64,000 nt of DNA from Methanocaldococcus infernus ME (lineage in GTDB: Archaea; AGJL01; Methanococci; Methanococcales; Methanocaldococcaceae): assembly GCF_000092305.1 (NCBI RefSeq), contig NC_014122.1, positions 992,001 through 1,056,000 of the forward strand. Direction: 5' to 3'. Position 1 is the first letter of the stretch, and every line of letters starts with the position of its first letter. The notes under the pieces were generated by a model. The model was not told where the DNA came from. It saw nothing but the letters and a program-made list of their open reading frames with translations, and made no database searches. The translations under genes and the position numbers were made by a program. Below, in pieces: positions 1-64,000 of the stretch.

Positions 1-456
1 TATTTATATAAAAAATCTCCAAAGTTCTATTTAAATGATGAAGAGGCTAAAGAATTCTGTAAGTTAATTTTTAAAGCAAAAGATAGCTTAGATAAGGTTT
101 TATCAAACTTTGGTTTCTCCTTCTATAAAGAGGAAGAGCTTGATGAATCCTCACTCTATATAGTTTCAAATAGAAAACTCTTCAAAAAGTTAAAGTCTAA
201 AAATAAAAACTTAAAGGTTGTCTGTACTGAAGGTTTGTTAGACATTGAAGACTTTAAAAAAATTGGAGTGCCTGAGAGTGCTCTAAAATCTTTGGAGAAG
301 AAGGTGGAGATGGCTAAGAAGAATATAGAGAGATTTATTGAGAAGTATAAGCCAAATAAGATATATGTGGTTGTTGAGGATGAAAAAGACAATCTCTTAT
401 TTGAGAGAGCTAAAAAGCTATATAATGCTGAAAAGGTAGAGATTGATGAACTCTGA
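1..456 (+). CDS. unknown protein, 5' end outside window (possibly DUF2100 family)
   Basis: The reading frame is open from base 1 to a TGA at 454-456, so this is the C-terminal 151 codons of a gene starting upstream. The first Met inside the window (235) is probably internal, because good coding sequence precedes it. The protein is charged, with a helical segment near the middle ([17 protein letters not shown]) followed by a strand-like stretch (KIYVVVEDE). It overlaps the start of the 2-phosphoglycerate kinase gene, so the two are probably co-transcribed. I recall an uncharacterised methanogen family (DUF2100) near pgk2, but this assignment is from memory and weak. No catalytic motif is visible. 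Confidence 0.7.
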
Positions 457-1381
457 AGATATCATAGTTATAGGAAAAAAGATAAAAATGCCCTTCTCCA
501 AGGGGATCTTAGCAAGATCTCTAACAGCAGCTGGCTTGAAACCAAGTATAGCTTATAAATTAGCCCTTGAAATTTATGAGATGCTAAAAAAAGAGAATAT
601 AAAGGAGATAGATAAAGATGAGCTAAGGAGAAGGGTTTATTATTTTTTAATAGAGAAGAACTATGAAGAAATAGCTAAAAGATATTTACTATGGAGAGCC
701 ATACTAAATAAAAAGCCAATATCTATTTTAATAGGTGGGGCCTCTGGAGTTGGAACCTCTACAATAGCCTTTGAGTTAGCCTCAAGGTTGGGAATATCAA
801 GTGTTATAGGAACTGATTCTATAAGGGAAGTGATGAGAAAAGTTATCTCAAGAGAGTTGGTTCCAACACTGTATGAGTCAAGTTATACAGCTTGGAAAGT
901 GCTAAGGGAAGAGATTAAAGATGAGGAAAAAAAGTATATCATTGGCTTTGAGAGGCATTGTGAATCTGTTTTAGTTGGAGTTGAAGGGGTTATAGATAGA
1001 GCCTTATTAGAAGGACAAAGTGTTATTATTGAGGGAACTCACTTAGTTCCTTCTTTAATAAGTAATAAGTATTTGGAAAGTCCAAATGTTATTTTTATAA
1101 CTTTAACAGTTAGTGATGAGAAGTTACATAAAATGAGATTTTATGCTAGAGGAAAGGTTTCCAATAGGCCAACTGAAAGATATTTAAGACACTTCAAGAT
1201 AATAAGGATTATAAATGAATATTTAGTTGTCACATCTAAGAAAAAGGGAATTCCTGTAGTTGAGAATATTAATATAAGTAAGACAGTTGAGGAGTGCTTA
1301 AATATCATAACTGAAAAGTTAAAGAGAATCTTAGAAATGGAAGGTGGAAGGGTAGAAGATGTGTTAGAGGAAAGCTTATGA
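446..1381 (+). CDS. pgk2: 2-phosphoglycerate kinase
   Basis: Phosphorylates 2-phosphoglycerate with ATP to 2,3-diphosphoglycerate, the first step to cyclic 2,3-diphosphoglycerate, a thermoprotective solute of methanogens; cytoplasmic. An ATP-cone-like N-terminal domain (about residues 5-70, [11 protein letters not shown]) is followed by a kinase domain with a P-loop [10 protein letters not shown] near residues 97-106. At 311 residues it has the family length. I chose ATG 446 over TTG 443 because a GGTAG ribosome site lies 8 bases upstream of it. The gene overlaps the end of the upstream gene and shares ATGA with trkH downstream, so the three look like one operon. The cyclising enzyme is not in the window. 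Confidence 0.88.
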
Positions 1382-2763
1382 TCACTTATAAAGATATCTC
1401 AACAATCCTTAACATCCTTGGAAGAATAAGCTTAATTATCTCTTTAATCTCTCTAATTCCTATATTTGTAGCCTTCTATTTTAAAGAAAATCCCTTTCCA
1501 TTTATAATTTCATCTCTTTTATCTTTTCTAATATCCTTAATATTGTTGAAAACTACAAAAATTTATAAGGTTAAGCTCTACCATTGTATGTGTGTCTCTT
1601 CCCTCTCTTGGATCTTGGCCTCTTTAATTGGAGCTATTCCTTTCTATCTCTCAATTCCCTACTTTTCCTATCTTGATGGAGTTTATGAGAGTGCATCAGC
1701 TTGGACAACAACAGGAATGAGTTTAATTATAGATTTAAATGTAGTGGATAAATCAATACTATTCTGGAGAAGCTTAGAGCAGTGGATTGGAGGAGTTGGG
1801 ATCTTAGTATTCTCTTCCTTAGTTTTATCTAACTTAGCCTCTCATCTCTACCTCTCGGAGGCAAGACAGGAGAAAATCTTACCCAAATTTTTGAGTACTA
1901 TAAAAACTATTATATGGATTTATATATTTTATACTATTGTTGGGATTCTCCTTCTCTACCTCTCTGGCCTATCTCCTTGGGAAAGTTTAAACTTAACCAT
2001 GACAGGCATCTGTACAGGAGGAATGAGTTTAAGCAATGAAAGCTTTCCTTACAATAGCTTAGCTAAGCTCTTTATGATCCTTATCATGCTTGCTGGAGGT
2101 GTAGTTTCTTTTTCAACACACTATAAAATACTGTCTGGGAAGTTAAAGTTGGATTGTCAAATAAAATACTCTCTCCTTGTAATTTTGCTAAGCTCTTTAT
2201 TTATTTGCTTTAAAGATAAGATTAATTTTTTAGATTCTCTATTTTTAGTGACATCAGCATTAACATCTACAGGCTTCTCAACTTTTGATCTCTCAAAGTT
2301 GTCAGAACCTTCATTAATACTATTAATCTTTATTATGTTCATTGGAGGAGGGACTGGAACAACAACAGGAGGGGTTAAGATATTAAGATTCTTAATTATT
2401 TTGAAGATAGTTTACTATGAAATTAAAAAAATAGTCTATCCAAGAAATACAGTTTTTCCCAAATATCTTAGTAATCTTAAATTAGATGATAAAATAGTTA
2501 AAGAAGCTTTCACAATCTTTATTTTATACTTATTTTCCTCATTTACATTATTTTTTATATTCTCTTTTTACACCTCTCCATTAAAAGCTCTTTTTGACTC
2601 TGTCTCTTTTGTCTCTAACATAGGCTTATCTTTGGAAGTAGTTAATATAAATTCTCCAGCAATATTAAAAATAGCTGGAATTTTTGGAATGATTTTAGGT
2701 AGGTTAGAAATAATCCCTATATTAATTCTAATTTTAACCTTTTCTAAAATTAAAAGGATTTAA
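1378..2763 (+). CDS. trkH: TrkH/KtrB-type potassium transporter membrane subunit
   Basis: Integral membrane K+ uptake subunit, normally gated by a TrkA NAD-binding subunit that is not encoded here. The 461 residues form about ten hydrophobic segments arranged as four membrane-pore-membrane repeats. Each pore carries the expected Gly-containing filter: TTGMS (about residue 115), CTGGMS (about 213), TSTGFST (about 295) and SNIGLS (about 415). The start overlaps the pgk2 stop (ATGA). Potassium uptake next to a gene for making the potassium salt of cyclic diphosphoglycerate is a sensible pairing, since both serve thermal adaptation; that link is inference. The 3' end overlaps the convergent flaJ stop by four bases. 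Confidence 0.9.
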
Positions 2764-4433
2764 TAGATTGGAACTCCTGTACCTAAGAGCTTTATGACTA
2801 ACATCTTTGTTATATAAGCTACTACTGCACAGATCCAGAGAGTGATAACAAAGTGTAAAAATGCAACATACTTATGTCCACCATCCATAGTCTTTATCAA
2901 AATTCCAGAAAAAGCTGAATAAATAATTAGAGTAATAAAAAATATATACTCAACAAGTTGGGCATTAGTTATAGGCTGAATTTGAATAATATTAACAACT
3001 GTTTCAGGTATATTCATTGAGTTGTATATATCACTTATTGCTTTGGAAACAGAGAGAGATGAGAAAAGAGCTAAGGCTAAACCTCCACCTAAACCATAGA
3101 CAATTCCAACAAATTGCTGAACACTCTGATACTTTGCCTTTCTTAGCTGAATAATTCTTTTAAAATTCTTACTTATAATTTCTGAAGCTATTTTTGGATC
3201 TCCTCCTAAGTAGGTACATCTTGCATACATATCTGAGAATAGCTGAATTAGATAACTACAAGATTCAAAACCAAAGTATCTCCAGGCTTTATTAGAATCA
3301 ATACTAAGAGCTATCCTTTTATATAACCTCTTTAAATCTTCTGTTAAAGGGCCAAAGTCATGTAAGGTTAAATATTTTAAAGATTCTTTTAACCCTCCTC
3401 CTTTGGCAGCTACAGAGCTTCCTAAAGATCTTAAAAACTCTGGAAAGACAAATTCTTTTCTTTTAACCTTACTCTCTTCTATATGAGAAATAATTCCACA
3501 AATAGCTAAAGGTGTAAAAGCTATAGCTACTAAAATTTGATAGGGAATTTTAGCTATTGGTTGTAATCCAATATAGTAAGCATAGCCCAAAATAGCCCCT
3601 AATAACACTGTTAATAATATAGAGATCCTTAACCATTTATTTAACTTCTTATCAGTATCTGTTGGCTTCTCTCCAGTGTGCCATAGCCTGTCAAAAGGTA
3701 ACCTACCTTTGATAACAATGTAAATTAAAAGTTCAGTAACAATAAATAAAAAGACTCCTGCTACAGCCATAAAAATAAAACTAAAAGGCATTAAAAATGG
3801 AACTAAAATTGCAAATGCTAATAAGAATGAGATAGATGTCATAGCACTAACATAAAGCTCTTTATATAGATCAAGAGATCTTAACACTCTGTTATAGAAA
3901 GCTTCATAGTCATCCATAACAATATCTTGCTCTTTAATTAAGAACTCTTTTAGATCTTCTCCACTATCTAAGGCAAAAGCTAACCTATCTAAAAAGTCTG
4001 CAAATTCTGGACTTGGTGTTCTTTGAGCTAAAAACCTACAGGCTTCAGCTAAGGATCTACTCCACTTATCAACTAAGACATATAATTTTCTTGATTCTTC
4101 TGCAAGTTGTCCAAGTTCTTCTTTTTCTTCAGATAATATCTTTAAAAGATCTTTTCTATTTAAATCTGTAATTGAGAGAGTTCCAAATTTAGTTATAAAA
4201 ATATGAAGTCTCTCATTTATTTTATTCTTTAAATTATCTAATAATATGTAAGGGTAGGCAAGAGCCACTCCTAAGATTAGAAGAGCTAAAACAATAAAGA
4301 GATATAAAATAACTCCACTAAAAAATTTAATTGCAATAATAATTAACAAAATTGAAACAATAAAAGAAGGAACAACAATTTTAATAAAATACTCCTTTGG
4401 GTTTAAACCAGCTCTTATAATAACAGAAAGCAC
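2760..4433 (-). CDS. flaJ: archaellum membrane platform protein FlaJ (ArlJ)
   Basis: Polytopic membrane protein of the archaellum motor, related to PilC/TadC of type IV pili. It anchors the FlaI ATPase and the rotor. Two similar cytoplasmic T2SF-type segments are visible (about residues 100-190 and 345-460), each followed by groups of hydrophobic helices. I place the start at GTG 4433 (557 aa) because an AGGTGGT ribosome site precedes it by four bases; GTG 4442 would have no ribosome site. It is the last gene of the archaellum operon, directly behind flaI (stop at 4444). Its end meets the convergent trkH stop, leaving almost no intergenic space. Confidence 0.92.
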   Translation of the reverse strand: MLSVIIRAGLNPKEYFIKIVVPSFIVSILLIIIAIKFFSGVILYLFIVLALLILGVALAYPYILLDNLKNKINERLHIFITKFGTLSITDLNRKDLLKILSEEKEELGQLAEESRKLYVLVDKWSRSLAEACRFLAQRTPSPEFADFLDRLAFALDSGEDLKEFLIKEQDIVMDDYEAFYNRVLRSLDLYKELYVSAMTSISFLLAFAILVPFLMPFSFIFMAVAGVFLFIVTELLIYIVIKGRLPFDRLWHTGEKPTDTDKKLNKWLRISILLTVLLGAILGYAYYIGLQPIAKIPYQILVAIAFTPLAICGIISHIEESKVKRKEFVFPEFLRSLGSSVAAKGGGLKESLKYLTLHDFGPLTEDLKRLYKRIALSIDSNKAWRYFGFESCSYLIQLFSDMYARCTYLGGDPKIASEIISKNFKRIIQLRKAKYQSVQQFVGIVYGLGGGLALALFSSLSVSKAISDIYNSMNIPETVVNIIQIQPITNAQLVEYIFFITLIIYSAFSGILIKTMDGGHKYVAFLHFVITLWICAVVAYITKMLVIKLLGTGVPIY

Positions 4434-4443
4434 TAAAACCACC

Positions 4444-6090
4444 TCAGATAGTGAAAGGTAGCCCTTCTAATCCTTTCTCATAGAATGACCATATAATGTC
4501 TTTAACTTGATAGTAGTCAAAAATTTCCCTTGCTATCATCTCATCCAAGATTTTAGCCCTTAACTCTAACTCATTGTAAATTTCTCTTGTATCTTCAAAA
4601 CCAGCAGCTTTAGCTATTTTTTCTTCAAGTACATAACTATTATTTCTCCCTGTAAATACATGCCTATCTTTATCAGGCTCCCATTGGAAAACTCCTCTTG
4701 TTATAACCCCATCTACCTCTTTGTAGTAACCCTCTATCTCTTCTATAGTAACCACTCTTCTCAATACTTTCCCTCTCTGATAAACAGCCAGCTGGAAAAG
4801 GGCAACATTAAGGTTATCCATGAAGGTGAGAGGAACATTAATAGGATCTCCACTTAATCTTTGAATCATCTTTCTAACATTAGCTGCGTGGAATGTAGAA
4901 AGAACAGGGTGTCCAGTTTGCATAGCTTGGAAAGCTACAGCGGCTTCAACACTCCTAATTTCTCCAACTATAATATAGTTGGGCCTTGATCTTAAAGCAG
5001 CCCTTAGTAAATCAAAGAGTGTAACTCTACTCTCTTCTGGCCCTCTCTCTCTTGTAATTAGCTGCTGCCATACTGGGTGTGGAGGCTTAACTTCAGGAGT
5101 ATCTTCACATGAGAAGATCTTAGAATCTGGCTTAATGAATGGAAGGATAGCATTTAAAGTAGTAGTTTTTCCAGAAGCTGTTTCTCCACAGATAAAGATA
5201 GACATCCCATACTCTAAGCAAAGCCAGAGGTAAGCAGCAATCTCTGAGGACATTGTTCCCCAACTAATTAGTTGGGTTATACTAATTGGTACATCTGTAA
5301 ATTTCCTAATTGTAAAAGATGGCCCTTTTAAAGAGACATCAGTTGAGTAAATAATGTTAATCCTTGAACCATCAGGAAGTGCTCCATCAACTATTGGGTT
5401 GGCATCAGATACTGGCCTTCCTATTCTCTCCCCAATATTCTTTAAATAGTTGGCAAGCTCAACATCATCCTCCCATGTTATGTTTGTTGGAAGCATTCCA
5501 AAGATCTTATGAACTACATGGGTATTATAGGCTCCAATAACATGGATATCTTCTAAGTATGGATCTCTTGATATAGGCTCAAGGTTCCCTAAGCCTATTA
5601 AATCCCTTTTTAACAAATAGATATATTTATCCCTCTCTTCTTTTGTAATTTCAATTCTATCATCAACCTTCTTTATTATCTTATCCAAAAATCCTTTTTT
5701 TTCTCCAGGTTTTTCAACTACTTTAGTACATTTATCAAAAAGCTTAACTAAGACTTCTTCAAACTCCTCTATACTCTCAGGAGTTTTTTCATAAGGAGCT
5801 ATCTCTAAAATTTTGTCTAAAATTAATTTATACTTTAATTTTTCTTCAGGAGTCTCTAATCTTGGCTCAATAACAATATATTTAGTCCTTGTTTCAGGAG
5901 TTCCAAAAATATGGATAAAAATAGGATCTCCAATTGGATATATTATATTTGGATATTTTAATTCTTTTAATTCCCTTGACAATGAAATTAAAAAGTCAGG
6001 AACTCTCATGTAGATTCTTTTAAAATTTTCAATATATTTCTGTAAATGTGGATTTCTTGACATTGCTTCTCTAAGTTCAGCTTCACCCAT
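4444..6090 (-). CDS. flaI: archaellum motor and assembly ATPase FlaI (ArlI)
   Basis: Hexameric GspE/PilT-family ATPase that powers both archaellum assembly and rotation at the cytoplasmic face. The 548 residues show Walker A GETASGKT at 302-309, an aspartate-box region and a Walker B-like element ending NYIIVGEIRS near 371-380, and a His box STFHAANV near 399-406. The N-terminal third is the variable FlaJ-interacting domain. The start is ATG 6090 with GGGAG upstream. It lies between flaH and flaJ, the conserved order. All catalytic elements are intact. Confidence 0.96.
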   Translation of the reverse strand: MGEAELREAMSRNPHLQKYIENFKRIYMRVPDFLISLSRELKELKYPNIIYPIGDPIFIHIFGTPETRTKYIVIEPRLETPEEKLKYKLILDKILEIAPYEKTPESIEEFEEVLVKLFDKCTKVVEKPGEKKGFLDKIIKKVDDRIEITKEERDKYIYLLKRDLIGLGNLEPISRDPYLEDIHVIGAYNTHVVHKIFGMLPTNITWEDDVELANYLKNIGERIGRPVSDANPIVDGALPDGSRINIIYSTDVSLKGPSFTIRKFTDVPISITQLISWGTMSSEIAAYLWLCLEYGMSIFICGETASGKTTTLNAILPFIKPDSKIFSCEDTPEVKPPHPVWQQLITRERGPEESRVTLFDLLRAALRSRPNYIIVGEIRSVEAAVAFQAMQTGHPVLSTFHAANVRKMIQRLSGDPINVPLTFMDNLNVALFQLAVYQRGKVLRRVVTIEEIEGYYKEVDGVITRGVFQWEPDKDRHVFTGRNNSYVLEEKIAKAAGFEDTREIYNELELRAKILDEMIAREIFDYYQVKDIIWSFYEKGLEGLPFTI

Positions 6091-6107
6091 AAGTCTCCCT
6101 CAAAAAT

Positions 6108-6800
6108 TTATGCAACAGAGGCTATTTCTACAGCTAAACCTATCTTAGGTTCTACTCTAAAGACTATATTCTTCTGATAAGTTCCAGGAGCCATATTATA
6201 TTTAAGTATCTTAGCTACATTCTTAATATTTCCAGCAAAAACAAACAATTCAGTTTTAATTAGCATAGTAGCAGAACTTCTTATAATTGTTAAAACTTCT
6301 TCTGATAATTCTTTTGGGTTTATTGTGCAAATTATAATTTTCTTTAAAGCTGTTATTCTCTTAAAAAAAGCCATTAAGTCATTTACACTAACTTCACTGG
6401 CATCATTTGCAATTAGTGAGGAGAGAGAATCAAAAATAATAACATCTTTCTCATAAAAAGCTCTTGTTTCCATAACCTTTTTTAAAAATCCATCTTTCTT
6501 TTTATTATCTGCTATTAAAGGATAGACAGGAATATATAAGAGAGCCCCAGATAAGAGTTTTTTATTTATAACATAGTCTAAGGAGTTCATCTGCTTTATA
6601 AATTCCAAGGTTGTCATCTGGGTAGACACATAAGTAACTGAATGTCTATTTTGTAAAAATCCATAAGTTAATCTTTGACATAGTACAGACTTCCCTGTAC
6701 TTTCCTCTCCTTCAATAACTATTAAGCTACCATATGGTATACCACCACCAATTCTTTTATCAAAATCATCTCTTGCTAATTCAATTTTTGCTAATTCCAT
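6108..6800 (-). CDS. flaH: archaellum ATP-binding regulator FlaH (ArlH)
   Basis: RecA/KaiC-like protein that binds ATP without strong hydrolysis and forms a ring regulating FlaI. The 230 residues carry Walker A GEESTGKS at 31-38 and a Walker B stretch VIIFDSLSSL near 115-124. Length is typical. It lies 17 bases upstream of flaI and 23 bases downstream of flaG in the operon. An AAGGGGAT ribosome site precedes ATG 6800. The motif order and context leave little doubt. Confidence 0.94.
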   Translation of the reverse strand: MELAKIELARDDFDKRIGGGIPYGSLIVIEGEESTGKSVLCQRLTYGFLQNRHSVTYVSTQMTTLEFIKQMNSLDYVINKKLLSGALLYIPVYPLIADNKKKDGFLKKVMETRAFYEKDVIIFDSLSSLIANDASEVSVNDLMAFFKRITALKKIIICTINPKELSEEVLTIIRSSATMLIKTELFVFAGNIKNVAKILKYNMAPGTYQKNIVFRVEPKIGLAVEIASVA

Positions 6801-6823
6801 AAAAATCCCCTTAAATATCGTTA

Positions 6824-7279
6824 TTATGGAATATATCCTATAATTTCACGGGATAATCCACTATATAGAACAACTTTTATTTTATGATAGCCAGAGTTAT
6901 TATATGAAACATTTATAATTCCCACATCTCCAGGATATAGAACATTGGATCCTGGATTGTTATAATTATCAACATTTTCTATAGGTACAACTAAACCATC
7001 TATTATTACTGTGTAACTATTCTTTGTTATTGGTAGTTGAGTATTCCCTGTGTTTTTTATGTATAAAGTTGTTATCCCTAAATTAGAATCTCTTGGAATG
7101 TTTGAAGGGTCATTAACTATCTCAAAATCTTGGGAAAGCTTTTCTGACAGTACATCTGTTTTTTCTCCAATTCCTATAGATATTTTGTAAGATGAAGTCA
7201 GTAAAACTCCAGCAACAAATGCAGCTATTATTAGGACAGTTACAAACAATATAATCTCAGAAAGGGCACTTGATGCCAC
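6824..7279 (-). CDS. flaG: archaellum stator-associated protein FlaG (ArlG)
   Basis: Small protein with one N-terminal membrane helix (LSEIILFVTVLIIAAFVAGV, about residues 6-25) and a beta-rich domain facing the S-layer side. With FlaF it forms filaments that anchor the stator to the envelope. The start is GTG 7279, preceded by GGTGA five bases upstream. Several N-x-S/T sequons (for example NVSYNNS) could be N-glycosylated, as is known for Methanococcales surface proteins. At 151 residues the length is normal, and it sits between flaF and flaH. Confidence 0.9.
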   Translation of the reverse strand: MASSALSEIILFVTVLIIAAFVAGVLLTSSYKISIGIGEKTDVLSEKLSQDFEIVNDPSNIPRDSNLGITTLYIKNTGNTQLPITKNSYTVIIDGLVVPIENVDNYNNPGSNVLYPGDVGIINVSYNNSGYHKIKVVLYSGLSREIIGYIP

Positions 7280-7291
7280 ATTTTCACCAAG

Positions 7292-7705
7292 CTATGTAGT
7301 AGCAAAATACTTATTTCCATAGTTAGATACTATACAGATCCTTGTAGGCTGTGTCCAATTAACTATTAAAGTTATGCTCTCTAAGGGTAATAAGTAGGGA
7401 ACATCTGGACTATAGGATATATTCTGAGGAGGAACAATAGTTCCATCAAATAGAACTGTAAATTTGTGTGGCTCAACAACCACAGAGCCATTATTGTAAA
7501 TTGTAATGTTTGTTTGAGTTGCAGAGCTGGACACTTTAGTAATAACCAACTTCTCATTAATTTTATTTTCCAAGTGTTTCTGATAAGCTTCATAGTTTTT
7601 ATATAGAATTGAGTAACTACTATCTATAGTTGTGTATAGATAAGCTCCAACTATCAATAAAGAAATAACCATAATTACAGTTCCTGCAACACTGCTAAAT
7701 CCCAT
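7292..7705 (-). CDS. flaF: archaellum stator protein FlaF (ArlF)
   Basis: Archaellin-like beta-sandwich protein with an N-terminal transmembrane helix (about residues 4-25, VAGTVIMVISLLIVGAYLY) that is not cleaved. Known members bind the S-layer and fix the motor stator. The 137 residues contain several N-x-S/T sequons (TNITIYNNGS, NIS, NWT). The gene starts 11 bases inside the end of flaE, so translation is probably coupled, and it lies 12 bases before flaG. Confidence 0.9.
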   Translation of the reverse strand: MGFSSVAGTVIMVISLLIVGAYLYTTIDSSYSILYKNYEAYQKHLENKINEKLVITKVSSSATQTNITIYNNGSVVVEPHKFTVLFDGTIVPPQNISYSPDVPYLLPLESITLIVNWTQPTRICIVSNYGNKYFATT

Positions 7706-8099
7706 AAAATTGTTCAGCCCCCCTCTTGATTTTCCTTAACTCCCACTCTATCTTATCCATAAATTCAGTTGATATTTGCTTACCTTGTATCCTTTCTATG
7801 AACAATAGTGAAATTATATGATCAGCAACATCCAATTTTCCTGATGAATCTATAACATTCTCATTGTCTACTCTAATTCCTTTTAATATTTTTAGGAGTT
7901 GAGTTAAGGCCTTATCTCCAATCCAGCCAAGCATATAGTAGAATTCTAAAACTTCAGTAACTCCTTCAACACCTACTTTTTCACATAAATATTCTATCCA
8001 TTTAAATGTCATGATTATTGAGATAGGATCATCAGGAATTTTTTCTAACTTACTTGGCTTGTGTATTTCTAATATTGCTGAAGCTGTTGCTGGATCCAT
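7695..8099 (-). CDS. flaE: archaellum accessory protein FlaE (ArlE)
   Basis: Cytosolic switch-complex protein that, with FlaC and FlaD, links the chemotaxis adaptor CheF to the motor. The 134 residues match the C-terminal third of FlaD encoded just upstream: both share the pattern IP(D/E)DPIS, a central GWI block and an (S/A)DHI block. This is the normal FlaD/FlaE relationship and marks an old duplication. A GGGGGTGTT ribosome site precedes ATG 8099. No che genes are in the window. Confidence 0.9.
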   Translation of the reverse strand: MDPATASAILEIHKPSKLEKIPDDPISIIMTFKWIEYLCEKVGVEGVTEVLEFYYMLGWIGDKALTQLLKILKGIRVDNENVIDSSGKLDVADHIISLLFIERIQGKQISTEFMDKIEWELRKIKRGAEQFYGI

Positions 8100-8132
8100 A
8101 TTTTAACACCCCCTTAAGTATTTGGACTAAGT

Positions 8133-9086
8133 TTAAATTGATCTTAATTCTTCAGCCCATTTTTTAAATCTTCTAATTTCAATTTCTAACATTTCTAACA
8201 TATCTGGATCTAATGGTCTTCCAGCTAATTTTTCAATATATAAGAAAGACATTATATGGTCACTTGGTGTTAACTTGTCATTAACCTTAACATTCTCTTC
8301 CTCTCCACCAAAAAATCTCATATTTTTAGAGTATCTTAATAACTTTAATACTACTTTATTAGATATCCAACCTATTTTATTGTAATAGTCTAAGACATCA
8401 GGCAAATTTGAAGTTCCAACCTTACTAACTAAGAACTGTAACCACTTAAAAGCTAATGCTGTTGATATAGGATCTTCTGGAATGTCATTTAATCTATAAC
8501 CCTGTTCCTCACCTAACATTTCTTCCACCTCTTCAATCCCCTCTACATCAGGAATTTCTTTAGGAATCTCCTCTTTTTCTTCTTCAACTTTTATTTCTTC
8601 TTCCTCTTCTAACTCAATTTCTTCAGGCTCTATTTCTTCCTCTTCTATTTTAATTTCTTGTTCTTCTATGGGTTTTTCTTCTTTAACTTCTTCAACTTTT
8701 ATTTCTTCTTCTTTCTCTTCTTTCTTTTCCTCTATTTCACTTTTTTCAATCTCTTCAGAAATCTTTGAGGAAGCTACAACAGTGGTTAATTTCATTATAG
8801 TATCTAACTTCTGCTCTAAAGATTGCAATTTTTTATTCATTTCTTCTATTTCATCTCTACTTGTCTTACTCTTGGATAATACTTCAGATATTCTCTCAAC
8901 AATCCTATCCAATTGCCTCTTAGTTATCCTTCTACCTTTTAAATTATTTTTTAATAAGATGATCACAAAAGAAGGTAATTTAGATTTAAGATTTTCTAAA
9001 TATTCTTCTATTTCATCATCAGTTAAAACTTCCTCATCAGGAAGAATTTCCAATGATGAAGCTTCACTTATTGCCTTTTGAATCAT
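8133..9086 (-). CDS. flaD: archaellum accessory protein FlaD (ArlD)
   Basis: Cytosolic switch-complex component. The 317 residues have three parts: an N-terminal helical region (1-105) with coiled-coil character, a very acidic Glu/Lys-rich linker (about 110-195) that is low complexity, and a C-terminal FlaD/E domain (about 200-317) homologous to FlaE. The start ATG 9086 has a strong GAGGAGG ribosome site and lies 23 bases inside the end of flaC, so it can be translated independently if flaC reading fails. This matters because flaC is frameshifted. Confidence 0.92.
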   Translation of the reverse strand: MIQKAISEASSLEILPDEEVLTDDEIEEYLENLKSKLPSFVIILLKNNLKGRRITKRQLDRIVERISEVLSKSKTSRDEIEEMNKKLQSLEQKLDTIMKLTTVVASSKISEEIEKSEIEEKKEEKEEEIKVEEVKEEKPIEEQEIKIEEEEIEPEEIELEEEEEIKVEEEKEEIPKEIPDVEGIEEVEEMLGEEQGYRLNDIPEDPISTALAFKWLQFLVSKVGTSNLPDVLDYYNKIGWISNKVVLKLLRYSKNMRFFGGEEENVKVNDKLTPSDHIMSFLYIEKLAGRPLDPDMLEMLEIEIRRFKKWAEELRSI

Positions 9087-9662
9087 GTTTATCCTCCTCA
9101 GTTACAAGCTTTATTATCTCTTCTTCTAACACCTCTTCAATAATCTTCTCAAGATCAACATTTAACTGATTTAGATAGAGAGATCCTAAGATTATTAAGT
9201 CATTTGTCAACTCCTCCACAGTTTTTTTAAGTCTTTTATACTCAGTTTCAAGCCTTTCTAATTTCTCTAAACTTGTAGCAGTAATCTTAGAGACCCCAAT
9301 AAATGGGTTTATTTGATTAGAAACTACTTCATACAAGGCCATTATATCTTGGAGATTTTCATTTATTTTATTAAGCTCAATTCTTAGCATTTCATTTTCT
9401 TTTCTTAGGTTGTTTAATGAAGACTCAAGCCTTGGAATTCTTGTTTCTATATCCCCAACCTTAGCCATTAAATTTTCAGTAGTTTCCATTAATTCCCTAA
9501 CAGTTCTCTCAATCTCATCTAATCTTCCACTTTCCTCCTCAAGATCTTCAAGTATCTCCTCCTCTAATGGAGGAGACTCTTCCTCGGGGGGCTGGTCTTT
9601 TTTTTTATTTTTAATTGTGAAAGTTTAGATTTAATTTTTTCAATAAGGTCTTTTATGTTCAT
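9064..9662 (-). CDS. flaC: archaellum accessory protein FlaC (ArlC), split by a -1 frameshift at an A9 tract
   Basis: Coiled-coil cytosolic switch-complex protein, partner of FlaD and FlaE. ATG 9662 has an AGGTGA ribosome site after flaB3 and opens a frame beginning MNIKDLIEKIKSKLSQLK, but this frame stops at 9564-9566. The rest of the protein (acidic region, then coiled coil, stop at 9064) is in the -1 frame and has no ATG, GTG or TTG before Met 9489, well inside the protein. Re-reading one base at A AAA AAG (9603 to 9597, minus strand) joins the two into a 199-residue FlaC. A C6 tract (9586-9591) just after could also hold the indel. Candidates are sequencing error, programmed or transcriptional slippage, or phase variation. 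Confidence 0.85.
9555..9576 (-). other. perfect 8-bp hairpin downstream of the flaC slippery tract
   Basis: On the minus strand TCTCCTCC, a 6-base loop and GGAGGAGA form a perfect stem-loop. It lies inside the flaC coding sequence, in the region encoding SPPLEEE. The two arms also resemble an anti-ribosome-site and a ribosome-site sequence (GGAGG). Whether it is functional or a by-product of Glu/Pro codons cannot be told from sequence. Confidence 0.45.
9597..9603 (-). other. candidate -1 slippery heptamer A AAA AAG in flaC
   Basis: Read on the minus strand in the frame set by ATG 9662, the codons are AAA AAA AAG, so the heptamer A AAA AAG is in exactly the phase used by classical -1 slip sites. 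After a one-base slip the next codon is GAC, which continues the long flaC frame. Two nearby structures could help: an 8-bp hairpin 20 bases downstream (9555-9576), or a weaker 5-bp alternative stem starting about 11 bases downstream. The 20-base spacer is longer than usual. Use as a recoding site is unproven. Confidence 0.5.
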
Positions 9663-9692
9663 AATGTTTCACCTTTAAAAAGGTTAAAAAGT

Positions 9693-10352
9693 TTATTGCA
9701 ACTCAATAACTCTTCTATTAAATGTTGATGGAGCATAGAACTCTATAATTCCTGGAGATCCATATTCTGGAATAACTTCTCCTTCAATTAAATCTCTTGG
9801 TTTTATTGGCATCCCTATTGCATTAAGATCAACTGTTAGAGCTACTTTATCTCCAAAGTTTATAGTTGGATGAGCTGAGTCATTACATGACCCATCAGCA
9901 TCTTGCAATATTATAACACCAAATCTGTCTCCACCTGAATATGTCCAAGCAGTTTGTACATTATCACCATTAAATAAATCTTCTGTTCCTTGAATTGCAG
10001 GATCATTTACATAAGCAGCACTATCATAAACTAAAGAACACTTCTTCTCTCCATTTGATAATGTAACAATAGTAGATGATAAATCAATTTCATCTCCAAT
10101 ATTTGGAGATACAAATATAAGTAATTTAGTTATTTCATTGTTATTTGGGGCATAACCGACAACTTTTACTACTTGAATCCCACTTGCCACTTGTTTAGTA
10201 CTTTCTTGTCCGACTCTTGCAGCTTTTTGTTGTAAGTTAGCTGCAGTATTTATAATAACAGCTGCAGCTATAGCAGCAACTAATACTAAAGCAATGAATA
10301 TAATCAACGTTCCAATTCCAATAGCTCCTTTTTTGGAGCTAAAAAATTTCAT
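9693..10352 (-). CDS. flaB3: archaellin FlaB3 (ArlB3)
   Basis: Archaellum filament or hook subunit. The 219-residue precursor has a class III signal peptide MKFFSSKKG cleaved before AIGIG by the prepilin-type peptidase FlaK, then a hydrophobic helix (about 15-36) that builds the filament core. The C-terminal domain differs clearly from FlaB1 and FlaB2 while keeping the pattern VPEYGSPGIIEFY near the end. In Methanococcus the third archaellin tends to be the hook-proximal, less abundant one, so a specialised role is likely but inferred. Start ATG 10352 has GAGGTGG upstream. Confidence 0.95.
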   Translation of the reverse strand: MKFFSSKKGAIGIGTLIIFIALVLVAAIAAAVIINTAANLQQKAARVGQESTKQVASGIQVVKVVGYAPNNNEITKLLIFVSPNIGDEIDLSSTIVTLSNGEKKCSLVYDSAAYVNDPAIQGTEDLFNGDNVQTAWTYSGGDRFGVIILQDADGSCNDSAHPTINFGDKVALTVDLNAIGMPIKPRDLIEGEVIPEYGSPGIIEFYAPSTFNRRVIELQ

Positions 10353-10377
10353 AATCTCGCCACCTCATAAGTTTAAT

Positions 10378-10405
10378 CTTAAAAAAATCAGTTTTAAAAA
10401 GTTAA
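10378..10405 (-). terminator. possible T-run attenuator between flaB2 and flaB3
   Basis: After the flaB2 stop, the minus strand reads several T-runs, including T5 and T7 (A7 on the plus strand at 10381-10387). Oligo-T runs act as intrinsic terminators in archaea. Partial termination here would lower transcription of flaB3 and the motor genes relative to the major archaellins, as reported for other Methanococcales. Only the T-runs are seen; the function is inference. Confidence 0.35.
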
Positions 10406-10410
10406 AAAGT

Positions 10411-11064
10411 TTATTGTAGGGTTACTACAGACTGATCTCCTAAATAGGTAGCTGGAGTTGTGAACTGTATAACTGCTGGAGCTCCAAATTCTGGAACAAC
10501 TGATCCAGTGACAGTTGTTCTAGGTGGTAAATTAAATTGATTAGCTGTAGCATTTATGGTTAATACGACAATATCTCCTTTATTGATAACTGGAGTATTA
10601 CTTGTACAGGAATTATCAGCATCTTGAACAACAATTATTCCAAATTCTCCTCCACTAAGATTCCATGCATCCTTAGAAATATTTGAAACCTTACCTCCAG
10701 TGCTTAGGTCTGTAAATGCGGTGGATTTATACTGTAATACTGCCTTTCTTGAACCGTCACTAATTAATATTTTAGTCTGATTTAAGTCAATTGGAGCACT
10801 TCCAGCGTTTGGTGTTATATAAATTCCAAGATAATTTATAGATGTATTGTTGTGTATTCCAATAACTCTTAAAGTTTGTAACCCACTTGCAACCTGCTCA
10901 GTACTCTCCTTCCCAGTAGCCATTGCCTTTTGCTGTAAGAATCCACTTGTGTTAATTAAAACTGCTGCAGCTACTGCCGCGACTAAAACCATTGCTATGA
11001 AGACTATCAATGTTCCTATACCCATAGCCCCTTTCTTACCTTTTAAGAACGCTAAGAGTTTCAT
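10411..11064 (-). CDS. flaB2: archaellin FlaB2 (ArlB2)
   Basis: Major-type archaellin precursor of 217 residues. Signal peptide [12 protein letters not shown] is cleaved before AMGIG, followed by a hydrophobic helix to about residue 40. The surface-exposed part has N-x-S/T sequons (NNTSIN, NLS, NAT). The first 66 codons and the ribosome site are identical at DNA level to flaB1, and the segment [17 protein letters not shown] near the C-terminus is almost identical too. Only the middle, surface-exposed part differs. This pattern indicates recent gene conversion or duplication. Confidence 0.95.
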   Translation of the reverse strand: MKLLAFLKGKKGAMGIGTLIVFIAMVLVAAVAAAVLINTSGFLQQKAMATGKESTEQVASGLQTLRVIGIHNNTSINYLGIYITPNAGSAPIDLNQTKILISDGSRKAVLQYKSTAFTDLSTGGKVSNISKDAWNLSGGEFGIIVVQDADNSCTSNTPVINKGDIVVLTINATANQFNLPPRTTVTGSVVPEFGAPAVIQFTTPATYLGDQSVVTLQ

Positions 11065-11077
11065 TTGTTATCACCCT
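10879..11077 (-). repeat. 199-bp perfect repeat, copy in flaB2
   Basis: Identical by direct reading to 11570-11768. It covers the ribosome binding site, signal peptide and first 66 codons of flaB2. The flanking bases differ. Coding constraint alone would not preserve synonymous sites over this length, so recent copying between flaB1 and flaB2 is the likely cause. Confidence 0.9.
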
Positions 11078-11101
11078 ATAAGGTTTTAGTTAAATATTTT
11101 T

Positions 11102-11755
11102 TTATTGTAATTCAACTATATCAGAAGTGAATGCTGCTGGAGTTGTGAACTGTATAACTGCTGGAGCTCCAAATTCTGGCTGAACTTGTCCAGAAACTTC
11201 TTTTCTATCAGGAATTGATTCACCAAATACTTGACTTACGTCAATTAATAATACTGCTATGTCTCCTTTGTTAATTACTTGACCATTATCTAAAGATCCA
11301 TCGGCATCCTGTATCTTTCCTACAACGAATGAAGTTGCATCTGCATTACTCCAAGCGGTAATAGTAGCACTATCAAATATATTACTTGCACCTGCAGTAG
11401 CACTAGTATAACCTGAGTAATTTAAAACTACTGTATTTCCATCATAGGTTAATAATACTTTACACTGTTTTAAGTCAATTGGAGCACTTCCAGCGTTTGG
11501 TGTTATAAAGATTGCTATTCTATCAATTCCACTTGTACCATCATAATGTCCAGTAACTCCTATACACATTAACCCACTTGCAACCTGCTCAGTACTCTCC
11601 TTCCCAGTAGCCATTGCCTTTTGCTGTAAGAATCCACTTGTGTTAATTAAAACTGCTGCAGCTACTGCCGCGACTAAAACCATTGCTATGAAGACTATCA
11701 ATGTTCCTATACCCATAGCCCCTTTCTTACCTTTTAAGAACGCTAAGAGTTTCAT
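11102..11755 (-). CDS. flaB1: archaellin FlaB1 (ArlB1)
   Basis: First gene of the archaellum operon, encoding a 217-residue archaellin precursor with signal peptide [12 protein letters not shown] cleaved before AMGIG. The N-terminal hydrophobic helix builds the filament core and the variable C-terminal domain is exposed. Sequons NYS and DVS-like sites are present. It shares a 199-bp identical 5' block with flaB2. The leader from the inferred transcription start is about 80 bases. A TATGAGG-type site is lacking, but GGTGATAACAA lies upstream of ATG 11755. Confidence 0.95.
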
Positions 11756-11768
11756 TTGTTATCACCCT
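11570..11768 (-). repeat. 199-bp perfect repeat, copy in flaB1
   Basis: Partner of 10879-11077, offset 691 bp. It spans the flaB1 ribosome site and N-terminal coding region. Recombination between the copies would delete one archaellin gene or make a FlaB1/FlaB2 chimera while leaving the operon intact. Confidence 0.9.
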
Positions 11769-11858
11769 CTGATTAAAAAATTTTGAATTTAAAGAAGATT
11801 CATTAGTTCCCCTATACATCAAACCCCTAAACCAAACTTCGATTATATTATGTTACGC

Positions 11859-11876
11859 TTTTATAATAAATCTTTT
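11859..11876 (-). promoter_or_regulatory. archaellum operon promoter (TATA and BRE)
   Basis: On the minus strand the sequence AAAAGATTTATTATAAAAG gives a purine-rich BRE-like stretch followed by a TATA box (11860-11870). The expected start is about 25 bases downstream, near 11835, giving an 80-base leader to flaB1. It is the only good TATA element upstream of flaB1 in the 271-bp intergenic region. Confidence 0.65.
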
Positions 11877-11912
11877 TTTTGTAATCAACTTTGTAACTGT
11901 TTTTATTGTTAT

Positions 11913-11934
11913 TTATGTAGGTAGTTATGTAGGT
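11913..11934 (-). promoter_or_regulatory. two TACATA boxes upstream of the archaellum promoter (EarA-type sites)
   Basis: TTATGTAGGT occurs twice on the plus strand (11913-11922 and 11925-11934), 12 bp apart. On the minus strand each copy contains ACCTACATAA, so TACATA lies upstream of the fla BRE and TATA. As I recall, the Methanococcus maripaludis activator EarA binds TACATA repeats upstream of its fla promoter, so this is a good candidate activator site. No earA gene is in the window. Confidence 0.6.
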
Positions 11935-11961
11935 TTATAATAAATAAACTAAATTAACGGA

Positions 11962-11982
11962 TTTATAAAAGCTTATATAAAA
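11962..11982 (+). promoter_or_regulatory. promoter of the two-gene unit divergent from fla
   Basis: Two overlapping TATA-like elements (TTTATAAAA and CTTATATAAA) lie 45-65 bases upstream of ATG 12027. Transcription would start near 12000, leaving a short leader with the ribosome site GAGGGAT. The region between this promoter and the fla promoter carries the TACATA boxes, so both directions could be controlled together. Confidence 0.5.
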
Positions 11983-12026
11983 TAAACCCTAATAATAAAA
12001 ATCAAAAGTTTTTATGAGGGATAACT

Positions 12027-12329
12027 ATGAGTGAGAAGAAAGAGATAAAGATAGAGATTCCAGCAGAAATAGTTGAAAAAATAGAGAAGTTAAGCTCTCT
12101 GCTATCAAGCTTTAAAGGTGGAGTGGTTTCAAAGGAAAAGGTTGAGGAGGCATTAAAATTATTGGATGAGCTTAAGAAGAGATTGCCAGAGGTTCATATA
12201 GACTTGGAAAAAATTATAGATGCTTTAGAAGGAACTGGGAGTGAGGTTAAGTTAAGCTTTAACAACTTAAGCTTAAATGGAGACATTAGCTTAAAGATAA
12301 TTCCAATAAGGAGAGAGAAGAAAGAATGA
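12027..12329 (+). CDS. unknown 100-residue protein, divergent from the archaellum operon
   Basis: I do not recognise this family. The protein is mostly predicted helix (about residues 8-65: IPAEIVEKIEKLSSLLS, then a Lys/Glu-rich helix) followed by a beta-like tail (VKLSFNNLSLNGDISLKII). There is no signal peptide, membrane segment or cysteine. It starts at ATG 12027 with GAGGGAT upstream and overlaps the next gene by ATGA, so the two are surely co-transcribed. Its position back-to-back with flaB1 suggests a link with archaella, but that rests on context only. Confidence 0.75.
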   Translation: MSEKKEIKIEIPAEIVEKIEKLSSLLSSFKGGVVSKEKVEEALKLLDELKKRLPEVHIDLEKIIDALEGTGSEVKLSFNNLSLNGDISLKIIPIRREKKE

Positions 12330-12691
12330 TCCTTAAAATTCTTTTCTCTTTTCAAAATTTGATTAATAAAGGGAACTTAACTATTGAAGTTAGCAATTTT
12401 CTCTATATTAAAGTAGAAAAAGAGAAAGTAGAGATTAATATAAAGGATATAGAGAGAGTTAAGATGTTATTAAAAATCTTTAGCAAGAGAAAAAAGGAGA
12501 AATCAATTTTCAACTCTTTTAAAAGCCTTATCAAAAAATTAAATGATATTGGGGAGCAATTTAAAAGAGAAAATAAAAGACTTATCTTAAAAGTTGAAGG
12601 AAAAGAAGTTTTAATTTTGGGAGAAAGCTCTTTATTATTCAAGAATTTTAAGATAAAAAATAAACTATACTTGATTAAGCTATTCCTTTAA
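12326..12691 (+). CDS. unknown 121-residue basic protein
   Basis: Not recognised. It is Lys-rich with alternating strand-like and helical stretches (NLTIEVSNFLYIKVEKEKVEI, helix about 40-80, then LILKVEGKEVLIL). The arrangement of a beta region, a basic helix and another beta region resembles its upstream partner loosely, so the pair could be distant paralogues or interact. It starts within the stop of the upstream gene (ATGA) and its last 12 bases overlap the convergent dadD gene. Confidence 0.7.
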   Translation: MILKILFSFQNLINKGNLTIEVSNFLYIKVEKEKVEINIKDIERVKMLLKIFSKRKKEKSIFNSFKSLIKKLNDIGEQFKRENKRLILKVEGKEVLILGESSLLFKNFKIKNKLYLIKLFL

Positions 12692-13936
12692 CCTATAGTA
12701 AGCTTTTTCAGCTTCCTCATAAACCTTTTCCTCATCTATAGTTAATATTTTCCCATCTCTCATAACTACATTTCCATCAATAATAACATCATCTACAAAG
12801 CCATTAAAGGAATAGACCAAATGAGAGCTAATATTTTCAAGTGGTTGGAGTGTAGGATTATCTTTATTAATTAAAACTATGTCTGCTAAGGCTCCTTCTT
12901 CAAGCTTGCCAGCATTTATATCTAAAGCTTTAGCTCCATTAATGGTAGCAAAGTTAAAGGCTTCATCAGCTTTAATAAGTGTTGGATCTAAATTAACTCC
13001 CTTATGTAAGATGGCACAAACCTTTATCTCTTCAAATAGATTTAAATTATTATTACTTCCACAGCCATCAGTTCCTAAGGTAATATTTATTCCCTCTTTT
13101 AATAACTTTGGAATTGGGGCCACTCCTGAGGCTAATTTTAAATTACTTATTGGGTTGTGAGAAACATTAACTCTCTTTTCTTTAATAATCTTTATTTCCT
13201 CATCACTAAGATGAACACAGTGAGCAGCTATAACCTTAACACCATCAAAGAATTTGAAAGAGTTAAGATATTCAAAAGGTTTCATTCCTGTTAGCTCTTT
13301 AACTCTCTTTATCTCCTCAAGGGTTTCATTCATGTGAATATGTATAGGAACACTATATTTTTTAGCTAACTTATTAACTTCAGCTAAAAGCTCTTTTGAA
13401 CATGTGTAAGGAGCATGTGGCCCTAAGGCTGGCTTTATCCTCTCACATCCTAATTTATTTAAATATTCTATATATTTCTCAGCATTTTTTAGTTCCTTCT
13501 CTCTTCTCTCCTCATCAAAGAGATCAATCATCCCATAGGCTAAGAAAGCTCTTAACCCACTTTCCTCTACAGCTTTAGCTATTCCCTCTAAGTAGAAATA
13601 CATGTCATTAAAAGTTGTAGTCCCTGTTTTTATCATCTCAATACATCCTAACAGGGTTCCATAATAAACTATTTCCTCATTTAACTTAGCCTCCATAGGC
13701 CATATATAGTTATTAAGCCACTCCATCAGTGGAAGATCATCAGCAACTCCTCTGAAGAGAGTCATAGGGATGTGGGTGTGAGTATTTATTAACCCAGGAA
13801 TAGCTATTTTTTTACTTCCATCTATTACTTCCATCTCTTCCTCTCTCTTAACCTCTCCAATCTTCACAATCTTATTATCTTCAATTAAAATATCTCTCCT
13901 CTTTCCATTAAAAAATACATTTTTTATTAAGAGCAT
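12680..13936 (-). CDS. dadD: 5'-deoxyadenosine deaminase / SAH-MTA deaminase family (DadD)
   Basis: Amidohydrolase that deaminates 5'-deoxyadenosine, S-adenosylhomocysteine and methylthioadenosine to the inosine forms, the methanococcal route for recycling radical-SAM and methyltransferase by-products. The 418 residues show metal ligands NTHTHIP (H53, H55), HIHMNE, AAHCVHLS and LGTDGCGSN in the usual order. ATG 13936 directly follows the sufB-like stop and uses GGTGAG inside that gene as ribosome site, so expression is coupled to the suf genes. A general atzC/mtaD-type deaminase is the alternative name. Confidence 0.9.
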   Translation of the reverse strand: MLLIKNVFFNGKRRDILIEDNKIVKIGEVKREEEMEVIDGSKKIAIPGLINTHTHIPMTLFRGVADDLPLMEWLNNYIWPMEAKLNEEIVYYGTLLGCIEMIKTGTTTFNDMYFYLEGIAKAVEESGLRAFLAYGMIDLFDEERREKELKNAEKYIEYLNKLGCERIKPALGPHAPYTCSKELLAEVNKLAKKYSVPIHIHMNETLEEIKRVKELTGMKPFEYLNSFKFFDGVKVIAAHCVHLSDEEIKIIKEKRVNVSHNPISNLKLASGVAPIPKLLKEGINITLGTDGCGSNNNLNLFEEIKVCAILHKGVNLDPTLIKADEAFNFATINGAKALDINAGKLEEGALADIVLINKDNPTLQPLENISSHLVYSFNGFVDDVIIDGNVVMRDGKILTIDEEKVYEEAEKAYYRLKE

Positions 13937-14884
13937 TTACTCACCAATCATTCCCTTTATGATGATTTCAGTAGCTTCCTCTTCATCCAATCCCTTAGCC
14001 ATTAAGGTTTCTAACTGTTTTCTGTCAACACTTCCTATAGCTGCTTCATGGGTGATTCTTGCAGTTTCATCTCTAACTAAGACTATAGGGATAGATTCAA
14101 CTTCAGCATTTCCTTTAATGACTTCAGCACAATCTATATGCCCCTTACAGTGTGGAGCATTCCCTTCTATCTTAAACTTTAAGATTATCTTACTATTATC
14201 TTTTCCAGCCCCTCTACTTCTTATCATGGCTTTAGCATTTTCTCCATTTAACTTAACTATCTCATCTATCTTAACCTTATCATCCTTTATTGCATAGGTT
14301 TTTGTTAAAATATCTATAATACTATCTTCCTTAGCCTCTATCTCTTGGTAAATTTCTAATGTTCCAATTCTACCATGAGTTAGGTTAAACTCTGAAATGT
14401 AAATTCCTCCCTTATCAATTTCAACCTTCACAGTTGGCTTAACCAAAATCTTCCCTTCCTCTCCATGGTAGTGAATCTCTTTATAAACAAACTTAGCATT
14501 CTTCCCTATCTTTATCCTTCCATCCATGATATGCTTTAAATCCTTCCCCTTAGGGAAAGAGCAGTGAGATAATAAAGTTATCTCAGAATTATCCTCTAAG
14601 ATAATTTCAACATCTATTTCTTGGCAAACATTATCTTGAGTAATTCCCATACAGACATGGATAGGATACTTAAACTTGTATCCCTCTTTAACAACAATCT
14701 TAGCCCTTATCTTCCCTTCCTTGTCACTTCCCTCTATAACTATTCCTTCATCATCCTTAACATCCAATATTTTTCCTTCTCTCACTATTATTCTTGGACC
14801 CTTCCCATGAATAATTTCCTCTGGCTTCTCAGCTGTATATTTAATAAACTCTATAGCCTCTAAGAGTTCTTGTTTAACACTCAT
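13937..14884 (-). CDS. sufB: SufB/SufD-family iron-sulfur scaffold protein
   Basis: The 315-residue protein has the right-handed beta-helix repeats and C-terminal helical region of SufB/SufD. The conserved C-terminal block DETARITHEAAIGSVDRKQL matches the SufC-binding part of the family. With SufC it forms the SufBC iron-sulfur assembly complex; archaea commonly have one short SufB/D-like protein rather than two. It overlaps sufC by ATGA. I cannot decide between sufB and sufD by sequence alone; the single copy with sufC argues for the SufB-like role. Confidence 0.88.
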   Translation of the reverse strand: MSVKQELLEAIEFIKYTAEKPEEIIHGKGPRIIVREGKILDVKDDEGIVIEGSDKEGKIRAKIVVKEGYKFKYPIHVCMGITQDNVCQEIDVEIILEDNSEITLLSHCSFPKGKDLKHIMDGRIKIGKNAKFVYKEIHYHGEEGKILVKPTVKVEIDKGGIYISEFNLTHGRIGTLEIYQEIEAKEDSIIDILTKTYAIKDDKVKIDEIVKLNGENAKAMIRSRGAGKDNSKIILKFKIEGNAPHCKGHIDCAEVIKGNAEVESIPIVLVRDETARITHEAAIGSVDRKQLETLMAKGLDEEEATEIIIKGMIGE

Positions 14885-15597
14885 GCACTCACCTTACATT
14901 TTCCACATCTTCTTTTGTAGAAGTTGGCTACTTCATCAGGCTTTCCTGTCTTAATAACCTCTCCTCCACAGATTAGAGAGGCTCTATCACCATACTTACT
15001 TAACTCTTCCCTATGAGTGATAACTAAGAGAGAACAACCCTTATTTTTTAAATATTTAAATACTTTTCCAATCTCATCTATAGAAACCATGTCTATTCCA
15101 CTGTCAGGCTCATCCAAGATGGCTAAGTCTGGCTCTATACAGATGATGGAAGCTAATTCTATCCTCTTTCTCTCTCCACCACTTAGGGATTCATCTACAT
15201 ATCTATCTAAATATCTTTCAGGGTTTAAGCCAACTAACTCTAAAGCCTCTCTGATTTTTTCCTCTTCTCTACCAGCATATTTTTTATTCATTCCTATCTT
15301 TAAATAATCTCTAACTTTAATTCCTTCAAACCTTGCAGGTTCTTGCCAAGCCAAGGTTAAACCTAACCTGGCTCTTTCAGTTATAGACTTATTGGTTATA
15401 TCCTCTCCCTTAAATATTATCTTTCCACCACTTGGCTTATAACCAGAAACTCCCATTAATGTGTAAGCCAAAGTAGATTTTCCAGCTCCATTAGGGCCAA
15501 TAATAGTATGTATCTCATTTTTCTTAACCTCTAAATTAATCCCCTTTAAAATCTCTTTATTTCCTCTTTTAACTTTTAAATTCTCTACTTTTAACAT
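14881..15597 (-). CDS. sufC: Fe-S cluster assembly ATPase SufC
   Basis: ABC-type ATPase of 238 residues with Walker A GPNGAGKST at 34-42, Q-loop near LAWQEP (about 88), signature SLSGGERKR, Walker B LAILDEPDSG and switch His in VITHRE. SufC drives conformational change of the SufB scaffold during cluster assembly. The C-terminus has an extra RRCGKCKVSA tail with two Cys (CGKC) that could bind metal; this tail is unusual for SufC but I cannot show a role. A GGTGA ribosome site lies before ATG 15597. Confidence 0.93.
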   Translation of the reverse strand: MLKVENLKVKRGNKEILKGINLEVKKNEIHTIIGPNGAGKSTLAYTLMGVSGYKPSGGKIIFKGEDITNKSITERARLGLTLAWQEPARFEGIKVRDYLKIGMNKKYAGREEEKIREALELVGLNPERYLDRYVDESLSGGERKRIELASIICIEPDLAILDEPDSGIDMVSIDEIGKVFKYLKNKGCSLLVITHREELSKYGDRASLICGGEVIKTGKPDEVANFYKRRCGKCKVSA

Positions 15598-15617
15598 ATA
15601 TAATTCACCAAAAAAAT

Positions 15618-16142
15618 TTATTTGATGAAGTCATAGAAATCTTCATAGAAGATATTAAAGGAACCAAGCCTTTTTTTAAGTTCCTCATTAACTTTCTTAA
15701 TAACCTCTAATTCTTTCTCATTTAGATGTCCTAACAACCCTCTTTTTATAGCCTCTCTACACTTCAAAGAGCAAGGAATGAAGCCTGAAGTTACTACTAC
15801 TCTTTTATTAATCTCCTCAGCCTCTTTTAAATGCTCTCTATCTATTGAAACCCTAACCTCTTCAGTGAAAGACTTTATACAGCACTCAGGATAGTTTAAA
15901 AATTTCCCTATCTCATGGTCATCCAACCTTCTATATATTCCCAACTCCCCTGAAACATAGGGATCAAGGGCTGGCCTAACCTTTGGCTTGTACTTCTTAA
16001 CTATCTCATCCTCAATCTTTAATCTTTCTAAGATTATGTTGTATTGAACTTCATCTAAATTCATAATATGCTCTTTCAAAACCTTGAACTCTCCTTCTCC
16101 ATTTCTCATTTTCTTTATCTTCTCTATAATTTCCTCAATCAT
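15618..16142 (-). CDS. DUF483-family protein
   Basis: A 174-residue soluble protein with conserved-looking core FLNYPECCIKSF (about residues 82-93) and a second pair of cysteines around FIPCSLKCREA (about 120-130). The PECC and C-x3-C motifs suggest metal or cluster binding. I assign it to DUF483, a family limited to archaea and of unknown function. The start overlaps the pheT stop (ATGA), so it is translated with phenylalanyl-tRNA synthetase. The suf genes follow in the same direction. Confidence 0.8.
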   Translation of the reverse strand: MIEEIIEKIKKMRNGEGEFKVLKEHIMNLDEVQYNIILERLKIEDEIVKKYKPKVRPALDPYVSGELGIYRRLDDHEIGKFLNYPECCIKSFTEEVRVSIDREHLKEAEEINKRVVVTSGFIPCSLKCREAIKRGLLGHLNEKELEVIKKVNEELKKRLGSFNIFYEDFYDFIK

Positions 16143-17770
16143 TTTAAAATCACTTCAAAGGCTGTTACTGGAAACTCTATTTCAAAGTTCTCTAAAACCT
16201 CTGGGTGTATCTCTCCAAAGTAGCCTATCTCTTCATTATCAACTAAGATTTTTGCACACCTTCCCTTAATAAAGGAAGGATGCTCATATTCCTCTATCTT
16301 ATAAGTTAGCTTCAACTCCCTTAGAAGAGCTTCAACATAACTCTTAATTTCATTGAAGTTTGTTTCATTGCTTACAATAGCTCCAGCTATATTTTTAGTT
16401 TCAACAATCTTATTATCTTTAATATTTATACACTCTCCAATTTCAAATATCTTTATTGGTAACTCCTTATGTTGATTTATTCTTACTGTTTCCATAATAA
16501 TTGGTAGTAAGAAGGGTCTAACAATTTTATGCTCTATAGAGGCTGGCTTTAAAACCTCTATATAGTCTTTAATATCTAACCTCATATTTTTAAATAGAAC
16601 CTCTTCATTTGAGAGCATTAAATTTATAACCTCATAGAAGCCTAAGCCAATCATTATATCTCTAATAAAGTCACATCTTTTTTCTAATGGATGGAGAGAG
16701 CCAATGGTGGCTATCTCAGGATATAAGCCTTTAAATTTATCATAGCCATAGCAAATAGCTACTTCCTCAGCTATATCTATCTCTCCAAATATATCAACCC
16801 TATAAGGAGGAACAAAGACTTTAAATTTATTCTCTATAAATTGGGCATCCATTCTTGCCTTTCTTAGGTAGTTAAGAATAGCTCCAGGAGTTAAATTAGT
16901 CCCTAAAATTTTATTTATATAGTCAGGAGAGACTTCAACAACTTCCTCCTTTAAATTTGGATATTTAATTTTTTCATTTTCATAGATCACTTCAACACTA
17001 TGGATTTTAGCATACTTTCTTTCAGCCAAGGCTGTCACTATTATATTCAATGTCTTCTCCACTGCCCATTTATCAGTTCCTGTCACATCTATCAGTAAAT
17101 TTCTTGTTTCTGTTGTAACCTTGGTTAAGTTAGAGTTTATGATTGGAGGCATGGACAAAATGTTTCCTTCACTATCTTCTAACAAAGGGAAACTATCTTT
17201 TATTAAGTGTCTATACTTAATCCCCTTCTCATGCTTCTCCAAAATTTCCTTAGGTGTCATCTCCTCATCAGAGTTTAGAGGGATAAATTTAACTTCATCT
17301 CCTTTCACATCCCTATAGTAGAAGGGAGGCTTAACCTTATCAAAGTCATGGATCCCTATAGCCACTTTTTTCCTATCCCTTCCCATGACCCAGTGGAGCT
17401 TTTCCTGGAAGTTTATTAAATTCTCTAAGACATAGTCATCAATTATAATTCCCTTAACAACAGCTAAGGCTATGTAAGGTCTTGACTTGTTTGTTGAATA
17501 TAACTTTACATCTGAATCTTCAACCTCATATTTTGGTAAGCCCTTCTCAATCCCTATAAACCCTCTAAATCCTCTTGCTAATCCCTCAGAGCTTAAATAG
17601 TCTGGCCTGTTGGGATTAACTGAAAATTGAATTATCTTTTCTCCCTCTTCCTCATAGATATTTTCAACTTCAATCCCCATCATAGGGAAAGTTTTTTCTA
17701 TAAATTCATCTTCCAAGGGCATATTAACCAATCTCTCCAAATCATACTTTTTCACATTAACAGTAGGCAT
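16139..17770 (-). CDS. pheT: phenylalanyl-tRNA synthetase beta subunit
   Basis: Archaeal/eukaryotic-type beta chain of 543 residues that pairs with PheS to charge tRNA-Phe. The N-terminal region has B1-like and B3/B4 tRNA-editing domains (VNPNRPDYLSSEGLARGF near 50-67), then a B5 domain and the catalytic-like core (PYRVDIFGEIDIAEEVAICYG near 316-337). PheS is not in the window, as is usual for methanogens, where the genes are separate. The leader holds a strong AGGAGGGAG site before ATG 17770. A DUF483-like gene is attached by ATGA. Confidence 0.93.
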   Translation of the reverse strand: MPTVNVKKYDLERLVNMPLEDEFIEKTFPMMGIEVENIYEEEGEKIIQFSVNPNRPDYLSSEGLARGFRGFIGIEKGLPKYEVEDSDVKLYSTNKSRPYIALAVVKGIIIDDYVLENLINFQEKLHWVMGRDRKKVAIGIHDFDKVKPPFYYRDVKGDEVKFIPLNSDEEMTPKEILEKHEKGIKYRHLIKDSFPLLEDSEGNILSMPPIINSNLTKVTTETRNLLIDVTGTDKWAVEKTLNIIVTALAERKYAKIHSVEVIYENEKIKYPNLKEEVVEVSPDYINKILGTNLTPGAILNYLRKARMDAQFIENKFKVFVPPYRVDIFGEIDIAEEVAICYGYDKFKGLYPEIATIGSLHPLEKRCDFIRDIMIGLGFYEVINLMLSNEEVLFKNMRLDIKDYIEVLKPASIEHKIVRPFLLPIIMETVRINQHKELPIKIFEIGECINIKDNKIVETKNIAGAIVSNETNFNEIKSYVEALLRELKLTYKIEEYEHPSFIKGRCAKILVDNEEIGYFGEIHPEVLENFEIEFPVTAFEVILK

Positions 17771-17813
17771 TTTCTCCCTCCTAAGCTTTTAGGTTCTAAA
17801 ATTCTCTTTTAAA

Positions 17814-17828
17814 GGATATAAAATTTTA
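17814..17828 (-). promoter_or_regulatory. pheT promoter
   Basis: On the minus strand AATTTTATATCC forms a clear TATA box about 50 bases upstream of the pheT start. The start of transcription would be near 17793, giving a leader of about 22 bases with an AGGAGGGAG site. The rest of the 204-bp pheT-rubrerythrin intergenic region is A+T-rich apart from a short G+C island (AACGAAATTCGCACCGATAG near 17898-17917) for which I see no role. Confidence 0.55.
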
Positions 17829-17974
17829 CTTTAAAAGATTTAAATAAACTTTGATATGATATTTGTCCTATATTTTACTATTTTCCTCAAAATTTTAACG
17901 AAATTCGCACCGATAGCATTATTAATCCCTTCATAAATCATAATAATCAGAGAAAATACAAAGAGGTGAGAGCG

Positions 17975-18394
17975 ATGGAATTAATAAATGAACACAAAAT
18001 AGGAGTTACAAAAGGAACTGAGTTAGAGAAAATTGTTCAAGCAAACTTTGAAGGAGAATGTAAAGAGGTTGGAATGTACTTAGCTATGGCAAGATTAGCT
18101 GAGAGAGAAGGATTACCAGAAGTTGCTCAGGCTTTAATAAAGATAGCTATGGAAGAAGCTGAGCATGCTGCACACTTTGCAGAGATGAATGGAGTTATCT
18201 CAGAAAACTTAAAAGAGAACTTAGAAATGATGTTAGAAGGAGAGTGCAAAGCTAACAAGGAGAAAAAAGAAGCTGCTAAGAAGGCTAAGGAGTTAGATAT
18301 TGATCCAGCTCATGACTACTTTGATGAGTCAAGTAGAGATGAGGCAAGACATGCAAGAATATTAAAAGGATTGTTAGACAGATACTTCAAGTAA
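17975..18394 (+). CDS. rubrerythrin-like diiron protein (no rubredoxin domain)
   Basis: The 139-residue four-helix ferritin-like protein carries two E-x-x-H type diiron half-sites, EEAEH (about residue 62) and DEARH (about 126), plus Glu in [10 protein letters not shown] and EGECKAN. It probably reduces hydrogen peroxide in this strict anaerobe. It lacks the C-terminal rubredoxin domain of classical rubrerythrin, so an external ferredoxin or rubredoxin must supply electrons; a ferredoxin gene lies 62 bp downstream. I place the start at ATG 17975 because GAGGTGA (17963-17969) is its ribosome site, rather than GTG 17966 inside that site. Confidence 0.9.
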
Positions 18395-18402
18395 ATTCTT
18401 AA

Positions 18403-18416
18403 CCTCTTTTTTCTTT
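18403..18416 (+). terminator. T-rich terminator after the rubrerythrin-like gene
   Basis: Shortly after the stop codon the plus strand reads CCTCTTTTTTCTTT. Such oligo-T runs are typical archaeal intrinsic terminators. A separate TATA-like element follows upstream of the ferredoxin gene, so the two genes are probably separate units. Confidence 0.4.
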
Positions 18417-18438
18417 ATAATTATTAAATCTATAAAAC

Positions 18439-18450
18439 TAAATATTTAGT
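18439..18450. promoter_or_regulatory. 12-bp palindrome CTAAATATTTAG at the ferredoxin start
   Basis: Perfect palindrome lying between a TATA-like CTATAAAAC (18431-18439) and the AGTGA ribosome site of the ferredoxin gene. The position, overlapping the expected transcription start, suits a repressor site. A+T-rich palindromes arise by chance in this genome, so confidence is limited. Confidence 0.35.
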
Positions 18451-18456
18451 GAAATT

Positions 18457-18654
18457 ATGGCTGTTGAGATTATTGTTAATAAAAACAAGTGTGTGGGCTG
18501 TGGCATCTGCTTAGAGGCTTGTCCAAAAGGTCCAAAAATTTGGAAAAAGGATAAGGATGGGAAATATATAGCTTATAATACAGAAGACTGCCACAACTGT
18601 AAAATCTGTGCTGGAAGATGCCCAAAAAATGCTATTTTAGTTAGAAGACTTTAA
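18457..18654 (+). CDS. 2[4Fe-4S] ferredoxin
   Basis: Small electron carrier of 65 residues with two cluster motifs: CVGCGICLEACP (C12-C23) and CHNCKICAGRCP (about C46-C57). Methanogens use several such ferredoxins to link hydrogenases, formylmethanofuran dehydrogenase and CO dehydrogenase. Being next to the rubrerythrin-like gene, it could be its donor. A 14-base convergent overlap with the methyltransferase gene lies at its 3' end. Confidence 0.92.
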   Translation: MAVEIIVNKNKCVGCGICLEACPKGPKIWKKDKDGKYIAYNTEDCHNCKICAGRCPKNAILVRRL

Positions 18655-19399
18655 CTTTTATGCTGTCAAGATCTCCTCCTCTTTTATAGCTTAGCTTAAC
18701 TTTAACATCACTACCATCAACATTTAGAGGAATAACAAGAGGAGGGTTTAACATCCTTAAAGGGCCAGAGACAAATTCTTCACTTAAAATAGTGTAAGTC
18801 CTTAACTTTAGCCCTAAGTTTTCTCCATACTCTCCTGAAAGCTTAAATTTATAGCTAACCTTTAGAGGATTCACTTTATAAAAATTAACTTCCTCATAAA
18901 TAATCTCATTGGAAAGCTCTTTTTCTTTATCTTCTTCATCATAGTGTATATAACTTAAAGAGCTATTAACCAACTGAACAGTTGAAATAGCCTTTTCAGG
19001 AATAATTTTTCCATCTTCTTTTAAAACTTTCTTCTTATTTATTGTATTTAGAACTCTAACCTGAGGCTCAGTTATTAAAGCTGTGTCTAAAAGTTCGGCT
19101 ATTATTAAGTCAGCCTTCTCTTTATAGTCAAAGAATTCAGCATCAGCCTCATACAAGAGAATATTTTTAAAGCCATTTCTCTCAATGTTCTCCTTTGCAT
19201 ACTCATAGGTGAAGCTGTCTAACTCAAGGGCATAAACCTTCTCAGCCTTCTTAGCAGCTATCATGGCTAAGATTCCTGAGCCTGTGCCAAGGTCATAAAC
19301 TATTCCCTTAGCATACTTCTCTATGGCTAATTTAAATATAGCTAACCTCTCATAGTCAGTTAATAAAGAGGAATGCCACTGAGGAACCTTTAGAAGCAT
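18641..19399 (-). CDS. class I SAM-dependent methyltransferase, PRMT-like
   Basis: Soluble 252-residue protein with motif I VYDLGTGSGILAMIAA (about residues 37-52), an acidic ribose-binding residue in YALELDS and a block ADLIIAELLDTALITEP that resembles the double-Glu loop of protein arginine methyltransferases. The C-terminal half is beta-rich, as in the PRMT barrel. The substrate is unknown. I place the start at ATG 19399 with GTGAT upstream; GTG 19408 is the alternative. It is divergent from the next gene with hardly any intergenic DNA. Confidence 0.82.
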   Translation of the reverse strand: MLLKVPQWHSSLLTDYERLAIFKLAIEKYAKGIVYDLGTGSGILAMIAAKKAEKVYALELDSFTYEYAKENIERNGFKNILLYEADAEFFDYKEKADLIIAELLDTALITEPQVRVLNTINKKKVLKEDGKIIPEKAISTVQLVNSSLSYIHYDEEDKEKELSNEIIYEEVNFYKVNPLKVSYKFKLSGEYGENLGLKLRTYTILSEEFVSGPLRMLNPPLVIPLNVDGSDVKVKLSYKRGGDLDSIKVKVF

Positions 19400-19403
19400 A
19401 GCT

Positions 19404-19416
19404 ATCACAAGGTGAT
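19404..19416. promoter_or_regulatory. palindromic ribosome-site element shared by two divergent genes
   Basis: ATCAC-AAG-GTGAT is an inverted repeat in which each arm gives a GTGAT ribosome site, one for each divergent gene. The two start codons are only about 15-21 bases apart, so promoters of both genes must lie inside the neighbouring coding sequence, and the two transcripts overlap in antisense at their 5' ends. Confidence 0.6.
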
Positions 19417-19420
19417 GATT

Positions 19421-20311
19421 TTGCTTAGACTAAGATATAGAAAGGTTCCAAATGTTGAGTTAGAGGGAGAGGAAGAAGTGGCTAAGGAGATGATAAATGA
19501 TCTTCTAAATAATGACTATAAAATTTACTTCCTCCCTTCTGGAAATTCAGCTATATTCTTAATTGTAAGCTTATTTAATAACTTCACAGTCCCAGATGTT
19601 GGAGGTTGGAAAAAATTTGTAGATTTTTGTAAAATCTTAAATAAAAATTTTGAATTCTTAAAAACTGAGCATGGGTTGGTTAGAGAGGTTAAAGGAAAGT
19701 ATTTATATTTAACAACTCTTTCAGGCTATTTAGCTAAGCAAGATATGAAAAGGATAAAGAAGGAATGTGAAGAGAAGAATATTTTTTTAATTGAAGACCT
19801 TTCTGGAGCTATTGGTGGGGACTGTGGCTATGGAGATATTATAGTTGGCTCAACAGGAGAGCCAAAGATTTTAAACTGTGGCTATGGTGGCTTTATTGGA
19901 ATCTCTGAAGAGTTGAGTATAAAGGTTGATGACATAGTTAAAAGTTTCAAAACTAAAAACTATTTTGGCTTGCTAATAGAGGAGCTTATGAATGCTAAGA
20001 GATGTTATAGAGCTTATGTTAAAGCTAACTATAAGATGAAAAAGAATATTGAAAGCTCTTTCTTTAAAGATAGAGAAGGGATAAGTTTATTTATAAAGCA
20101 TGATAAGCCTAAGGAGTTAGCTAAAAAAATAAATAGTGCTATAAAGCTAACTAAAAGAAAATCTTTAACAACCATCTGCCCAAATTACAATAGGATAGAT
20201 GTTAAAGGAGTTGTCTTTGAGACCAAAAAGATAGACTATAGAGAGCTAAACAATAAAGTTGTTAAAGAGATAACTAAAGAGATAACAAATATTATTAAAT
20301 CATTGCTTTAA
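19421..20311 (+). CDS. short DegT/DnrJ-like PLP-fold protein
   Basis: The 296-residue protein has the order of motifs of the DegT/DnrJ/EryC1 aminotransferase family: LPSGNSAIFLI (about 40), ILIEDLSGAIGG (about 125) and a Lys region GSTGEPKILNCGYGGFIG (about 145-163). Lys in GEPK would carry pyridoxal phosphate. Members are normally 370-400 residues, so the C-terminal part is reduced and the substrate cannot be named. Start candidates are GTG 19412, ATG 19415 and TTG 19421; the TTG has the best spacing from AGGTGAT. Its stop overlaps the convergent roadblock gene by 17 bases. Confidence 0.75.
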   Translation: MLRLRYRKVPNVELEGEEEVAKEMINDLLNNDYKIYFLPSGNSAIFLIVSLFNNFTVPDVGGWKKFVDFCKILNKNFEFLKTEHGLVREVKGKYLYLTTLSGYLAKQDMKRIKKECEEKNIFLIEDLSGAIGGDCGYGDIIVGSTGEPKILNCGYGGFIGISEELSIKVDDIVKSFKTKNYFGLLIEELMNAKRCYRAYVKANYKMKKNIESSFFKDREGISLFIKHDKPKELAKKINSAIKLTKRKSLTTICPNYNRIDVKGVVFETKKIDYRELNNKVVKEITKEITNIIKSLL

Positions 20312-20639
20312 TCTTATCAATAGCTTTCTTCATAATCAACCTAATTAAACCTAAGTTAATCTTATCCTCTGTTAAAACCACTAATATATAATCTCCTATA
20401 TCTATCATTAAAGCCTTACCAAACTCTCCTTCTATCATGGCCTGCTTTATCTTTCCTAATTTTATCTCTTCACAAGCCTTCTCAGCAGCTCCATAGGCAG
20501 CAGAGAGCATAGCTCCAACAAGTTCAGCATCAACATCACTCGGAAGTTGGGAAGCAATTAATAAACCATCTTTACCAACTATCATACTCCCTTTAACTCC
20601 TTCTGTTTTATTAATTTCCACCAATATTTTCTCTAACAT
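20295..20639 (-). CDS. Roadblock/LC7-domain protein
   Basis: A single-domain 114-residue protein of the roadblock/LC7 superfamily, with the pattern GVKGSMIVGKDGLLIASQLP at the N-terminus, a central helix rich in Ala (AMLSAAYGAAEKA) and strand KALMIDIGDYILVVL. Prokaryotic members act as small regulators, often of Ras-like GTPases (MglB type). No GTPase gene is adjacent. It has its own promoter, divergent from trpB. The specific partner is unknown. Confidence 0.88.
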   Translation of the reverse strand: MLEKILVEINKTEGVKGSMIVGKDGLLIASQLPSDVDAELVGAMLSAAYGAAEKACEEIKLGKIKQAMIEGEFGKALMIDIGDYILVVLTEDKINLGLIRLIMKKAIDKIKAMI

Positions 20640-20665
20640 TCAGATGTCCCCCATTCTCTGTTACT

Positions 20666-20677
20666 TTACATATGTAA
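20666..20677. promoter_or_regulatory. 12-bp palindrome TTACATATGTAA near the roadblock gene start site
   Basis: Perfect palindrome located 27-38 bases upstream of the roadblock ATG and just outside the shared TATA element, so near the expected start of roadblock transcription. It contains the same TACATA word found upstream of the archaellum promoter. It may be an operator; chance occurrence in A+T-rich DNA is possible. Confidence 0.4.
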
Positions 20678-20684
20678 TATCCAA

Positions 20685-20698
20685 ACTTATATAATAAT
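20685..20698. promoter_or_regulatory. bidirectional TATA element between roadblock gene and trpB
   Basis: ACTTATATAATAAT reads as a TATA box on both strands. For trpB the start would be near 20715, leaving about 30 leader bases with GGAGGT nine bases before ATG. For the roadblock gene the start would be near 20662. One element may therefore serve both genes. I see no leader peptide or attenuator for trpB. Confidence 0.5.
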
Positions 20699-20744
20699 GT
20701 TATTGTTTTTAACTTTAATAAAAGCAATTGGAGGTTAATAAGCC

Positions 20745-21941
20745 ATGTATAAAGACAGATATCCAGATGAAAATGGGAAATTTGGGATATATGGAGGAAA
20801 GTTTGTTCCTGAAACTTTAATGCCAGCTATAGAAGAGCTTGAAAAAGCCTTTAATAAATTTTGGATAAAGAATGAGGGTAACTTTAGAGAAGAATTTTAC
20901 AGCTTACTTAAGGAATATGTAGGAAGGCCTACTCCTCTATATTATGCTGAAAACCTCTCTAAGGAGCTTGGATGTAAAGTTTATTTAAAGAGGGAAGATT
21001 TAGCCCACTTAGGAGCACATAAAATAAACAATGCCTTGGGACAGGCTTTATTAGCTAAGAAGATGGGTAAAAAGAGAGTTATAGCTGAAACTGGAGCTGG
21101 ACAGCATGGAGTAGCTACAGCTGCAGCCTGTGCAAAACTTGGGCTGAAGTGTGAGATTTACATGGGAGCTAAGGATGTGGAGAGGCAAAAATTGAATGTT
21201 TTTAGAATGGAACTGATGGGAGCTAAGGTTATTCCTGTTTATGGTGGCTCTCAAACTTTAAAAGATGCTGTAAATGAAGCTTTAAGGGATTGGACTACAA
21301 ATGTTAGGACAACCTACTATCTATTAGGCTCAGCTCTTGGGCCACATCCTTATCCTATGATGGTTAGGGAATTTCAGAGAGTTATAGGAAAGGAGCTGAA
21401 GGAACAGATATTAAAGAGAGAGGGAAGGCTTCCTAATGCAATAGTTGCCTGTGTTGGTGGAGGTAGTAATGCCATAGGCTGTTTTTATGAATTCTTAGAT
21501 GATGATGTTGAACTCTATGCTGTTGAAGCTGGAGGAGAGGGAATAAATAAGAGACATGGAGCCTCTCTCTGTGCTGGAGAGGTTGGAGTTTTACATGGCT
21601 CTAAGATTTATGTGATAGAAGATGAGTATGGACAAATAAAAGAGAGCTATAGTATCTCTGCAGGTTTAGACTACCCTGGAGTTGGGCCAGAACTTTCTTT
21701 CTTAAAGGATGAAGGTAGAATAAAGCCTGTCTATGTTACTGATGAAGAGGCATTAGAAGCTTTCCAATTGTTATGCAGATTAGAGGGAATACTTCCAGCT
21801 TTAGAAAGTTCTCATGCCATTGCCTATGCTGTAAAGTTGGCTGAGAGCTTAGATAAAGATGATATCTTAGTTATCAACCTTTCAGGTAGAGGAGATAAGG
21901 ATGTCCAAACAGTGGCTAAGGCATTGGGAAGGGAACTATGA
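20745..21941 (+). CDS. trpB: tryptophan synthase beta chain
   Basis: Condenses indole with serine to give tryptophan using pyridoxal phosphate. The 398 residues begin with [17 protein letters not shown] and show the PLP lysine K93 in [13 protein letters not shown], the phosphate-binding GGGSNA (about 236) and the ETGAGQHG loop (about 113-120), as in the TrpB1 type that works with TrpA. trpA and the other trp genes are not in this window; trpB is instead followed by priS with an ATGA-type overlap, so it is separated from its pathway. Confidence 0.95.
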
Positions 21942-22963
21942 TGAGAATCATAAAAGAGCTTTATAAAAAATACTATCAATACTCAATAAAAAATAACCTT
22001 TTAGAGGTTCCAGAGAGGTTAAGGGATAGGGAATTTGCCTATGGCTATGAGAATAAAGTAGATAATAGGAATCTATCCTTCTCTTCTGAAAAGGAGTATA
22101 AGTCTTGGGTTTTAAGATATACTCCTTACCATCTCTATAAATCTTTGGCATATATGAAGTATCCTAAAAACTCTGGAGCTAAGAATAAGGGAATCTATGG
22201 GAGAGAGTTAGCTTTTGACATAGATGCCCATAAAACAGAGAAGTGCGAGCATAGAGATGATTGGATCTGTAAGTATTGCTTAGACTCAGCTAAAAGGCAA
22301 GCTATTTACTTAATTGAAGAGTTTTTATTTGAAGACTTTGGTTTGAGTGAAGAAGACATAAAGATAGCTTTTAGTGGGAATAGGGGTTATCACATCTATA
22401 TAAAGCCAAAAGATATAGAGGTTAAAAAGAAGATAGAGAAGTATAGTAAGAATGAGAGAAGGGTTATTCTAAACTACATCCTTGGGAGAAATTTAAATTT
22501 ATCTAACCTAAACTCTGCCTGGAGGAGAAGGTTAATAAATATTTTAAGGAAGTATAAAATTAGTGTAAAAGAGCTGAAGAATGAGAGGAATTGGAAGAAA
22601 GTTTTAGAGAGGAGGGAGGATAAAGAGAGAGTATATAATATTATAAAAAAAGCTCTCAACATTGAGATAGATGAGAAGGTTATGGAAGATGATATAAGGT
22701 TATTAAGGGTTATAAACTCTCTTCATGGTTACACAGGGTTAATAGTAAAAGAGCTAACCTACAAAGAGTTAAAAAAATTTAATCCTCTTAAAGATGCTGT
22801 GTTTGAAGAGTTTGAGAATGAAAAATTTAAGGTTAGTATTAATGAAGAGATTGACAAGATAAAAATAGCTGGGAAGAGTTATTCTTCAAAGAGCAAAAGT
22901 GTCTCAGGAACAGCCCTTCTATACTTATTTGGACATAAAATAGACTTCAATATTCTTAACTAA
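21938..22963 (+). CDS. priS: DNA primase small (catalytic) subunit
   Basis: Archaeal/eukaryotic-type primase that makes primers with PriL at replication forks. The 341 residues show catalytic Asp residues in ELAFDIDAH (D94, D96), a zinc motif formed by [12 protein letters not shown] (about 104-115), the nucleotide-binding [10 protein letters not shown] (about 146-155) and a third acidic site in [13 protein letters not shown]. The length is typical. It overlaps the trpB stop (ATGATG; the second ATG at 21941 is equally possible). Its 3' end overlaps the convergent DUF166-like gene by 39 bp. Confidence 0.93.
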
Positions 22964-23533
22964 GTTTTCTCCAACCTTAACCTTCTTACAAGTCTTTTCT
23001 TTAAAAAGTCTTAACTTTCCAGCTTTACAGAAGTGCTGAATCCTTAAACCCATATCTTTTAAAGTTTTGTCATTAAATTCTTTTCCTTTAAACTCTTCCA
23101 GAACTTTCTCAACTGAGCCACAAGGGGTTTCTTTTAAAATTTCATATTTATAAATTTTGTTATTCTTTATGTAAAGCTTAACCTTTGGAGTTCCAAAGTA
23201 TTTATTAAAGGGCTCTATTGGCAGATCTGAGCATAATAACTCTGGAGCATAAACATTTTTAAATTTTTTAGCCAATCCCTTACCAAAGCTTATGCCTAAG
23301 ATTATTGGCTCTTCCCCTTTCTCTCTAATCTTTTTTATCACTTCTAAGGTAGCATCTGGGTCTCTTATGTAAAGGATATATAAGTCATGATTAAGAGGCT
23401 TATCAAAGCTAACCTTTAGATCATCAAGCTCTCCTGAGTAGGAAACCCTTATTAAGTCTGTTGGAAACCTCTTACTTATGGTTTTATATGCATTCTCTCC
23501 ATAGACTCCATCAGTTATTATAGCTACTTTCAA
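22925..23533 (-). CDS. DUF166-like protein
   Basis: A 202-residue protein with an N-terminal Rossmann-like beginning (MKVAIITDGVYGENA) and two cysteine-containing blocks, ELLCSDLPIEPFNKYFG and LRIQHFCKAGKLRLFKEKTC. This resembles the archaeal DUF166 family, which has been loosely linked to thymidylate metabolism; the function is not established. It is followed upstream by the LysR gene in the same direction, 13 bases away, so the two may be one unit. Confidence 0.65.
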   Translation of the reverse strand: MKVAIITDGVYGENAYKTISKRFPTDLIRVSYSGELDDLKVSFDKPLNHDLYILYIRDPDATLEVIKKIREKGEEPIILGISFGKGLAKKFKNVYAPELLCSDLPIEPFNKYFGTPKVKLYIKNNKIYKYEILKETPCGSVEKVLEEFKGKEFNDKTLKDMGLRIQHFCKAGKLRLFKEKTCKKVKVGENLVKNIEVYFMSK

Positions 23534-23546
23534 GCTCTCACAAAAT

Positions 23547-24437
23547 TTAAATTTTTTTCAGGAATTCCCAGAAGGTTTTAACAGCACTTGGATTTTTTGG
23601 CCTTCTACTCTTTATTAAGTATAAGTATCTTGTTATATCTAAATCTTCTATAGGAACAATTCTAACTAAACCAGCACTCTCAGCCTTCTTAGCAGGGATC
23701 TCTGAAATGATACTTATCCCATAACCTTCAGAGACAGCTGTAATAACTGATGAAGTGCTTCCTAATCTCATGGTGACATTTAAATCCATCATTGAATACC
23801 CTTTCTTGTTTAGAGCCTCTTCAATAGTTTTCTTAGTTCCTGAGCCTTCCTCTCTATCTATATAGTCTTCATTTAATATTTCTTCAAATTTAACACTCTT
23901 CCTTTTTGCAAATGGGTGGTTTGGAGGAACTATAAGGACTAACCTATCCTTCCCAATAATTATGTAATCATAATCTTTACTTTTCAAGTATCCAACTGAT
24001 ATAACATCAGCTAACCCTTCTTCAAGAGCTTTATAGCATCTTTCAGTGTCAAGAATGTTTACATCAAAATCTACACTTGGATACTTCTCTTTAAACTCCT
24101 TTATAATTGAGGGTAAGATATATTCTCCTGGAATGGTTGAAGCATAAAGCCTTATAGTACCTTCTGGCACTTCACTTAGAGACTTCATTAAAATTTTAGC
24201 CTCTTCAACCATATCCAATATAGCTTTAGCCTTCTCATAAAGTATCTTCCCCTCTGGAGTTAGCTCTACTCCTTCAGGAGTTCTAACAAAGAGTTGGGCA
24301 TCAAAATACTTCTCTAAGGTAGCTATGTGATTACTTACAGTTCCCTGTGTTATTCCTAAGATCTTAGCTGCCTTTGAAAAGCTCTTTGTTTCACTTGCCA
24401 CTAAGAAGGTTTTAAAATATTTTAACTTAGGATCCAA
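23547..24437 (-). CDS. LysR-family transcriptional regulator
   Basis: The 296 residues have an N-terminal winged helix-turn-helix (about residues 5-62, core SFSKAAKILGITQGTVSNHI) and a two-lobed periplasmic-binding-like effector domain (about 90-290). LysR proteins are scarce in methanogens. The start is TTG 24437 with GAGGTG six bases upstream. It is divergent from the fwd operon, and the intergenic region carries a perfect inverted repeat, so it is a reasonable candidate regulator of itself and of the fwd genes. The ligand is unknown. Confidence 0.9.
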   Translation of the reverse strand: MDPKLKYFKTFLVASETKSFSKAAKILGITQGTVSNHIATLEKYFDAQLFVRTPEGVELTPEGKILYEKAKAILDMVEEAKILMKSLSEVPEGTIRLYASTIPGEYILPSIIKEFKEKYPSVDFDVNILDTERCYKALEEGLADVISVGYLKSKDYDYIIIGKDRLVLIVPPNHPFAKRKSVKFEEILNEDYIDREEGSGTKKTIEEALNKKGYSMMDLNVTMRLGSTSSVITAVSEGYGISIISEIPAKKAESAGLVRIVPIEDLDITRYLYLIKSRRPKNPSAVKTFWEFLKKI

Positions 24438-24454
24438 ATTAACACCTCTTAACT

Positions 24455-24476
24455 TTATTTAATAGTAATTAAATAA
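24455..24476. promoter_or_regulatory. inverted repeat between the LysR gene and the fwd operon
   Basis: TTATTTAAT-AGTA-ATTAAATAA is a perfect 9-bp inverted repeat with a 4-bp centre. It includes T-N11-A spacing, the classic LysR box, and lies between the two divergent start codons. TATA-like sequences overlap it. It is a plausible LysR operator, though A+T-rich symmetry can arise by chance. Confidence 0.5.
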
Positions 24477-24510
24477 CTTAGTACTATATATTAAATTTTT
24501 TGGTGAGACC

Positions 24511-24963
24511 ATGCCAGAGCATATCTTATCTGGAATTAAGGCAATAGTTGCTAAGAAGTTAAAAGAGAAGGGCTATTTACAGAGGGAGATTGCTAAGAAG
24601 ATAAAGGTTGATAGGAGTATGGTTTCCCACTATCTACATGGAAGATTTCCTAAGAAAAAAGTTATAGAGTTTGTAAAAATTATTGAGGAGTTGCCACCAA
24701 GCTGTGGCTCCAAGTTGATACATTCAATAGCCAATGATAAAGAGTTAGCTAAGGAATTGGTTAAAGAGCTATATAACCCTAAGCTTGTATGGGATAGGGA
24801 TAAGTGCCTATTCTGTGGCTCCTGCCTTGTGTGTGAGGCACTCACATTAGAAGGAGAAACTTTAAATATAAATTTTGAAAAATGTTACTTGTGTGGAGAA
24901 TGCACATTTATATGTCCAACAAAGGCACTAACACTTAAGAGGGATAGTAATGATAAAAGCTGA
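24511..24963 (+). CDS. HTH-ferredoxin protein heading the fwd operon (FwdH-like)
   Basis: The 150-residue protein joins an N-terminal helix-turn-helix (about residues 18-46, GYLQREIAKKIKVDRSMVSHY) to a C-terminal ferredoxin domain with cluster motifs CLFCGSCLVC (about 99-108) and CYLCGECTFICP (about 129-140). It overlaps fwdF by 14 bases, so it is co-translated with it. It could be the FwdH-type ferredoxin of the complex or a redox-sensing DNA-binding regulator; the HTH favours the second. I keep both open. GGTGAG precedes the ATG. Confidence 0.82.
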   Translation: MPEHILSGIKAIVAKKLKEKGYLQREIAKKIKVDRSMVSHYLHGRFPKKKVIEFVKIIEELPPSCGSKLIHSIANDKELAKELVKELYNPKLVWDRDKCLFCGSCLVCEALTLEGETLNINFEKCYLCGECTFICPTKALTLKRDSNDKS

Positions 24964-26020
24964 AAAATCTGTTTTTGATGAAGGTTTTGAAATTTCAAGG
25001 GAAGGAAAAGAAAAAAGAGAGCTAATTTGGAATAATAATAAGTGTGTTGGTTGTGGCATCTGTTATGATGTGTGCCCTGCTCAAGCCATAGTTTTAGGAC
25101 CCTTAGGAGCAATAGCTAAGGGGATAATAGATACTTTTAAACTAAATATTGATGAAAATAAGTGTATTTTATGTGGTCTCTGTGCTTCAGCATGTCCATT
25201 TGATGCTCTTAACTTGTATATCAATGGAGTGAATAGTAAAGATATTGAGAGATATCCAAAGATAAAGAGAGATATAGAGGTTAGCCAAGAAACCTGTGTT
25301 CTCTGTGAGCAGTGTGAAGTTGTCTGTCCAAAAGAGGCTATAAGGGTTCATAGAGAATTAACTGAAAGGAGTAAGTTTGTGGTTGGAGAAATCAACATAA
25401 ATAAAGAGAAGTGTGTTTACTGTGGAATCTGTGCTGACTACTGTCCAGCTGATGCTATAATTTTAGAGAGAGTTATCCCAACTCCAACAAATCCTAAGCC
25501 AGTTGTTGATATTAGAGTTGATACAGAGAGATGTGTCTATTGTAGGGTTTGTGAATATGTCTGTCCTCATGATGCTATAGAAGCTATCTGTTACAAGTGT
25601 CCTCTTCATAAGAGAATTCCTCATGCTAAGTTATATGAAGATATTAAAGGAGAGACCATTGTTGATAAAGAGCTCTGTGTCACATGTGGGTGGTGCTCAC
25701 ATATCTGTCCTGTCAATGCTATAAAGGTTGAGAAGCCATTTGAAGGAGAGGTTAAGATTGACACTGAAAAGTGTAATGCCTGTGAAGCCTGTGTCTATAT
25801 TTGCCCATGCTCAGCCTTAGAATTCCCAGAGGCTAAGAAGAAGGGTGAGAAGGTTACTAAGTTAGTTGTCAATCAAAACCTCTGTGTTCTCTGTGGAGCC
25901 TGTGCTAAGGCTTGTCCTGTCAATGCTATAAAGGTTGAGAGAACTAAGATTAATTTTGAAAGAGAACCAATTTCAAAGGCTTGGAGGAATGCATTTAATA
26001 AGTTATTAAAGGTGAACTAA
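24950..26020 (+). CDS. fwdF: polyferredoxin FwdF of formylmethanofuran dehydrogenase
   Basis: Electron-wiring subunit of the tungsten formylmethanofuran dehydrogenase, which reduces CO2 onto methanofuran in the first step of methanogenesis. The 356 residues carry eight C-x2-C-x2-C-x3-CP motifs (CVGCGICYDVCP, CILCGLCASACP, CVLCEQCEVVCP, CVYCGICADYCP, CVYCRVCEYVCP, CVTCGWCSHICP, CNACEACVYICP, CVLCGACAKACP), enough for eight [4Fe-4S] clusters, as in the known structure. An extra CYKC lies at about residue 216. It is followed one base later by fwdG. Confidence 0.95.
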   Translation: MIKAEKSVFDEGFEISREGKEKRELIWNNNKCVGCGICYDVCPAQAIVLGPLGAIAKGIIDTFKLNIDENKCILCGLCASACPFDALNLYINGVNSKDIERYPKIKRDIEVSQETCVLCEQCEVVCPKEAIRVHRELTERSKFVVGEININKEKCVYCGICADYCPADAIILERVIPTPTNPKPVVDIRVDTERCVYCRVCEYVCPHDAIEAICYKCPLHKRIPHAKLYEDIKGETIVDKELCVTCGWCSHICPVNAIKVEKPFEGEVKIDTEKCNACEACVYICPCSALEFPEAKKKGEKVTKLVVNQNLCVLCGACAKACPVNAIKVERTKINFEREPISKAWRNAFNKLLKVN

Positions 26021-26266
26021 ATGAAGGGCTATGATTTAGTTATTTTCAAAGAAAGATGTCATGGCTGTGGAAACTGTGTAGTTGCCTGCCCAGTTAATGC
26101 TCAGGATCCAAACACTTGGGGAGGAAAGGGATCAAAAAGTGAAGATGTAGTTATTAGAGTTGAAAATGGAACTGTAGAGCTTGTTAAACCTGAACTCTGT
26201 GGGGGCTGTGGAGCCTGTGTTGAGGCTTGTCCAGTAGATGCTATAAAGTTAGTGGTTAGGTGGTAA
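26021..26266 (+). CDS. fwdG: formylmethanofuran dehydrogenase ferredoxin subunit FwdG
   Basis: An 81-residue ferredoxin with CHGCGNCVVACP near residue 13-24 and CGGCGACVEACP near 61-72, binding two [4Fe-4S] clusters that pass electrons from the FwdF chain to the tungstopterin subunit. It starts directly after the fwdF stop and lies three bases before fwdD, so all are translated together. Confidence 0.93.
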   Translation: MKGYDLVIFKERCHGCGNCVVACPVNAQDPNTWGGKGSKSEDVVIRVENGTVELVKPELCGGCGACVEACPVDAIKLVVRW

Positions 26267-26269
26267 ATT

Positions 26270-26701
26270 ATGAGATTTAGATTAAACACAGGTAGAACCA
26301 TCTGGCAAGGGCAAGCTATAGAAGCTGGGAAAGACTTAGATCTCTATGTAAAAGCTGCTGCTGTTGTTTATATCAATGAGGAAGATATGGAAAAATTGGG
26401 AATTAAAGAAGGAGATAATGTTAAAGTTAAATCTGATTGGGGAGAGGTTGTTCTTAAAGCTAAAAAAGCTATAGAAAGGAATCCTGAAGGTTATGTTTAT
26501 GTCCCAATGGGACCATGGGCAAACCTCTTAGTTTCCCCTGAAACCCATTCAACAGGAATGCCAGACTTGAAAGGATTTCCTGATCTATATGTAACCATTG
26601 AAAAAACCAATGAGGAAGTTCTTGACATGAAGAGGTTAATGAAAAGATACTACCTAACAAAAGGGGCAAGGAAAGAGGTGAAAACATGGAATATATTATA
26701 A
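26270..26701 (+). CDS. fwdD: formylmethanofuran dehydrogenase subunit FwdD
   Basis: The 143 residues form the molybdopterin-dinucleotide-binding beta-barrel (RLNTGRTIWQGQAIEAGKD at the N-terminus, NPEGYVYVPMGPWANLLVS in the middle), which completes the cofactor pocket together with FwdB. In other organisms it is the C-terminal domain of fused large subunits. It overlaps fwdA by 16 bases. FwdB, the catalytic partner, is not encoded in this window. Confidence 0.93.
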   Translation: MRFRLNTGRTIWQGQAIEAGKDLDLYVKAAAVVYINEEDMEKLGIKEGDNVKVKSDWGEVVLKAKKAIERNPEGYVYVPMGPWANLLVSPETHSTGMPDLKGFPDLYVTIEKTNEEVLDMKRLMKRYYLTKGARKEVKTWNIL

Positions 26702-28386
26702 AAAATGGAATTGTCTATGACCCAATCAATGGGGTCAATGGAGAAAAGATGGACATTTGTGTTAAAGATGGAAAGATAGTTGAAAAGGTTTCAGAGGATG
26801 CAAAGGTTATTGATGCATCCAACTGTGTAGTTATGGCTGGAGGGATAGAGATACACTCTCACTTAGCTGGGCCAAAGGTTAATATTGGAAGAATGATGAG
26901 GCCTGAGGATAGTATTAAGGAGATCTATGCTAAAAAAGGGCTTAGATGTGGAACAGGTTTCTCTATTCCATCAACCTTTAAAACTGGTTACCAATACTGT
27001 GAGCTTGGCTACACCTTTGCCTTAGAGGCAGCTATGCCACCATTAAAAGCAAGGCATGTTCATGAAGAATTTTTATTCACTCCACAGATTGATGTTGCAG
27101 CCCTCCCATTGTTTGGAAATAACTGGATTGTCTTTAAGTACATAATGGAGAAAGACTATAAAGCTTTAGCTGCTTATGTAGCTTGGATGTTAAAGGCTAC
27201 AAAAGGTTATGGGATAAAGATAGTTAACCCAGGAGGAACTGAGGCATGGGGTTGGGGAACAAATGTTCATAGCTTAGATGATCCAGTTCCAGGATTTGAT
27301 ATAACCCCTAAGGAGATAGTCAAGGGTTTAGGAATGGTTAATGAACTTTTAGGATTACCTCATTCTATCCATGTCCACCCAAATGATTTAGGACATCCTG
27401 GAAATTATGAGGTTACTATAGAAACTATGAAGTTATTAGAGGATGTAAAGGCTAAACCAAAAATTGGAGAGAGATGGAGCTCTTACCATAATACTCATAT
27501 TCAATTCCATGCCTATGGAGGAACATCATGGAAAGACTTTGAAAGTAAGGCATTAGAAATTATTGACTATGTAAATAAGTCAAAGCATGTAACCATTGAT
27601 GTTGGGCAAGTTACTTTAGATGAAACTACAACCATGACAGCTGATGGACCAATGGAATATGATCTATATATGATGACTAAGTTCAAGTGGGCTAACTGTG
27701 ATGTTGAGTTAGAAACTGGTTCAGGAGTAGTTCCATTCATCTACTCAAGAAAGAACCCAGTTCATTCTGTCCAGTGGGCTATAGGTTTAGAGTTCTTACT
27801 CTACACTGACACTGATAAAGTGATCTTAACAACTGATCACCCAAATGCTGGACCATTTACAAGATATCCAAGAATATTAGCTTGGCTATTAAGTAAGAAG
27901 TATAGAGAGGATTGGCTATATAACAAAGTTCATAAGTGGGCAAGGGAGAGAACAGCCCTTCCAGATGCTGATAAGGAATATGATATGTATGAAGTGGCAA
28001 AGGTAACAAGAGCTAACCAAGCTATTGCTCTTGGTTTATCTGAAAGTATGGGACACTTAGGAGTTGGAGCCAATGCTGACATAGCCATATATGAAATAGA
28101 TCCAGAGGAGAAGGATGGAAAGAAGATAGAGAAGGCATTTAGATATGCTAAGTATGTCTTAAAAGATGGAGAAGTTATTGTCAAGGATGGAGAGATAGTT
28201 AAGGAGAAATTCTATAGAACATTCTACTTAGATGTGCAAGTTGATGAATCATTGATGAATGAAGTTCTCAAGGATGTAGAAGAGATGTTTAAGAGATACT
28301 ATACAATAAACTTTGAAAACTATGTTGTTACTGAGGAATATGCTAACAACTGGAAGCCTATAAAGATTGATGCTACAAACCTCTAA
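26686..28386 (+). CDS. fwdA: formylmethanofuran dehydrogenase subunit FwdA (formate-methanofuran ligation)
   Basis: Amidohydrolase-type binuclear zinc subunit that condenses formate made by FwdB with methanofuran. The 566 residues show metal ligands H57 and H59 in GGIEIHSHLAG, the carboxylated lysine at K178 (GYGIKIVNPGG, same number as in the structurally known enzyme), His in HPNDLGHPGN and the catalytic Asp in LTTDHPNAGPF. Everything needed for activity is visible. The start is ATG 26686, inside fwdD. Confidence 0.96.
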   Translation: MEYIIKNGIVYDPINGVNGEKMDICVKDGKIVEKVSEDAKVIDASNCVVMAGGIEIHSHLAGPKVNIGRMMRPEDSIKEIYAKKGLRCGTGFSIPSTFKTGYQYCELGYTFALEAAMPPLKARHVHEEFLFTPQIDVAALPLFGNNWIVFKYIMEKDYKALAAYVAWMLKATKGYGIKIVNPGGTEAWGWGTNVHSLDDPVPGFDITPKEIVKGLGMVNELLGLPHSIHVHPNDLGHPGNYEVTIETMKLLEDVKAKPKIGERWSSYHNTHIQFHAYGGTSWKDFESKALEIIDYVNKSKHVTIDVGQVTLDETTTMTADGPMEYDLYMMTKFKWANCDVELETGSGVVPFIYSRKNPVHSVQWAIGLEFLLYTDTDKVILTTDHPNAGPFTRYPRILAWLLSKKYREDWLYNKVHKWARERTALPDADKEYDMYEVAKVTRANQAIALGLSESMGHLGVGANADIAIYEIDPEEKDGKKIEKAFRYAKYVLKDGEVIVKDGEIVKEKFYRTFYLDVQVDESLMNEVLKDVEEMFKRYYTINFENYVVTEEYANNWKPIKIDATNL

Positions 28387-28407
28387 AAAATTTTTTGGTT
28401 ATCTTTT

Positions 28408-28638
28408 ATGATTATAACAACAACTGAAACCTTAGAAGGCTATGAAATTGTTGAATATCTTGACATTATTATAGGCTGTGGAGATGATCCTGAAGATGCT
28501 TTAAAAGAGTTAAAAGAGATTGGAGAAACTTTAAAAGCTGATGCAATTGTGGGAGTGAAGATATTCAATGAAATTCTTGATAGGGAATTAACTTACTATG
28601 CCTATGGAACTGCTGTAAAAATAAAAAAGAGGGAATAG
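28408..28638 (+). CDS. short YbjQ/UPF0145-like protein within the fwd operon
   Basis: A 76-residue protein with MIITTTETLEGYEIVEYLD at the start, ADAIVGVKI in the middle and YAYGTAVKIKKR at the end, the hallmarks of the YbjQ (heavy-metal-binding-like, DUF74) family. The usual middle insertion of about 25 residues is missing. Members form pentameric rings; function unknown. It sits 21 bases after fwdA and two bases before fwdC, so it is co-transcribed with the complex. A small accessory or assembly role for Fwd is an inference from position. Confidence 0.78.
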   Translation: MIITTTETLEGYEIVEYLDIIIGCGDDPEDALKELKEIGETLKADAIVGVKIFNEILDRELTYYAYGTAVKIKKRE

Positions 28639-28640
28639 CT

Positions 28641-29468
28641 ATGAGTAAGGAGGTTAAGATAATACTACAGGAAGAGCTATATGCTCCTCTCTCATTAGAG
28701 AATGTCCTTCCTGAGGATTTAGAAAGTAAGAGCTTAGAGGATATAAAAAATATAAAGTTATACTATGGGAATAGGGTGGTTAAGCTCTCTGACATGTTTG
28801 ATGTTGAAGTAAATGAGATAGAAGGAGAGCCAAGGTTAGTTATTGAAAACCCTTCTATAAAGATAAAGCATATTGGCTCTAAGATGAGTAGAGGAGAGAT
28901 TATAGTTAAAGGAGATGCTGGAATGTATGCTGGAGAGCATATGAAAGGAGGGAAGATAGTTATTGAAGGAAATGCTGATAACTGGTTAGGAATGAATATG
29001 AAAGGTGGGGAAATAATAGTTAAAGGTTCTTCAAGAGACTACACTGGTGGAACATATAAAGGAGAATGGAGAGGAATGAGTGGAGGAAGGATAGTAGTAG
29101 AAGGAAATGCAAGGCACGAGCTTGGCCTCTACTTAAGGGGTGGAGAGATTATAGTTAAAGGAGATGCTGGAATGTTTGCAGGATTACATCAGCAGGGGGG
29201 CTATATTATTGTAGAAGGAAATACTGATGTGAGACTTGGAGGAGAGATGGAAGCTGGAGCAATAATAGTTTATGGTAAAGTTAAAGAAATTTTACCATCC
29301 TTTAAATATGAGGGAATTGTTGAGAATCCAGTTATAAAGATAAAGAAGAAGGATGAAGGAAGAAAGTTTGAAGGAACCTTTTATAAGTTAGTTGGAGATT
29401 ATGCAAATGGTAGAAAGGTTAAAGGCCAATTATATATAAATGTTGAAACTAATGAGGGATTATTCTAA
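28641..29468 (+). CDS. fwdC: formylmethanofuran dehydrogenase subunit FwdC
   Basis: The 275 residues include GxxGxxxxGG-type beta-helix repeats typical of the glutamate-synthase C-domain fold (GDAGMYAGEHMKGGKIVIEG, GSSRDYTGGTYKGEW, GDAGMFAGLHQQGGYIIVEG), which scaffold the FwdABD core. It is the last gene of the operon; in the Methanocaldococcus arrangement fwdB lies elsewhere. The 3' end overlaps the convergent SpoIIM-like gene by 20 bases. Confidence 0.94.
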   Translation: MSKEVKIILQEELYAPLSLENVLPEDLESKSLEDIKNIKLYYGNRVVKLSDMFDVEVNEIEGEPRLVIENPSIKIKHIGSKMSRGEIIVKGDAGMYAGEHMKGGKIVIEGNADNWLGMNMKGGEIIVKGSSRDYTGGTYKGEWRGMSGGRIVVEGNARHELGLYLRGGEIIVKGDAGMFAGLHQQGGYIIVEGNTDVRLGGEMEAGAIIVYGKVKEILPSFKYEGIVENPVIKIKKKDEGRKFEGTFYKLVGDYANGRKVKGQLYINVETNEGLF

Positions 29469-29997
29469 AGGTTATAAAACTCTCAATAAATCCAGCAATG
29501 ATAAAGAGGATAATAGATAAAGATAGAATTCTTAAAGAATCTATCACTCTCTCTAAACTCTTTTTTCTCAGATATTCAATAACTCCAATGTAAAAGATGA
29601 TCCCTGAAGAGATGGCTAAGATGAAGGCAGGAATTTCTATAACTCCATGTGGCAAAACAAAGATAACAAATTTTTTTATTCCAAACTTAACAAGCACATA
29701 GGAGAGGATAAAAGAGTTTATCAGTAAGATAAATATGTTAAAAAAGCCAGATATATAGGAGAGGAGACAAACTTTTAAATTATTACTCAAAATTAGTAAA
29801 TAGAGGCTAAAGCTATTTAGAGCCTTTAAATTAACTCCACTTAATATTTGACTTTTAAAGTTGTAAAAAATCTCATTCCCCAAGTTAAAAAAGTATTGGT
29901 TATGGGAGATTAGAAAAGAGAAGACTAAAAAAGATTGGAAATAAATTAAGGAAACAAGAGAAATTATATTTTTATTCCTTTTTAAACTATCTATCAT
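29449..29997 (-). CDS. SpoIIM/DUF95-like membrane protein
   Basis: A 182-residue membrane protein with about five hydrophobic segments and the conserved signature FVLPHGVIEIPAFILAISSG (about residues 113-132), which marks the stage II sporulation protein M family. Bacterial SpoIIM aids membrane remodelling; archaeal homologues have no known role and no spores are involved. It lies six bases after hmgA in the same direction, so probably one transcript. Confidence 0.82.
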   Translation of the reverse strand: MIDSLKRNKNIISLVSLIYFQSFLVFSFLISHNQYFFNLGNEIFYNFKSQILSGVNLKALNSFSLYLLILSNNLKVCLLSYISGFFNIFILLINSFILSYVLVKFGIKKFVIFVLPHGVIEIPAFILAISSGIIFYIGVIEYLRKKSLERVIDSLRILSLSIILFIIAGFIESFITFRIIPH

Positions 29998-30003
29998 TTT
30001 TCA

Positions 30004-31206
30004 TCATCTTCCAAGCTCTTTATGAGCCTTTGCTAAATGGTTAGAGGCTAAAGCTCCCAATAAGGAGAGTTCTCCAGCCAAAACAGCAGCTCCAACAATC
30101 TCAGCAAATTTTAAAACCTTGTTAGAGCCATAACATCCCATAATTTCTAAAGCCTCTCTTTGAGTCTCTACACTTGTTCCTCCTCCTACTGTGGCTAATG
30201 GAAGATCAGGAAGGGTTACTGAAAAATAGAGCTTGTCATCTTCAACTTCAGCCATAGTTATGCCTAAGCTACCTTCAACTATATGAGCCTCATCTTGACC
30301 AGTGGCTAAGAAGATGGCTCCAACAATATTGGCATAGTGGGCATTAAAACCCATGCTGTTGGATATTGCTGAGCCAATATAGTTTTTTAGTCTATTAACC
30401 TCAGCAATGGCCTCAGGGGTTGTCTTTAAATACTTCTCCACCTCTTCCCTATCTAAGTAAATCTCTGCTACAACACTCTTCCCTCTCCCCTCTATTAAGT
30501 TCATGCCACTTGGCTTTTTATCTACACAGGCATTTCCACTTAAGGAAACAAGCTTAACATCAATATTTTCCTTTTTAAGCTCTTCAACAATAAACTTACA
30601 AGCCTCTTCTGTAGCTATGGTAACCATATTCATGCCCATAGCATCTCCAGTTTTGTAGCAAAATCTTGGGTAGATATTTCTCCCAACTATTAATATTGGC
30701 TCTATCTTTATTAACTTCCCATGCCTTGTTGTTGACTCAGCCACTTCCTTAATTTTATCAAAGTTTTTTAATATCCAATCTCTTACTTTTATAGCTTCAA
30801 CAACAGACCTTGTTTTAAAGCATGGAGCTCTTGTCATCTTGTCATCAATAACTCTAACTATAGCTCCTCCACACTTGGTTATTATTGAGCAACCTCTATT
30901 AACTGAAGCTACTAAGGCTCCTTCAGTTGTAGCCAATGGAATATAAAAGAGACCTTTAGCATGCTCTCCATTAACCCTTATTGGCCCAGCTATTCCTAAG
31001 GGTATTTGAATAGCTCCTATCATATTCTCTATATTCTTTTTTACATTCTCCTCTGATATAGAATATTTATTTATGTGATTAAATTTAATGTTAAGTTCCT
31101 TTTCTAAAAATTCTCTCCTTATCTTTGTAGCTTCTTTATGTCCTAACATATCATCCAATTGATATAACTTTATTTTCTTATTTTTTAGCTCTTCAAAAAT
31201 ATCCAT
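30004..31206 (-). CDS. hmgA: 3-hydroxy-3-methylglutaryl-CoA reductase (class I)
   Basis: Makes mevalonate with NADPH for archaeal isoprenoid lipids. The 400 residues show the class I elements: catalytic Glu in ATTEGALVAS (about 89-98), the NADPH motif DAMGMNM (about 189), Lys in NACVDKKPSGMN (about 225-236), Asp in ATGQDEAH (about 305) and C-terminal His in ASNHLAKAHKELG. GGTGAT precedes ATG 31206. It lies between a TPR gene (12 bases upstream) and a SpoIIM-like gene. Confidence 0.95.
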   Translation of the reverse strand: MDIFEELKNKKIKLYQLDDMLGHKEATKIRREFLEKELNIKFNHINKYSISEENVKKNIENMIGAIQIPLGIAGPIRVNGEHAKGLFYIPLATTEGALVASVNRGCSIITKCGGAIVRVIDDKMTRAPCFKTRSVVEAIKVRDWILKNFDKIKEVAESTTRHGKLIKIEPILIVGRNIYPRFCYKTGDAMGMNMVTIATEEACKFIVEELKKENIDVKLVSLSGNACVDKKPSGMNLIEGRGKSVVAEIYLDREEVEKYLKTTPEAIAEVNRLKNYIGSAISNSMGFNAHYANIVGAIFLATGQDEAHIVEGSLGITMAEVEDDKLYFSVTLPDLPLATVGGGTSVETQREALEIMGCYGSNKVLKFAEIVGAAVLAGELSLLGALASNHLAKAHKELGR

Positions 31207-31218
31207 AGAATCACCAAC

Positions 31219-32217
31219 TTAATCTAAATCTCTCTTCACATGCTTATCCATGTAAAGCTGTGACTTGACATAGAGATCTGCAGCTTTCTCATAATTTCCT
31301 TCTTCTTCATGTATCTTAGCCAGACTTAAAAGAGCTTTAACATAACTTGGTTTCTTTTCTATACACCTATTTAAATATTCTTTAGCTCTTTCATACTCCT
31401 TTAGTCTCTCATAAGCTTTTCCAATATAGTATAGGAAAGTAGGATCTTCTCCAGCTATCTTTAACCCTTCTTCAGCATATTTTATAGCTTCTTTAAACTC
31501 TCCAATAGTTAAACAAATTGATGCCAAGTGTCTTAGAGCATCTAACCACTTAACATTAAGCTCATCAATTAATTTTTTAAACACCTGATAAGCCTCTTCA
31601 AATTTATTCATTCTCTTTAATAGCACTCCTTTTAAGTATAAAGCATTAATGTCATTTGGATCTTTCTCTAAGGCTTTATTTATGCATTCTAAAGCTTCAT
31701 AATACTTTCCTAATTTCCTTAATATATCTGCTTTCTTAACATACAAAATTTTTAAATTTGGAGCAACTCTTAAAACTTTATCATACTCTTCTAAAAGCTC
31801 TTCATATTTTCCTAAGCTCTCTAAGCATAGAAGTTTTAAAAATTGAGCTGATGGGAAATTATCTTCAATATTTAAAGCTTTTTTATAGTTTTTTAATGCA
31901 TCTGAACATGATCCCTTAATACCATAAAGTTGTCCTAAGAACAAGTAAGTAATAGGATTTTTATCTCCCAATCTAACTAAGGTGTTAAAAACCTCAATAG
32001 CCTCATCAACCTTCCCTAAAGAGGTTAAGATTAACCCTTTTAAGAATAAAGGGATTAAAAAATCTGATTGTAATCTTAAAGATTCATCACAGTAATATAA
32101 AGCTTTATATAAATTGCCTTCAAACATAGCTCTATATGCTCTTAATGCATAAGACACAGCTTCCAAAACTTTAACCCTTGGGGTTTCAGGAGTTTCCAAT
32201 GTTTCCACCTTGTACAT
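31219..32217 (-). CDS. tetratricopeptide (TPR) repeat protein
   Basis: A 332-residue soluble protein consisting of about eight TPR units from about residue 20 to 325 (pattern A-x-x-x-Y-x-x-A-L-x-P, for example GKYYEALECINKALEKDPND). TPR proteins are protein-binding scaffolds; the partner is unknown. It is upstream of hmgA in the same direction. The start has no clear ribosome site, so it might be nearly leaderless; TATA-like sequence TATATACTA lies 40-50 bases upstream on the minus strand. Confidence 0.88.
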   Translation of the reverse strand: MYKVETLETPETPRVKVLEAVSYALRAYRAMFEGNLYKALYYCDESLRLQSDFLIPLFLKGLILTSLGKVDEAIEVFNTLVRLGDKNPITYLFLGQLYGIKGSCSDALKNYKKALNIEDNFPSAQFLKLLCLESLGKYEELLEEYDKVLRVAPNLKILYVKKADILRKLGKYYEALECINKALEKDPNDINALYLKGVLLKRMNKFEEAYQVFKKLIDELNVKWLDALRHLASICLTIGEFKEAIKYAEEGLKIAGEDPTFLYYIGKAYERLKEYERAKEYLNRCIEKKPSYVKALLSLAKIHEEEGNYEKAADLYVKSQLYMDKHVKRDLD

Positions 32218-32254
32218 TACTTAGATACTATATTATTACATTGATTTAATGTCA

Positions 32255-32272
32255 AGAATAGTATATAAAACT
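32255..32272. promoter_or_regulatory. shared TATA region between TPR gene and mscS
   Basis: The 69-bp gap holds AGAATAGTATATAAAACT, a TATA box readable on both strands. On the plus strand the start would fall at about 32287, coinciding with the proposed ATG of the MscS gene (possibly leaderless). On the minus strand it would fall near 32238 for the TPR gene. Confidence 0.45.
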
Positions 32273-32286
32273 AAAGTGAGATGTAT

Positions 32287-33327
32287 ATGAATTTTGAAAA
32301 TTACATAATAAAGATTGGAATTTTTATATTCATTTTAGTAGTTGGTTATTTTGTAAGCATTTTTGTAGATCTATTTTTAAATAGATTGGAAAAAATAGCT
32401 GAGAAAACAAAAAATAAGTTAGATGACATTGTTATTAGTGCTATTAAAGTTCCTTTAAAGATAATAATTATCCTCTTCTTCTTATACTTAGGCTTCTATC
32501 TTACTCTTCCAATCCAGTATATAAACTTAGTTGAGAATGCTATTAAATTTATATTTATTTTAATACTCACATATACATCAGTTAAAATACTTGATAAACT
32601 CTTTGATCTCTATGTAAAGCCAATAATTGAAAAGACAGACACTAAGTTAGATGATCACTTAGCCAAGCCATTAAAGAAAATTTTAAAGATTCTTCTCTAC
32701 TTACTTGGAATTTTAACAGCTCTAAGCTCTATTGGTTATGACATAACCACCATCTTAGCTGGTTTAGGAATTGGAGGTTTGGCTGTAGCCCTTGCCTTAC
32801 AAGATACTATAAAAAACTTCATTGCTGGCCTTCTCATCTTAGCTGACAAGCCCTTTATAATAGGACATTGGGTTAAGATTAGTGATATAGAGGGAATAGT
32901 TGAAGAGATTGGAATTAGAAGCACAAGGATAAGAAGTTTTGATGAAACCCTCTATATAATTCCAAACTCTAAACTTTTAGAAGAAGTTATAGAAAACTTA
33001 AGTGTTAGAGATAGAAGGAGAGTTCTCTTTACCATAGGATTAACCTATAACACTCCTCCAGAGAAGATTAAAAGAGCTAAGGAGATAATATTAAAGATTA
33101 TTGAAGAGCATAAGGCTACACTTCCTCCTTACAGAGTTCATTTTATTGAATATGGAGATTGGAGCTTAAACTTAAGGATTGAGTATTTTGTTAGAAATAT
33201 GGGCTTTGACTACTATTTAAATGCTGTTGAGGAGATAAACTTAAAGATTAAGGAGGAGCTTGAAAAAGAGGGAATAGAGATAGCTTTCCCAACCTATACT
33301 ATCAAGGTTGATAAATATGATACTTAA
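32287..33327 (+). CDS. mscS: mechanosensitive channel of small conductance family (MscS/MscMJ type)
   Basis: Inner-membrane tension-gated channel that releases solutes on osmotic downshock. Starting at ATG 32287 it has 346 residues. About four or five membrane helices precede the pore helix TM3, [20 protein letters not shown], which is the MscS signature; a beta domain ([20 protein letters not shown]) and an alpha/beta domain follow. It resembles the functionally studied MscMJ of M. jannaschii. ATG 32281 is possible but AGTGAG abuts it, so 32287 has better spacing. It overlaps pyrC by 11 bases. Confidence 0.9.
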
Positions 33328-34510
33328 AAATTGTAGAGCATATATAAACAAAAAATTTATAAATTGTTGTATTGAAATTGATGATGGAAGGATTAAGAAA
33401 ATAGCTAAGGTTATTGATGGAGAGGGAATAGACTTAAAAAATAATGTTGTTGTTCCTGGGTGTATAGATAGCCATGTCCATCTAAGATGGAAGTCAAAAA
33501 AGGAAGGATTTAAAAGTGGTAGTGAAGCAGCTATAAATGGAGGCTTCTGCTTTGTCATAGATATGCCTAATGATAACCCACCAATAACAAGCAAAGAAAG
33601 ATTTTATAAAAAGTTAGAAGATACTAAGAAATGTAAGGTTAATATTCTTTTAAATTATGGGATAACTGATGAGAACTATAAAGACTACTTAAAAGAGGCT
33701 AAAGGATACAAAATTTTTATGGTTAAGTCAGTTGGAGATCTCCATATTAAAGATTATAATAATTTAAAATATATCCTAAATGAGAAAAAGCTTTTTTGTA
33801 TCCATGCTGAGCATAAAGATATCATAGAGGAGAATAAAAAGAAGATTCCATTAAAAACTTGGCTTGACCACTGTAGAATTAGAGAGAAGAGGGCTGAAGT
33901 TGAAGCTGTAAAAGAAATCTTAAAGTATAAAAAAGAGAAGGTTTATTTTTGCCATATTTCAACTAAAGAAAGTTTGGAGATAATAAAGGATGACTATATT
34001 GAAGTAACTCCTCACCATCTATACTTAAACAAGGAGATGGCTGAGGAATTAAAAGGCTTGGGGAAATTTAACCCACCCTTAAGGGATAAGGAAGATAACA
34101 TAGCTCTAATAAAGGCTCTAAATAATAAGGTTAGTGTTATAGCCTCTGACCATGCCCCTCATCTCTATGAGGAGAAGTTGAGAGATGTCAGTGAATGTCC
34201 CTCAGGAATTCCTGGATTAGAAACCTTAATTCCCTTAACACTAAATTTAGTTAATAAGGGTTATATATCCTTAGAGAGAGCTATAGAATTAATTTCCCTA
34301 AATCCAGCTAAGATCTTTAATATTAACAATAGAATAAAAGAGGGAAATTTAGCTAATTTAACTATCCTAAATATTAAAAAAGAGATTAAGATTGATGCTG
34401 AAAACTTTAAGTCCAAGGCTAAGTTTAGTCCATTTGATGGCTGGAAAGTGAGAGGGGCTCCAATATATACAGTGGTTAATGGTAACCTTTATGAGACAAC
34501 ATATAGGTGA
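33317..34510 (+). CDS. pyrC: dihydroorotase
   Basis: Zinc amidohydrolase closing carbamoyl-aspartate to dihydroorotate in pyrimidine synthesis. From ATG 33317 it has 397 residues; TTG 33308 is less likely because GGTTGAT fits ATG 33317. Metal motifs are [11 protein letters not shown] (about 48-58), FCIHAEH (about 157), FCHIST (about 214) and ASDHAPH (about 280); the substrate-binding [11 protein letters not shown] follows. It overlaps the MscS gene and is followed by a tiny zinc-ribbon gene. No other pyr gene is in the window. Confidence 0.92.
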
Positions 34511-34516
34511 TATCTT

Positions 34517-34708
34517 TTGGTAGAGAAGCATAGACACTGCTTGAACTGTGGAATCTCTATTCCTCCTGATCAGGTTTTTTGTTCTGAAAAGTGTAGGATG
34601 GAATATTTAAATAGAAGAAAAAAGATGATGAGAGTTCAATATATGTTTATAGGGATTGCTATCCTACTTATTATTTATGTTTTCATCTCAAACTACTTTA
34701 TTGGGTGA
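34517..34708 (+). CDS. zinc-ribbon protein with one C-terminal membrane helix (DUF2116-like)
   Basis: A 63-residue tail-anchored protein. The zinc motif HCLNCGISIPPDQVFCSEKC (residues 7-26) is followed by basic RRKK and one membrane helix from about residue 41 to 62. It fits the archaeal DUF2116 family. The TTG start at 34517 is supported by AGGTGAT five bases upstream. It overlaps the 5' leader of the next gene and belongs to the same plus-strand run as the AfpA-like gene. Function unknown. Confidence 0.8.
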   Translation: MVEKHRHCLNCGISIPPDQVFCSEKCRMEYLNRRKKMMRVQYMFIGIAILLIIYVFISNYFIG

Positions 34709-34716
34709 GCTTAAAA

Positions 34717-35286
34717 ATGTTAAAAGTAGCTTGGGGAATTACAGGATGTGGAGATAGAATAGAAGAAGTTGTTAACATTATGATAGAGATGAAGAATAAA
34801 TATAACTTAAATGTTGATGTCTATGTTTCAAAAAATGGAGAGTTTGTTTTAAGATGGTATAAGTTGTTTGATAAAGTAAAGAAAGAGTTTGATAAAGTTT
34901 GGGTTGAAAAGGGACCAAACTCTCCTTTCCTGCCTGGAAAGTTACAGACAGGAAAGTATGATCTATTTATAATAGCTCCTGCTACAGCCAACACAACAGC
35001 TAAGATAGCCCATGGGATAGCAGACACTTTAATAACCAACTCTGTAGCCCAAGGGATGAAGGCAAGAGTTCCAACCTATATATATCCTCCAGATAATAAA
35101 GAGGGGGTTGTTGAAACCCTACTTCCAAATGGTAAGACATTAAAGTTGTATATAAGAAAGGTGGATGTTGAGAATGTTAAAAAGCTTGAAGAGATGGAAG
35201 GAATTGAAGTTCTTTACTCTCCTGAAGAGATTAAGAAGGTTATAGAGAGGCATATAGATGAAAAGAATAGTAGAGGAGATCAATAA
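34717..35286 (+). CDS. AfpA-type archaeoflavoprotein
   Basis: A 189-residue flavoprotein of the flavoprotein/dihydromethanopterin-reductase-like superfamily. The N-terminus MLKVAWGITGCGDRIEEVV and IIAPATANTTAKIAHGIADT form the FMN site. Archaeal AfpA homologues transfer electrons from ferredoxin, and some are linked to sulfite or pterin reduction. I place the start at ATG 34717 with GGTGAG seven bases upstream (GTG 34705 is the other choice). It overlaps the KH-domain gene by 29 bases, so they are coupled. Confidence 0.82.
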   Translation: MLKVAWGITGCGDRIEEVVNIMIEMKNKYNLNVDVYVSKNGEFVLRWYKLFDKVKKEFDKVWVEKGPNSPFLPGKLQTGKYDLFIIAPATANTTAKIAHGIADTLITNSVAQGMKARVPTYIYPPDNKEGVVETLLPNGKTLKLYIRKVDVENVKKLEEMEGIEVLYSPEEIKKVIERHIDEKNSRGDQ

Positions 35287-36070
35287 AATTAGGGAAGAGC
35301 TTAACCTACCAAAGGTTAATATTGATATAGTTAAGATTGAAGAGAAGGATAATAAGTTAGTTATTTACACAAGAACAAGAACTGATAAATCAGCCATTAT
35401 AGGCCCTGGTGGTTGGGTAGTTGGGAAGCTTAGAGAGAGGTTAGGCTATGAGCTAATTAAAGTTGAGGATTACAGTGACTATTTACTCTTTTTAGAGAGG
35501 GTTAAAGAAATTAAAGAAAAATGTAATGATGAAATTATTTTAAAGCTTTGCTCTCACTTTTTAGAAAATAAAAGTTATGATAATTTAGTTTATACTACAA
35601 TAGTTTGCCAGTATGACTTATACATTGCTGAAACCCTAAATAAAGTGTTTAGAGTGAAAGCTCTACTTTTAAATCCTCCTATTTTACCAGAGAAAAAGAG
35701 GAATAGGGCTATAGAATTCTTAGAGGAGAGAAAGATTAGTTATGAAGAGATTTATTTAAAGCCTAACTTTAAAGAATCCTGTGGCTTCTTACCAAAATAT
35801 TTAAATCTTGAAGGATATATTTTTACCACTTGCCTGAAAGAGAGCTATTTAAAAAGAGGAAGTTCAATATATATAAATTTCCTTAAGCTCTTTCCTCTGA
35901 AGTTTAATAAAACATACTATTTAGAGTTCTGCCCTCTCTGTATCCAAAATTTAAAAAATATTTATAGGGAAGTAATTAAAGATATTGTTAATAGTGTCTA
36001 TCTTGGAATTAGAGAGCCAACAGATGCAGCAGAGGAGATAGTAAAAATTTACAAAAGGATGAGAAAATGA
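35258..36070 (+). CDS. KH-domain protein with a cysteine-rich, PP-loop-like C-terminal region
   Basis: The 270-residue protein begins with a KH RNA-binding-type domain: SAIIGPGGWVVGKLRERLG (about residues 46-64) contains the GxxG loop. The rest looks alpha/beta (VYTTIVCQYDLYIAETLNKV) with conserved-looking cysteines at SCGFLPK, TTCLKES and a CPLC motif (about 225). The layout suggests an RNA-modifying enzyme such as a degenerate PP-loop sulfurtransferase, but no clear SGGxDS motif is visible, so I give no function. It shares ATGA with the next gene. Confidence 0.75.
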   Translation: MKRIVEEINKIREELNLPKVNIDIVKIEEKDNKLVIYTRTRTDKSAIIGPGGWVVGKLRERLGYELIKVEDYSDYLLFLERVKEIKEKCNDEIILKLCSHFLENKSYDNLVYTTIVCQYDLYIAETLNKVFRVKALLLNPPILPEKKRNRAIEFLEERKISYEEIYLKPNFKESCGFLPKYLNLEGYIFTTCLKESYLKRGSSIYINFLKLFPLKFNKTYYLEFCPLCIQNLKNIYREVIKDIVNSVYLGIREPTDAAEEIVKIYKRMRK

Positions 36071-36930
36071 AAATCCTATTTTTTGAGTATGCTATGGCCA
36101 CAAATTGTAGAGAGTTTTTAGCTGAAGGAAAGATGATGTTTGATAAACTCCTCTATGAATTTTTAAGCTTAGGTAGTGTTGTAACATTAATCAATAAAGA
36201 ACTTTCAAGGCCCTATAAAAACATTAAAAACCTTAAGGTTGTTGAACCAACTAATTTATTTGAAACTCTAAGGAAGATAAATAACTTTGACTACTTCTTA
36301 GTCATTGCTCCTGAGGAAGACAATATATTGTATGAGCTAACAAAGATATTAGAGCCTAAAGGTGTTAATTTAGGAAGTTCATCAAAAGCTATAAAAGTTG
36401 CTGGAGACAAATATTTAACTTATGAAGCCTTAAAAGACATTGTCAAAGTTCCTAAAACCTTCCAGCCAAGAAAGTATATAGTAAAGAGAAGAGATGGATG
36501 TGGCTCACAGTTCAGGGTTTATGATGAGAAATACATAATTCAGGAGTTTGTTGAAGGTTCTCCTTATTCAGCCTCATTCATAGTAGGGAAGAGAGGAATT
36601 AAATTTTTGTCTCTAAATAAACAAATTGTTGATGAATCTGGGTTTAAAGGAGCTGAAGTTAATATAGATCATGAGAGAAAGGAAGAAATCATAGATGAGT
36701 GTGAAAAGGCTTTAAAAAGGATTGATGGGCTAAATGGCTATGTTGGAGTTGATTTAGTAATTGATGACAATATATACATAATTGAAATTAATCCAAGGAT
36801 AACCACTACAGTCTGGGGCTTGATGACAGAGCCACCATTGGCTAAGCTTTTAATTGACAATGCTGAAGGAAAAGAGATTAAAATTGAAAAAGTTGTTGGA
36901 AAGAAATTTAAGGTGGGAGAATATGGATGA
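36067..36930 (+). CDS. mfnD: ATP-grasp ligase, probable tyramine--L-glutamate ligase (MfnD)
   Basis: ATP-grasp enzyme of 287 residues with [21 protein letters not shown] at the start, nucleotide-binding [16 protein letters not shown] (about 137-152), [14 protein letters not shown] (about 160) and the metal-binding C-terminal ENPR-like motif [10 protein letters not shown] (about 239-248). These fit MfnD, which joins tyramine to glutamate in methanofuran synthesis. Methanofuran is the substrate of the fwd enzyme encoded 8 kb away. Other ATP-grasp amino-acid ligases are the alternative. It overlaps the Lrp gene by eight bases. Confidence 0.82.
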
Positions 36931-37345
36931 GAAAGATTTAAAAATTATTAATTTACTATTAGAGAATGGAAGGATGTCTTACACTGACATAGCCAAAAAA
37001 TTAGGAACAAGTGAGAGCTCTATAAGAAAGAGAGTGAGAAAGCTGGAAGAGATGGGGGTTATTAAGGGCTATACAGCTATAATAGACCCATCAAAGATAG
37101 GCTACAATGTTGTAGCCTTAACAGGCTTTGACACTGAGCCAGACAAGTTTTTAAGTGTTGCTAAAGAGCTGGCTAAGTTTGAAGAGGTTAAAAAACTCTT
37201 CACTTCAACAGGAGACCACATGATCATGGCAGAAATTTGGGCTAAGGATGGAAAAGAATTTTCAGATTTAATATTTAATAAGTTAGGAAAAATTGAAGGA
37301 ATTAAAAAGATATGCCCAGCTATTATTTTAGAGCAGATAAAGTAA
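36923..37345 (+). CDS. Lrp/AsnC-family transcriptional regulator
   Basis: A 140-residue regulator with an N-terminal winged HTH (about residues 3-50, [21 protein letters not shown]) and a C-terminal RAM ligand domain (about 60-138, [21 protein letters not shown]). I set the start at ATG 36923 (MDEKDLKI) with AGGTGGGAG upstream, because the longer reading from 36854 only adds non-homologous residues inside mfnD. The overlap with mfnD suggests coordinated expression. Ligand unknown. Confidence 0.92.
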
Positions 37346-37359
37346 AGAAGTGATCACCT

Positions 37360-38217
37360 ATGATTATGGAGAATATAAAAACCTATCTCTTATTAGGGCT
37401 TTTAGTTGGACTAATTTATTCTATTTGCCTACTTCTCCATATTCCTCCATTCTTTGCTATTATCATAGCTCTAATTCCAAATTTAATAGCCTATTTCTTT
37501 AGTGATAAGATAGTTTTAATGAGCTATGGAGCAAGGATCTTAGAGGAAGATGAACTTCCTTGGTTACATGACATTGTTAGAAGAGTGGCAAGAAAGGCAG
37601 GAATTCCCAAGCCAAAGGTTGCCTTAGTTCCTATCCAAACTCCTAATGCCTTTGCAACTGGAAGAAATCCTGAAAATGCTGTTGTTGCTGTAACTGAGGG
37701 AATTTTGCAACTACTAAGCCCAGAGGAGTTAGAGGGAGTTATTGGGCATGAGATTGGACATATTGTTAATAGAGATATTCTTATATCTACAATAGTAGCT
37801 ACCTTAGCTGGAGCCATCACCTACATAGCTGAATGGTTCTTATGGTTTGGCTGGATGTTCAGAGGGGATGAAGAGGAAGGGAATCCTCTTGAATTTATAG
37901 CCTCAATCTTACTAATTATATTAGCCCCAATAGCAGCCACTTTAATACAGTTTGCCATCTCAAGGCAAAGAGAATTTTTAGCAGATGAGACTGGAGCTAA
38001 GCTAACCCATCCACTATGGTTAGCCAATGCCCTAAAAAAGCTTGAGGAAGGGGTTAAGGTTTACCCCTTAGAGCATGGAAATCCAGCAACAGCTCATTTA
38101 TTTATAGTTAATCCCTTCAGAAGTGACTTTATAGCCAAGCTTTTCTCCACCCATCCACCAACAGAGGAGAGGATTAAGAGGTTATTGGAGTTGGCTAAGA
38201 GGCTTAGATATTATTAA
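37360..38217 (+). CDS. htpX: HtpX-family membrane zinc metalloprotease
   Basis: Membrane-bound M48 peptidase for quality control of membrane proteins. The 285 residues have two N-terminal helices, then the zinc site [11 protein letters not shown] (about residues 128-138), two more helices, and the third ligand region [13 protein letters not shown] (about 205). All catalytic residues are visible. It begins 14 bases after the Lrp gene. GTGATC precedes ATG 37360; ATG 37366 is an alternative. Confidence 0.92.
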
Positions 38218-38233
38218 TTTTTGGTGATATTAA

Positions 38234-38446
38234 ATGAAGACTGTCAAATTTAGAATTTATTATGATGGAGAATACTGGGTTGCTGAAGGAATTGATGTAA
38301 GTATATATACACAAGGAAAAAGTTTAGATGAATTAATGAAAAATCTTAAAGAGGCTGTTGAATTACACTTTGAAGATGATCTAAAGTCTGGAGAAAGTAT
38401 AAAGATCCTCTCTTTTTCTGAGATAGAGGTGTCAGGTGTTGTCTAA
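38234..38446 (+). CDS. hicB: HicB-like antitoxin
   Basis: A 70-residue protein with the HicB/UPF0150 fold: FRIYYDGEYWVAEGIDVSIYTQGKSLDEL (partly degenerated RNase-H-like strands) followed by a helix of MKNLKEAVELHFED. No DNA-binding tail is present, so it is the short HicB type. GGTGATA precedes ATG 38234. It overlaps the hicA start by 11 bases, the typical order hicB-hicA in archaea. Confidence 0.87.
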   Translation: MKTVKFRIYYDGEYWVAEGIDVSIYTQGKSLDELMKNLKEAVELHFEDDLKSGESIKILSFSEIEVSGVV

Positions 38447-38690
38447 ACTTCCAGTTGTTGGTGGTAAGGAGTTAATAAAGTTTTTAAAGAGTTTAGGTTA
38501 TGAAGTTGTCAGACAAAAAGGAAGTCATGTAAGATTAAGAAAAGAAACAGAATTTGGAACTCATAATATAACAATTCCTTATCATGATGAAATAGCAAAA
38601 GGAACATTAAATGCTATTTTAACTGATATTTCCAAGTGGAACAATATTTCAAAAGAAGAACTAATAAAAAAATTAAAGAATAAACATTAA
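38436..38690 (+). CDS. hicA: HicA-like mRNA interferase toxin
   Basis: An 84-residue double-stranded-RNA-binding-fold toxin. LPVVGGKELIKFLKSLGYEVVRQKGSHVRLRK contains the catalytic His (H31) in GSHVRLR, and a second block TIPYHDEIAKGTLNAIL is typical of HicA. It cleaves mRNA unless bound by HicB. Start GTG 38436 or TTG 38439, both served by GAGGTG at 38426-38431. It sits alone with hicB between htpX and topA, at low cost to the chromosome. Confidence 0.88.
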   Translation: MLSKLPVVGGKELIKFLKSLGYEVVRQKGSHVRLRKETEFGTHNITIPYHDEIAKGTLNAILTDISKWNNISKEELIKKLKNKH

Positions 38691-38711
38691 ATACTTTCTT
38701 GGTGCTAAGCT

Positions 38712-41042
38712 ATGATTTTAATTATTGCTGAAAAACCAAGTGTAGCTAAAAAAATAGCTAATGCTCTTGGAAAGGCTAAGAAAAAGAAAATTTATGATGT
38801 CCCATATTATGAAGTTGACTATAATGGAAAGAAGATAGTGGTGGCAAGTGCTGTAGGCCATCTCTTCACATTGGTTGAGAAAAACAAGAGCTTTAGCTAT
38901 CCAACATTTGAAATAAAATGGGCTCCTGCTTACATAGAGAAGGGAAAGAGCTATGTTAAAAACTATATTAGAGCTTTAAAAGAGCTTTCAAAGTATGCTG
39001 ATGAAATTTATATAGCTACAGATTATGATATAGAAGGAGAGCTTATTGGCTACCATGCCTTAAAGTTTTGCTGTGGCAGAGATAAAGGAAAAAGAATGAA
39101 ATTTTCTTCTTTAACTAAGAGAGAAATTATAAAAGCTTTTGAAAATCCAATAAGTATGGACTATGGCTTAGTAGATGCTGGAGAGAGTAGGCATATAGTA
39201 GATTGGTATTTTGGAATTAATTTATCAAGAGCTTTAATGCATGCAGTAAAGGCTTTAAATGATTGGAAAATTCTAAGCATTGGTAGGGTTCAGGGCCCAA
39301 CACTCTATTTTTTAGCTGAGAGAGAAAAAGAAATTAAAGAATTTAAGCCTAAGCCATACTGGATTTTAGAAGCTTATCTTAAAAATCTAAAAGCTATTCA
39401 TGAGAAAGAGAAATTTTGGGATGAGGAAGAGGCTAAGAAAATTTATGAGAAAGTGAAAGATGCTAAATATGGAGAAGTGGTTAAGGTTGAGAGAAGAGTA
39501 AGTAAGATAAAGCCTCCTGTTCCCTTTGACCTTGGAACTTTACAGAGAGAGGCTTACAACTATTTTAAATTCTCTCCTAAGAAGACTCAGGAAATTGCTC
39601 AGTCTTTGTATGAAAAAGGGTTATGTCTTCATCCAGACACTTTAATATTGTTACCAGATGGAGTTAAAAAAATTAAAGAGTTGAAAGAAGAGGGAGAAGT
39701 ATTATGTTTGAATCATAACTTAAAGCTAACAAAATCAAGATATAAGCTTTTAAAAAGAACTGTGAGGGAAAAGTTAATAAAAATTACTTTGAATGATGGG
39801 ACTGAACTCATCACAACAAGAGAGCATCCTATTTTAGTGTATAGAGATAAGCTATTATTTGTTCCATCAGAGAGATTAAAGGAGAAGGAACAGATAATAA
39901 CTTTAGGACATCAAAATAAAGAGCTAAGTTTAGACAACTATTTAATTAATGAAGATTTAAAAAGAATCTCAGAAGGAGATGTCTATATTTCAAAAATTAA
40001 AAAAATTGAAGAAATTGAATATGAAGGAGAAGTCTATGATTTGGTAGTTGATAAGTTCCACAACTTTATAGCAAATGGAATAGTTGTTCATAACTGTTCC
40101 TATCCAAGAACATCATCCCAAAAACTACCAAAGGATTGGAGCTACTTGGAGAATATACTAAAAACTCTAAAAAACTCAGAATATTGGAAGTTTGCTGAGA
40201 GAATTATAGAAGAGAAGAGGAAACCAATAGAAGGAAAAAAGGATGATCCAGCACATCCAGCTATACATGTTGTAGATTATCCAAAGAATAAAGAAGAGCT
40301 GAGTAAGGAAGAGCTTAAAGTCTATGATCTAATAGCAAGAAGAACCTTATCAGCTTTCTGGGATGAGGTGGAAAGAGAGCATATAAATGCTAAGATATCA
40401 ATAAATGATGAGCTCTTTAAAGCCTCTGGTTCTAAAACAGTAAAGGAAGGTTGGCATGTCATTTACCACTTTCCAACATTTGAAGAGCTTAACTTAAATT
40501 TAAAAGAGGGAGAAAAGGTTAAGGTAGAGAAGATAAAGTTAGTTAAAAAAGAGACTAAGCCACCTAAGAGATATACATTATCAAGTATCATTAAAGAGCT
40601 TGAAAAGAGGAACTTAGGGACTAAAGCTACAAGGGCTGAAATTGTAGATAAGTTAATTAAGAGAGGTTATATAAAAGTTAGTAAGAATGGCTCTTTAGAG
40701 GTTACTGACTTAGGAGCTTCAATAGTTGAAGTCTTTAAAAGATTCTGTCCTGAAATTGTTGATGAGAAATTAACAAGAGAGTTAGAGGATAAGTTAGAAA
40801 ATATACAGATGAAGAAGATAAATAAAGACCTTGTCTTAGAGGAAGCTAAAAAAAGGTTAATAGAAGTGTTAAAAAAATTTAAGGAGAAAGAGGTTGAAAT
40901 AGGGAAGAACTTAACCAATAAAGAAGTTGTAGGAACTTGCCCAAGATGTGGCTCTCCTTTAGTGGTTAAAGAAGGGAAATATGGGAAATTTATAGGTTGT
41001 ACAAACTTTCCAAAGTGTAAATTTACCAAATCCTTAGAGTGA
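38712..41042 (+). CDS. topA: DNA topoisomerase I (type IA) with a mini-intein
   Basis: Relaxes negatively supercoiled DNA through a 5'-phosphotyrosine link. The precursor has 776 residues: TOPRIM domain at the start (MILIIAEKPSVAKKIANALG, acidic triad in ATDYDIEGELIG), catalytic core, and a C-terminal zinc ribbon CPRCGSPL...CTNFPKC. A 157-residue intein (305-461) lies two residues before the active-site Tyr (Y464, in SYPRTSS). After splicing the enzyme has 619 residues, a normal length. The N-terminal residue order excludes reverse gyrase. lhr follows five bases later. Confidence 0.95.
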   Translation: MILIIAEKPSVAKKIANALGKAKKKKIYDVPYYEVDYNGKKIVVASAVGHLFTLVEKNKSFSYPTFEIKWAPAYIEKGKSYVKNYIRALKELSKYADEIYIATDYDIEGELIGYHALKFCCGRDKGKRMKFSSLTKREIIKAFENPISMDYGLVDAGESRHIVDWYFGINLSRALMHAVKALNDWKILSIGRVQGPTLYFLAEREKEIKEFKPKPYWILEAYLKNLKAIHEKEKFWDEEEAKKIYEKVKDAKYGEVVKVERRVSKIKPPVPFDLGTLQREAYNYFKFSPKKTQEIAQSLYEKGLCLHPDTLILLPDGVKKIKELKEEGEVLCLNHNLKLTKSRYKLLKRTVREKLIKITLNDGTELITTREHPILVYRDKLLFVPSERLKEKEQIITLGHQNKELSLDNYLINEDLKRISEGDVYISKIKKIEEIEYEGEVYDLVVDKFHNFIANGIVVHNCSYPRTSSQKLPKDWSYLENILKTLKNSEYWKFAERIIEEKRKPIEGKKDDPAHPAIHVVDYPKNKEELSKEELKVYDLIARRTLSAFWDEVEREHINAKISINDELFKASGSKTVKEGWHVIYHFPTFEELNLNLKEGEKVKVEKIKLVKKETKPPKRYTLSSIIKELEKRNLGTKATRAEIVDKLIKRGYIKVSKNGSLEVTDLGASIVEVFKRFCPEIVDEKLTRELEDKLENIQMKKINKDLVLEEAKKRLIEVLKKFKEKEVEIGKNLTNKEVVGTCPRCGSPLVVKEGKYGKFIGCTNFPKCKFTKSLE
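39624..40094 (+). mobile_element. mini-intein in topA (157 residues, no endonuclease)
   Basis: Starts with Cys-1 (CLHPDTLILLPDG, block A), has block B with T-x-x-H as TTREHPILV, and ends with block F/G YDLVVDKFHNFIANGIVVHN followed by extein Cys+1. Thus all splicing residues are present: Cys1, block B Thr and His, penultimate His, terminal Asn, and Cys+1. There is no homing endonuclease domain between blocks B and F, so it is a minimal intein that cannot home by itself. Insertion just before the catalytic Tyr makes the enzyme dead until spliced. Confidence 0.93.
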
Positions 41043-41046
41043 TAAA

Positions 41047-43560
41047 GTGACAATAAAATACTTGGAGAGGGAGTATAGTGATGAAGAAATTTATGAGATC
41101 TTAGAAGAGCCTGTTAGAGTTTGGTTTAAAAGTAAATACAAGAGTTTTACACCTCCACAGAGATATGCTATAAAGGAGATACATGAAAAGAAAAATGTTT
41201 TAATTTGTTCTCCAACAGGTAGTGGGAAGACATTATCAGCCTTTTTAGCTGGAATTAATGAGCTAATAAAGTTGTCAATGGAGAAAAAGTTAGAGGATAA
41301 GGTTTATATCATTTATATATCTCCACTTAGAGCCTTAAATAATGACATAGAGAGAAATTTAAAAGAGCCTTTAAAAGAAATTTGTGAGACAGCTAAAAAC
41401 TTAGGGATAGAGTTAGATGAGATTAGAGTAGCTGTAAGAACAAGTGATACAACAAGCCATCAGAAGCAGAAGATGTTAAAGAAGCCTCCACATATATTAA
41501 TAACTACACCAGAGAGCTTAGCCATCTCTTTAAATTCACCTAAGTTCTCTCAGCTATTAAAGGATGTTAAATATGTCATAGTTGATGAGATACATGCACT
41601 AACAAATAAAAGAGGGGTTCACCTCTCTCTATCCTTGGAGAGGCTAAATAGAATATCAAATTTTGTCAGGATTGGTTTATCAGCCACTATCTCCCCACTG
41701 GAGGAGATAGCTAAGTTCTTAGTTGGAGTTGGTAGAGATTGTTATATAGTAGATGTTAGCTACAGAAAGGAGATAGAGATTAAAGTCTTATCTCCAGTTG
41801 ATGACTTTATCTACACTCCAACAGAGGAGATAACCAAAAAACTTTATAGTTTATTAAAAAAGCTTATAGAAGAGCATAAAACTGTCCTTATCTTCACAAA
41901 CACAAGAGGAGCTGCTGAGAGGGTAGCTTTTCACTTGAAACAGTTAGGCATTAAAGGAGTTGGAACTCATCACTCCTCTTTAAGTAGAGAGGTTAGGTTA
42001 GAAGTTGAAGAAAAATTAAAAAGAGGAGAGTTAAAGGTTGTTTGTACTTCAACCTCTTTAGAGTTGGGAATTGATATAGGAAGTATAGACTTAGTTATCC
42101 TCTTAGGCTCTCCTAAGAGTGTGGCAAGAGCCTTACAAAGGATAGGGAGGAGTGGGCATAGATTACATGAGAAGAGTAAAGGGATTATTATAGCCTTTGA
42201 TAGGGATGACTTGATTGAAAATACTGTCTTAGCCTATGATGCAAGAACTGGGAAGATAGATAAGGTTAAGATTCCAAGAAACTGCTTAGATGTTCTCTCT
42301 CAGCATATTGTTGGGATGGCTTTAGAGAAGGTTTGGAATGTAGATGAAGCTTACAATTTGGTTAAAAGAGCTTACCCATACAAAGATTTAAGTAAAGAAG
42401 ATTTTTTAGATGTTTTAAAATATTTATCTGGAAGTATTGAGGAGAGGAGAGTTTATTCAAAAATTTGGTTTGATGGAGAGAAGTTTGGAAAGAAGGGGAG
42501 AGCGAGGGTTATTTACTTTATGAATGTTGGAACTATCCCAGATGAAACAGCTGTTGAAGTTTATGAAAATAATAAGCTTGTTGGAGAGGTTGAGGAAGAG
42601 TTTGCTGAGAAGTTGATGAAAGGAGACATCTTTGTCTTGGGGGGGAAAACTTATAAGTTCTTAGGAGGGAGAGGAAATAGAATTAGAGTTAGGGAAGTTT
42701 ATAATGAGAAGCCAACCATTCCAGCATGGTTTTCTGAGCAGTTGCCCTTAGCTTATGACTTGGCATTAGATGTTGAGAGGTTTAGAGGAGAGGCTAAAAA
42801 TATTTCTATAGATGAATTAATAGAGAAGTATGAGATTGATGAAAAGGCTGGGAAAGCTATAAAGGGATATATTGAAGAGCAAGATAGATATGCAATAGTT
42901 CCTACTGAGGAAGAGATGTTAATAGAGAGCTTTGAGGAAGAGAAGAGAAGATACTATATATTTCACTTTGTAGCTGGGAGAAGGGCAAATGAGGCAATAG
43001 CAAGGGCTTTTGCTAACTATGTGAGTAAGGTTAAGAGGGCTAATGTTAGAATAATGGTTAATGACTATTCCTTTGCCTTAGTACTTTCTAAGAGTAGAAG
43101 GTTAAGTAAGGAACTACTTGGACAACTCTTTAACATTGATTTACTCTCTAACTTAAAGGAGTCAATAGAGAGAAGTGAGATAATAAAAAGAAGGTTTAGG
43201 CATGTGGCTACAAGAGGCTTTTTAATTTTAAGGAGATATTTAAATAAAAAGATAAGTGTTGAGAGACAACAGTTTAATGCTGAGGCTCTCTTAGAATACT
43301 GTAAAAAAGTAAATCATCCTTTGTATAGGGAAACAATAAGAGAGATTTTAGAAGATTACTTAGATATAGAGAATGCACTAAACTATTATGAAAAAGTAAA
43401 AGAGAGGAAGATTATTTATAAGAAGTTAAGTTCTCCTTCACCCTTTGCCTTTAACTTGGTTGTTATGGCCTCTTCAGATGTTATCTTTATGGAAGATAAG
43501 AGGAAGATGATCTTAGAGCTACATAAGAAGGTTTTAGAAGCAATAAAAGGGAAAAAATGA
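41047..43560 (+). CDS. lhr: Lhr-type superfamily 2 ATP-dependent helicase
   Basis: Large 837-residue helicase. Motifs are Q-motif FTPPQRYAI (near 35), Walker A CSPTGSGKT (about 54-62), DEIH box VDEIHAL (about 180), SAT motif LSATISP (about 213), motif V in CTSTSLELGIDIGSIDLV and motif VI QRIGRSGHR (about 365). The C-terminal half is the Lhr winged-helix and beta-barrel region. Lhr helicases act in DNA repair at replication damage. GTG 41047 has GAGTGAT upstream. The stop overlaps the next gene's ATG. Confidence 0.92.
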   Translation: MTIKYLEREYSDEEIYEILEEPVRVWFKSKYKSFTPPQRYAIKEIHEKKNVLICSPTGSGKTLSAFLAGINELIKLSMEKKLEDKVYIIYISPLRALNNDIERNLKEPLKEICETAKNLGIELDEIRVAVRTSDTTSHQKQKMLKKPPHILITTPESLAISLNSPKFSQLLKDVKYVIVDEIHALTNKRGVHLSLSLERLNRISNFVRIGLSATISPLEEIAKFLVGVGRDCYIVDVSYRKEIEIKVLSPVDDFIYTPTEEITKKLYSLLKKLIEEHKTVLIFTNTRGAAERVAFHLKQLGIKGVGTHHSSLSREVRLEVEEKLKRGELKVVCTSTSLELGIDIGSIDLVILLGSPKSVARALQRIGRSGHRLHEKSKGIIIAFDRDDLIENTVLAYDARTGKIDKVKIPRNCLDVLSQHIVGMALEKVWNVDEAYNLVKRAYPYKDLSKEDFLDVLKYLSGSIEERRVYSKIWFDGEKFGKKGRARVIYFMNVGTIPDETAVEVYENNKLVGEVEEEFAEKLMKGDIFVLGGKTYKFLGGRGNRIRVREVYNEKPTIPAWFSEQLPLAYDLALDVERFRGEAKNISIDELIEKYEIDEKAGKAIKGYIEEQDRYAIVPTEEEMLIESFEEEKRRYYIFHFVAGRRANEAIARAFANYVSKVKRANVRIMVNDYSFALVLSKSRRLSKELLGQLFNIDLLSNLKESIERSEIIKRRFRHVATRGFLILRRYLNKKISVERQQFNAEALLEYCKKVNHPLYRETIREILEDYLDIENALNYYEKVKERKIIYKKLSSPSPFAFNLVVMASSDVIFMEDKRKMILELHKKVLEAIKGKK

Positions 43561-44180
43561 AGGTTGGGATAGCTACAAAGCCAAAAGATATTAATTTAAA
43601 TAGTGAAATAATAAAATATTATGACTTCCATGTCATAGACTCTGAAACTGAAGACTTCATAAACTTGGAGAACTTGAAAAAAGTTATAGTTACTGTTCAA
43701 AGTAAGAGAGATAATGCTTATGAACTCTTAGAGCTTTACTCTTCCTATGATCCCTTAGCCATCTGTATAGTTTTAGGAAATAGGAAATATTTAAAAGAGC
43801 ATGAGAGGAAGAAGAGGAGAGAGGTTATATTAAAAGTGATAGAGAGAGCCTTAGACCTCTTTAACAATATTTGGGTTGGCACTGAAAAGGTTGAAGATCT
43901 TGTCAAGCCAGTTATTGAAGAACATGACTTAACAGCTTTTTACCTTTATGGAGACTCTTGCTCATTAAAGAATAGAGCTATCTATGTCCCTTACTCATCC
44001 CAGCTAAAAAATAAGGAATTTATAAACAATTACTTGGAGAGAAGGAAAAGCAAGGATATAGATAAATATATTTTAAGAGATCCAAGAAAGATAAAAGAGA
44101 TTTTAAGAGAAAATAAGTATTCAGTCTTTTACCCAATTGATGGAGATATTTATGAGCTCTCAAAGTTAATTAACCTGTAA
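43557..44180 (+). CDS. unknown 207-residue protein behind lhr
   Basis: I do not recognise this family. It begins MKVGIATKPKDINLN with a Rossmann-like strand and has IVTVQSKRDNAYELLELYSS and LAICIVLGNRKYLKEHERKKRR, suggesting an alpha/beta fold with a basic patch. A single cysteine pattern and a mixed C-terminal helix follow. It overlaps lhr by four bases (ATGA), so it is co-translated with the helicase and may work with it. The 3' end overlaps the pilin-like gene by 15 bases. Confidence 0.7.
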   Translation: MKVGIATKPKDINLNSEIIKYYDFHVIDSETEDFINLENLKKVIVTVQSKRDNAYELLELYSSYDPLAICIVLGNRKYLKEHERKKRREVILKVIERALDLFNNIWVGTEKVEDLVKPVIEEHDLTAFYLYGDSCSLKNRAIYVPYSSQLKNKEFINNYLERRKSKDIDKYILRDPRKIKEILRENKYSVFYPIDGDIYELSKLINL

Positions 44181-44600
44181 AGCTAAGTTTTTCGTAAAGT
44201 TGTAAGTTTTTCCACTTATATTTATTGTTATCACTATCCTATTCCCAATATCATTAGTTAAAGTTGAGTTGTCAATGTTTACTATAACTCCATCTTCAGT
44301 TGGAGTTATACTTAAAAAAATTTCTTTATTAACTAAAACCTCTTTATTTTTTATGTGAAACCTATAGCTTAAATCTCCAATAGGCCTTAAAATATAAGTG
44401 GCTGAGATGTCCTTTGAATAGCAAGTTAACATTAAATTCTCCAAGTCATCCATTATATCATAGGCTCTATCACTAATATAGGATAAATATTGAGTGTCAT
44501 TTAAGGAGAATAGTGTGAAAGCTACATAGGTGGAAACTATTGTTAGCAAGAATATAGAAAAAATTAAATCTAAAGATATTTGTCCTCTTCTCATGCTCAC
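44166..44600 (-). CDS. pilin-like protein with a class III signal peptide
   Basis: A 144-residue protein beginning MSMRRGQISLDLIFSIFLL. The Q-x-S-x-D pattern right after RRG, followed by a hydrophobic helix, is the archaeal type IV pilin class III signal (QxSxExxxL). Cleavage is expected before Gln by an EppA-type peptidase. The rest is a beta domain with N-x-T sites (NIS, NSTLT, NFT). It is probably a minor pilin or membrane pseudopilin, separate from archaellins. Start overlaps the cation transporter stop (ATGCTC shared region). Confidence 0.82.
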   Translation of the reverse strand: MSMRRGQISLDLIFSIFLLTIVSTYVAFTLFSLNDTQYLSYISDRAYDIMDDLENLMLTCYSKDISATYILRPIGDLSYRFHIKNKEVLVNKEIFLSITPTEDGVIVNIDNSTLTNDIGNRIVITINISGKTYNFTKNLALQVN

Positions 44601-45445
44601 ACCAGGTCTATATGAATATGGGCTACTTCAACATTATCCAACTTTTCCAACCTATTCTTTAACTCAGTTTCTATATCATGCATCTCCTTAGCTGATATGT
44701 TGCATGGCACTTCAACATGGACATCAACATGAACCTTAGAGCCTAAGTGATAAACCTTTATATCATGAACTCCTAAAACCTTCTCATGGGATAAAATAAC
44801 TTCCCTAACTTCATTTATTAGATCTTCACTTGCTCTCACTCCTGAGAGGAGTAGGATGTTCTCTTTTGTTATATCAATTCCAGTCTTTAAAATCATTAAA
44901 CTAACTACAACTCCAGCTAAGGCATCTCCAAAGTATATATTCAACTTTTCCAATATCAAGCCTATGAGAACAGCTATACTACTAAGTACATCACTCCTAT
45001 GATGGTAGGCATCAGCAATTAAAATTTTATTATTTAACTTTCTTCCAATTATTAGAGAGTATTGTGTCATAACTTCCTTAAATATGATGGAGAAGATAAC
45101 AACTCCAAGCATTATGGAATTAACCTCTATAGTCTCTCTTGATATAAATCTAAAAAAAGAGTCTTTTAAAAGTTCAAAGGATACAAAAATTAAAGCTATC
45201 CCTATAATTAAAGCAAAGATGTTTTCAAATCTCCTATGCCCTAAAGGATGGTCATCATCTGGAGGTTTGTTAGAGATCTTAACCCCAAAGTAACCTATAA
45301 CACTTGTTATAACATCCGAGAGAGAGTGAATTCCATCAGAGAGGATAGAGATACTATTATATAGATAACCAATATACACCTTAGCAAGAGACAAAGCTAT
45401 ATTTCCAACAATACTAAATATTAATGGCTTCTCCTCTTCTCTCAT
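44597..45445 (-). CDS. cation diffusion facilitator family metal exporter
   Basis: The 282 residues have six membrane helices with metal-site residues in LSDGIHSLSDV (about 35-45) and ADAYHHRSDVLSS (about 144-156), then a cytoplasmic domain (about 205-282) with HVDVHVEVP. These are the CDF/ZitB features for divalent metal/proton exchange (Zn, Fe or Mn). Start ATG 45445 overlaps the metallo-hydrolase stop by ATGA. Why a metal exporter is coupled to the adjacent MBL enzyme is unknown. Confidence 0.9.
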   Translation of the reverse strand: MREEEKPLIFSIVGNIALSLAKVYIGYLYNSISILSDGIHSLSDVITSVIGYFGVKISNKPPDDDHPLGHRRFENIFALIIGIALIFVSFELLKDSFFRFISRETIEVNSIMLGVVIFSIIFKEVMTQYSLIIGRKLNNKILIADAYHHRSDVLSSIAVLIGLILEKLNIYFGDALAGVVVSLMILKTGIDITKENILLLSGVRASEDLINEVREVILSHEKVLGVHDIKVYHLGSKVHVDVHVEVPCNISAKEMHDIETELKNRLEKLDNVEVAHIHIDLV

Positions 45446-46188
45446 TTAACCACCATTCCAGCACAGCCAAAGACAAAATTTTTTAATCTTGAGAGGCTAC
45501 AAAGAGCTTTAAAGCCAGTGCAGTGTAAAGGAATGAATTTAAATTCTTGAACCTTTAGATATCTAAGAACTTCTTCTAAATACTCCTGAGAGGCATTTAT
45601 TAAGTGAAAGCCTCCAACAACTAACCTTATCACTTCAAAGTTTTTAGCATGCTCAATAACATTTATAACTCCACTATGAGAACAGCCAGTTATTAGCCTA
45701 TTTTTTGATATTAGAATTAGTTCATCTTCAACCAAATCTTTCCCTTTCTCATCTTTAAAATCTTCAGGCTCATAGTAAAACTTTCTAACAATGTCTCCTA
45801 AGACAATATTGTCCTTATCTATCCTAAACTCATCTTGTATAAAAATGACATTAACCTTATCCAATAATTTTTTAACTTCCTCTGAAACCCCTATATATCT
45901 TCCATTATAGAATCTCTTTTTTAGAGCATCCTTATGTAAAATAACTGTCTCAATTAGCTCATTTTCAATTAAATACTTTAGCCCATCTGAGTGGTCATAG
46001 TGGCCATGTGAGAGAACAAAGTAGTCAAACTTTTCCTTCTCTCCAAGTAATTTTAAGTTATGCTCTAAAACTTTTTCATCTTGCCCAGCATCAAATAGAA
46101 TTCTTTTTTTCTCATCTATTAGTATAGAGAGACCATGCTGAGCCAGTAATTTACTGTTGGTTATATTATCAATAACTATTTTGATCAT
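45442..46188 (-). CDS. metallo-beta-lactamase-fold hydrolase, DHPMRP-synthase-related
   Basis: A 248-residue MBL-fold protein with the zinc motif SHGHYDHSDG (about 59-68), GCSHSGVINV (about 170) and IPLHCTGFKALC near the end. The family includes the methanopterin precursor enzyme 7,8-dihydropterin-6-methyl-4-(ribofuranosyl)-aminobenzene 5'-phosphate synthase, and similar proteins of unknown function. The length and motifs support this subgroup, but the reaction is not certain. The 42-bp repeat copy lies about 60 bases upstream of its ATG. Confidence 0.8.
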   Translation of the reverse strand: MIKIVIDNITNSKLLAQHGLSILIDEKKRILFDAGQDEKVLEHNLKLLGEKEKFDYFVLSHGHYDHSDGLKYLIENELIETVILHKDALKKRFYNGRYIGVSEEVKKLLDKVNVIFIQDEFRIDKDNIVLGDIVRKFYYEPEDFKDEKGKDLVEDELILISKNRLITGCSHSGVINVIEHAKNFEVIRLVVGGFHLINASQEYLEEVLRYLKVQEFKFIPLHCTGFKALCSLSRLKNFVFGCAGMVVK

Positions 46189-46245
46189 AAATATCTCCCA
46201 TATGTGATAAATTCTTAACTCTCTTATTCTTTTGGTTGGATTACT

Positions 46246-46287
46246 TAAAATTTATCTTTTTCTAATAATTAATTTAAAATTATAAAT
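46246..46287. repeat. 42-bp direct repeat, copy 1 (downstream side of the HEPN-MNT cassette)
   Basis: Identical to 47167-47208 at 41 of 42 positions (A at 46276 against G at 47197). The two copies are in direct orientation, 921 bp apart, and enclose exactly the HEPN and MNT genes. On the minus strand this copy lies 58 bases upstream of the metallo-hydrolase ATG and includes a TATA-like ATTTATAATT, so it probably is that gene's promoter. Confidence 0.85.
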
Positions 46288-46308
46288 CTATGCTATAATT
46301 AAAAATAG

Positions 46309-46707
46309 CTAATCCTGTTGCAAGATCTCCTCAATTATCTTCTCTTCTATAGGCTTGAAGTCTAAATATTCCATTAATACTTTCTCTACAAATTTCAACC
46401 TAACATCTTCATCCCTACTAATTAAAGGCTCTCCCTTAATAATCCTATATTTAAATCTTAAGGGTGTAGAATTCAAAACTTTGACATCAATAGGAAACCC
46501 TATAACCCTCTCAATCTCAGTAGAAAGCTTTAATTCATACTCTAAAAAATCTTTCACCTTATTCTCATCAACATAAACTCCAATATCTATATCTCTAAAA
46601 AAAGATGTTTCATTAAAGCTACCATAGATGTAGGCAAAGACAACCTCATCCTTTTTATCTAAAATTTTTTTAATTTTCTTCTTTATTTCTTCCCTGTTTA
46701 TTGACAT
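46309..46707 (-). CDS. mntA: MNT-type nucleotidyltransferase antitoxin
   Basis: A 132-residue minimal nucleotidyltransferase with catalytic GSFNETSFFRDIDIGVYV (about residues 29-46; GS motif and D-x-D). In HepT/MntA systems this enzyme adds AMP to a Tyr of the HEPN toxin and neutralises it. I set the start at ATG 46707 with GGAGGT eight bases upstream; the longer reading from 46734 lies in the real coding region of the toxin. It should overlap the toxin's 3' end in the intact toxin frame, the usual arrangement. Confidence 0.87.
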   Translation of the reverse strand: MSINREEIKKKIKKILDKKDEVVFAYIYGSFNETSFFRDIDIGVYVDENKVKDFLEYELKLSTEIERVIGFPIDVKVLNSTPLRFKYRIIKGEPLISRDEDVRLKFVEKVLMEYLDFKPIEEKIIEEILQQD

Positions 46708-47120
46708 AATCTTTAACCTCCTTAATAAATTCATTTAAATCTGAGACATCTTTTTTTATTATTTCATAAACTTTCTTGTCATCTATTTTCCAATAAAATA
46801 TGTACAAGCATGTTCCTAAATTTTGCCATATTAGCAAGCTTTTCTGATAAATTTTGAGAGATTATATTATGCTTGCCAAGAATTATAAAACAATCTGAGT
46901 AGCTATTTGGAATCTCTTTGGCTACTCTAACAACTATGTGGTTACATATAGAGATAGCTGCTTCAATTGCTACAATCAACTTATATTTTGCTGCATCTTT
47001 AATATATGGATCAGATAGAAACCTTTCTAATCCTAAATCAACTATGTTTTTAAGATCATTAAGAACCTGTTTAATCTCAGCAAGTCTTCTGTTTATTAGA
47101 TCAATATCAATTTTTGACAT
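46670..47120 (-). pseudogene. hepT: HEPN (HepT/DUF86) toxin gene with a +1 frameshift inside the active-site motif
   Basis: The open frame from ATG 47120 gives 113 residues ending FRNMLVHILLENR at TGA 46779-46781. The HEPN RNase motif R-x4-H is R102 to H107. Removing one base from the A4 run at 46795-46798 continues the frame as IYWKIDDKKVYEIIKKD and on to TAA 46670, making a 149-residue HepT of normal length. The shift falls between the catalytic His and Tyr of the R-x4-H-x-Y motif. The downstream frame has no stop and ordinary codons, so the change is recent or a sequencing error. The gene could still yield a truncated protein. Confidence 0.82.
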
Positions 47121-47166
47121 GATTATCCCTCTCTATTATTTTCAAAATATTAAAATCTTTTAACTA

Positions 47167-47208
47167 TAAAATTTATCTTTTTCTAATAATTAATTTGAAA
47201 TTATAAAT
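47167..47208. repeat. 42-bp direct repeat, copy 2 (upstream side of the HEPN-MNT cassette)
   Basis: Partner of 46246-46287 with one mismatch. On the minus strand it lies 47 bases upstream of the HEPN ATG and carries the same TATA-like sequence, so it is the likely HEPN promoter. Sequences beyond both ends do not match, so the repeat has sharp limits. Confidence 0.85.
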
Positions 47209-47266
47209 TTTGTGAAGCTTTTTATACTATAAGGAAGAGAGCTTAACCTAAAAAGAGGTTGAAATT

Positions 47267-47716
47267 ATGATAAAAAAAGGAGACTTAGTTAAGGTTGATT
47301 ACATCTTAGAGGTTGATGGTAAAGTAATAGACACTTCTATGGAAGATGTAGCTAAAGAAGAAGGAATCTATGAAGAAGGTAGGGAATATAAGCCATTAGA
47401 GTTTATTGTTGGGAATGGAGAGTTAATAGAAGGCTTTGAAGAGGCTGTTTTAGGAATGGAGGAAGGAGAAGAAAAAGAGGTTATCTTACCTCCAGAAAAA
47501 GCTTATGGAGAGAGAAATGAAGAATTTATCCAAGAGATACCTAAAGAGATGTTTAAGGATGCTGACTTTGAGCCAGAAGTGGGGTTAAAGATTTTAGCCA
47601 ATGGAATACCTGCTGAAATCATAGAGGTTACTGATGATAAAGTTATTTTAGACTTTAACCATCCATTGGCTGGAAAAGAGTTAAAATTTAAAATTATTGT
47701 TAGAGAGATACTTTAA
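47267..47716 (+). CDS. FKBP-type peptidyl-prolyl isomerase (short archaeal SlyD type)
   Basis: Folding helper of 149 residues with FKBP core elements ([17 protein letters not shown] at the start, [20 protein letters not shown] near residues 44-63) and an insert-in-flap domain (about 85-130), as in archaeal SlyD-like FKBP. Catalysis and chaperone function are both likely. GAGGTTG precedes ATG 47267 and a TATA-like CTTTTTATACTA lies 40-50 bases upstream. The convergent dapL gene follows with a 4-base overlap. Confidence 0.92.
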
Positions 47717-48966
47717 AACTCTAAGTCTAAATCTTCTAATCTTCTTTTGAACTCCTCCAATAATAAGTCTTCATACTTCTCTTCAGTTGTAGGGTTTCCA
47801 TTTTCATCTCTTGCTACAAAACAGGCAGCTAATCTTAAGTATGGCCCAGCATCATCCCATGGAACTGTTGAAATCAACTTCTCCTTTATTAAATATTGTG
47901 AAAAGTCTTCTGCTGTTTTAAATTCAATTCCATTAGCTTTTTTTGGAGTCCTAACATATAAATAGAAGGTTCCACCAGGCATTTTAGCCTTGAAGCCAAC
48001 ATCATTTAATATCTTAACCATCTTTCTTAACCTTCTCTCATACTTCTTTCTAATTCTCTCAGTAATCTCAGGATGCTTTAAACAGTAAATCCCAGCCTTT
48101 TGGATAGGGATGAATTGACCACTGTCAAAGTTATCCTTAACTGTGGCAAAGGCTTTAATTATTAACTCATTCCCTACTAAGAAGGCTAACCTCCAACCTG
48201 TCATATTGTAAGCCTTTGAAAAGCTGTGAATTTCAACACCCACTTCCTTGGCATCCTTAACTGATAAGAATGAGAGAGGCTTGTCATCATAAACTAAAGC
48301 TCCATAAGCAGCATCATGGACAACTATCACATCATTCTCAAAGGCAAAATCTACAACCTCTTTAAAGAACTTCTTAGTAGCTTTAGCTCCAGTAGGATTA
48401 TTTGGATAATTTAGATAGAGCATCTTAGCCTTCTCTCTAACCTCTTTTGGAATATTCTCAAGATCTGGAAGGAAGTCATTTTCTTCTAACAATGGTAAAT
48501 TATAAACCTTCCCTCCATACCACTCAGCATGAGTTCCCATTACAGGGTAACCTGGAACTGTCATTAGGCAAATGTCTCCTGGATTTATGAATGCTGAAGG
48601 TAAGTAAGCTAAGGCGGACTTTGAGCCTATTGAGTGAATAACCTCATTTACAGGATCTATGTCTTTAACTCCATAAACCCTTTCCATATACTCAGGAACA
48701 GCATCTTTTAACTCCTGTATCCCATTGTCAGCATAACCTCTATTTTCCCATTTCTTAGCTTCTTCATATAAAACCTCTATAACCTCTGGGTCAGCCATCT
48801 CATCTGGCTCTCCAACACCCATATCTATTAATTCCATATCTGGATGCTTCTCCATAGCCTCTTTCTTAGCTCTCTTTATCTTCTCAAATTTGTAAATAAC
48901 CTCTTCCTTCCCAAACTTCTTTCCTCCTATTCTCTCAGCAAATAAATTTTGAATAAAGCTTTCCAA
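47713..48966 (-). CDS. dapL: LL-diaminopimelate aminotransferase
   Basis: PLP aminotransferase making LL-diaminopimelate directly from tetrahydrodipicolinate, the one-step lysine route of Methanococci (DapL class). The 417 residues show NYPNNPTG (about 205), YGALV, and PLP lysine in [12 protein letters not shown] (about 254-265). It uses a TTG start at 48966 backed by a very strong AGGAGGTGAG site. Typical alternative names are aspartate-aminotransferase-like enzymes, but [20 protein letters not shown] at the N-terminus matches DapL. Confidence 0.92.
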
Positions 48967-49058
48967 TCTCTCACCTCCTAAGACTTAAATAGATTAATTA
49001 TAGCAAAGTATAAAAAATTTATTTTACTTTTAAAACTTAAAAATTTTGAGGTTAAAAA

Positions 49059-49385
49059 ATGATGAAAACACTTAGATACAATAGAGATAAGGTTATAAAA
49101 ACAAGTAAAGAGATGTTCCCACCAGAGAAGTGTGAAAGATGTGGAAGATGCTGTATAATCCATGCATATAAAACAGAAGATGGCTTAAAGCTAATTTACT
49201 GTGAACACTTTGACCCAGAAACTAAGTTATGTAAGGTTTATGAGGATAGATATAAATATAATTGCCTAACCATCTTAGAAGCTATCTTAGCCCATGTCTT
49301 TCCTAAGGATTGTCCTTTTGTTAGAAACATTGAAAATTATGAGGAGCCTAACTTTTACAAGTATTTGAGAGAGAAAGAGGAATAA
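49059..49385 (+). CDS. YkgJ-type cysteine-cluster protein
   Basis: A 108-residue soluble protein with the family signature CERCGRCC (about residues 26-33), followed by CEHFDPETKLCKVYEDRYKYNC and CPF (about 95). The pattern CxxCxxCC plus C-x8-C fits the YkgJ/UPF0153 zinc- or iron-chelating family of unknown function. It begins with ATGATG, is flanked by dapL and hisB on the minus strand, and is single in orientation here. Confidence 0.85.
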   Translation: MMKTLRYNRDKVIKTSKEMFPPEKCERCGRCCIIHAYKTEDGLKLIYCEHFDPETKLCKVYEDRYKYNCLTILEAILAHVFPKDCPFVRNIENYEEPNFYKYLREKEE

Positions 49386-49386
49386 A

Positions 49387-49965
49387 TTATAGCTTAACAT
49401 CTCCTTTAGTACTAACTACTCCCTTTCTCTCATCTATTTTTGTTGCCATGTCTAAGGCTAAGCCAAAGGCTTTAAAAAGAGCCTCTACCTTGTGATGCTC
49501 ATTTTCTCCAATAACTTCATAGTGTATATTTAAAAATCCATAACTTGCCACTGATTGAAAGAAGTGATTTATATTTTCAGTTGATAGAGACCCAAGATAT
49601 TCTCTTTTTGGTATATAGTTAGAGACTAAATAGCTTCTTCCACCCAAGTCTATGCTTACAGTAGCCCTTGCCTCATCCATAGGGACAATAGCCCAGCCAA
49701 ATCTGAAGATGTTTTTCCTCTCTATCTTAGAGAGAGCTAAGCCTAAGCAGATGCCTACATCTTCAACTGTATGATGGTCATCAACATCTAAATCTCCCTT
49801 AACCTTTACAATGAGATCAAAGCAACCATGCTTAGCAAAGGAAGAGAGGAGATGATCAAAAAATCCTATTCCTGTGTCTATCTTATACTTCCCAACACCA
49901 TCAATATTTATTTTTAAGTAGACACTTGTTTCTAAGGTTTCTCTTGCCACTTCATAGACCCTCAT
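49387..49965 (-). CDS. hisB: imidazoleglycerol-phosphate dehydratase
   Basis: Histidine pathway enzyme of 192 residues. Two manganese-binding motifs, [10 protein letters not shown] (about 60-69) and [13 protein letters not shown] (about 155-167), are present, with [16 protein letters not shown] at the N-terminus. Length and residues are normal; the bacterial phosphatase fusion is absent. It overlaps the guaAA stop by 14 bases. Other his genes are not in the window. Confidence 0.95.
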
Positions 49966-50506
49966 AGCAAACCCTACAGAAGTTCTTTAATATCTCTGAG
50001 CCATATTCAGTATGAGCCACTTCAGGGTGAAATTGAACTCCATAAATCTTTTTTTCCTCATGCTTCATAGCCTCAACCTTACAGATGTCTGAGTGGGCTA
50101 AAACCTTAAAGCCCTTAGGAACCTTTTTAACCTCATCCTTATGTGATGCCCAAGCCTTAAACTTCTTGGGAATTCCTTTAAATAGATCATTTTCTTCATC
50201 AACATAAATCTCTGTTAAAGCATATTCCTCAGCTTCAGCTCTTCCAACCTCTCCACCAAAGGCTAAGGCTATTAATTGGTGCCCTAAGCATATTCCTAAG
50301 ATAGGGACTTCAGCTTTTTTTATGATTTCTATACAGTTCTTCCCCTTCTCAATATCTGGCCCACCACTAACTATTATTCCCTTCACATCCTCAAGCTCTT
50401 CCAACTTTACAGTGTTGGGAACTATCTTAGAAGGAACATTAAGATATCTTAAACTTCTATATATCCTATGAACATACTGCCCTCCATTGTTTAAGATGTA
50501 AATCAT
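49952..50506 (-). CDS. guaAA: GMP synthase glutamine amidotransferase subunit
   Basis: Class I amidotransferase (184 residues) that supplies ammonia to the separate GuaAB subunit in archaeal GMP synthesis. The catalytic triad is visible: Cys in LGICLGHQL (about 80), His and Glu in GVQFHPEV (about 160). I choose ATG 50506, giving [14 protein letters not shown], with GAGGGGG upstream; the longer frame only adds residues coming from the end of the neighbouring protease gene. GuaAB is not in the window. Confidence 0.93.
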
Positions 50507-50516
50507 TGTCCCCCTC

Positions 50517-52283
50517 TTAAGCTTTAACTTTTCTAAACATGTAGCCACCAACAAAGCCTATTAGGACAGATATTATTGAAGTAACTACACTATTAACCAA
50601 GTTATTATTATATTCTCTAACCTCTAAGAAGTTTCCATGAATTTCATAAGTTTTTGGTAGCTTAATTTTTTCAAGCTTTATGAGATCAAGATCCATTTGA
50701 GCATAGTATGAAGAATATTTATAGTAAAGAGCCTTTGTTATCTTATCATCTAAGTTATTAGCATATTCATAGTAACTGAGAGCTGAGATTGGAACTATAT
50801 TGTATTGCTCAACCAAATTTATTTTATTTCTTGCATATTCCTTAATATAGGTGGTTTCATTCCCTATCATAACTAATGGAAGCTCAGCCTTAACTGATGC
50901 ATCTATACACTTAGCTATAGTTAGAAGATAATCACCATTTTCATAGGCATCTTTAGCATCTTTTATATCTTCCTCAGCTCCACTAAAGTCTATGCTTGGA
51001 AAGAGAGTTTCAACATAGGTTGTTAAAGTCTCTGAGAAGGATAAATATTGCTGAGCTAAATATTTAACTTTATTCTTGTCTATTATATCTCCTTCACTGT
51101 CATTCATTAAGCTTAGCCACCACATTGCACTATCTCCTCTAAGCTTGGCAAAACTTCCATAGTAAAGAGCTGAGTCAAAGTCTCCATTATAATAACTTTT
51201 CCAAGCCAAGTCTAAATAATTATTAGCCTCAAAGATTCTCTCCCTTGCAGCTAAGAGAATCTCAAAGTTATCATAGGTTAAATTCTTACTGTAGATCTTT
51301 TCCTTATCTTTGAATAACTGAGTCTCTATTTCATTGAGATAATCCTTTAACTCAAGCTCTCCATTTAAATACTTAGTTAGCTTATCTAAATACTCTAATT
51401 GAATTAAAGCATTAAAAGCCCTTGAAGTTGCTGAGTAATAGTCTCCTTTTAAATACTCATCATTAGCTTTATTTAAAAGAGCCTTGGCATTCTTTAACTT
51501 CTCTAAAACTATAGATTGATAACCAATAGGATATAAAGTACTCTCAACCTCACTTTTAACTTCCTCATACTTCTCATTACTCTCCTTTAATATCTTGTCA
51601 GCCAAGTTTTTCATAATTTTTTTATACTCTTCTTCAACCTTTGGATTTTGAGGATACTTTTTCATCTCAATATCTTTCCCAGTAAAGTATTTTAAAGCTT
51701 GGTAGATATTTGAAACCTCAATAACTTTAACTCCTAACCTCTTACCATAGGCTACAGCATCAATAATTTTTCCATTGTAGTTAACATACCTTTGCCCTTT
51801 AGGGATTAAGAAGATTGTACAGTTAGCCTTTTTAGCAGCCTCTATTTTTTCTAAGATTCCACCTACTGGACCAATAGAGCCATCAGGGTTTATCATTCCA
51901 GTCATCATAACATTCCTATTTAAACTCCAATTCATCAACTCTGAAACTATTCCAACTGTCATAGTTCCTCCAGCTGATGGACCTCCAACAATTGGAACAT
52001 CACTTCTTACTGAGATGTAGACATTGTAATTATTAGGATTCTTCCCAGTTATTTCACAGGCAACTTTATAAGCTATTCTTGCAGAGCCTTGCATATCTAA
52101 CTGGGTTAGTGGTAGAGTGTCCATATAGACATTTCCTGAACCTTTACCAACTTTAATATCTATAGTTATAGGAACTCCAACATAGCCAGTTGAAGTTTCA
52201 GAAACAGCTGGAGCCTTTATTAACACTGCAAAGCTTTGAGATAGTAAAACAAGGAGAGCTAAAAGGACAATATACTTTTTCAT
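50517..52283 (-). CDS. secreted, membrane-anchored Lon-type (S16) serine protease
   Basis: Unusual 588-residue protein: signal peptide ([19 protein letters not shown]), a Lon protease domain about residues 20-200 with catalytic Ser103 in GGPSAGGTM and Lys146 in [13 protein letters not shown], then a long helical region (about 215-550) with aromatic-rich repeats, and a C-terminal membrane helix (about 566-583). There is no AAA+ ATPase domain, so it cannot unfold substrates with ATP. The active site would lie outside the cytoplasmic membrane. GGGGGTTATC precedes the ATG. Substrates unknown. Confidence 0.87.
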
Positions 52284-52367
52284 GATAACCCCCTTTAGAA
52301 TTTTTTAAGAGAATATTAAATAAGATCATAGAATAAAAAAATTATTATTAATATGAAGGTTGGAACT

Positions 52368-52850
52368 ATGAGAGAATATATAGAAATAGTTTTAACTGGA
52401 ATCTATGAAAATTTGGAGAGAATTTTATTAGGCTCAGGATGTGTAACAGATAAAGAGATGAGAAAGAAAATTTTAGAGGGAAAAATAGAGCTTCCAAAGA
52501 GTGTTTTAGAAGAGCTTTGTATTGGCTGTGAAGGTTGTGCAAATGTTTGCCCAACAAAGGCTATAGAGATGGTTAAGGTAGAGCCGGTTAAGATTACTGA
52601 GAATTATGTAAAGGATAAGGTTCCAAAGATCAACTATGAGAAATGTGTTTATTGTTTTTATTGCCATGACTTTTGCCCAGTGTTTTCAGTATTTGCTGAG
52701 CTCTCTCCAATACATCCAAGAGATGTAGGAGAGAAAATAGAAATAGATTTAAAAAAGCTCTTAGAGAAAAAGGTTGACATTCCTGAAGAACAACTATTAA
52801 GGATATCTTCAATTTTATCAATCAATTTGAAAAAAATAATAAATAAATGA
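52368..52850 (+). CDS. 2[4Fe-4S] ferredoxin-domain protein, possibly an energy-converting hydrogenase (Ehb) subunit
   Basis: A 160-residue cytoplasmic protein. Motif CIGCEGCANVCP (about 51-62) and CVYCFYCHDFCP (about 94-105) bind two [4Fe-4S] clusters; helical regions flank them. The layout recalls the ferredoxin-type subunits of methanogen energy-converting hydrogenase Ehb, but I cannot confirm the assignment without a search. ATG 52368 with AAGGTTGG upstream is preferred over 52353. It is divergent from the protease gene and followed by a TPR gene. Confidence 0.75.
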   Translation: MREYIEIVLTGIYENLERILLGSGCVTDKEMRKKILEGKIELPKSVLEELCIGCEGCANVCPTKAIEMVKVEPVKITENYVKDKVPKINYEKCVYCFYCHDFCPVFSVFAELSPIHPRDVGEKIEIDLKKLLEKKVDIPEEQLLRISSILSINLKKIINK

Positions 52851-52908
52851 TGGAAAGTTATATAAATTTATTTCACTTTACTAAGGTAAAAATGCTTAAG
52901 TGAACTTC

Positions 52909-53865
52909 ATGAGCTTAACAGAGTTGAAAAAGAGCTTAGAGGTTATAAAAGAATTAATTGATGCTATTGAATATGCTGATAAAGGGGAAAATAAGAAAGC
53001 TATTGAGTTGTTAAACTCTATCCTAAAGAAGGATCCAGAGAATTTTTTAGCAAACTACATATTAGGAATTATCTATAAGTTAGAGGGTGACTTTGAAAAG
53101 GCAAATGAATGCTTTGAGAAGATCTTTTTAAATAACTTTTCTCAACTCTCATGCAATAACTTGATCTGTGTAAACTTCATCTTAGGAAATGCCCATAAAG
53201 TTCTTTACTATGCTGAAAAGTTAGAAAAAACTAAGAAAAAATGTGTTTGTGTCTCAAACTTTCATAAGGCTTTAATTTATATGGAAAGTATGGAATATGA
53301 GAAAGCTCTTGAAGAGCTTGATAAACTACTTGAAGTGAATAATAAATTTATCCTTGCCTGGAGATTTAAAGCTGAAATTTATAAAAACTTGGGTAGATTT
53401 GAAGAGGCTTTAACATGTATTGAGAAGGTTATAGAACTTGGAGGAAAAAACTCAGCCAGCTGGATGCTAAAAGGGGAAATTTTAGAGAACTTAGGAAAGT
53501 TAAAAGAGGCTTTAAAGGCTTACTATGTTGCTCTTGAGTTAAATAAAAATTTAAAATTTCTATATAAGAAAGTTGGATATCTTGAACTCACCCAAGGAAA
53601 TTACAATGAAGCCATAAAATACTTAGGAGAATACTTAAACAACTATAAAGATGTTGAGGGAAAGTACTACTTAGCTTTAGCTTATGAAAAAACAAAAGAT
53701 TATAAGAAAGCTCTTGATCTCTATAGTGAAGTGATAGAAGAGCTTGAGAATAAAAAGATAAATGAAGTTATCTTAACCAACTCTCTAATAAGGAAGGCTA
53801 AGCTCTTAGAAATTCTTGGAAAATTAGAAGAAGCTCTAGAGCTTTACAACAAGGCACTAAATTAG
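52909..53865 (+). CDS. TPR repeat protein
   Basis: Soluble protein of 318 residues built of about seven or eight TPR units, for example [19 protein letters not shown] and [15 protein letters not shown]. Probably a scaffold for protein complexes. ATG 52909 has AAGTGA five bases upstream; GTG 52900 is possible. It overlaps the convergent SAM synthetase by four bases. Together with the TPR genes at 31219 and 61267 it makes three in this window. Confidence 0.88.
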
Positions 53866-55082
53866 AAAGTGCTAACCTTATTTTCTAAGATTAACTTCTG
53901 AACCTCCATAATGTTGTCAAGCCAATTATTTGCTATCTCTTCAGCTTTTTTCTTTATCTCATCAAAGTTATAGTTGTCATCAACAATTAACTCTATATCT
54001 AAAGCCTTAGGCTCATTTATTGGCTTTCCAATTTGGCTTAAGATTCTTACATAAACCTCTCTAACTCCTTCAATCTTAGCTATGTCATTAGCTATTAAGT
54101 TAGCCAATATATTGTATATCTTACCAACATGATTAACTGGATTCTTACCACTTGCAGCCTCCATACTCATAGGTCTAAATGGAGTTATTAGCCCATTGAC
54201 CCTATTCCCCCTACCAACAGAGCCATCATCTCCCATCTCAGCAGAGGTTCCAGTAACTGTAATATAGACAGAGCCATTCTCATAGTCATCTGCAGTATTT
54301 ATATAAATCTCTACATCATAGCCATCAGCTATTTTCTTAGCAAGCTCCCTTACTTTCTCCCTAACCTTGTTAATAACCTCTTTATACTCCTCTAAGTTTT
54401 TCACATACTTATCAACAACTGCCATAGCTATAGTTAATTTTATCTTTTTCCCCTCTCTTAGCCCCATAACTTTAATATCCTCTCCAACTGCTGGAATCTC
54501 TTTCTTTAGCTCTTCACTATTTAAAAATCTCTCTGTTTCTAAGACCAATCTTTCAGTAACTGAGAGAGGAGCATAACCAACTCCAAAGGATGTATCATTT
54601 GCCAATGGAACTTTATTTTTCTGTCTCTCAAAGACATCTATTAAGTCAGAACTTCCCTGACCAATTCTACAGTCAATGATAACATCTTTTTCAACATCTA
54701 AGTTTCTTAAAACCTTCTTTAAGTGTTCCTTTGCAGCTTTAATAGCTACAGTACCAACAGGTAGCTTTATAACTTCTCCATTCTCCTTAATAATTTGAGT
54801 TGTAGCCCTTCCAGAGAGTAAAATATAGATTGGAGAAACCATTTCTCCTCCACCAAATCTTGGGTAAGCATGGCCTCCAACAACTTCAACTTGGTCAGTG
54901 TTGTGGTGTAAAATAGTGTTAAATTTCTCTATATACATCTTACATAAGGCTCTACTAACACTCTCAGCTATTCCATCAGCTAAGGAATCTGGATGTCCTA
55001 ACCCTTTTCTCTCAACTATCTCAATCTCTTGCTCATCTATGGGCTTGCAATTTAACTTTTTAATAAATATATTTCTCTTCAC
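53862..55082 (-). CDS. mat: archaeal S-adenosylmethionine synthetase
   Basis: The 406-residue archaeal-type methionine adenosyltransferase makes SAM from methionine and ATP. Features: [16 protein letters not shown] (about 25-40), [12 protein letters not shown] (about 59-70), [11 protein letters not shown] (about 147) and [20 protein letters not shown] (about 287-306). It is unlike the bacterial enzyme, as expected for archaea. It shares ATGA with the GNAT gene upstream. SAM consumers in this window include methyltransferase and DadD recycling. Confidence 0.95.
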
Positions 55083-55750
55083 TCTATCACCTTATACATT
55101 CTTAACCAATCTTTAATGATAACATCTTTTTTAAACCCTAACCTTTCATAAAACTTTTGCCCCTCTTTATTCTCAACCCCTACCCAAAGCTCTATAAAGT
55201 CTCTCCCTCTTTTCTTAGCATATTCAATAGCTTTATTTATTAAAAGCTTTCCAAATCCTCTACCTCTATAGTCAGGATCAACAAAGATCTCATGAATTTC
55301 AGCAACCTCCCTTTTTTCAATGTTGCTAACCCAGTTACAATCAACCCCTATAAAGCCTATAGGTTTATTACAATACTCTAAGACTAAGAACCCATCCTCA
55401 TCTCTCTTCATGAGCCACTTAAAATACCACTTAGCCCATCTCTTCTTTTTATAGTAATATTTGTCAAACCCTCTATAAGCTTTATAATAAAGCTCTAAAA
55501 AAGTTTCTAAGTCTTCTGGCTTAACCTTCCTAATTTTAATAATTAGCTGATAAGTTTTTAATGCCACATCTAAGCATCTAAAAAAGTCATCCAAAGTAGC
55601 CTTTAAAGAGCCTATGTTTTTGGTTTTTATATGTATTTCATCATTAACCTCAAATAAAAAGTCTTTCTCTTTGTAGTTATCTATACTTAAAGCTTCTTTA
55701 ACCTCTTTAGGAATGTTTAAAAATAGCTTAGCCTCTATCATAACTACCAT
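55079..55750 (-). CDS. GNAT-family N-acetyltransferase
   Basis: The 223-residue protein has an N-terminal extra domain (about residues 1-70, [14 protein letters not shown]) and a GNAT domain (about 75-220) with acetyl-CoA motif [22 protein letters not shown] (split for reading: RGRGFGKLL) and [16 protein letters not shown]. The N-terminal part may form a regulatory or dimerisation domain. Substrate unknown. ATG 55750 or ATG 55741 are possible starts. It is translationally coupled to SAM synthetase. Confidence 0.85.
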
Positions 55751-55796
55751 TGATTAATTTAATTTTTTTGATATAATGTTCTAAAATAAAAAATGA

Positions 55797-55869
55797 TGCG
55801 CCGGCCGGGATTTGAACCCGGGTCGCTGGCTTGGAAGGCCAGAGTGATACCAGGCTACACCACCGGCGC
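55797..55869 (-). tRNA. tRNA-Gly (anticodon TCC)
   Basis: 73 nt on the minus strand. Acceptor arm GCGCCGG pairs with CCGGCGC; the anticodon loop CTTCCAA sits on a CTGGC/GCCAG stem, so the anticodon is TCC (reads GGA/GGG). The T loop is TTCAAAT on a strong CCGGG stem. The 3' CCA is not encoded. The arms are nearly all G-C pairs, as expected for a hyperthermophile. Confidence 0.96.
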
Positions 55870-55888
55870 ACTTAACAGCTAAGAATGG

Positions 55889-55961
55889 TGCGGCCTCCGG
55901 GATTTGAACCCGGGGTCCGGGCGTGGCAGGCCCGTGTGTTACCAGGCTACACCAAGGCCGC
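55889..55961 (-). tRNA. tRNA-Gly (anticodon GCC)
   Basis: 73 nt on the minus strand, 19 bases upstream of the TCC tRNA in transcription order. Acceptor arm GCGGCCT pairs with AGGCCGC; anticodon loop CTGCCAC on a CGGGC/GCCCG stem gives GCC (reads GGC/GGT). The 3' CCA is not encoded. The two glycine isoacceptors share D arms (GTGTAGCCTGGTA) and probably one transcript. Confidence 0.96.
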
Positions 55962-55991
55962 ACCACATAAGCAAAAGATAAAATTGTGGTT

Positions 55992-56006
55992 GGGATATAA
56001 ATACTT
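55992..56006 (-). promoter_or_regulatory. tRNA-Gly pair promoter
   Basis: On the minus strand AAGTATTTATATCCC is a strong TATA box. With the usual 25-base spacing transcription starts near 55970, nine bases before the first tRNA. The rfcS stop is at 56036, so the tRNAs probably have their own promoter rather than read-through. Confidence 0.65.
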
Positions 56007-56035
56007 TTTTATTTTGTGTATTCATATAAAAAAAT

Positions 56036-58285
56036 TTATTTCTCCTTTCCAAGTAAGGAGAGCTTAGCCAATAAAGCACTAAGTTGAATTCTTTCATTGG
56101 CTCCTTCAACAATCCTAAAGTCAGTTTCTCCTATGGCTTCAGCAATCTTAACCTTCTTCCTCTCATCAATGTCTAAGTTTCCAACCTCTCTAAACATTTG
56201 GGTTAATATATCTTCCCCACTCATTCCCCACTCTACCATTAACTTGTAAAGTAAATCTCTTGCCTCTACAAACTTTCCATCTAAGGCTAAGTTTATCATT
56301 TTCTTAATCTCCTCTGGCCTTGCTCTTGAAGAGACTTTATAGACAACACTATCATCTATTTTCTTAGATATGGCTGCAGCAGTTTGTAAGACATTTATAG
56401 CTTTCCTTAAATCTCCTTCTGAGACATAAATTATAGCCTCTAAACCAGATGGAGTTAGCTCTAACCCTTCCTTTTCAGCTATCTCTTTCAGCTTTTTAGC
56501 AATATCTTCCTTTTTCAAAGGAGAGAATCTGAAGATGGCACATCTTGACTGTATTGGTGGAATTATTTTACTTGGATAGTTACAGCTTAATATAAATCTA
56601 CAGACATTAGAATACTTCTCCATTGTCCTCCTTAGAGCATTTTGAGCATCTGCAGTTAGGGCATCACTCTCATCTAAGAAGATAATTTTAAATGGAGCTT
56701 CTCCAATTGGCTTAGTTCTTGCAAATTCTTTTACTTTTGTCCTAATAACATCTATCCCTCTTTCATCTGAGTTATGTAATAGTATTGGAATATCTCCTGC
56801 AAAGAACATCTCATTGTTAGGAACTGAAACATCATAGACAAAGTCATTGTATTCAATAACTTCAATCTTTGTAACTTTAACAGCATGTAAATCTGAGTAG
56901 GCTAATTTTCTTAATAAAGATAAGATCTTTCTCTCATCTTCCTTAAGCTCTTCAACCTCAATCATCTTCAAGATCTTCTTAATTATGTCCTTTGAAACCC
57001 TCTTCTTCCCATCATAGAGCTGATGTCTAAGTTCATAACGCCAGTTACCATTAATTTTATTCTCAAGTTTCTTAAGTAAGGAAATAACTATATCTGCTGG
57101 AACCAAGTCACTCTTTTTCCATTTCATTCCTCCTTTCCATATTAATCTTACTTCCTGATCAAATATTGAACTCTCAATTCCAGATATTCTTGAAAGCCAA
57201 GCAATGTCAATTAATAAATCTTTTGAGACTGATGAGATTCTAATAACTTTATCCCAGATATCTCCATCAGCTAAGCCTTTTAGATAAGAGATTCTATCTT
57301 GAATAGGAGCTTCATACATGAAGGATGGCACTCTCTTATTAACTGCTCTCTCTCCAGAGCCATCATAAAAGTTTTCCTTGATAAATTTAGCCAGCTGTGT
57401 ATTCAAAATTCTAACCTGCTTGGCTGAAAACCTTGATCTATCAAATCCTGAACTTGTGAAGTTTTCATAAATACTTAGGTCTAACTCCTGAGCAATAGTT
57501 TTTATTCTCTCAATTAAGGGTAGTTCATGAGAGCCTAATGTATAAATCACCTGTCCTGAAGTATCTTCTCTAAATTCTTCTGCAGTATATAAACCAAATG
57601 CCCATGCTAAATCTTCATTTATATAAAGCTCATCAAATACTTTAGTTCTTGCTGATTCTCTTCTTAACTGATAGTTATTTAAGCTAATCTTATCCAATAA
57701 ACCAGGCATCTCAGTTACAAAGCTTAAGAAATAGTCTCCTACTTTAATCTCACTGGCTTTTTTAGCAACTAATCCATTTTCACCAAGTAGCATTATAGAA
57801 TGATTTCCAGTTAATTCTAAAACTCCTCCTCCCTCAAGATGAACCCTTAAAATTTTTTCTACTCTATGCCTTATTATTTTTGAAACTTTTGCCCATCTAA
57901 CATTGTAGTTGTCATCAACAGTTAAAACCTCTAAGTTAGGAGTGTCTTTATAAGAAATATCCCCATCTCTCTCATTAAAGTAGAGCTTATCAAGCTCAGC
58001 AAATGTAGTCCTTTTAACCTCTCCATTAATTTTTACTAATATAGGTGTATCTTTTGACACTGAGGCATTTAACTCTAAAAAGTTCTCTCTCCAGTTCTCT
58101 CCAAAGAGATCTCTTGCTAAACATAAGGCTGCTGTTGTCTTCCCAACCCCTGGAGGTCCTGAGAAGAGGAGGTGGGGCATGCTCTTCCTTTTAACATAGT
58201 TTTTTAATCTTTTCACTATCTCCTCTTGCCCAACAATTTCATCTAATGTTTTAGGCCTATACTTCTCAACCCATGGCTGTTCCAT
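56036..58285 (-). CDS. rfcS: replication factor C small subunit with a LAGLIDADG intein
   Basis: Clamp-loader ATPase that places PCNA on primed DNA. The 749-residue precursor holds a 431-residue intein at 75-505; the spliced protein has 318 residues. Extein motifs: Walker A GPPGVGKT (43-50), Walker [15 protein letters not shown] arginine-finger region (about residue 575 in the precursor), and a C-terminal collar domain. M. jannaschii rfcS has three inteins, so this organism has fewer. The gene follows uspA and an endonuclease III gene. Confidence 0.95.
56771..58063 (-). mobile_element. intein with homing endonuclease in rfcS (431 residues)
   Basis: Begins with Ser1 in [10 protein letters not shown], has block B with a His ([13 protein letters not shown]), two LAGLIDADG-type endonuclease helices ([11 protein letters not shown] and [13 protein letters not shown], with acidic residues retained), and ends with ILLHN followed by extein Ser+1 (SDERGID). 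The insertion site is ELNA/SDERGID, after the Walker A motif. It uses Ser instead of Cys at both nucleophile positions. The endonuclease looks potentially active, so it may home into intein-free rfcS alleles. Confidence 0.92.
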
Positions 58286-58288
58286 TTG

Positions 58289-58753
58289 TTACCCCTCAGC
58301 TCTTCTTATAACCATAACAGGTTTGTCAGATTTTTTAATGACATGCTCAGTAACTGAGCCTAAGAGAATCTCTTTAATATTTGTCTTTCCATGTGACCCC
58401 ATAATGATTATGTCAACATCCTCTTCATTGGCTACCTTAACTATTTCCTCATGAGGAGTTCCAAAGACAGATATATTTTTAACTTCAAACCCTAAGCTTT
58501 CCAACTCCTTTTTAATTTCATCTAACTTTTTGAGAGATTCATCTTTTAACTTTTTCTCAATCTCTTCCCTCTCCTTTGAACCAATATTAAATATTTTGAA
58601 AATAGTAGATAATAAATTTTCCTCTTCAGATTTGTCTATCACATTTAGTAAAATAACCTTCTCTCCTCCCAATTTTCTCATGGTTTTTATATGTTCTAAG
58701 GCTAATTCAGCAGTTTCAGAGAAGTCTGTTGGATATAGAATTTTTCTATACAT
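58289..58753 (-). CDS. universal stress protein UspA family, ATP-binding type
   Basis: A 154-residue cytoplasmic protein that closely resembles the structurally studied M. jannaschii MJ0577: ILYPTDFSETAELALEHIK at the N-terminus and the ATP motif GSHGKTNIKEILLGSV (G-x2-G-x9-GS) at about residues 127-142. It probably acts as an ATP-dependent switch. It lies three bases upstream of rfcS and 15 bases after the endonuclease III gene. The specific signal is unknown. Confidence 0.92.
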   Translation of the reverse strand: MYRKILYPTDFSETAELALEHIKTMRKLGGEKVILLNVIDKSEEENLLSTIFKIFNIGSKEREEIEKKLKDESLKKLDEIKKELESLGFEVKNISVFGTPHEEIVKVANEEDVDIIIMGSHGKTNIKEILLGSVTEHVIKKSDKPVMVIRRAEG

Positions 58754-58768
58754 TTCTTTGTCACCTGA

Positions 58769-59800
58769 TTAAGGCTTTAAGTAGAAGAGATGGCTTACAC
58801 ATTTACAGTCAGAGCATCCAAAGCCTTTTATTGGCTCTAAGATATTTGAAAGTTCTTTAGCCACTTCACACTCAACACTTTTATTAGTTATATAGATATC
58901 TTCAATAGCTCCATGCTCTAATAAATAATCTATGTGCCAAAATTTATTTTTTTCTTTTCTTAAATGTCTTTCTATCCTATTTTTTAAATTTATGTTTTTC
59001 CCATTAGCAGAGCCAACATAGAAATAGTAGCCTTTCTTAAAAAATCTTTCATGGTTTCCAAACTTTATAACCTTCCCATTTTTTAGCTTAATTTTTAATA
59101 TATAGGTTCCTCTCTCATCAGGAATTTTTTTAGGGCTAACTTTTTTAAAATTATATTTATCTAAGACTTCCTTTAGAGCCTTTAACTTCTTGTAGTAAGG
59201 ACATAACTCTTTTATCTCCTCATAGCACTTATCACACTTAGGCTTAGGACCACATATAGATCTGCCAAACAAGACTAAAAGGTTATTAATAGATTTCCAA
59301 TATTTTTTAGGTAGAACTTTCTTTAACTCCTCCCTACTCTCCTCTGGGGTTTCAGTGTCTATAAACCATCTGTTACTTATCCTATGGACATGGGTGTCAA
59401 CACAGATCTCATCCTTGTTAAAGGCTAAGGATAAAACTAAGCTTGCTGTCTTAACTCCAACCCCTGGTAAGGAGAGAAGCTCATCCATATTACTTGGCAC
59501 TTCTCCATTGTACTTCTCTTTTAACACCTTAGCCAATTTCTTTAAAGTTCTTGCTTTATTTTTGTAAAATCCTGCTGGGTATAGTAGAGATTCTAACTCT
59601 TTCTCATCAATCTTTAATAAGTCATCCACATCCTTAACCTTCTCAAATAACTTTTTACTAACCTCTTCAGTAACCTCATCCTTTGTTCTTGCACTTATGA
59701 TAGTTGAAACCAAAACCTTAAAAGGATCTCTCTCCTTGGCTATCTCAGTAACTACAGCATCTCCTTTAATTCTCTCTTTTAACCTTTCAATAATCTCCAT
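58769..59800 (-). CDS. nth: endonuclease III with a C-terminal GIY-YIG-like (DUF123) domain
   Basis: Base-excision repair DNA glycosylase/AP lyase. The N-terminal domain (1-205) has the helix-hairpin-helix LPGVGVKTA with catalytic Lys117 and Asp135 in VDTHVHRI, and an iron-sulfur motif [18 protein letters not shown] (about 184-201). The C-terminal part (about 225-343) is a DUF123 domain with [12 protein letters not shown] and [11 protein letters not shown], a GIY-YIG nuclease relative. The fusion is known in Methanocaldococcus but rare elsewhere. Start is ATG 59800. Confidence 0.92.
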
Positions 59801-59837
59801 TGCTATCCCTTAAGCCCTAAAAGAGTTAAATTAAAGG

Positions 59838-61145
59838 CTATTCCTGCTTTAAGATCTTCTCAGCAGCTAAGGAGATAGGTTCTTTAACCATCTTCACAGG
59901 AGGGGCATAGCAGAATTCCATAGTTGATAGCTCTTTAATACTAACCTTCTTAGTTATGGCAACAGATAATAAATCTATTCTCTCAGCCACTCTCTCATAG
60001 CCTATAATTTGCCCACCAACTACTAAGTTGTCTTTAGCTACAAGTTTAATTATTAACTCTCTTCCTCCAGGGTAGTATCTTGCTCTACTTAAAGCCTTAA
60101 CTTTCCCTATGTTTATAGGAATCCTCTTTAAGTTTGCTGCTACAGCTGTTAAGCCAACTCCTCCAACTTCAAGCTCTCCTATCTTGCTAATGGCTGCATT
60201 TAAAACTGGTGGGAAAGTTTCTTTAAGTCCAGCTATATTTTTTCCTACAACTCTTCCCTGTCTAACAGCTGTAGAGCCAAATGGAGATAAGGTTTTTTCT
60301 CCTGTTATCATGTCTATAACTTCAACACAGTCTCCAGCAGCATAAATATTTTTCACAGAGGTTCTTAAGTATTCATCAACCTCTATCCCATACTTCCCTA
60401 TCTTACATCCAGCCTTTTTAGCCAACTCTATGTTTGGCCTAACTCCAGTGGCTAAGATAACCATATCAACATCATAAGTTTGTCCATCAACTAAGATTCC
60501 TTCAACCTTATCCTTTCCTAAGATTTTCTCTAAAGGTTTAGAGAGAATAAACTTTATTCCCAAGCTCTCTAAGTAGTTTTTAACAACCTCAGCCATATCA
60601 GGGTCTAAAAATCTTGGTAAAACTTGAGGAGCCATCTCAACAACTAAGACATCTAAGCCTCTCTTCTTAAATGCATAGGCCATCTCTAAACCAATAGCTC
60701 CAGCTCCTATAACAGCAACCTTCTCACAGTTTTTCATATATTCTAAGATCTTTTTACCATCCTCTAAGCTCTTCACTTTGAAAACTCCTTCTAACTCTCT
60801 TCCCTCAATTGGGGGGATGAAAGGAGAGGATCCAGTGGCTAAGACTAAGTAATCAAACTCTATCTTTTCTCCACTGCTTAGCTCAACCTTGTTATCTCTA
60901 ACATCTTTAGCCTCTGTTTCTGTTAAAACATCTATCCCTCTTTTTTTATAATCCTCTGGAGTTCTCATTATAATATCTTCAAAACTTTTTATTGTCCCTT
61001 CAATAACATAGGGGATAGCACAGGGAGAGTAAGCTATGTACTTATCTTTAGTCACTACTATAATCTCCATCTCTTCATTATACCCTCTCAATGTTGAAGC
61101 TGCTGTTAATCCAGCTGCACCACTGCCAATTATGATAGTTCTCAT
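59838..61145 (-). CDS. CoA-disulfide-reductase/NADH-oxidase family flavoprotein
   Basis: The 435-residue FAD enzyme has GSGAAGL (8-14), a redox Cys42 in YSPCAIPYV, a second nucleotide site GAGAIGLEMA (about 158-167) and FAD-binding AAGDCVE (about 272-278). The single cysteine C42 matches the CoA-disulfide reductase/NADH oxidase group. It may reduce CoA disulfides or dispose of oxygen. It is the first gene of a minus-strand set (with endonuclease III, uspA, rfcS), possibly an oxidative-stress and DNA-repair neighbourhood; that grouping is inference. Confidence 0.88.
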   Translation of the reverse strand: MRTIIIGSGAAGLTAASTLRGYNEEMEIIVVTKDKYIAYSPCAIPYVIEGTIKSFEDIIMRTPEDYKKRGIDVLTETEAKDVRDNKVELSSGEKIEFDYLVLATGSSPFIPPIEGRELEGVFKVKSLEDGKKILEYMKNCEKVAVIGAGAIGLEMAYAFKKRGLDVLVVEMAPQVLPRFLDPDMAEVVKNYLESLGIKFILSKPLEKILGKDKVEGILVDGQTYDVDMVILATGVRPNIELAKKAGCKIGKYGIEVDEYLRTSVKNIYAAGDCVEVIDMITGEKTLSPFGSTAVRQGRVVGKNIAGLKETFPPVLNAAISKIGELEVGGVGLTAVAANLKRIPINIGKVKALSRARYYPGGRELIIKLVAKDNLVVGGQIIGYERVAERIDLLSVAITKKVSIKELSTMEFCYAPPVKMVKEPISLAAEKILKQE

Positions 61146-61266
61146 CTTTTCCCTCTAACATTTTTGCTAAATTAAAATTTAGAGTTAGCCTTAGTAAATA
61201 TTTTATAAAAATAACAATCAATATAAATTATGTTTTATAGTAAATTATTCCAAACTGTGGGAGATT

Positions 61267-62181
61267 ATGGGGGAAAATATACAAATATTAGTCAAAAAAT
61301 ATATAAAGAAGGAAGAATATGAGAAAGTTCTTGAACTCATAGAAGATGAGCTTAAAAATAAATGGGATGAGAAATTACTATATTTAAAATATGAAATTTT
61401 AATAGAGTTAAAAAGATTTGATGAAGCTATTGAAGTACTTGATGAGCTAATGAGAAAATCAGGGAATTATAAATATTTAAGTATTGTTAAGGGTCTATTA
61501 TTAATGATCATTGGAAAATTGGAAGATTCTAAGAAGACATTTAAAGAAGTTTGCCATATTACAAGAATGAACTACCTTGTAGCAGCAACCATGCTCGCTT
61601 ATATCTATGCAAGATTAGGAGAGTATGAAAAATCTTTAAAATTGTTAGAGAAAATTTCAGAACATTACAATTCTCCAGCAGCCTATTTAGAGAGGGGAAA
61701 AGTTCTATATAATTTAGGCAGGTTAGAAGAATCTCTTACATGCTTTAAAAAATGTCTTGAAAAATGTGATTGTGATACTGAAGCTTTATACTATGCTGGA
61801 GATGTCTGTGTAAAATTAGGGAAGTATGATGAGGCTATAGAATACTTATGTAAGATTATAAAAATAAATCCTTGTAATATTAGAGCATTAACTAAAATTA
61901 GCAAAGTTCTTATAACTATTGGGAAAATTACAAAAGCTAAAGAGTTTTTAGAAAAAGCTTTAGAGTTGAATCCAAAAGATCCAGCTTTATATATTTTATA
62001 TGGAATAGTTCTTAACAAATTAGGGAAATATGATAAAGCTATAGAATACTTTGATAAAGCTTTAAGTATTAATCCTAACTTAGTAGAAGCTTGGAATGGT
62101 AAAGGCTTGGCTTTAGAGAAATTAGGTAGATTAGAAGAAGCTTTAGAGTGTTATAATAGAGCATTTAGTTTATTGGAGTGA
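61267..62181 (+). CDS. TPR repeat protein
   Basis: A 304-residue protein with about eight TPR units, the last two very regular (LGKYDKAIEYFDKALSINPN and LGRLEEALECYNRAFSLLE). Cysteine-rich turns (CFKKCLEKCDCDTEA) are a local oddity of unknown meaning. GGGAGAT precedes ATG 61267. It lies four bases before the DHH nuclease gene in the same direction, so it may assist that protein. Confidence 0.88.
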   Translation: MGENIQILVKKYIKKEEYEKVLELIEDELKNKWDEKLLYLKYEILIELKRFDEAIEVLDELMRKSGNYKYLSIVKGLLLMIIGKLEDSKKTFKEVCHITRMNYLVAATMLAYIYARLGEYEKSLKLLEKISEHYNSPAAYLERGKVLYNLGRLEESLTCFKKCLEKCDCDTEALYYAGDVCVKLGKYDEAIEYLCKIIKINPCNIRALTKISKVLITIGKITKAKEFLEKALELNPKDPALYILYGIVLNKLGKYDKAIEYFDKALSINPNLVEAWNGKGLALEKLGRLEEALECYNRAFSLLE

Positions 62182-62184
62182 ATT

Positions 62185-63549
62185 ATGCTGAGGGAAATAG
62201 AGAGAGCAAGGAAATTTATATTAAAGAATTTGGACAAAAAATTCTTAATTGTTACTCATGTTGATACTGATGGGTTAACTTCAAGGGTTATTTTACAAAA
62301 GTTAGCTGAAAGATTAAACTTAGATGCTGACTATCTCTTTTTGACACAATTAACACCCAGTACTGTAGAAGAGGTTCCATTTAATGACTATGACATCATA
62401 ATTATGGCTGATCTTGGTAGCTCTCATTTAAGCCTGTTAAAAGAAGTGAGGAAGAAAATTATTATCTTAGATCATCATCAGCCAGAGAATATAAAGTTAA
62501 GTAATATTATTCATGTAAATCCTCATTTAGAGGGAAGAAGTAGCTTAGATCTCTGTGGAGCCAGTGTCTCTTACTTGTTAGCAAGAGCTTTTGGAAATAA
62601 TATAGATCTTGCTAAGTATGCCATCTTAGGAGCTGTTGGAGATGTGCAAAACATTTGGGGAAGGTTAGAGGGCTTAAATAGAGCTATTTTATCAGATGCT
62701 ATTCTCTCAGGAGACTTAGTGGTTAAGAGTGATCTACAACTCTATGGAAGATGCTCAAGGCCCCTCTATATCTCTCTAAGATACTGGAGTGATGTTAGGA
62801 CAGATCTACTAAACAATGATGAAAATATAATTAAATATATTAAGTATATAAATAAAAAGCATAACTTAAACATTGATCCTACTTCAAGCCTCTCAGAGAT
62901 TGATTACAATGAAAAAAAGATCCTTGGAAATGAATTGATAATTAAAGCCTTAAGATATGTGCCAAAGGGATGGGTTAGATTTTTACCCAAGGTTGTGTTT
63001 GGAGAGGTTTATGAGTTGAGAGATGAGGAGGAGAAGATATTAATTGACTTATCAGAATTCTCAACCTGTATAAATGCCTGTACAAGATATGGGGATTATG
63101 AAACAGCATTAAGAGTTTTGATGGGAGATAGAGGAAAGTATTTAAAAAGGATCAAAGAAAATCTAAGAGAGCATAGGAAAAATTTAAGGGAAGCTTTAAA
63201 GCATGTTAAAAATGATGTTGAAATTATTGAGGAGAAAAAGTTTCAATACTTTGTAACAGATAAGATAGAAAAAAATATTATTGGAATAGTGGCAAGTCTA
63301 AGCTATGGAATTGATGAGATTAACTGGCTTAAGCCAATCTTAGCCTTCTCTGAGCTTAGTGAAGGATATAAAGTTTCAGCAAGGTGTCCAAGGCTAATGT
63401 GTTTGGCTGAAAATATAAACTTAGGAAGAGCTATAAAGTTGGCTTCTTTAAAAGTTAATGGCTCTGGAGGAGGGCATAGCTTTGCCTCTGGAGCTTACAT
63501 ACCAGAGGAAAAGGAGAGGTTTATAAAATACTTTGGAGAGTGCTTATAA
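62185..63549 (+). CDS. DHH-family phosphoesterase, RecJ/GAN-like
   Basis: The 454-residue protein has motif [12 protein letters not shown] (about 23-33), motif II in MADLGSS (about 75), DHH motif ILDHHQP (about 96-102), later Asp in GAVGDVQ and a DHHA1 domain with [11 protein letters not shown] (about 430-440). It is an archaeal RecJ-type 5'-3' exonuclease or Cdc45-like replication factor; M. jannaschii has two such paralogues. All metal ligands appear present, so it should be catalytically active. GGAGTGA precedes ATG 62185. Confidence 0.88.
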
Positions 63550-64000
63550 ATGCTAAAAGAGTTAAAAGAATTTATATATAAATACTATATTGAGCCAGCT
63601 GAAACTGGTAGTGGCTACAACTTAGTTCAGGAAATAACCTATGGCTTAATCTTAGCCCTCTCTTTATATCTTTTTTATAAAGGGCTGAAGAAGTTAAATA
63701 TAAAAATTGATGAAAAATTTGCCATCCCAGGGGTTATTTTCACTATCTTAATAGCTTTAATGAGAGCCTTAGTAGATTTAGGCTACATAGAAAGAAGCTT
63801 CTTAACCATAACTCCTGGCATTGTTTTTTTAGTTGGAGGCTTCTATATCTTAACTATATTAGTAACTGGCTACTTTTTTAGAGATAACTATTATAAAGTC
63901 TCTTCAGTTGTTGGCTTAATTCCACTAATATATTTTTTTATTATTTTTTTACAGCATGTTAAAACAGTTCTTCCAATAATATTATCCTTCTTTTTAGTCA
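63550..64000 (+). CDS. DUF63-like membrane protein, cut by the window end
   Basis: Begins directly after the DHH gene stop (TAAATG) and stays open to base 64000. The visible 150 codons read [20 protein letters not shown], then at least four hydrophobic segments ([66 protein letters not shown]). The N-terminal tyrosine-rich amphipathic segment and helix layout fit DUF63, an archaeal membrane family of unknown role. The start has no clear ribosome site, so translation is probably coupled. Confidence 0.82.

What the first reader, a model, noticed from the sequence alone, without database searches (positions are those of the whole stretch)
9564..9662. flaC is split at an in-phase A AAA AAG slip site
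Seen: ATG 9662 has a good ribosome site after flaB3 and encodes a plausible FlaC N-terminus, but its frame stops at 9564-9566. The remaining FlaC lies in the -1 frame without a usable start. The zero-frame codons at the break are AAA AAA AAG, exactly the classical -1 heptamer, in an A9 tract (9598-9606), with an 8-bp hairpin 20 bases downstream. Known: FlaC is part of the archaellum switch complex; -1 recoding on A-rich heptamers is documented in an archaeon. Inference: FlaC may be made by ribosomal or transcriptional slippage, giving a fixed ratio to FlaD, or the tract may switch FlaC on and off. A C6 tract nearby offers the same.
Basis: partly seen in the sequence, partly recalled or inferred. 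Interest (0 to 1): 0.72.

Follow-up and report, generated by a model that had tools for sequence, protein, structure and literature searches.

The report
Conserved reading-frame slip makes archaellum FlaC
In heat-loving methane-making archaea the gene for FlaC, a protein needed to build the swimming motor, is permanently split across two reading frames at a run of nine or more A's, and the same split in every congeneric species that has the gene indicates that the cell must "slip" there to make FlaC.

Summary
ATG 9662 opens a 32-codon frame that ends at 9564. FlaC continues in the -1 frame and has no ATG/GTG/TTG until 9489. The break lies on A9 (9598-9606).

All ten genomes of the genus that carry flaC (one per species) have the same split: ribosome site, ATG and conserved N-terminus, then A9 (A11 in one), then FlaC in the -1 frame. 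Methanothermococcus-type genomes and one neighbouring genus are split at an A10 about eight codons earlier, followed directly by TAG. Methanococcus-like genomes have an intact gene without the tract.

Codon evolution shows zero-frame selection before the tract and -1-frame selection after it. The only other conserved A9 split found is chlD, a published recoding case. This excludes sequencing error and pseudogene and argues strongly against phase switching.

Best explanation: programmed -1 realignment makes FlaC, with RNA polymerase adding an A slightly favoured over ribosomal slippage. The hairpin and C6 tract are not conserved. The 'fixed ratio to FlaD' is untested. This is a new member of a known kind. 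I found no earlier report, but could search only open-access papers and not GeneTack's unnamed clusters.

The parts
9669..9673 (-). Ribosome binding site (GGTGA) of flaC
   Evidence: Sequence; similar GGTG/GGGG sites precede the ATG in relatives
9564..9662 (-). Zero-frame ORF: FlaC N-terminus, then a short out-of-frame tail (32 aa and stop)
   Evidence: first 18 codons under purifying selection in this frame, pN/pS 0.37
9598..9606 (-). A9 slip tract
   Evidence: A9 or longer in 10 of 10 congeners
9597..9603 (-). A_AAA_AAG heptamer in phase with the zero frame
   Evidence: Sequence
9067..9624 (-). FlaC body in the -1 frame (stop codon 9064-9066), no ATG/GTG/TTG before 9489
   Evidence: pN/pS 0.10 in this frame
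9554..9577 (-). Hairpin 20 nt downstream of the tract, 9 pairs; not conserved, so probably incidental
8133..9086 (-). flaD; its start overlaps the end of flaC (ATG 20 nt before the flaC stop)

Best explanation
flaC here is a programmed-frameshift gene. Translation starts at ATG 9662. Full FlaC (199 aa) is made only when the reading frame moves by -1 at the A9 tract. This happens either because RNA polymerase inserts one A (slightly favoured, about 55-60% given that slippage occurs) or because the ribosome slips back one base on A_AAA_AAG. Unslipped expression gives a short lysine-rich peptide that ends about 10 codons later. The likely effect is to cap or gate the amount of FlaC, an archaellum motor/switch protein. 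Shown here: the split, its conservation, the selection in both frames and the upkeep of the tract. Inferred: that the shift occurs in the cell, at which step, how efficiently and why.
For: Same split and same -1 register in 10 of 10 congeneric flaC genes, tract A9 (nine) or A11 (one). Same layout at A10 in six genes of two sister genera. Purifying selection in the zero frame before the tract and in the -1 frame after it. Long A-runs are rare in this genome: one in 429 kb of proxy CDS against about 24 expected, and it is chlD. chlD, published as recoded in this genus with 40% shift at A9 in E. coli (PMC3711429), has the same layout in 12 of 12 genomes. FlaC is needed for archaella in M. maripaludis, and Methanocaldococcus swims fast (PMC4187195), so FlaC is presumably made. 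For the polymerase route: run length always 9 or more, following base G, C or T, no conserved stimulator, in-frame A_AAA_AAG not avoided (145 against 133 expected), unlike E. coli (PMC3711429).
Against: No mRNA or protein data were available. The ten genomes share ancestry, and L004 and L005 are very close. Methanococcus-like genomes and L026 have intact genes, so the split is not needed for FlaC function in general. Long A-runs are also depleted between genes, so mutation contributes to their rarity. G004 has A9 in about a dozen apparently intact genes. One MAG contig (L027/L047) has A9 where its relatives have A10, which gives the other register.
Confidence: 0.9

Rival explanations
1. Purely ribosomal -1 slippage on A_AAA_AAG/C (programmed ribosomal frameshifting), with the length of the A-run only helping. 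This is the same overall claim as the best explanation, with the ribosome and not RNA polymerase doing the slip.
For: The heptamer is in ideal phase; in g3/g4 a stop codon follows the tract directly; this genome has a hairpin at a plausible distance; -1 recoding at A-rich sites is described in archaea (PMC8211752).
Against: In-frame A_AAA_AAG is not avoided in the genome; tracts are always 9 or longer although the heptamer needs six As; no conserved hairpin.
Confidence: 0.38
2. Phase variation: the tract changes length by DNA replication slippage and switches FlaC on and off.
For: Homopolymers are slip-prone; tract lengths of 9, 10 and 11 occur among species; one MAG contig (L027/L047) has A9 where relatives have A10.
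Against: None of the ten congeneric genes and none of the seven tract-bearing g3/g4 genes is in frame; long A-runs are rare in this genome generally.
Confidence: 0.03
3. Sequencing error or pseudogene.
For: Homopolymers are error-prone; one genome has cfbE split at A9 while the other relatives found are intact.
Against: Same register in ten separate genomes, selection in both frames, and motile relatives.
Confidence: 0.01
4. FlaC is translated on its own from an internal start (for example ATG 9489), and the upstream ORF is a leader.
For: ATG 9489 follows a weak AGGGA in this genome.
Against: That ATG is absent in L004/L005. The 30 codons between tract and ATG are under main-frame selection (0.28). 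The -1 frame often opens only at the tract, leaving no start codon, and the upstream N-terminus resembles that of intact Methanococcus-like FlaC.
Confidence: 0.04

Closest known systems
chlD (Mg/Co-chelatase) -1 frameshift gene of Methanocaldococcus (Antonov 2013, PMC3711429)
   Same: Same organisms, same A9 tract (A10, A11 once each), same -1 register; the zero frame stops soon after the tract and the -1 frame is closed just before it.
   Different: chlD yields a large zero-frame protein (about 340-380 aa, a small chelatase subunit) and a fusion; flaC yields only a 14-37 aa peptide and the fusion.
Thermus thermophilus dnaX (transcriptional realignment at A9, cited in PMC3711429)
   Same: Thermophile; run of nine As; frame change by RNA polymerase slippage is the proposed route here too.
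   Different: Bacterial RNA polymerase; both dnaX products are useful; the slip in dnaX ends the protein, whereas here it is needed to make it.
Citrobacter rodentium tssM1 (A11 transcriptional frameshift, PMC4256274)
   Same: An interrupted gene of a large machine is rescued by RNA polymerase adding As in a poly-A tract.
   Different: The tract is near the 3' end and both products are needed; bacterial.
Sulfolobus solfataricus fucA1 (alpha-L-fucosidase, reviewed in PMC8211752)
   Same: Archaeal gene split at an A-rich site and rescued by a -1 shift.
   Different: Close relatives have full-length genes, so the split is not conserved; flaC is split throughout one genus and in sister genera.

Membership tests
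Programmed frameshift gene (either mechanism) | Slip-prone site at the overlap of two frames, conserved across species with the same shift direction | tested here: met
   10 of 10 congeners and 6 of 7 tract-bearing g3/g4 genes in the -1 register
Programmed frameshift gene (either mechanism) | Both frames under protein-coding selection on their own side of the site | tested here: met
   pN/pS by frame
Programmed frameshift gene (either mechanism) | Trans-frame protein made in the cell | not testable with these tools
   No proteome data available
Programmed -1 ribosomal frameshifting | X_XXY_YYZ heptamer in phase | tested here: met
   A_AAA_AAG/C in the genus; A_AAA_AAA then stop in g3/g4
Programmed -1 ribosomal frameshifting | Conserved stimulator (hairpin or internal ribosome site) | tested here: not met
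   Downstream fold well below shuffles in only 4 of 16 genes; no shared GGAGG-like site before the tract on inspection. Some known sites lack stimulators.
Programmed transcriptional realignment | Homopolymer of about 8-9 or longer at the site | tested here: met
   A9-A11 in every tract-bearing gene
Programmed transcriptional realignment | mRNA population of mixed tract length | not testable with these tools
   No RNA reads available
Phase variation | In-frame and out-of-frame tract lengths among genomes | tested here: not met
   0 of 10 in frame in the genus
FlaC (PF05377) | FlaC_arch domain and position between flaB and flaD | tested here: met
   72.9 bits against a cut-off of 27.8; neighbouring ORFs

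The most novel reading that the evidence does not exclude
Archaeal RNA polymerase slippage, not described as a natural regulator in the archaeal papers I could read, gates archaellum assembly: FlaC dose, and through the flaC-flaD overlap FlaD too, is set by slippage at an A9/A10 tract that arose at two different positions of the same gene in thermophilic Methanococcales and is absent in Methanococcus-like relatives. Slippage may respond to temperature or growth state.
Probability: 0.3. Interest if true: 0.8.

Novelty: new member of a known kind. Interest (0 to 1): 0.62.

Why it matters
Reported frameshifting in archaeal chromosomes is so far limited to a few genes, such as the Sulfolobus fucosidase and chlD. 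A further, deeply conserved frameshift site, in a gene needed for a motility machine, would show that frameshifting is a standing part of gene expression in these archaea. It gives a clean natural comparison (split in thermophiles, intact in Methanococcus-like relatives) and a direct test of RNA-polymerase versus ribosome slippage. In practice, FlaC may well be annotated with a truncated N-terminus in these genomes.

Tried and rejected
C6 tract as alternative slip site: absent in relatives. Hairpin as general stimulator: not conserved. Internal ATG start: not conserved, and contradicted by the selection data. A9 depletion as proof of selection on its own: weakened, since long runs are depleted between genes too. 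A third A9 gene in this genome (L090): tract absent in homologues. cfbE-like gene split in one genome: intact in the other relatives found, so probably an error or local indel. Outgroups beyond the order: only five distant loci found, all with an open frame and a possible start.

Full report
Observation. All coordinates in the finding hold. ATG 9662 (- strand) with GGTGA at 9669-9673 opens a frame of 32 codons that stops at 9564-9566. The FlaC body (PF05377, E=2.8e-20) is open from 9624 to the stop at 9064-9066, in the -1 register relative to that ATG, and its first ATG/GTG/TTG is codon 45. The junction is A9 at 9598-9606, read ATA AAA AAA AAG.

Source. The window lies in a single-contig genome of 1,328,194 bp.

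Conservation in the genus. Of 14 genomes in the family (all one genus), ten carry flaC above the family cut-off. In all ten the FlaC body has no ATG/GTG/TTG near the tract, lies in the -1 register from a conserved RBS-ATG, and the junction is A9 (nine genomes) or A11 (one). Two of them (L004, L005) are very close to each other, so the ten are not fully independent. The zero-frame product is 22-37 aa.

Sister genera. In genera g3 and g4 the same gene is split at A10, about eight codons nearer the start. The zero frame reads MPNISEIIEEIKKK (or near it), then TAG directly after the tract, and the body follows in the -1 frame (six genes). Named records with these sequences are Methanothermococcus MAGs. 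One MAG contig (L027/L047) has A9, hence the opposite register; it may be an assembly error or a real variant. Genus g2 (seven genomes, Methanococcus-like, unnamed) and one g3 genome (L026) have intact genes without the tract. The two tract positions suggest two origins, or migration of the tract; no tree was built to test this.

Selection. Before the tract, pN/pS is lowest in the zero frame (0.37 in the genus, 0.13 in g3/g4; 0.11 in the intact g2 genes). In the conserved body after the tract it is lowest in the -1 frame (0.10 and 0.08). The first 30 codons after the tract, upstream of the internal ATG, also show it (0.28 against 1.2 and 1.5 in the other frames). So both halves evolve as protein-coding sequence, each in its own frame.

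Tract upkeep. In 429 kb of proxy coding sequence there is one sense run of nine or more As against about 24 expected from synonymous shuffles, and none of 102 Lys-Lys-Lys triplets is AAAAAAAAA. That single run is in chlD. The whole genome holds nine distinct A>=9 tracts on either strand. Those that clearly lie inside a coding frame in the sense direction are chlD, flaC, and one gene 26 codons before its end whose tract is not conserved. A second genome (G001) has six tracts in all, again including chlD and flaC. A third (G004) has A9 in about a dozen apparently intact genes, so the rule is not strict. Runs are depleted between genes too, so mutation contributes; the persistence of this tract against that trend points to selection for it.

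Positive and negative controls. chlD, published as a -1 recoded gene in Methanocaldococcus with 40% shift at A9 and 63% at A11 in E. coli (PMC3711429), shows the same layout in all 12 genomes checked: A9 (A10 and A11 once each), zero frame ending within three codons, -1 frame closed just upstream of the tract. By contrast a cfbE-like Mur-ligase gene is split at A9 in one genome only and intact in the other relatives found, which is what an error or local mutation looks like.

Mechanism. RNA polymerase insertion of one A and -1 ribosomal slippage on A_AAA_AAG would lead to the same protein. In favour of the polymerase: tracts are always at least nine long; the following base varies; no hairpin is conserved; in-frame A_AAA_AAG is not avoided in coding sequence (145 against 133), whereas in E. 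coli it is underrepresented (PMC3711429); and the A9 run of Thermus dnaX works this way (cited in PMC3711429). In favour of the ribosome: the heptamer is in ideal phase, and in g3/g4 a stop codon follows directly. I put the polymerase route at 55-60% given that slippage occurs.

Function. FlaC is needed for archaella in M. maripaludis, and M. jannaschii and M. villosus are among the fastest swimmers relative to size (PMC4187195), so FlaC is presumably made. The short unslipped product suggests dose control and not two useful proteins. flaC overlaps the flaD start (20 nt in the genus, fewer in the other genera), so early termination could also lower FlaD; this is inference.

Novelty. Reviews of archaeal recoding and of frameshifting (PMC8211752; PMC5009743, of which only the first 300,000 characters are held) do not mention flagellar or archaellum genes, and other searches found nothing. 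Antonov 2013 found 146 clusters, most not named in the text; flaC could be among them. I class it as a new member of a known kind: conserved poly-A frameshifting, in a new gene and a new cellular machine.

Noticed in passing
L085:1501-1509 (own genome 122760-122768): chlD has the same A9 split as flaC; it is conserved in 12 of 12 congeneric genomes checked and is a published recoding case.
   Followed up: yes
L090:1501-1509 (own genome 1262005): A9 inside a secreted-looking 183-aa protein just before its C-terminal membrane anchor; slippage would drop the anchor. The tract is absent in homologues.
   Followed up: yes
L137:1226-2424: cfbE-like Mur-ligase gene split at A9 in Methanocaldococcus sp. 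SG1 only; intact in the other relatives found, so error or local indel is likely.
   Followed up: yes
L027 (= L047) flaC junction: A9 in a MAG contig whose relatives have A10: either an assembly error or a natural length variant in the other register.
   Followed up: partly
window 9064-9086: flaC and flaD overlap (flaD ATG 20 nt before the flaC stop, with GGAGG ahead); an overlap is seen in the related genomes inspected.
   Followed up: partly
L080 and L082 (own genome 26392 and 28861): Two stretches with identical sequence around an A10 tract, in opposite orientation about 2.5 kb apart: an inverted repeat.
   Followed up: no
own genome, 464 kb sampled: Runs of A or T of 8 or more are depleted both in genes and between them, so long homopolymers are rare for mutational reasons as well.
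   Followed up: partly
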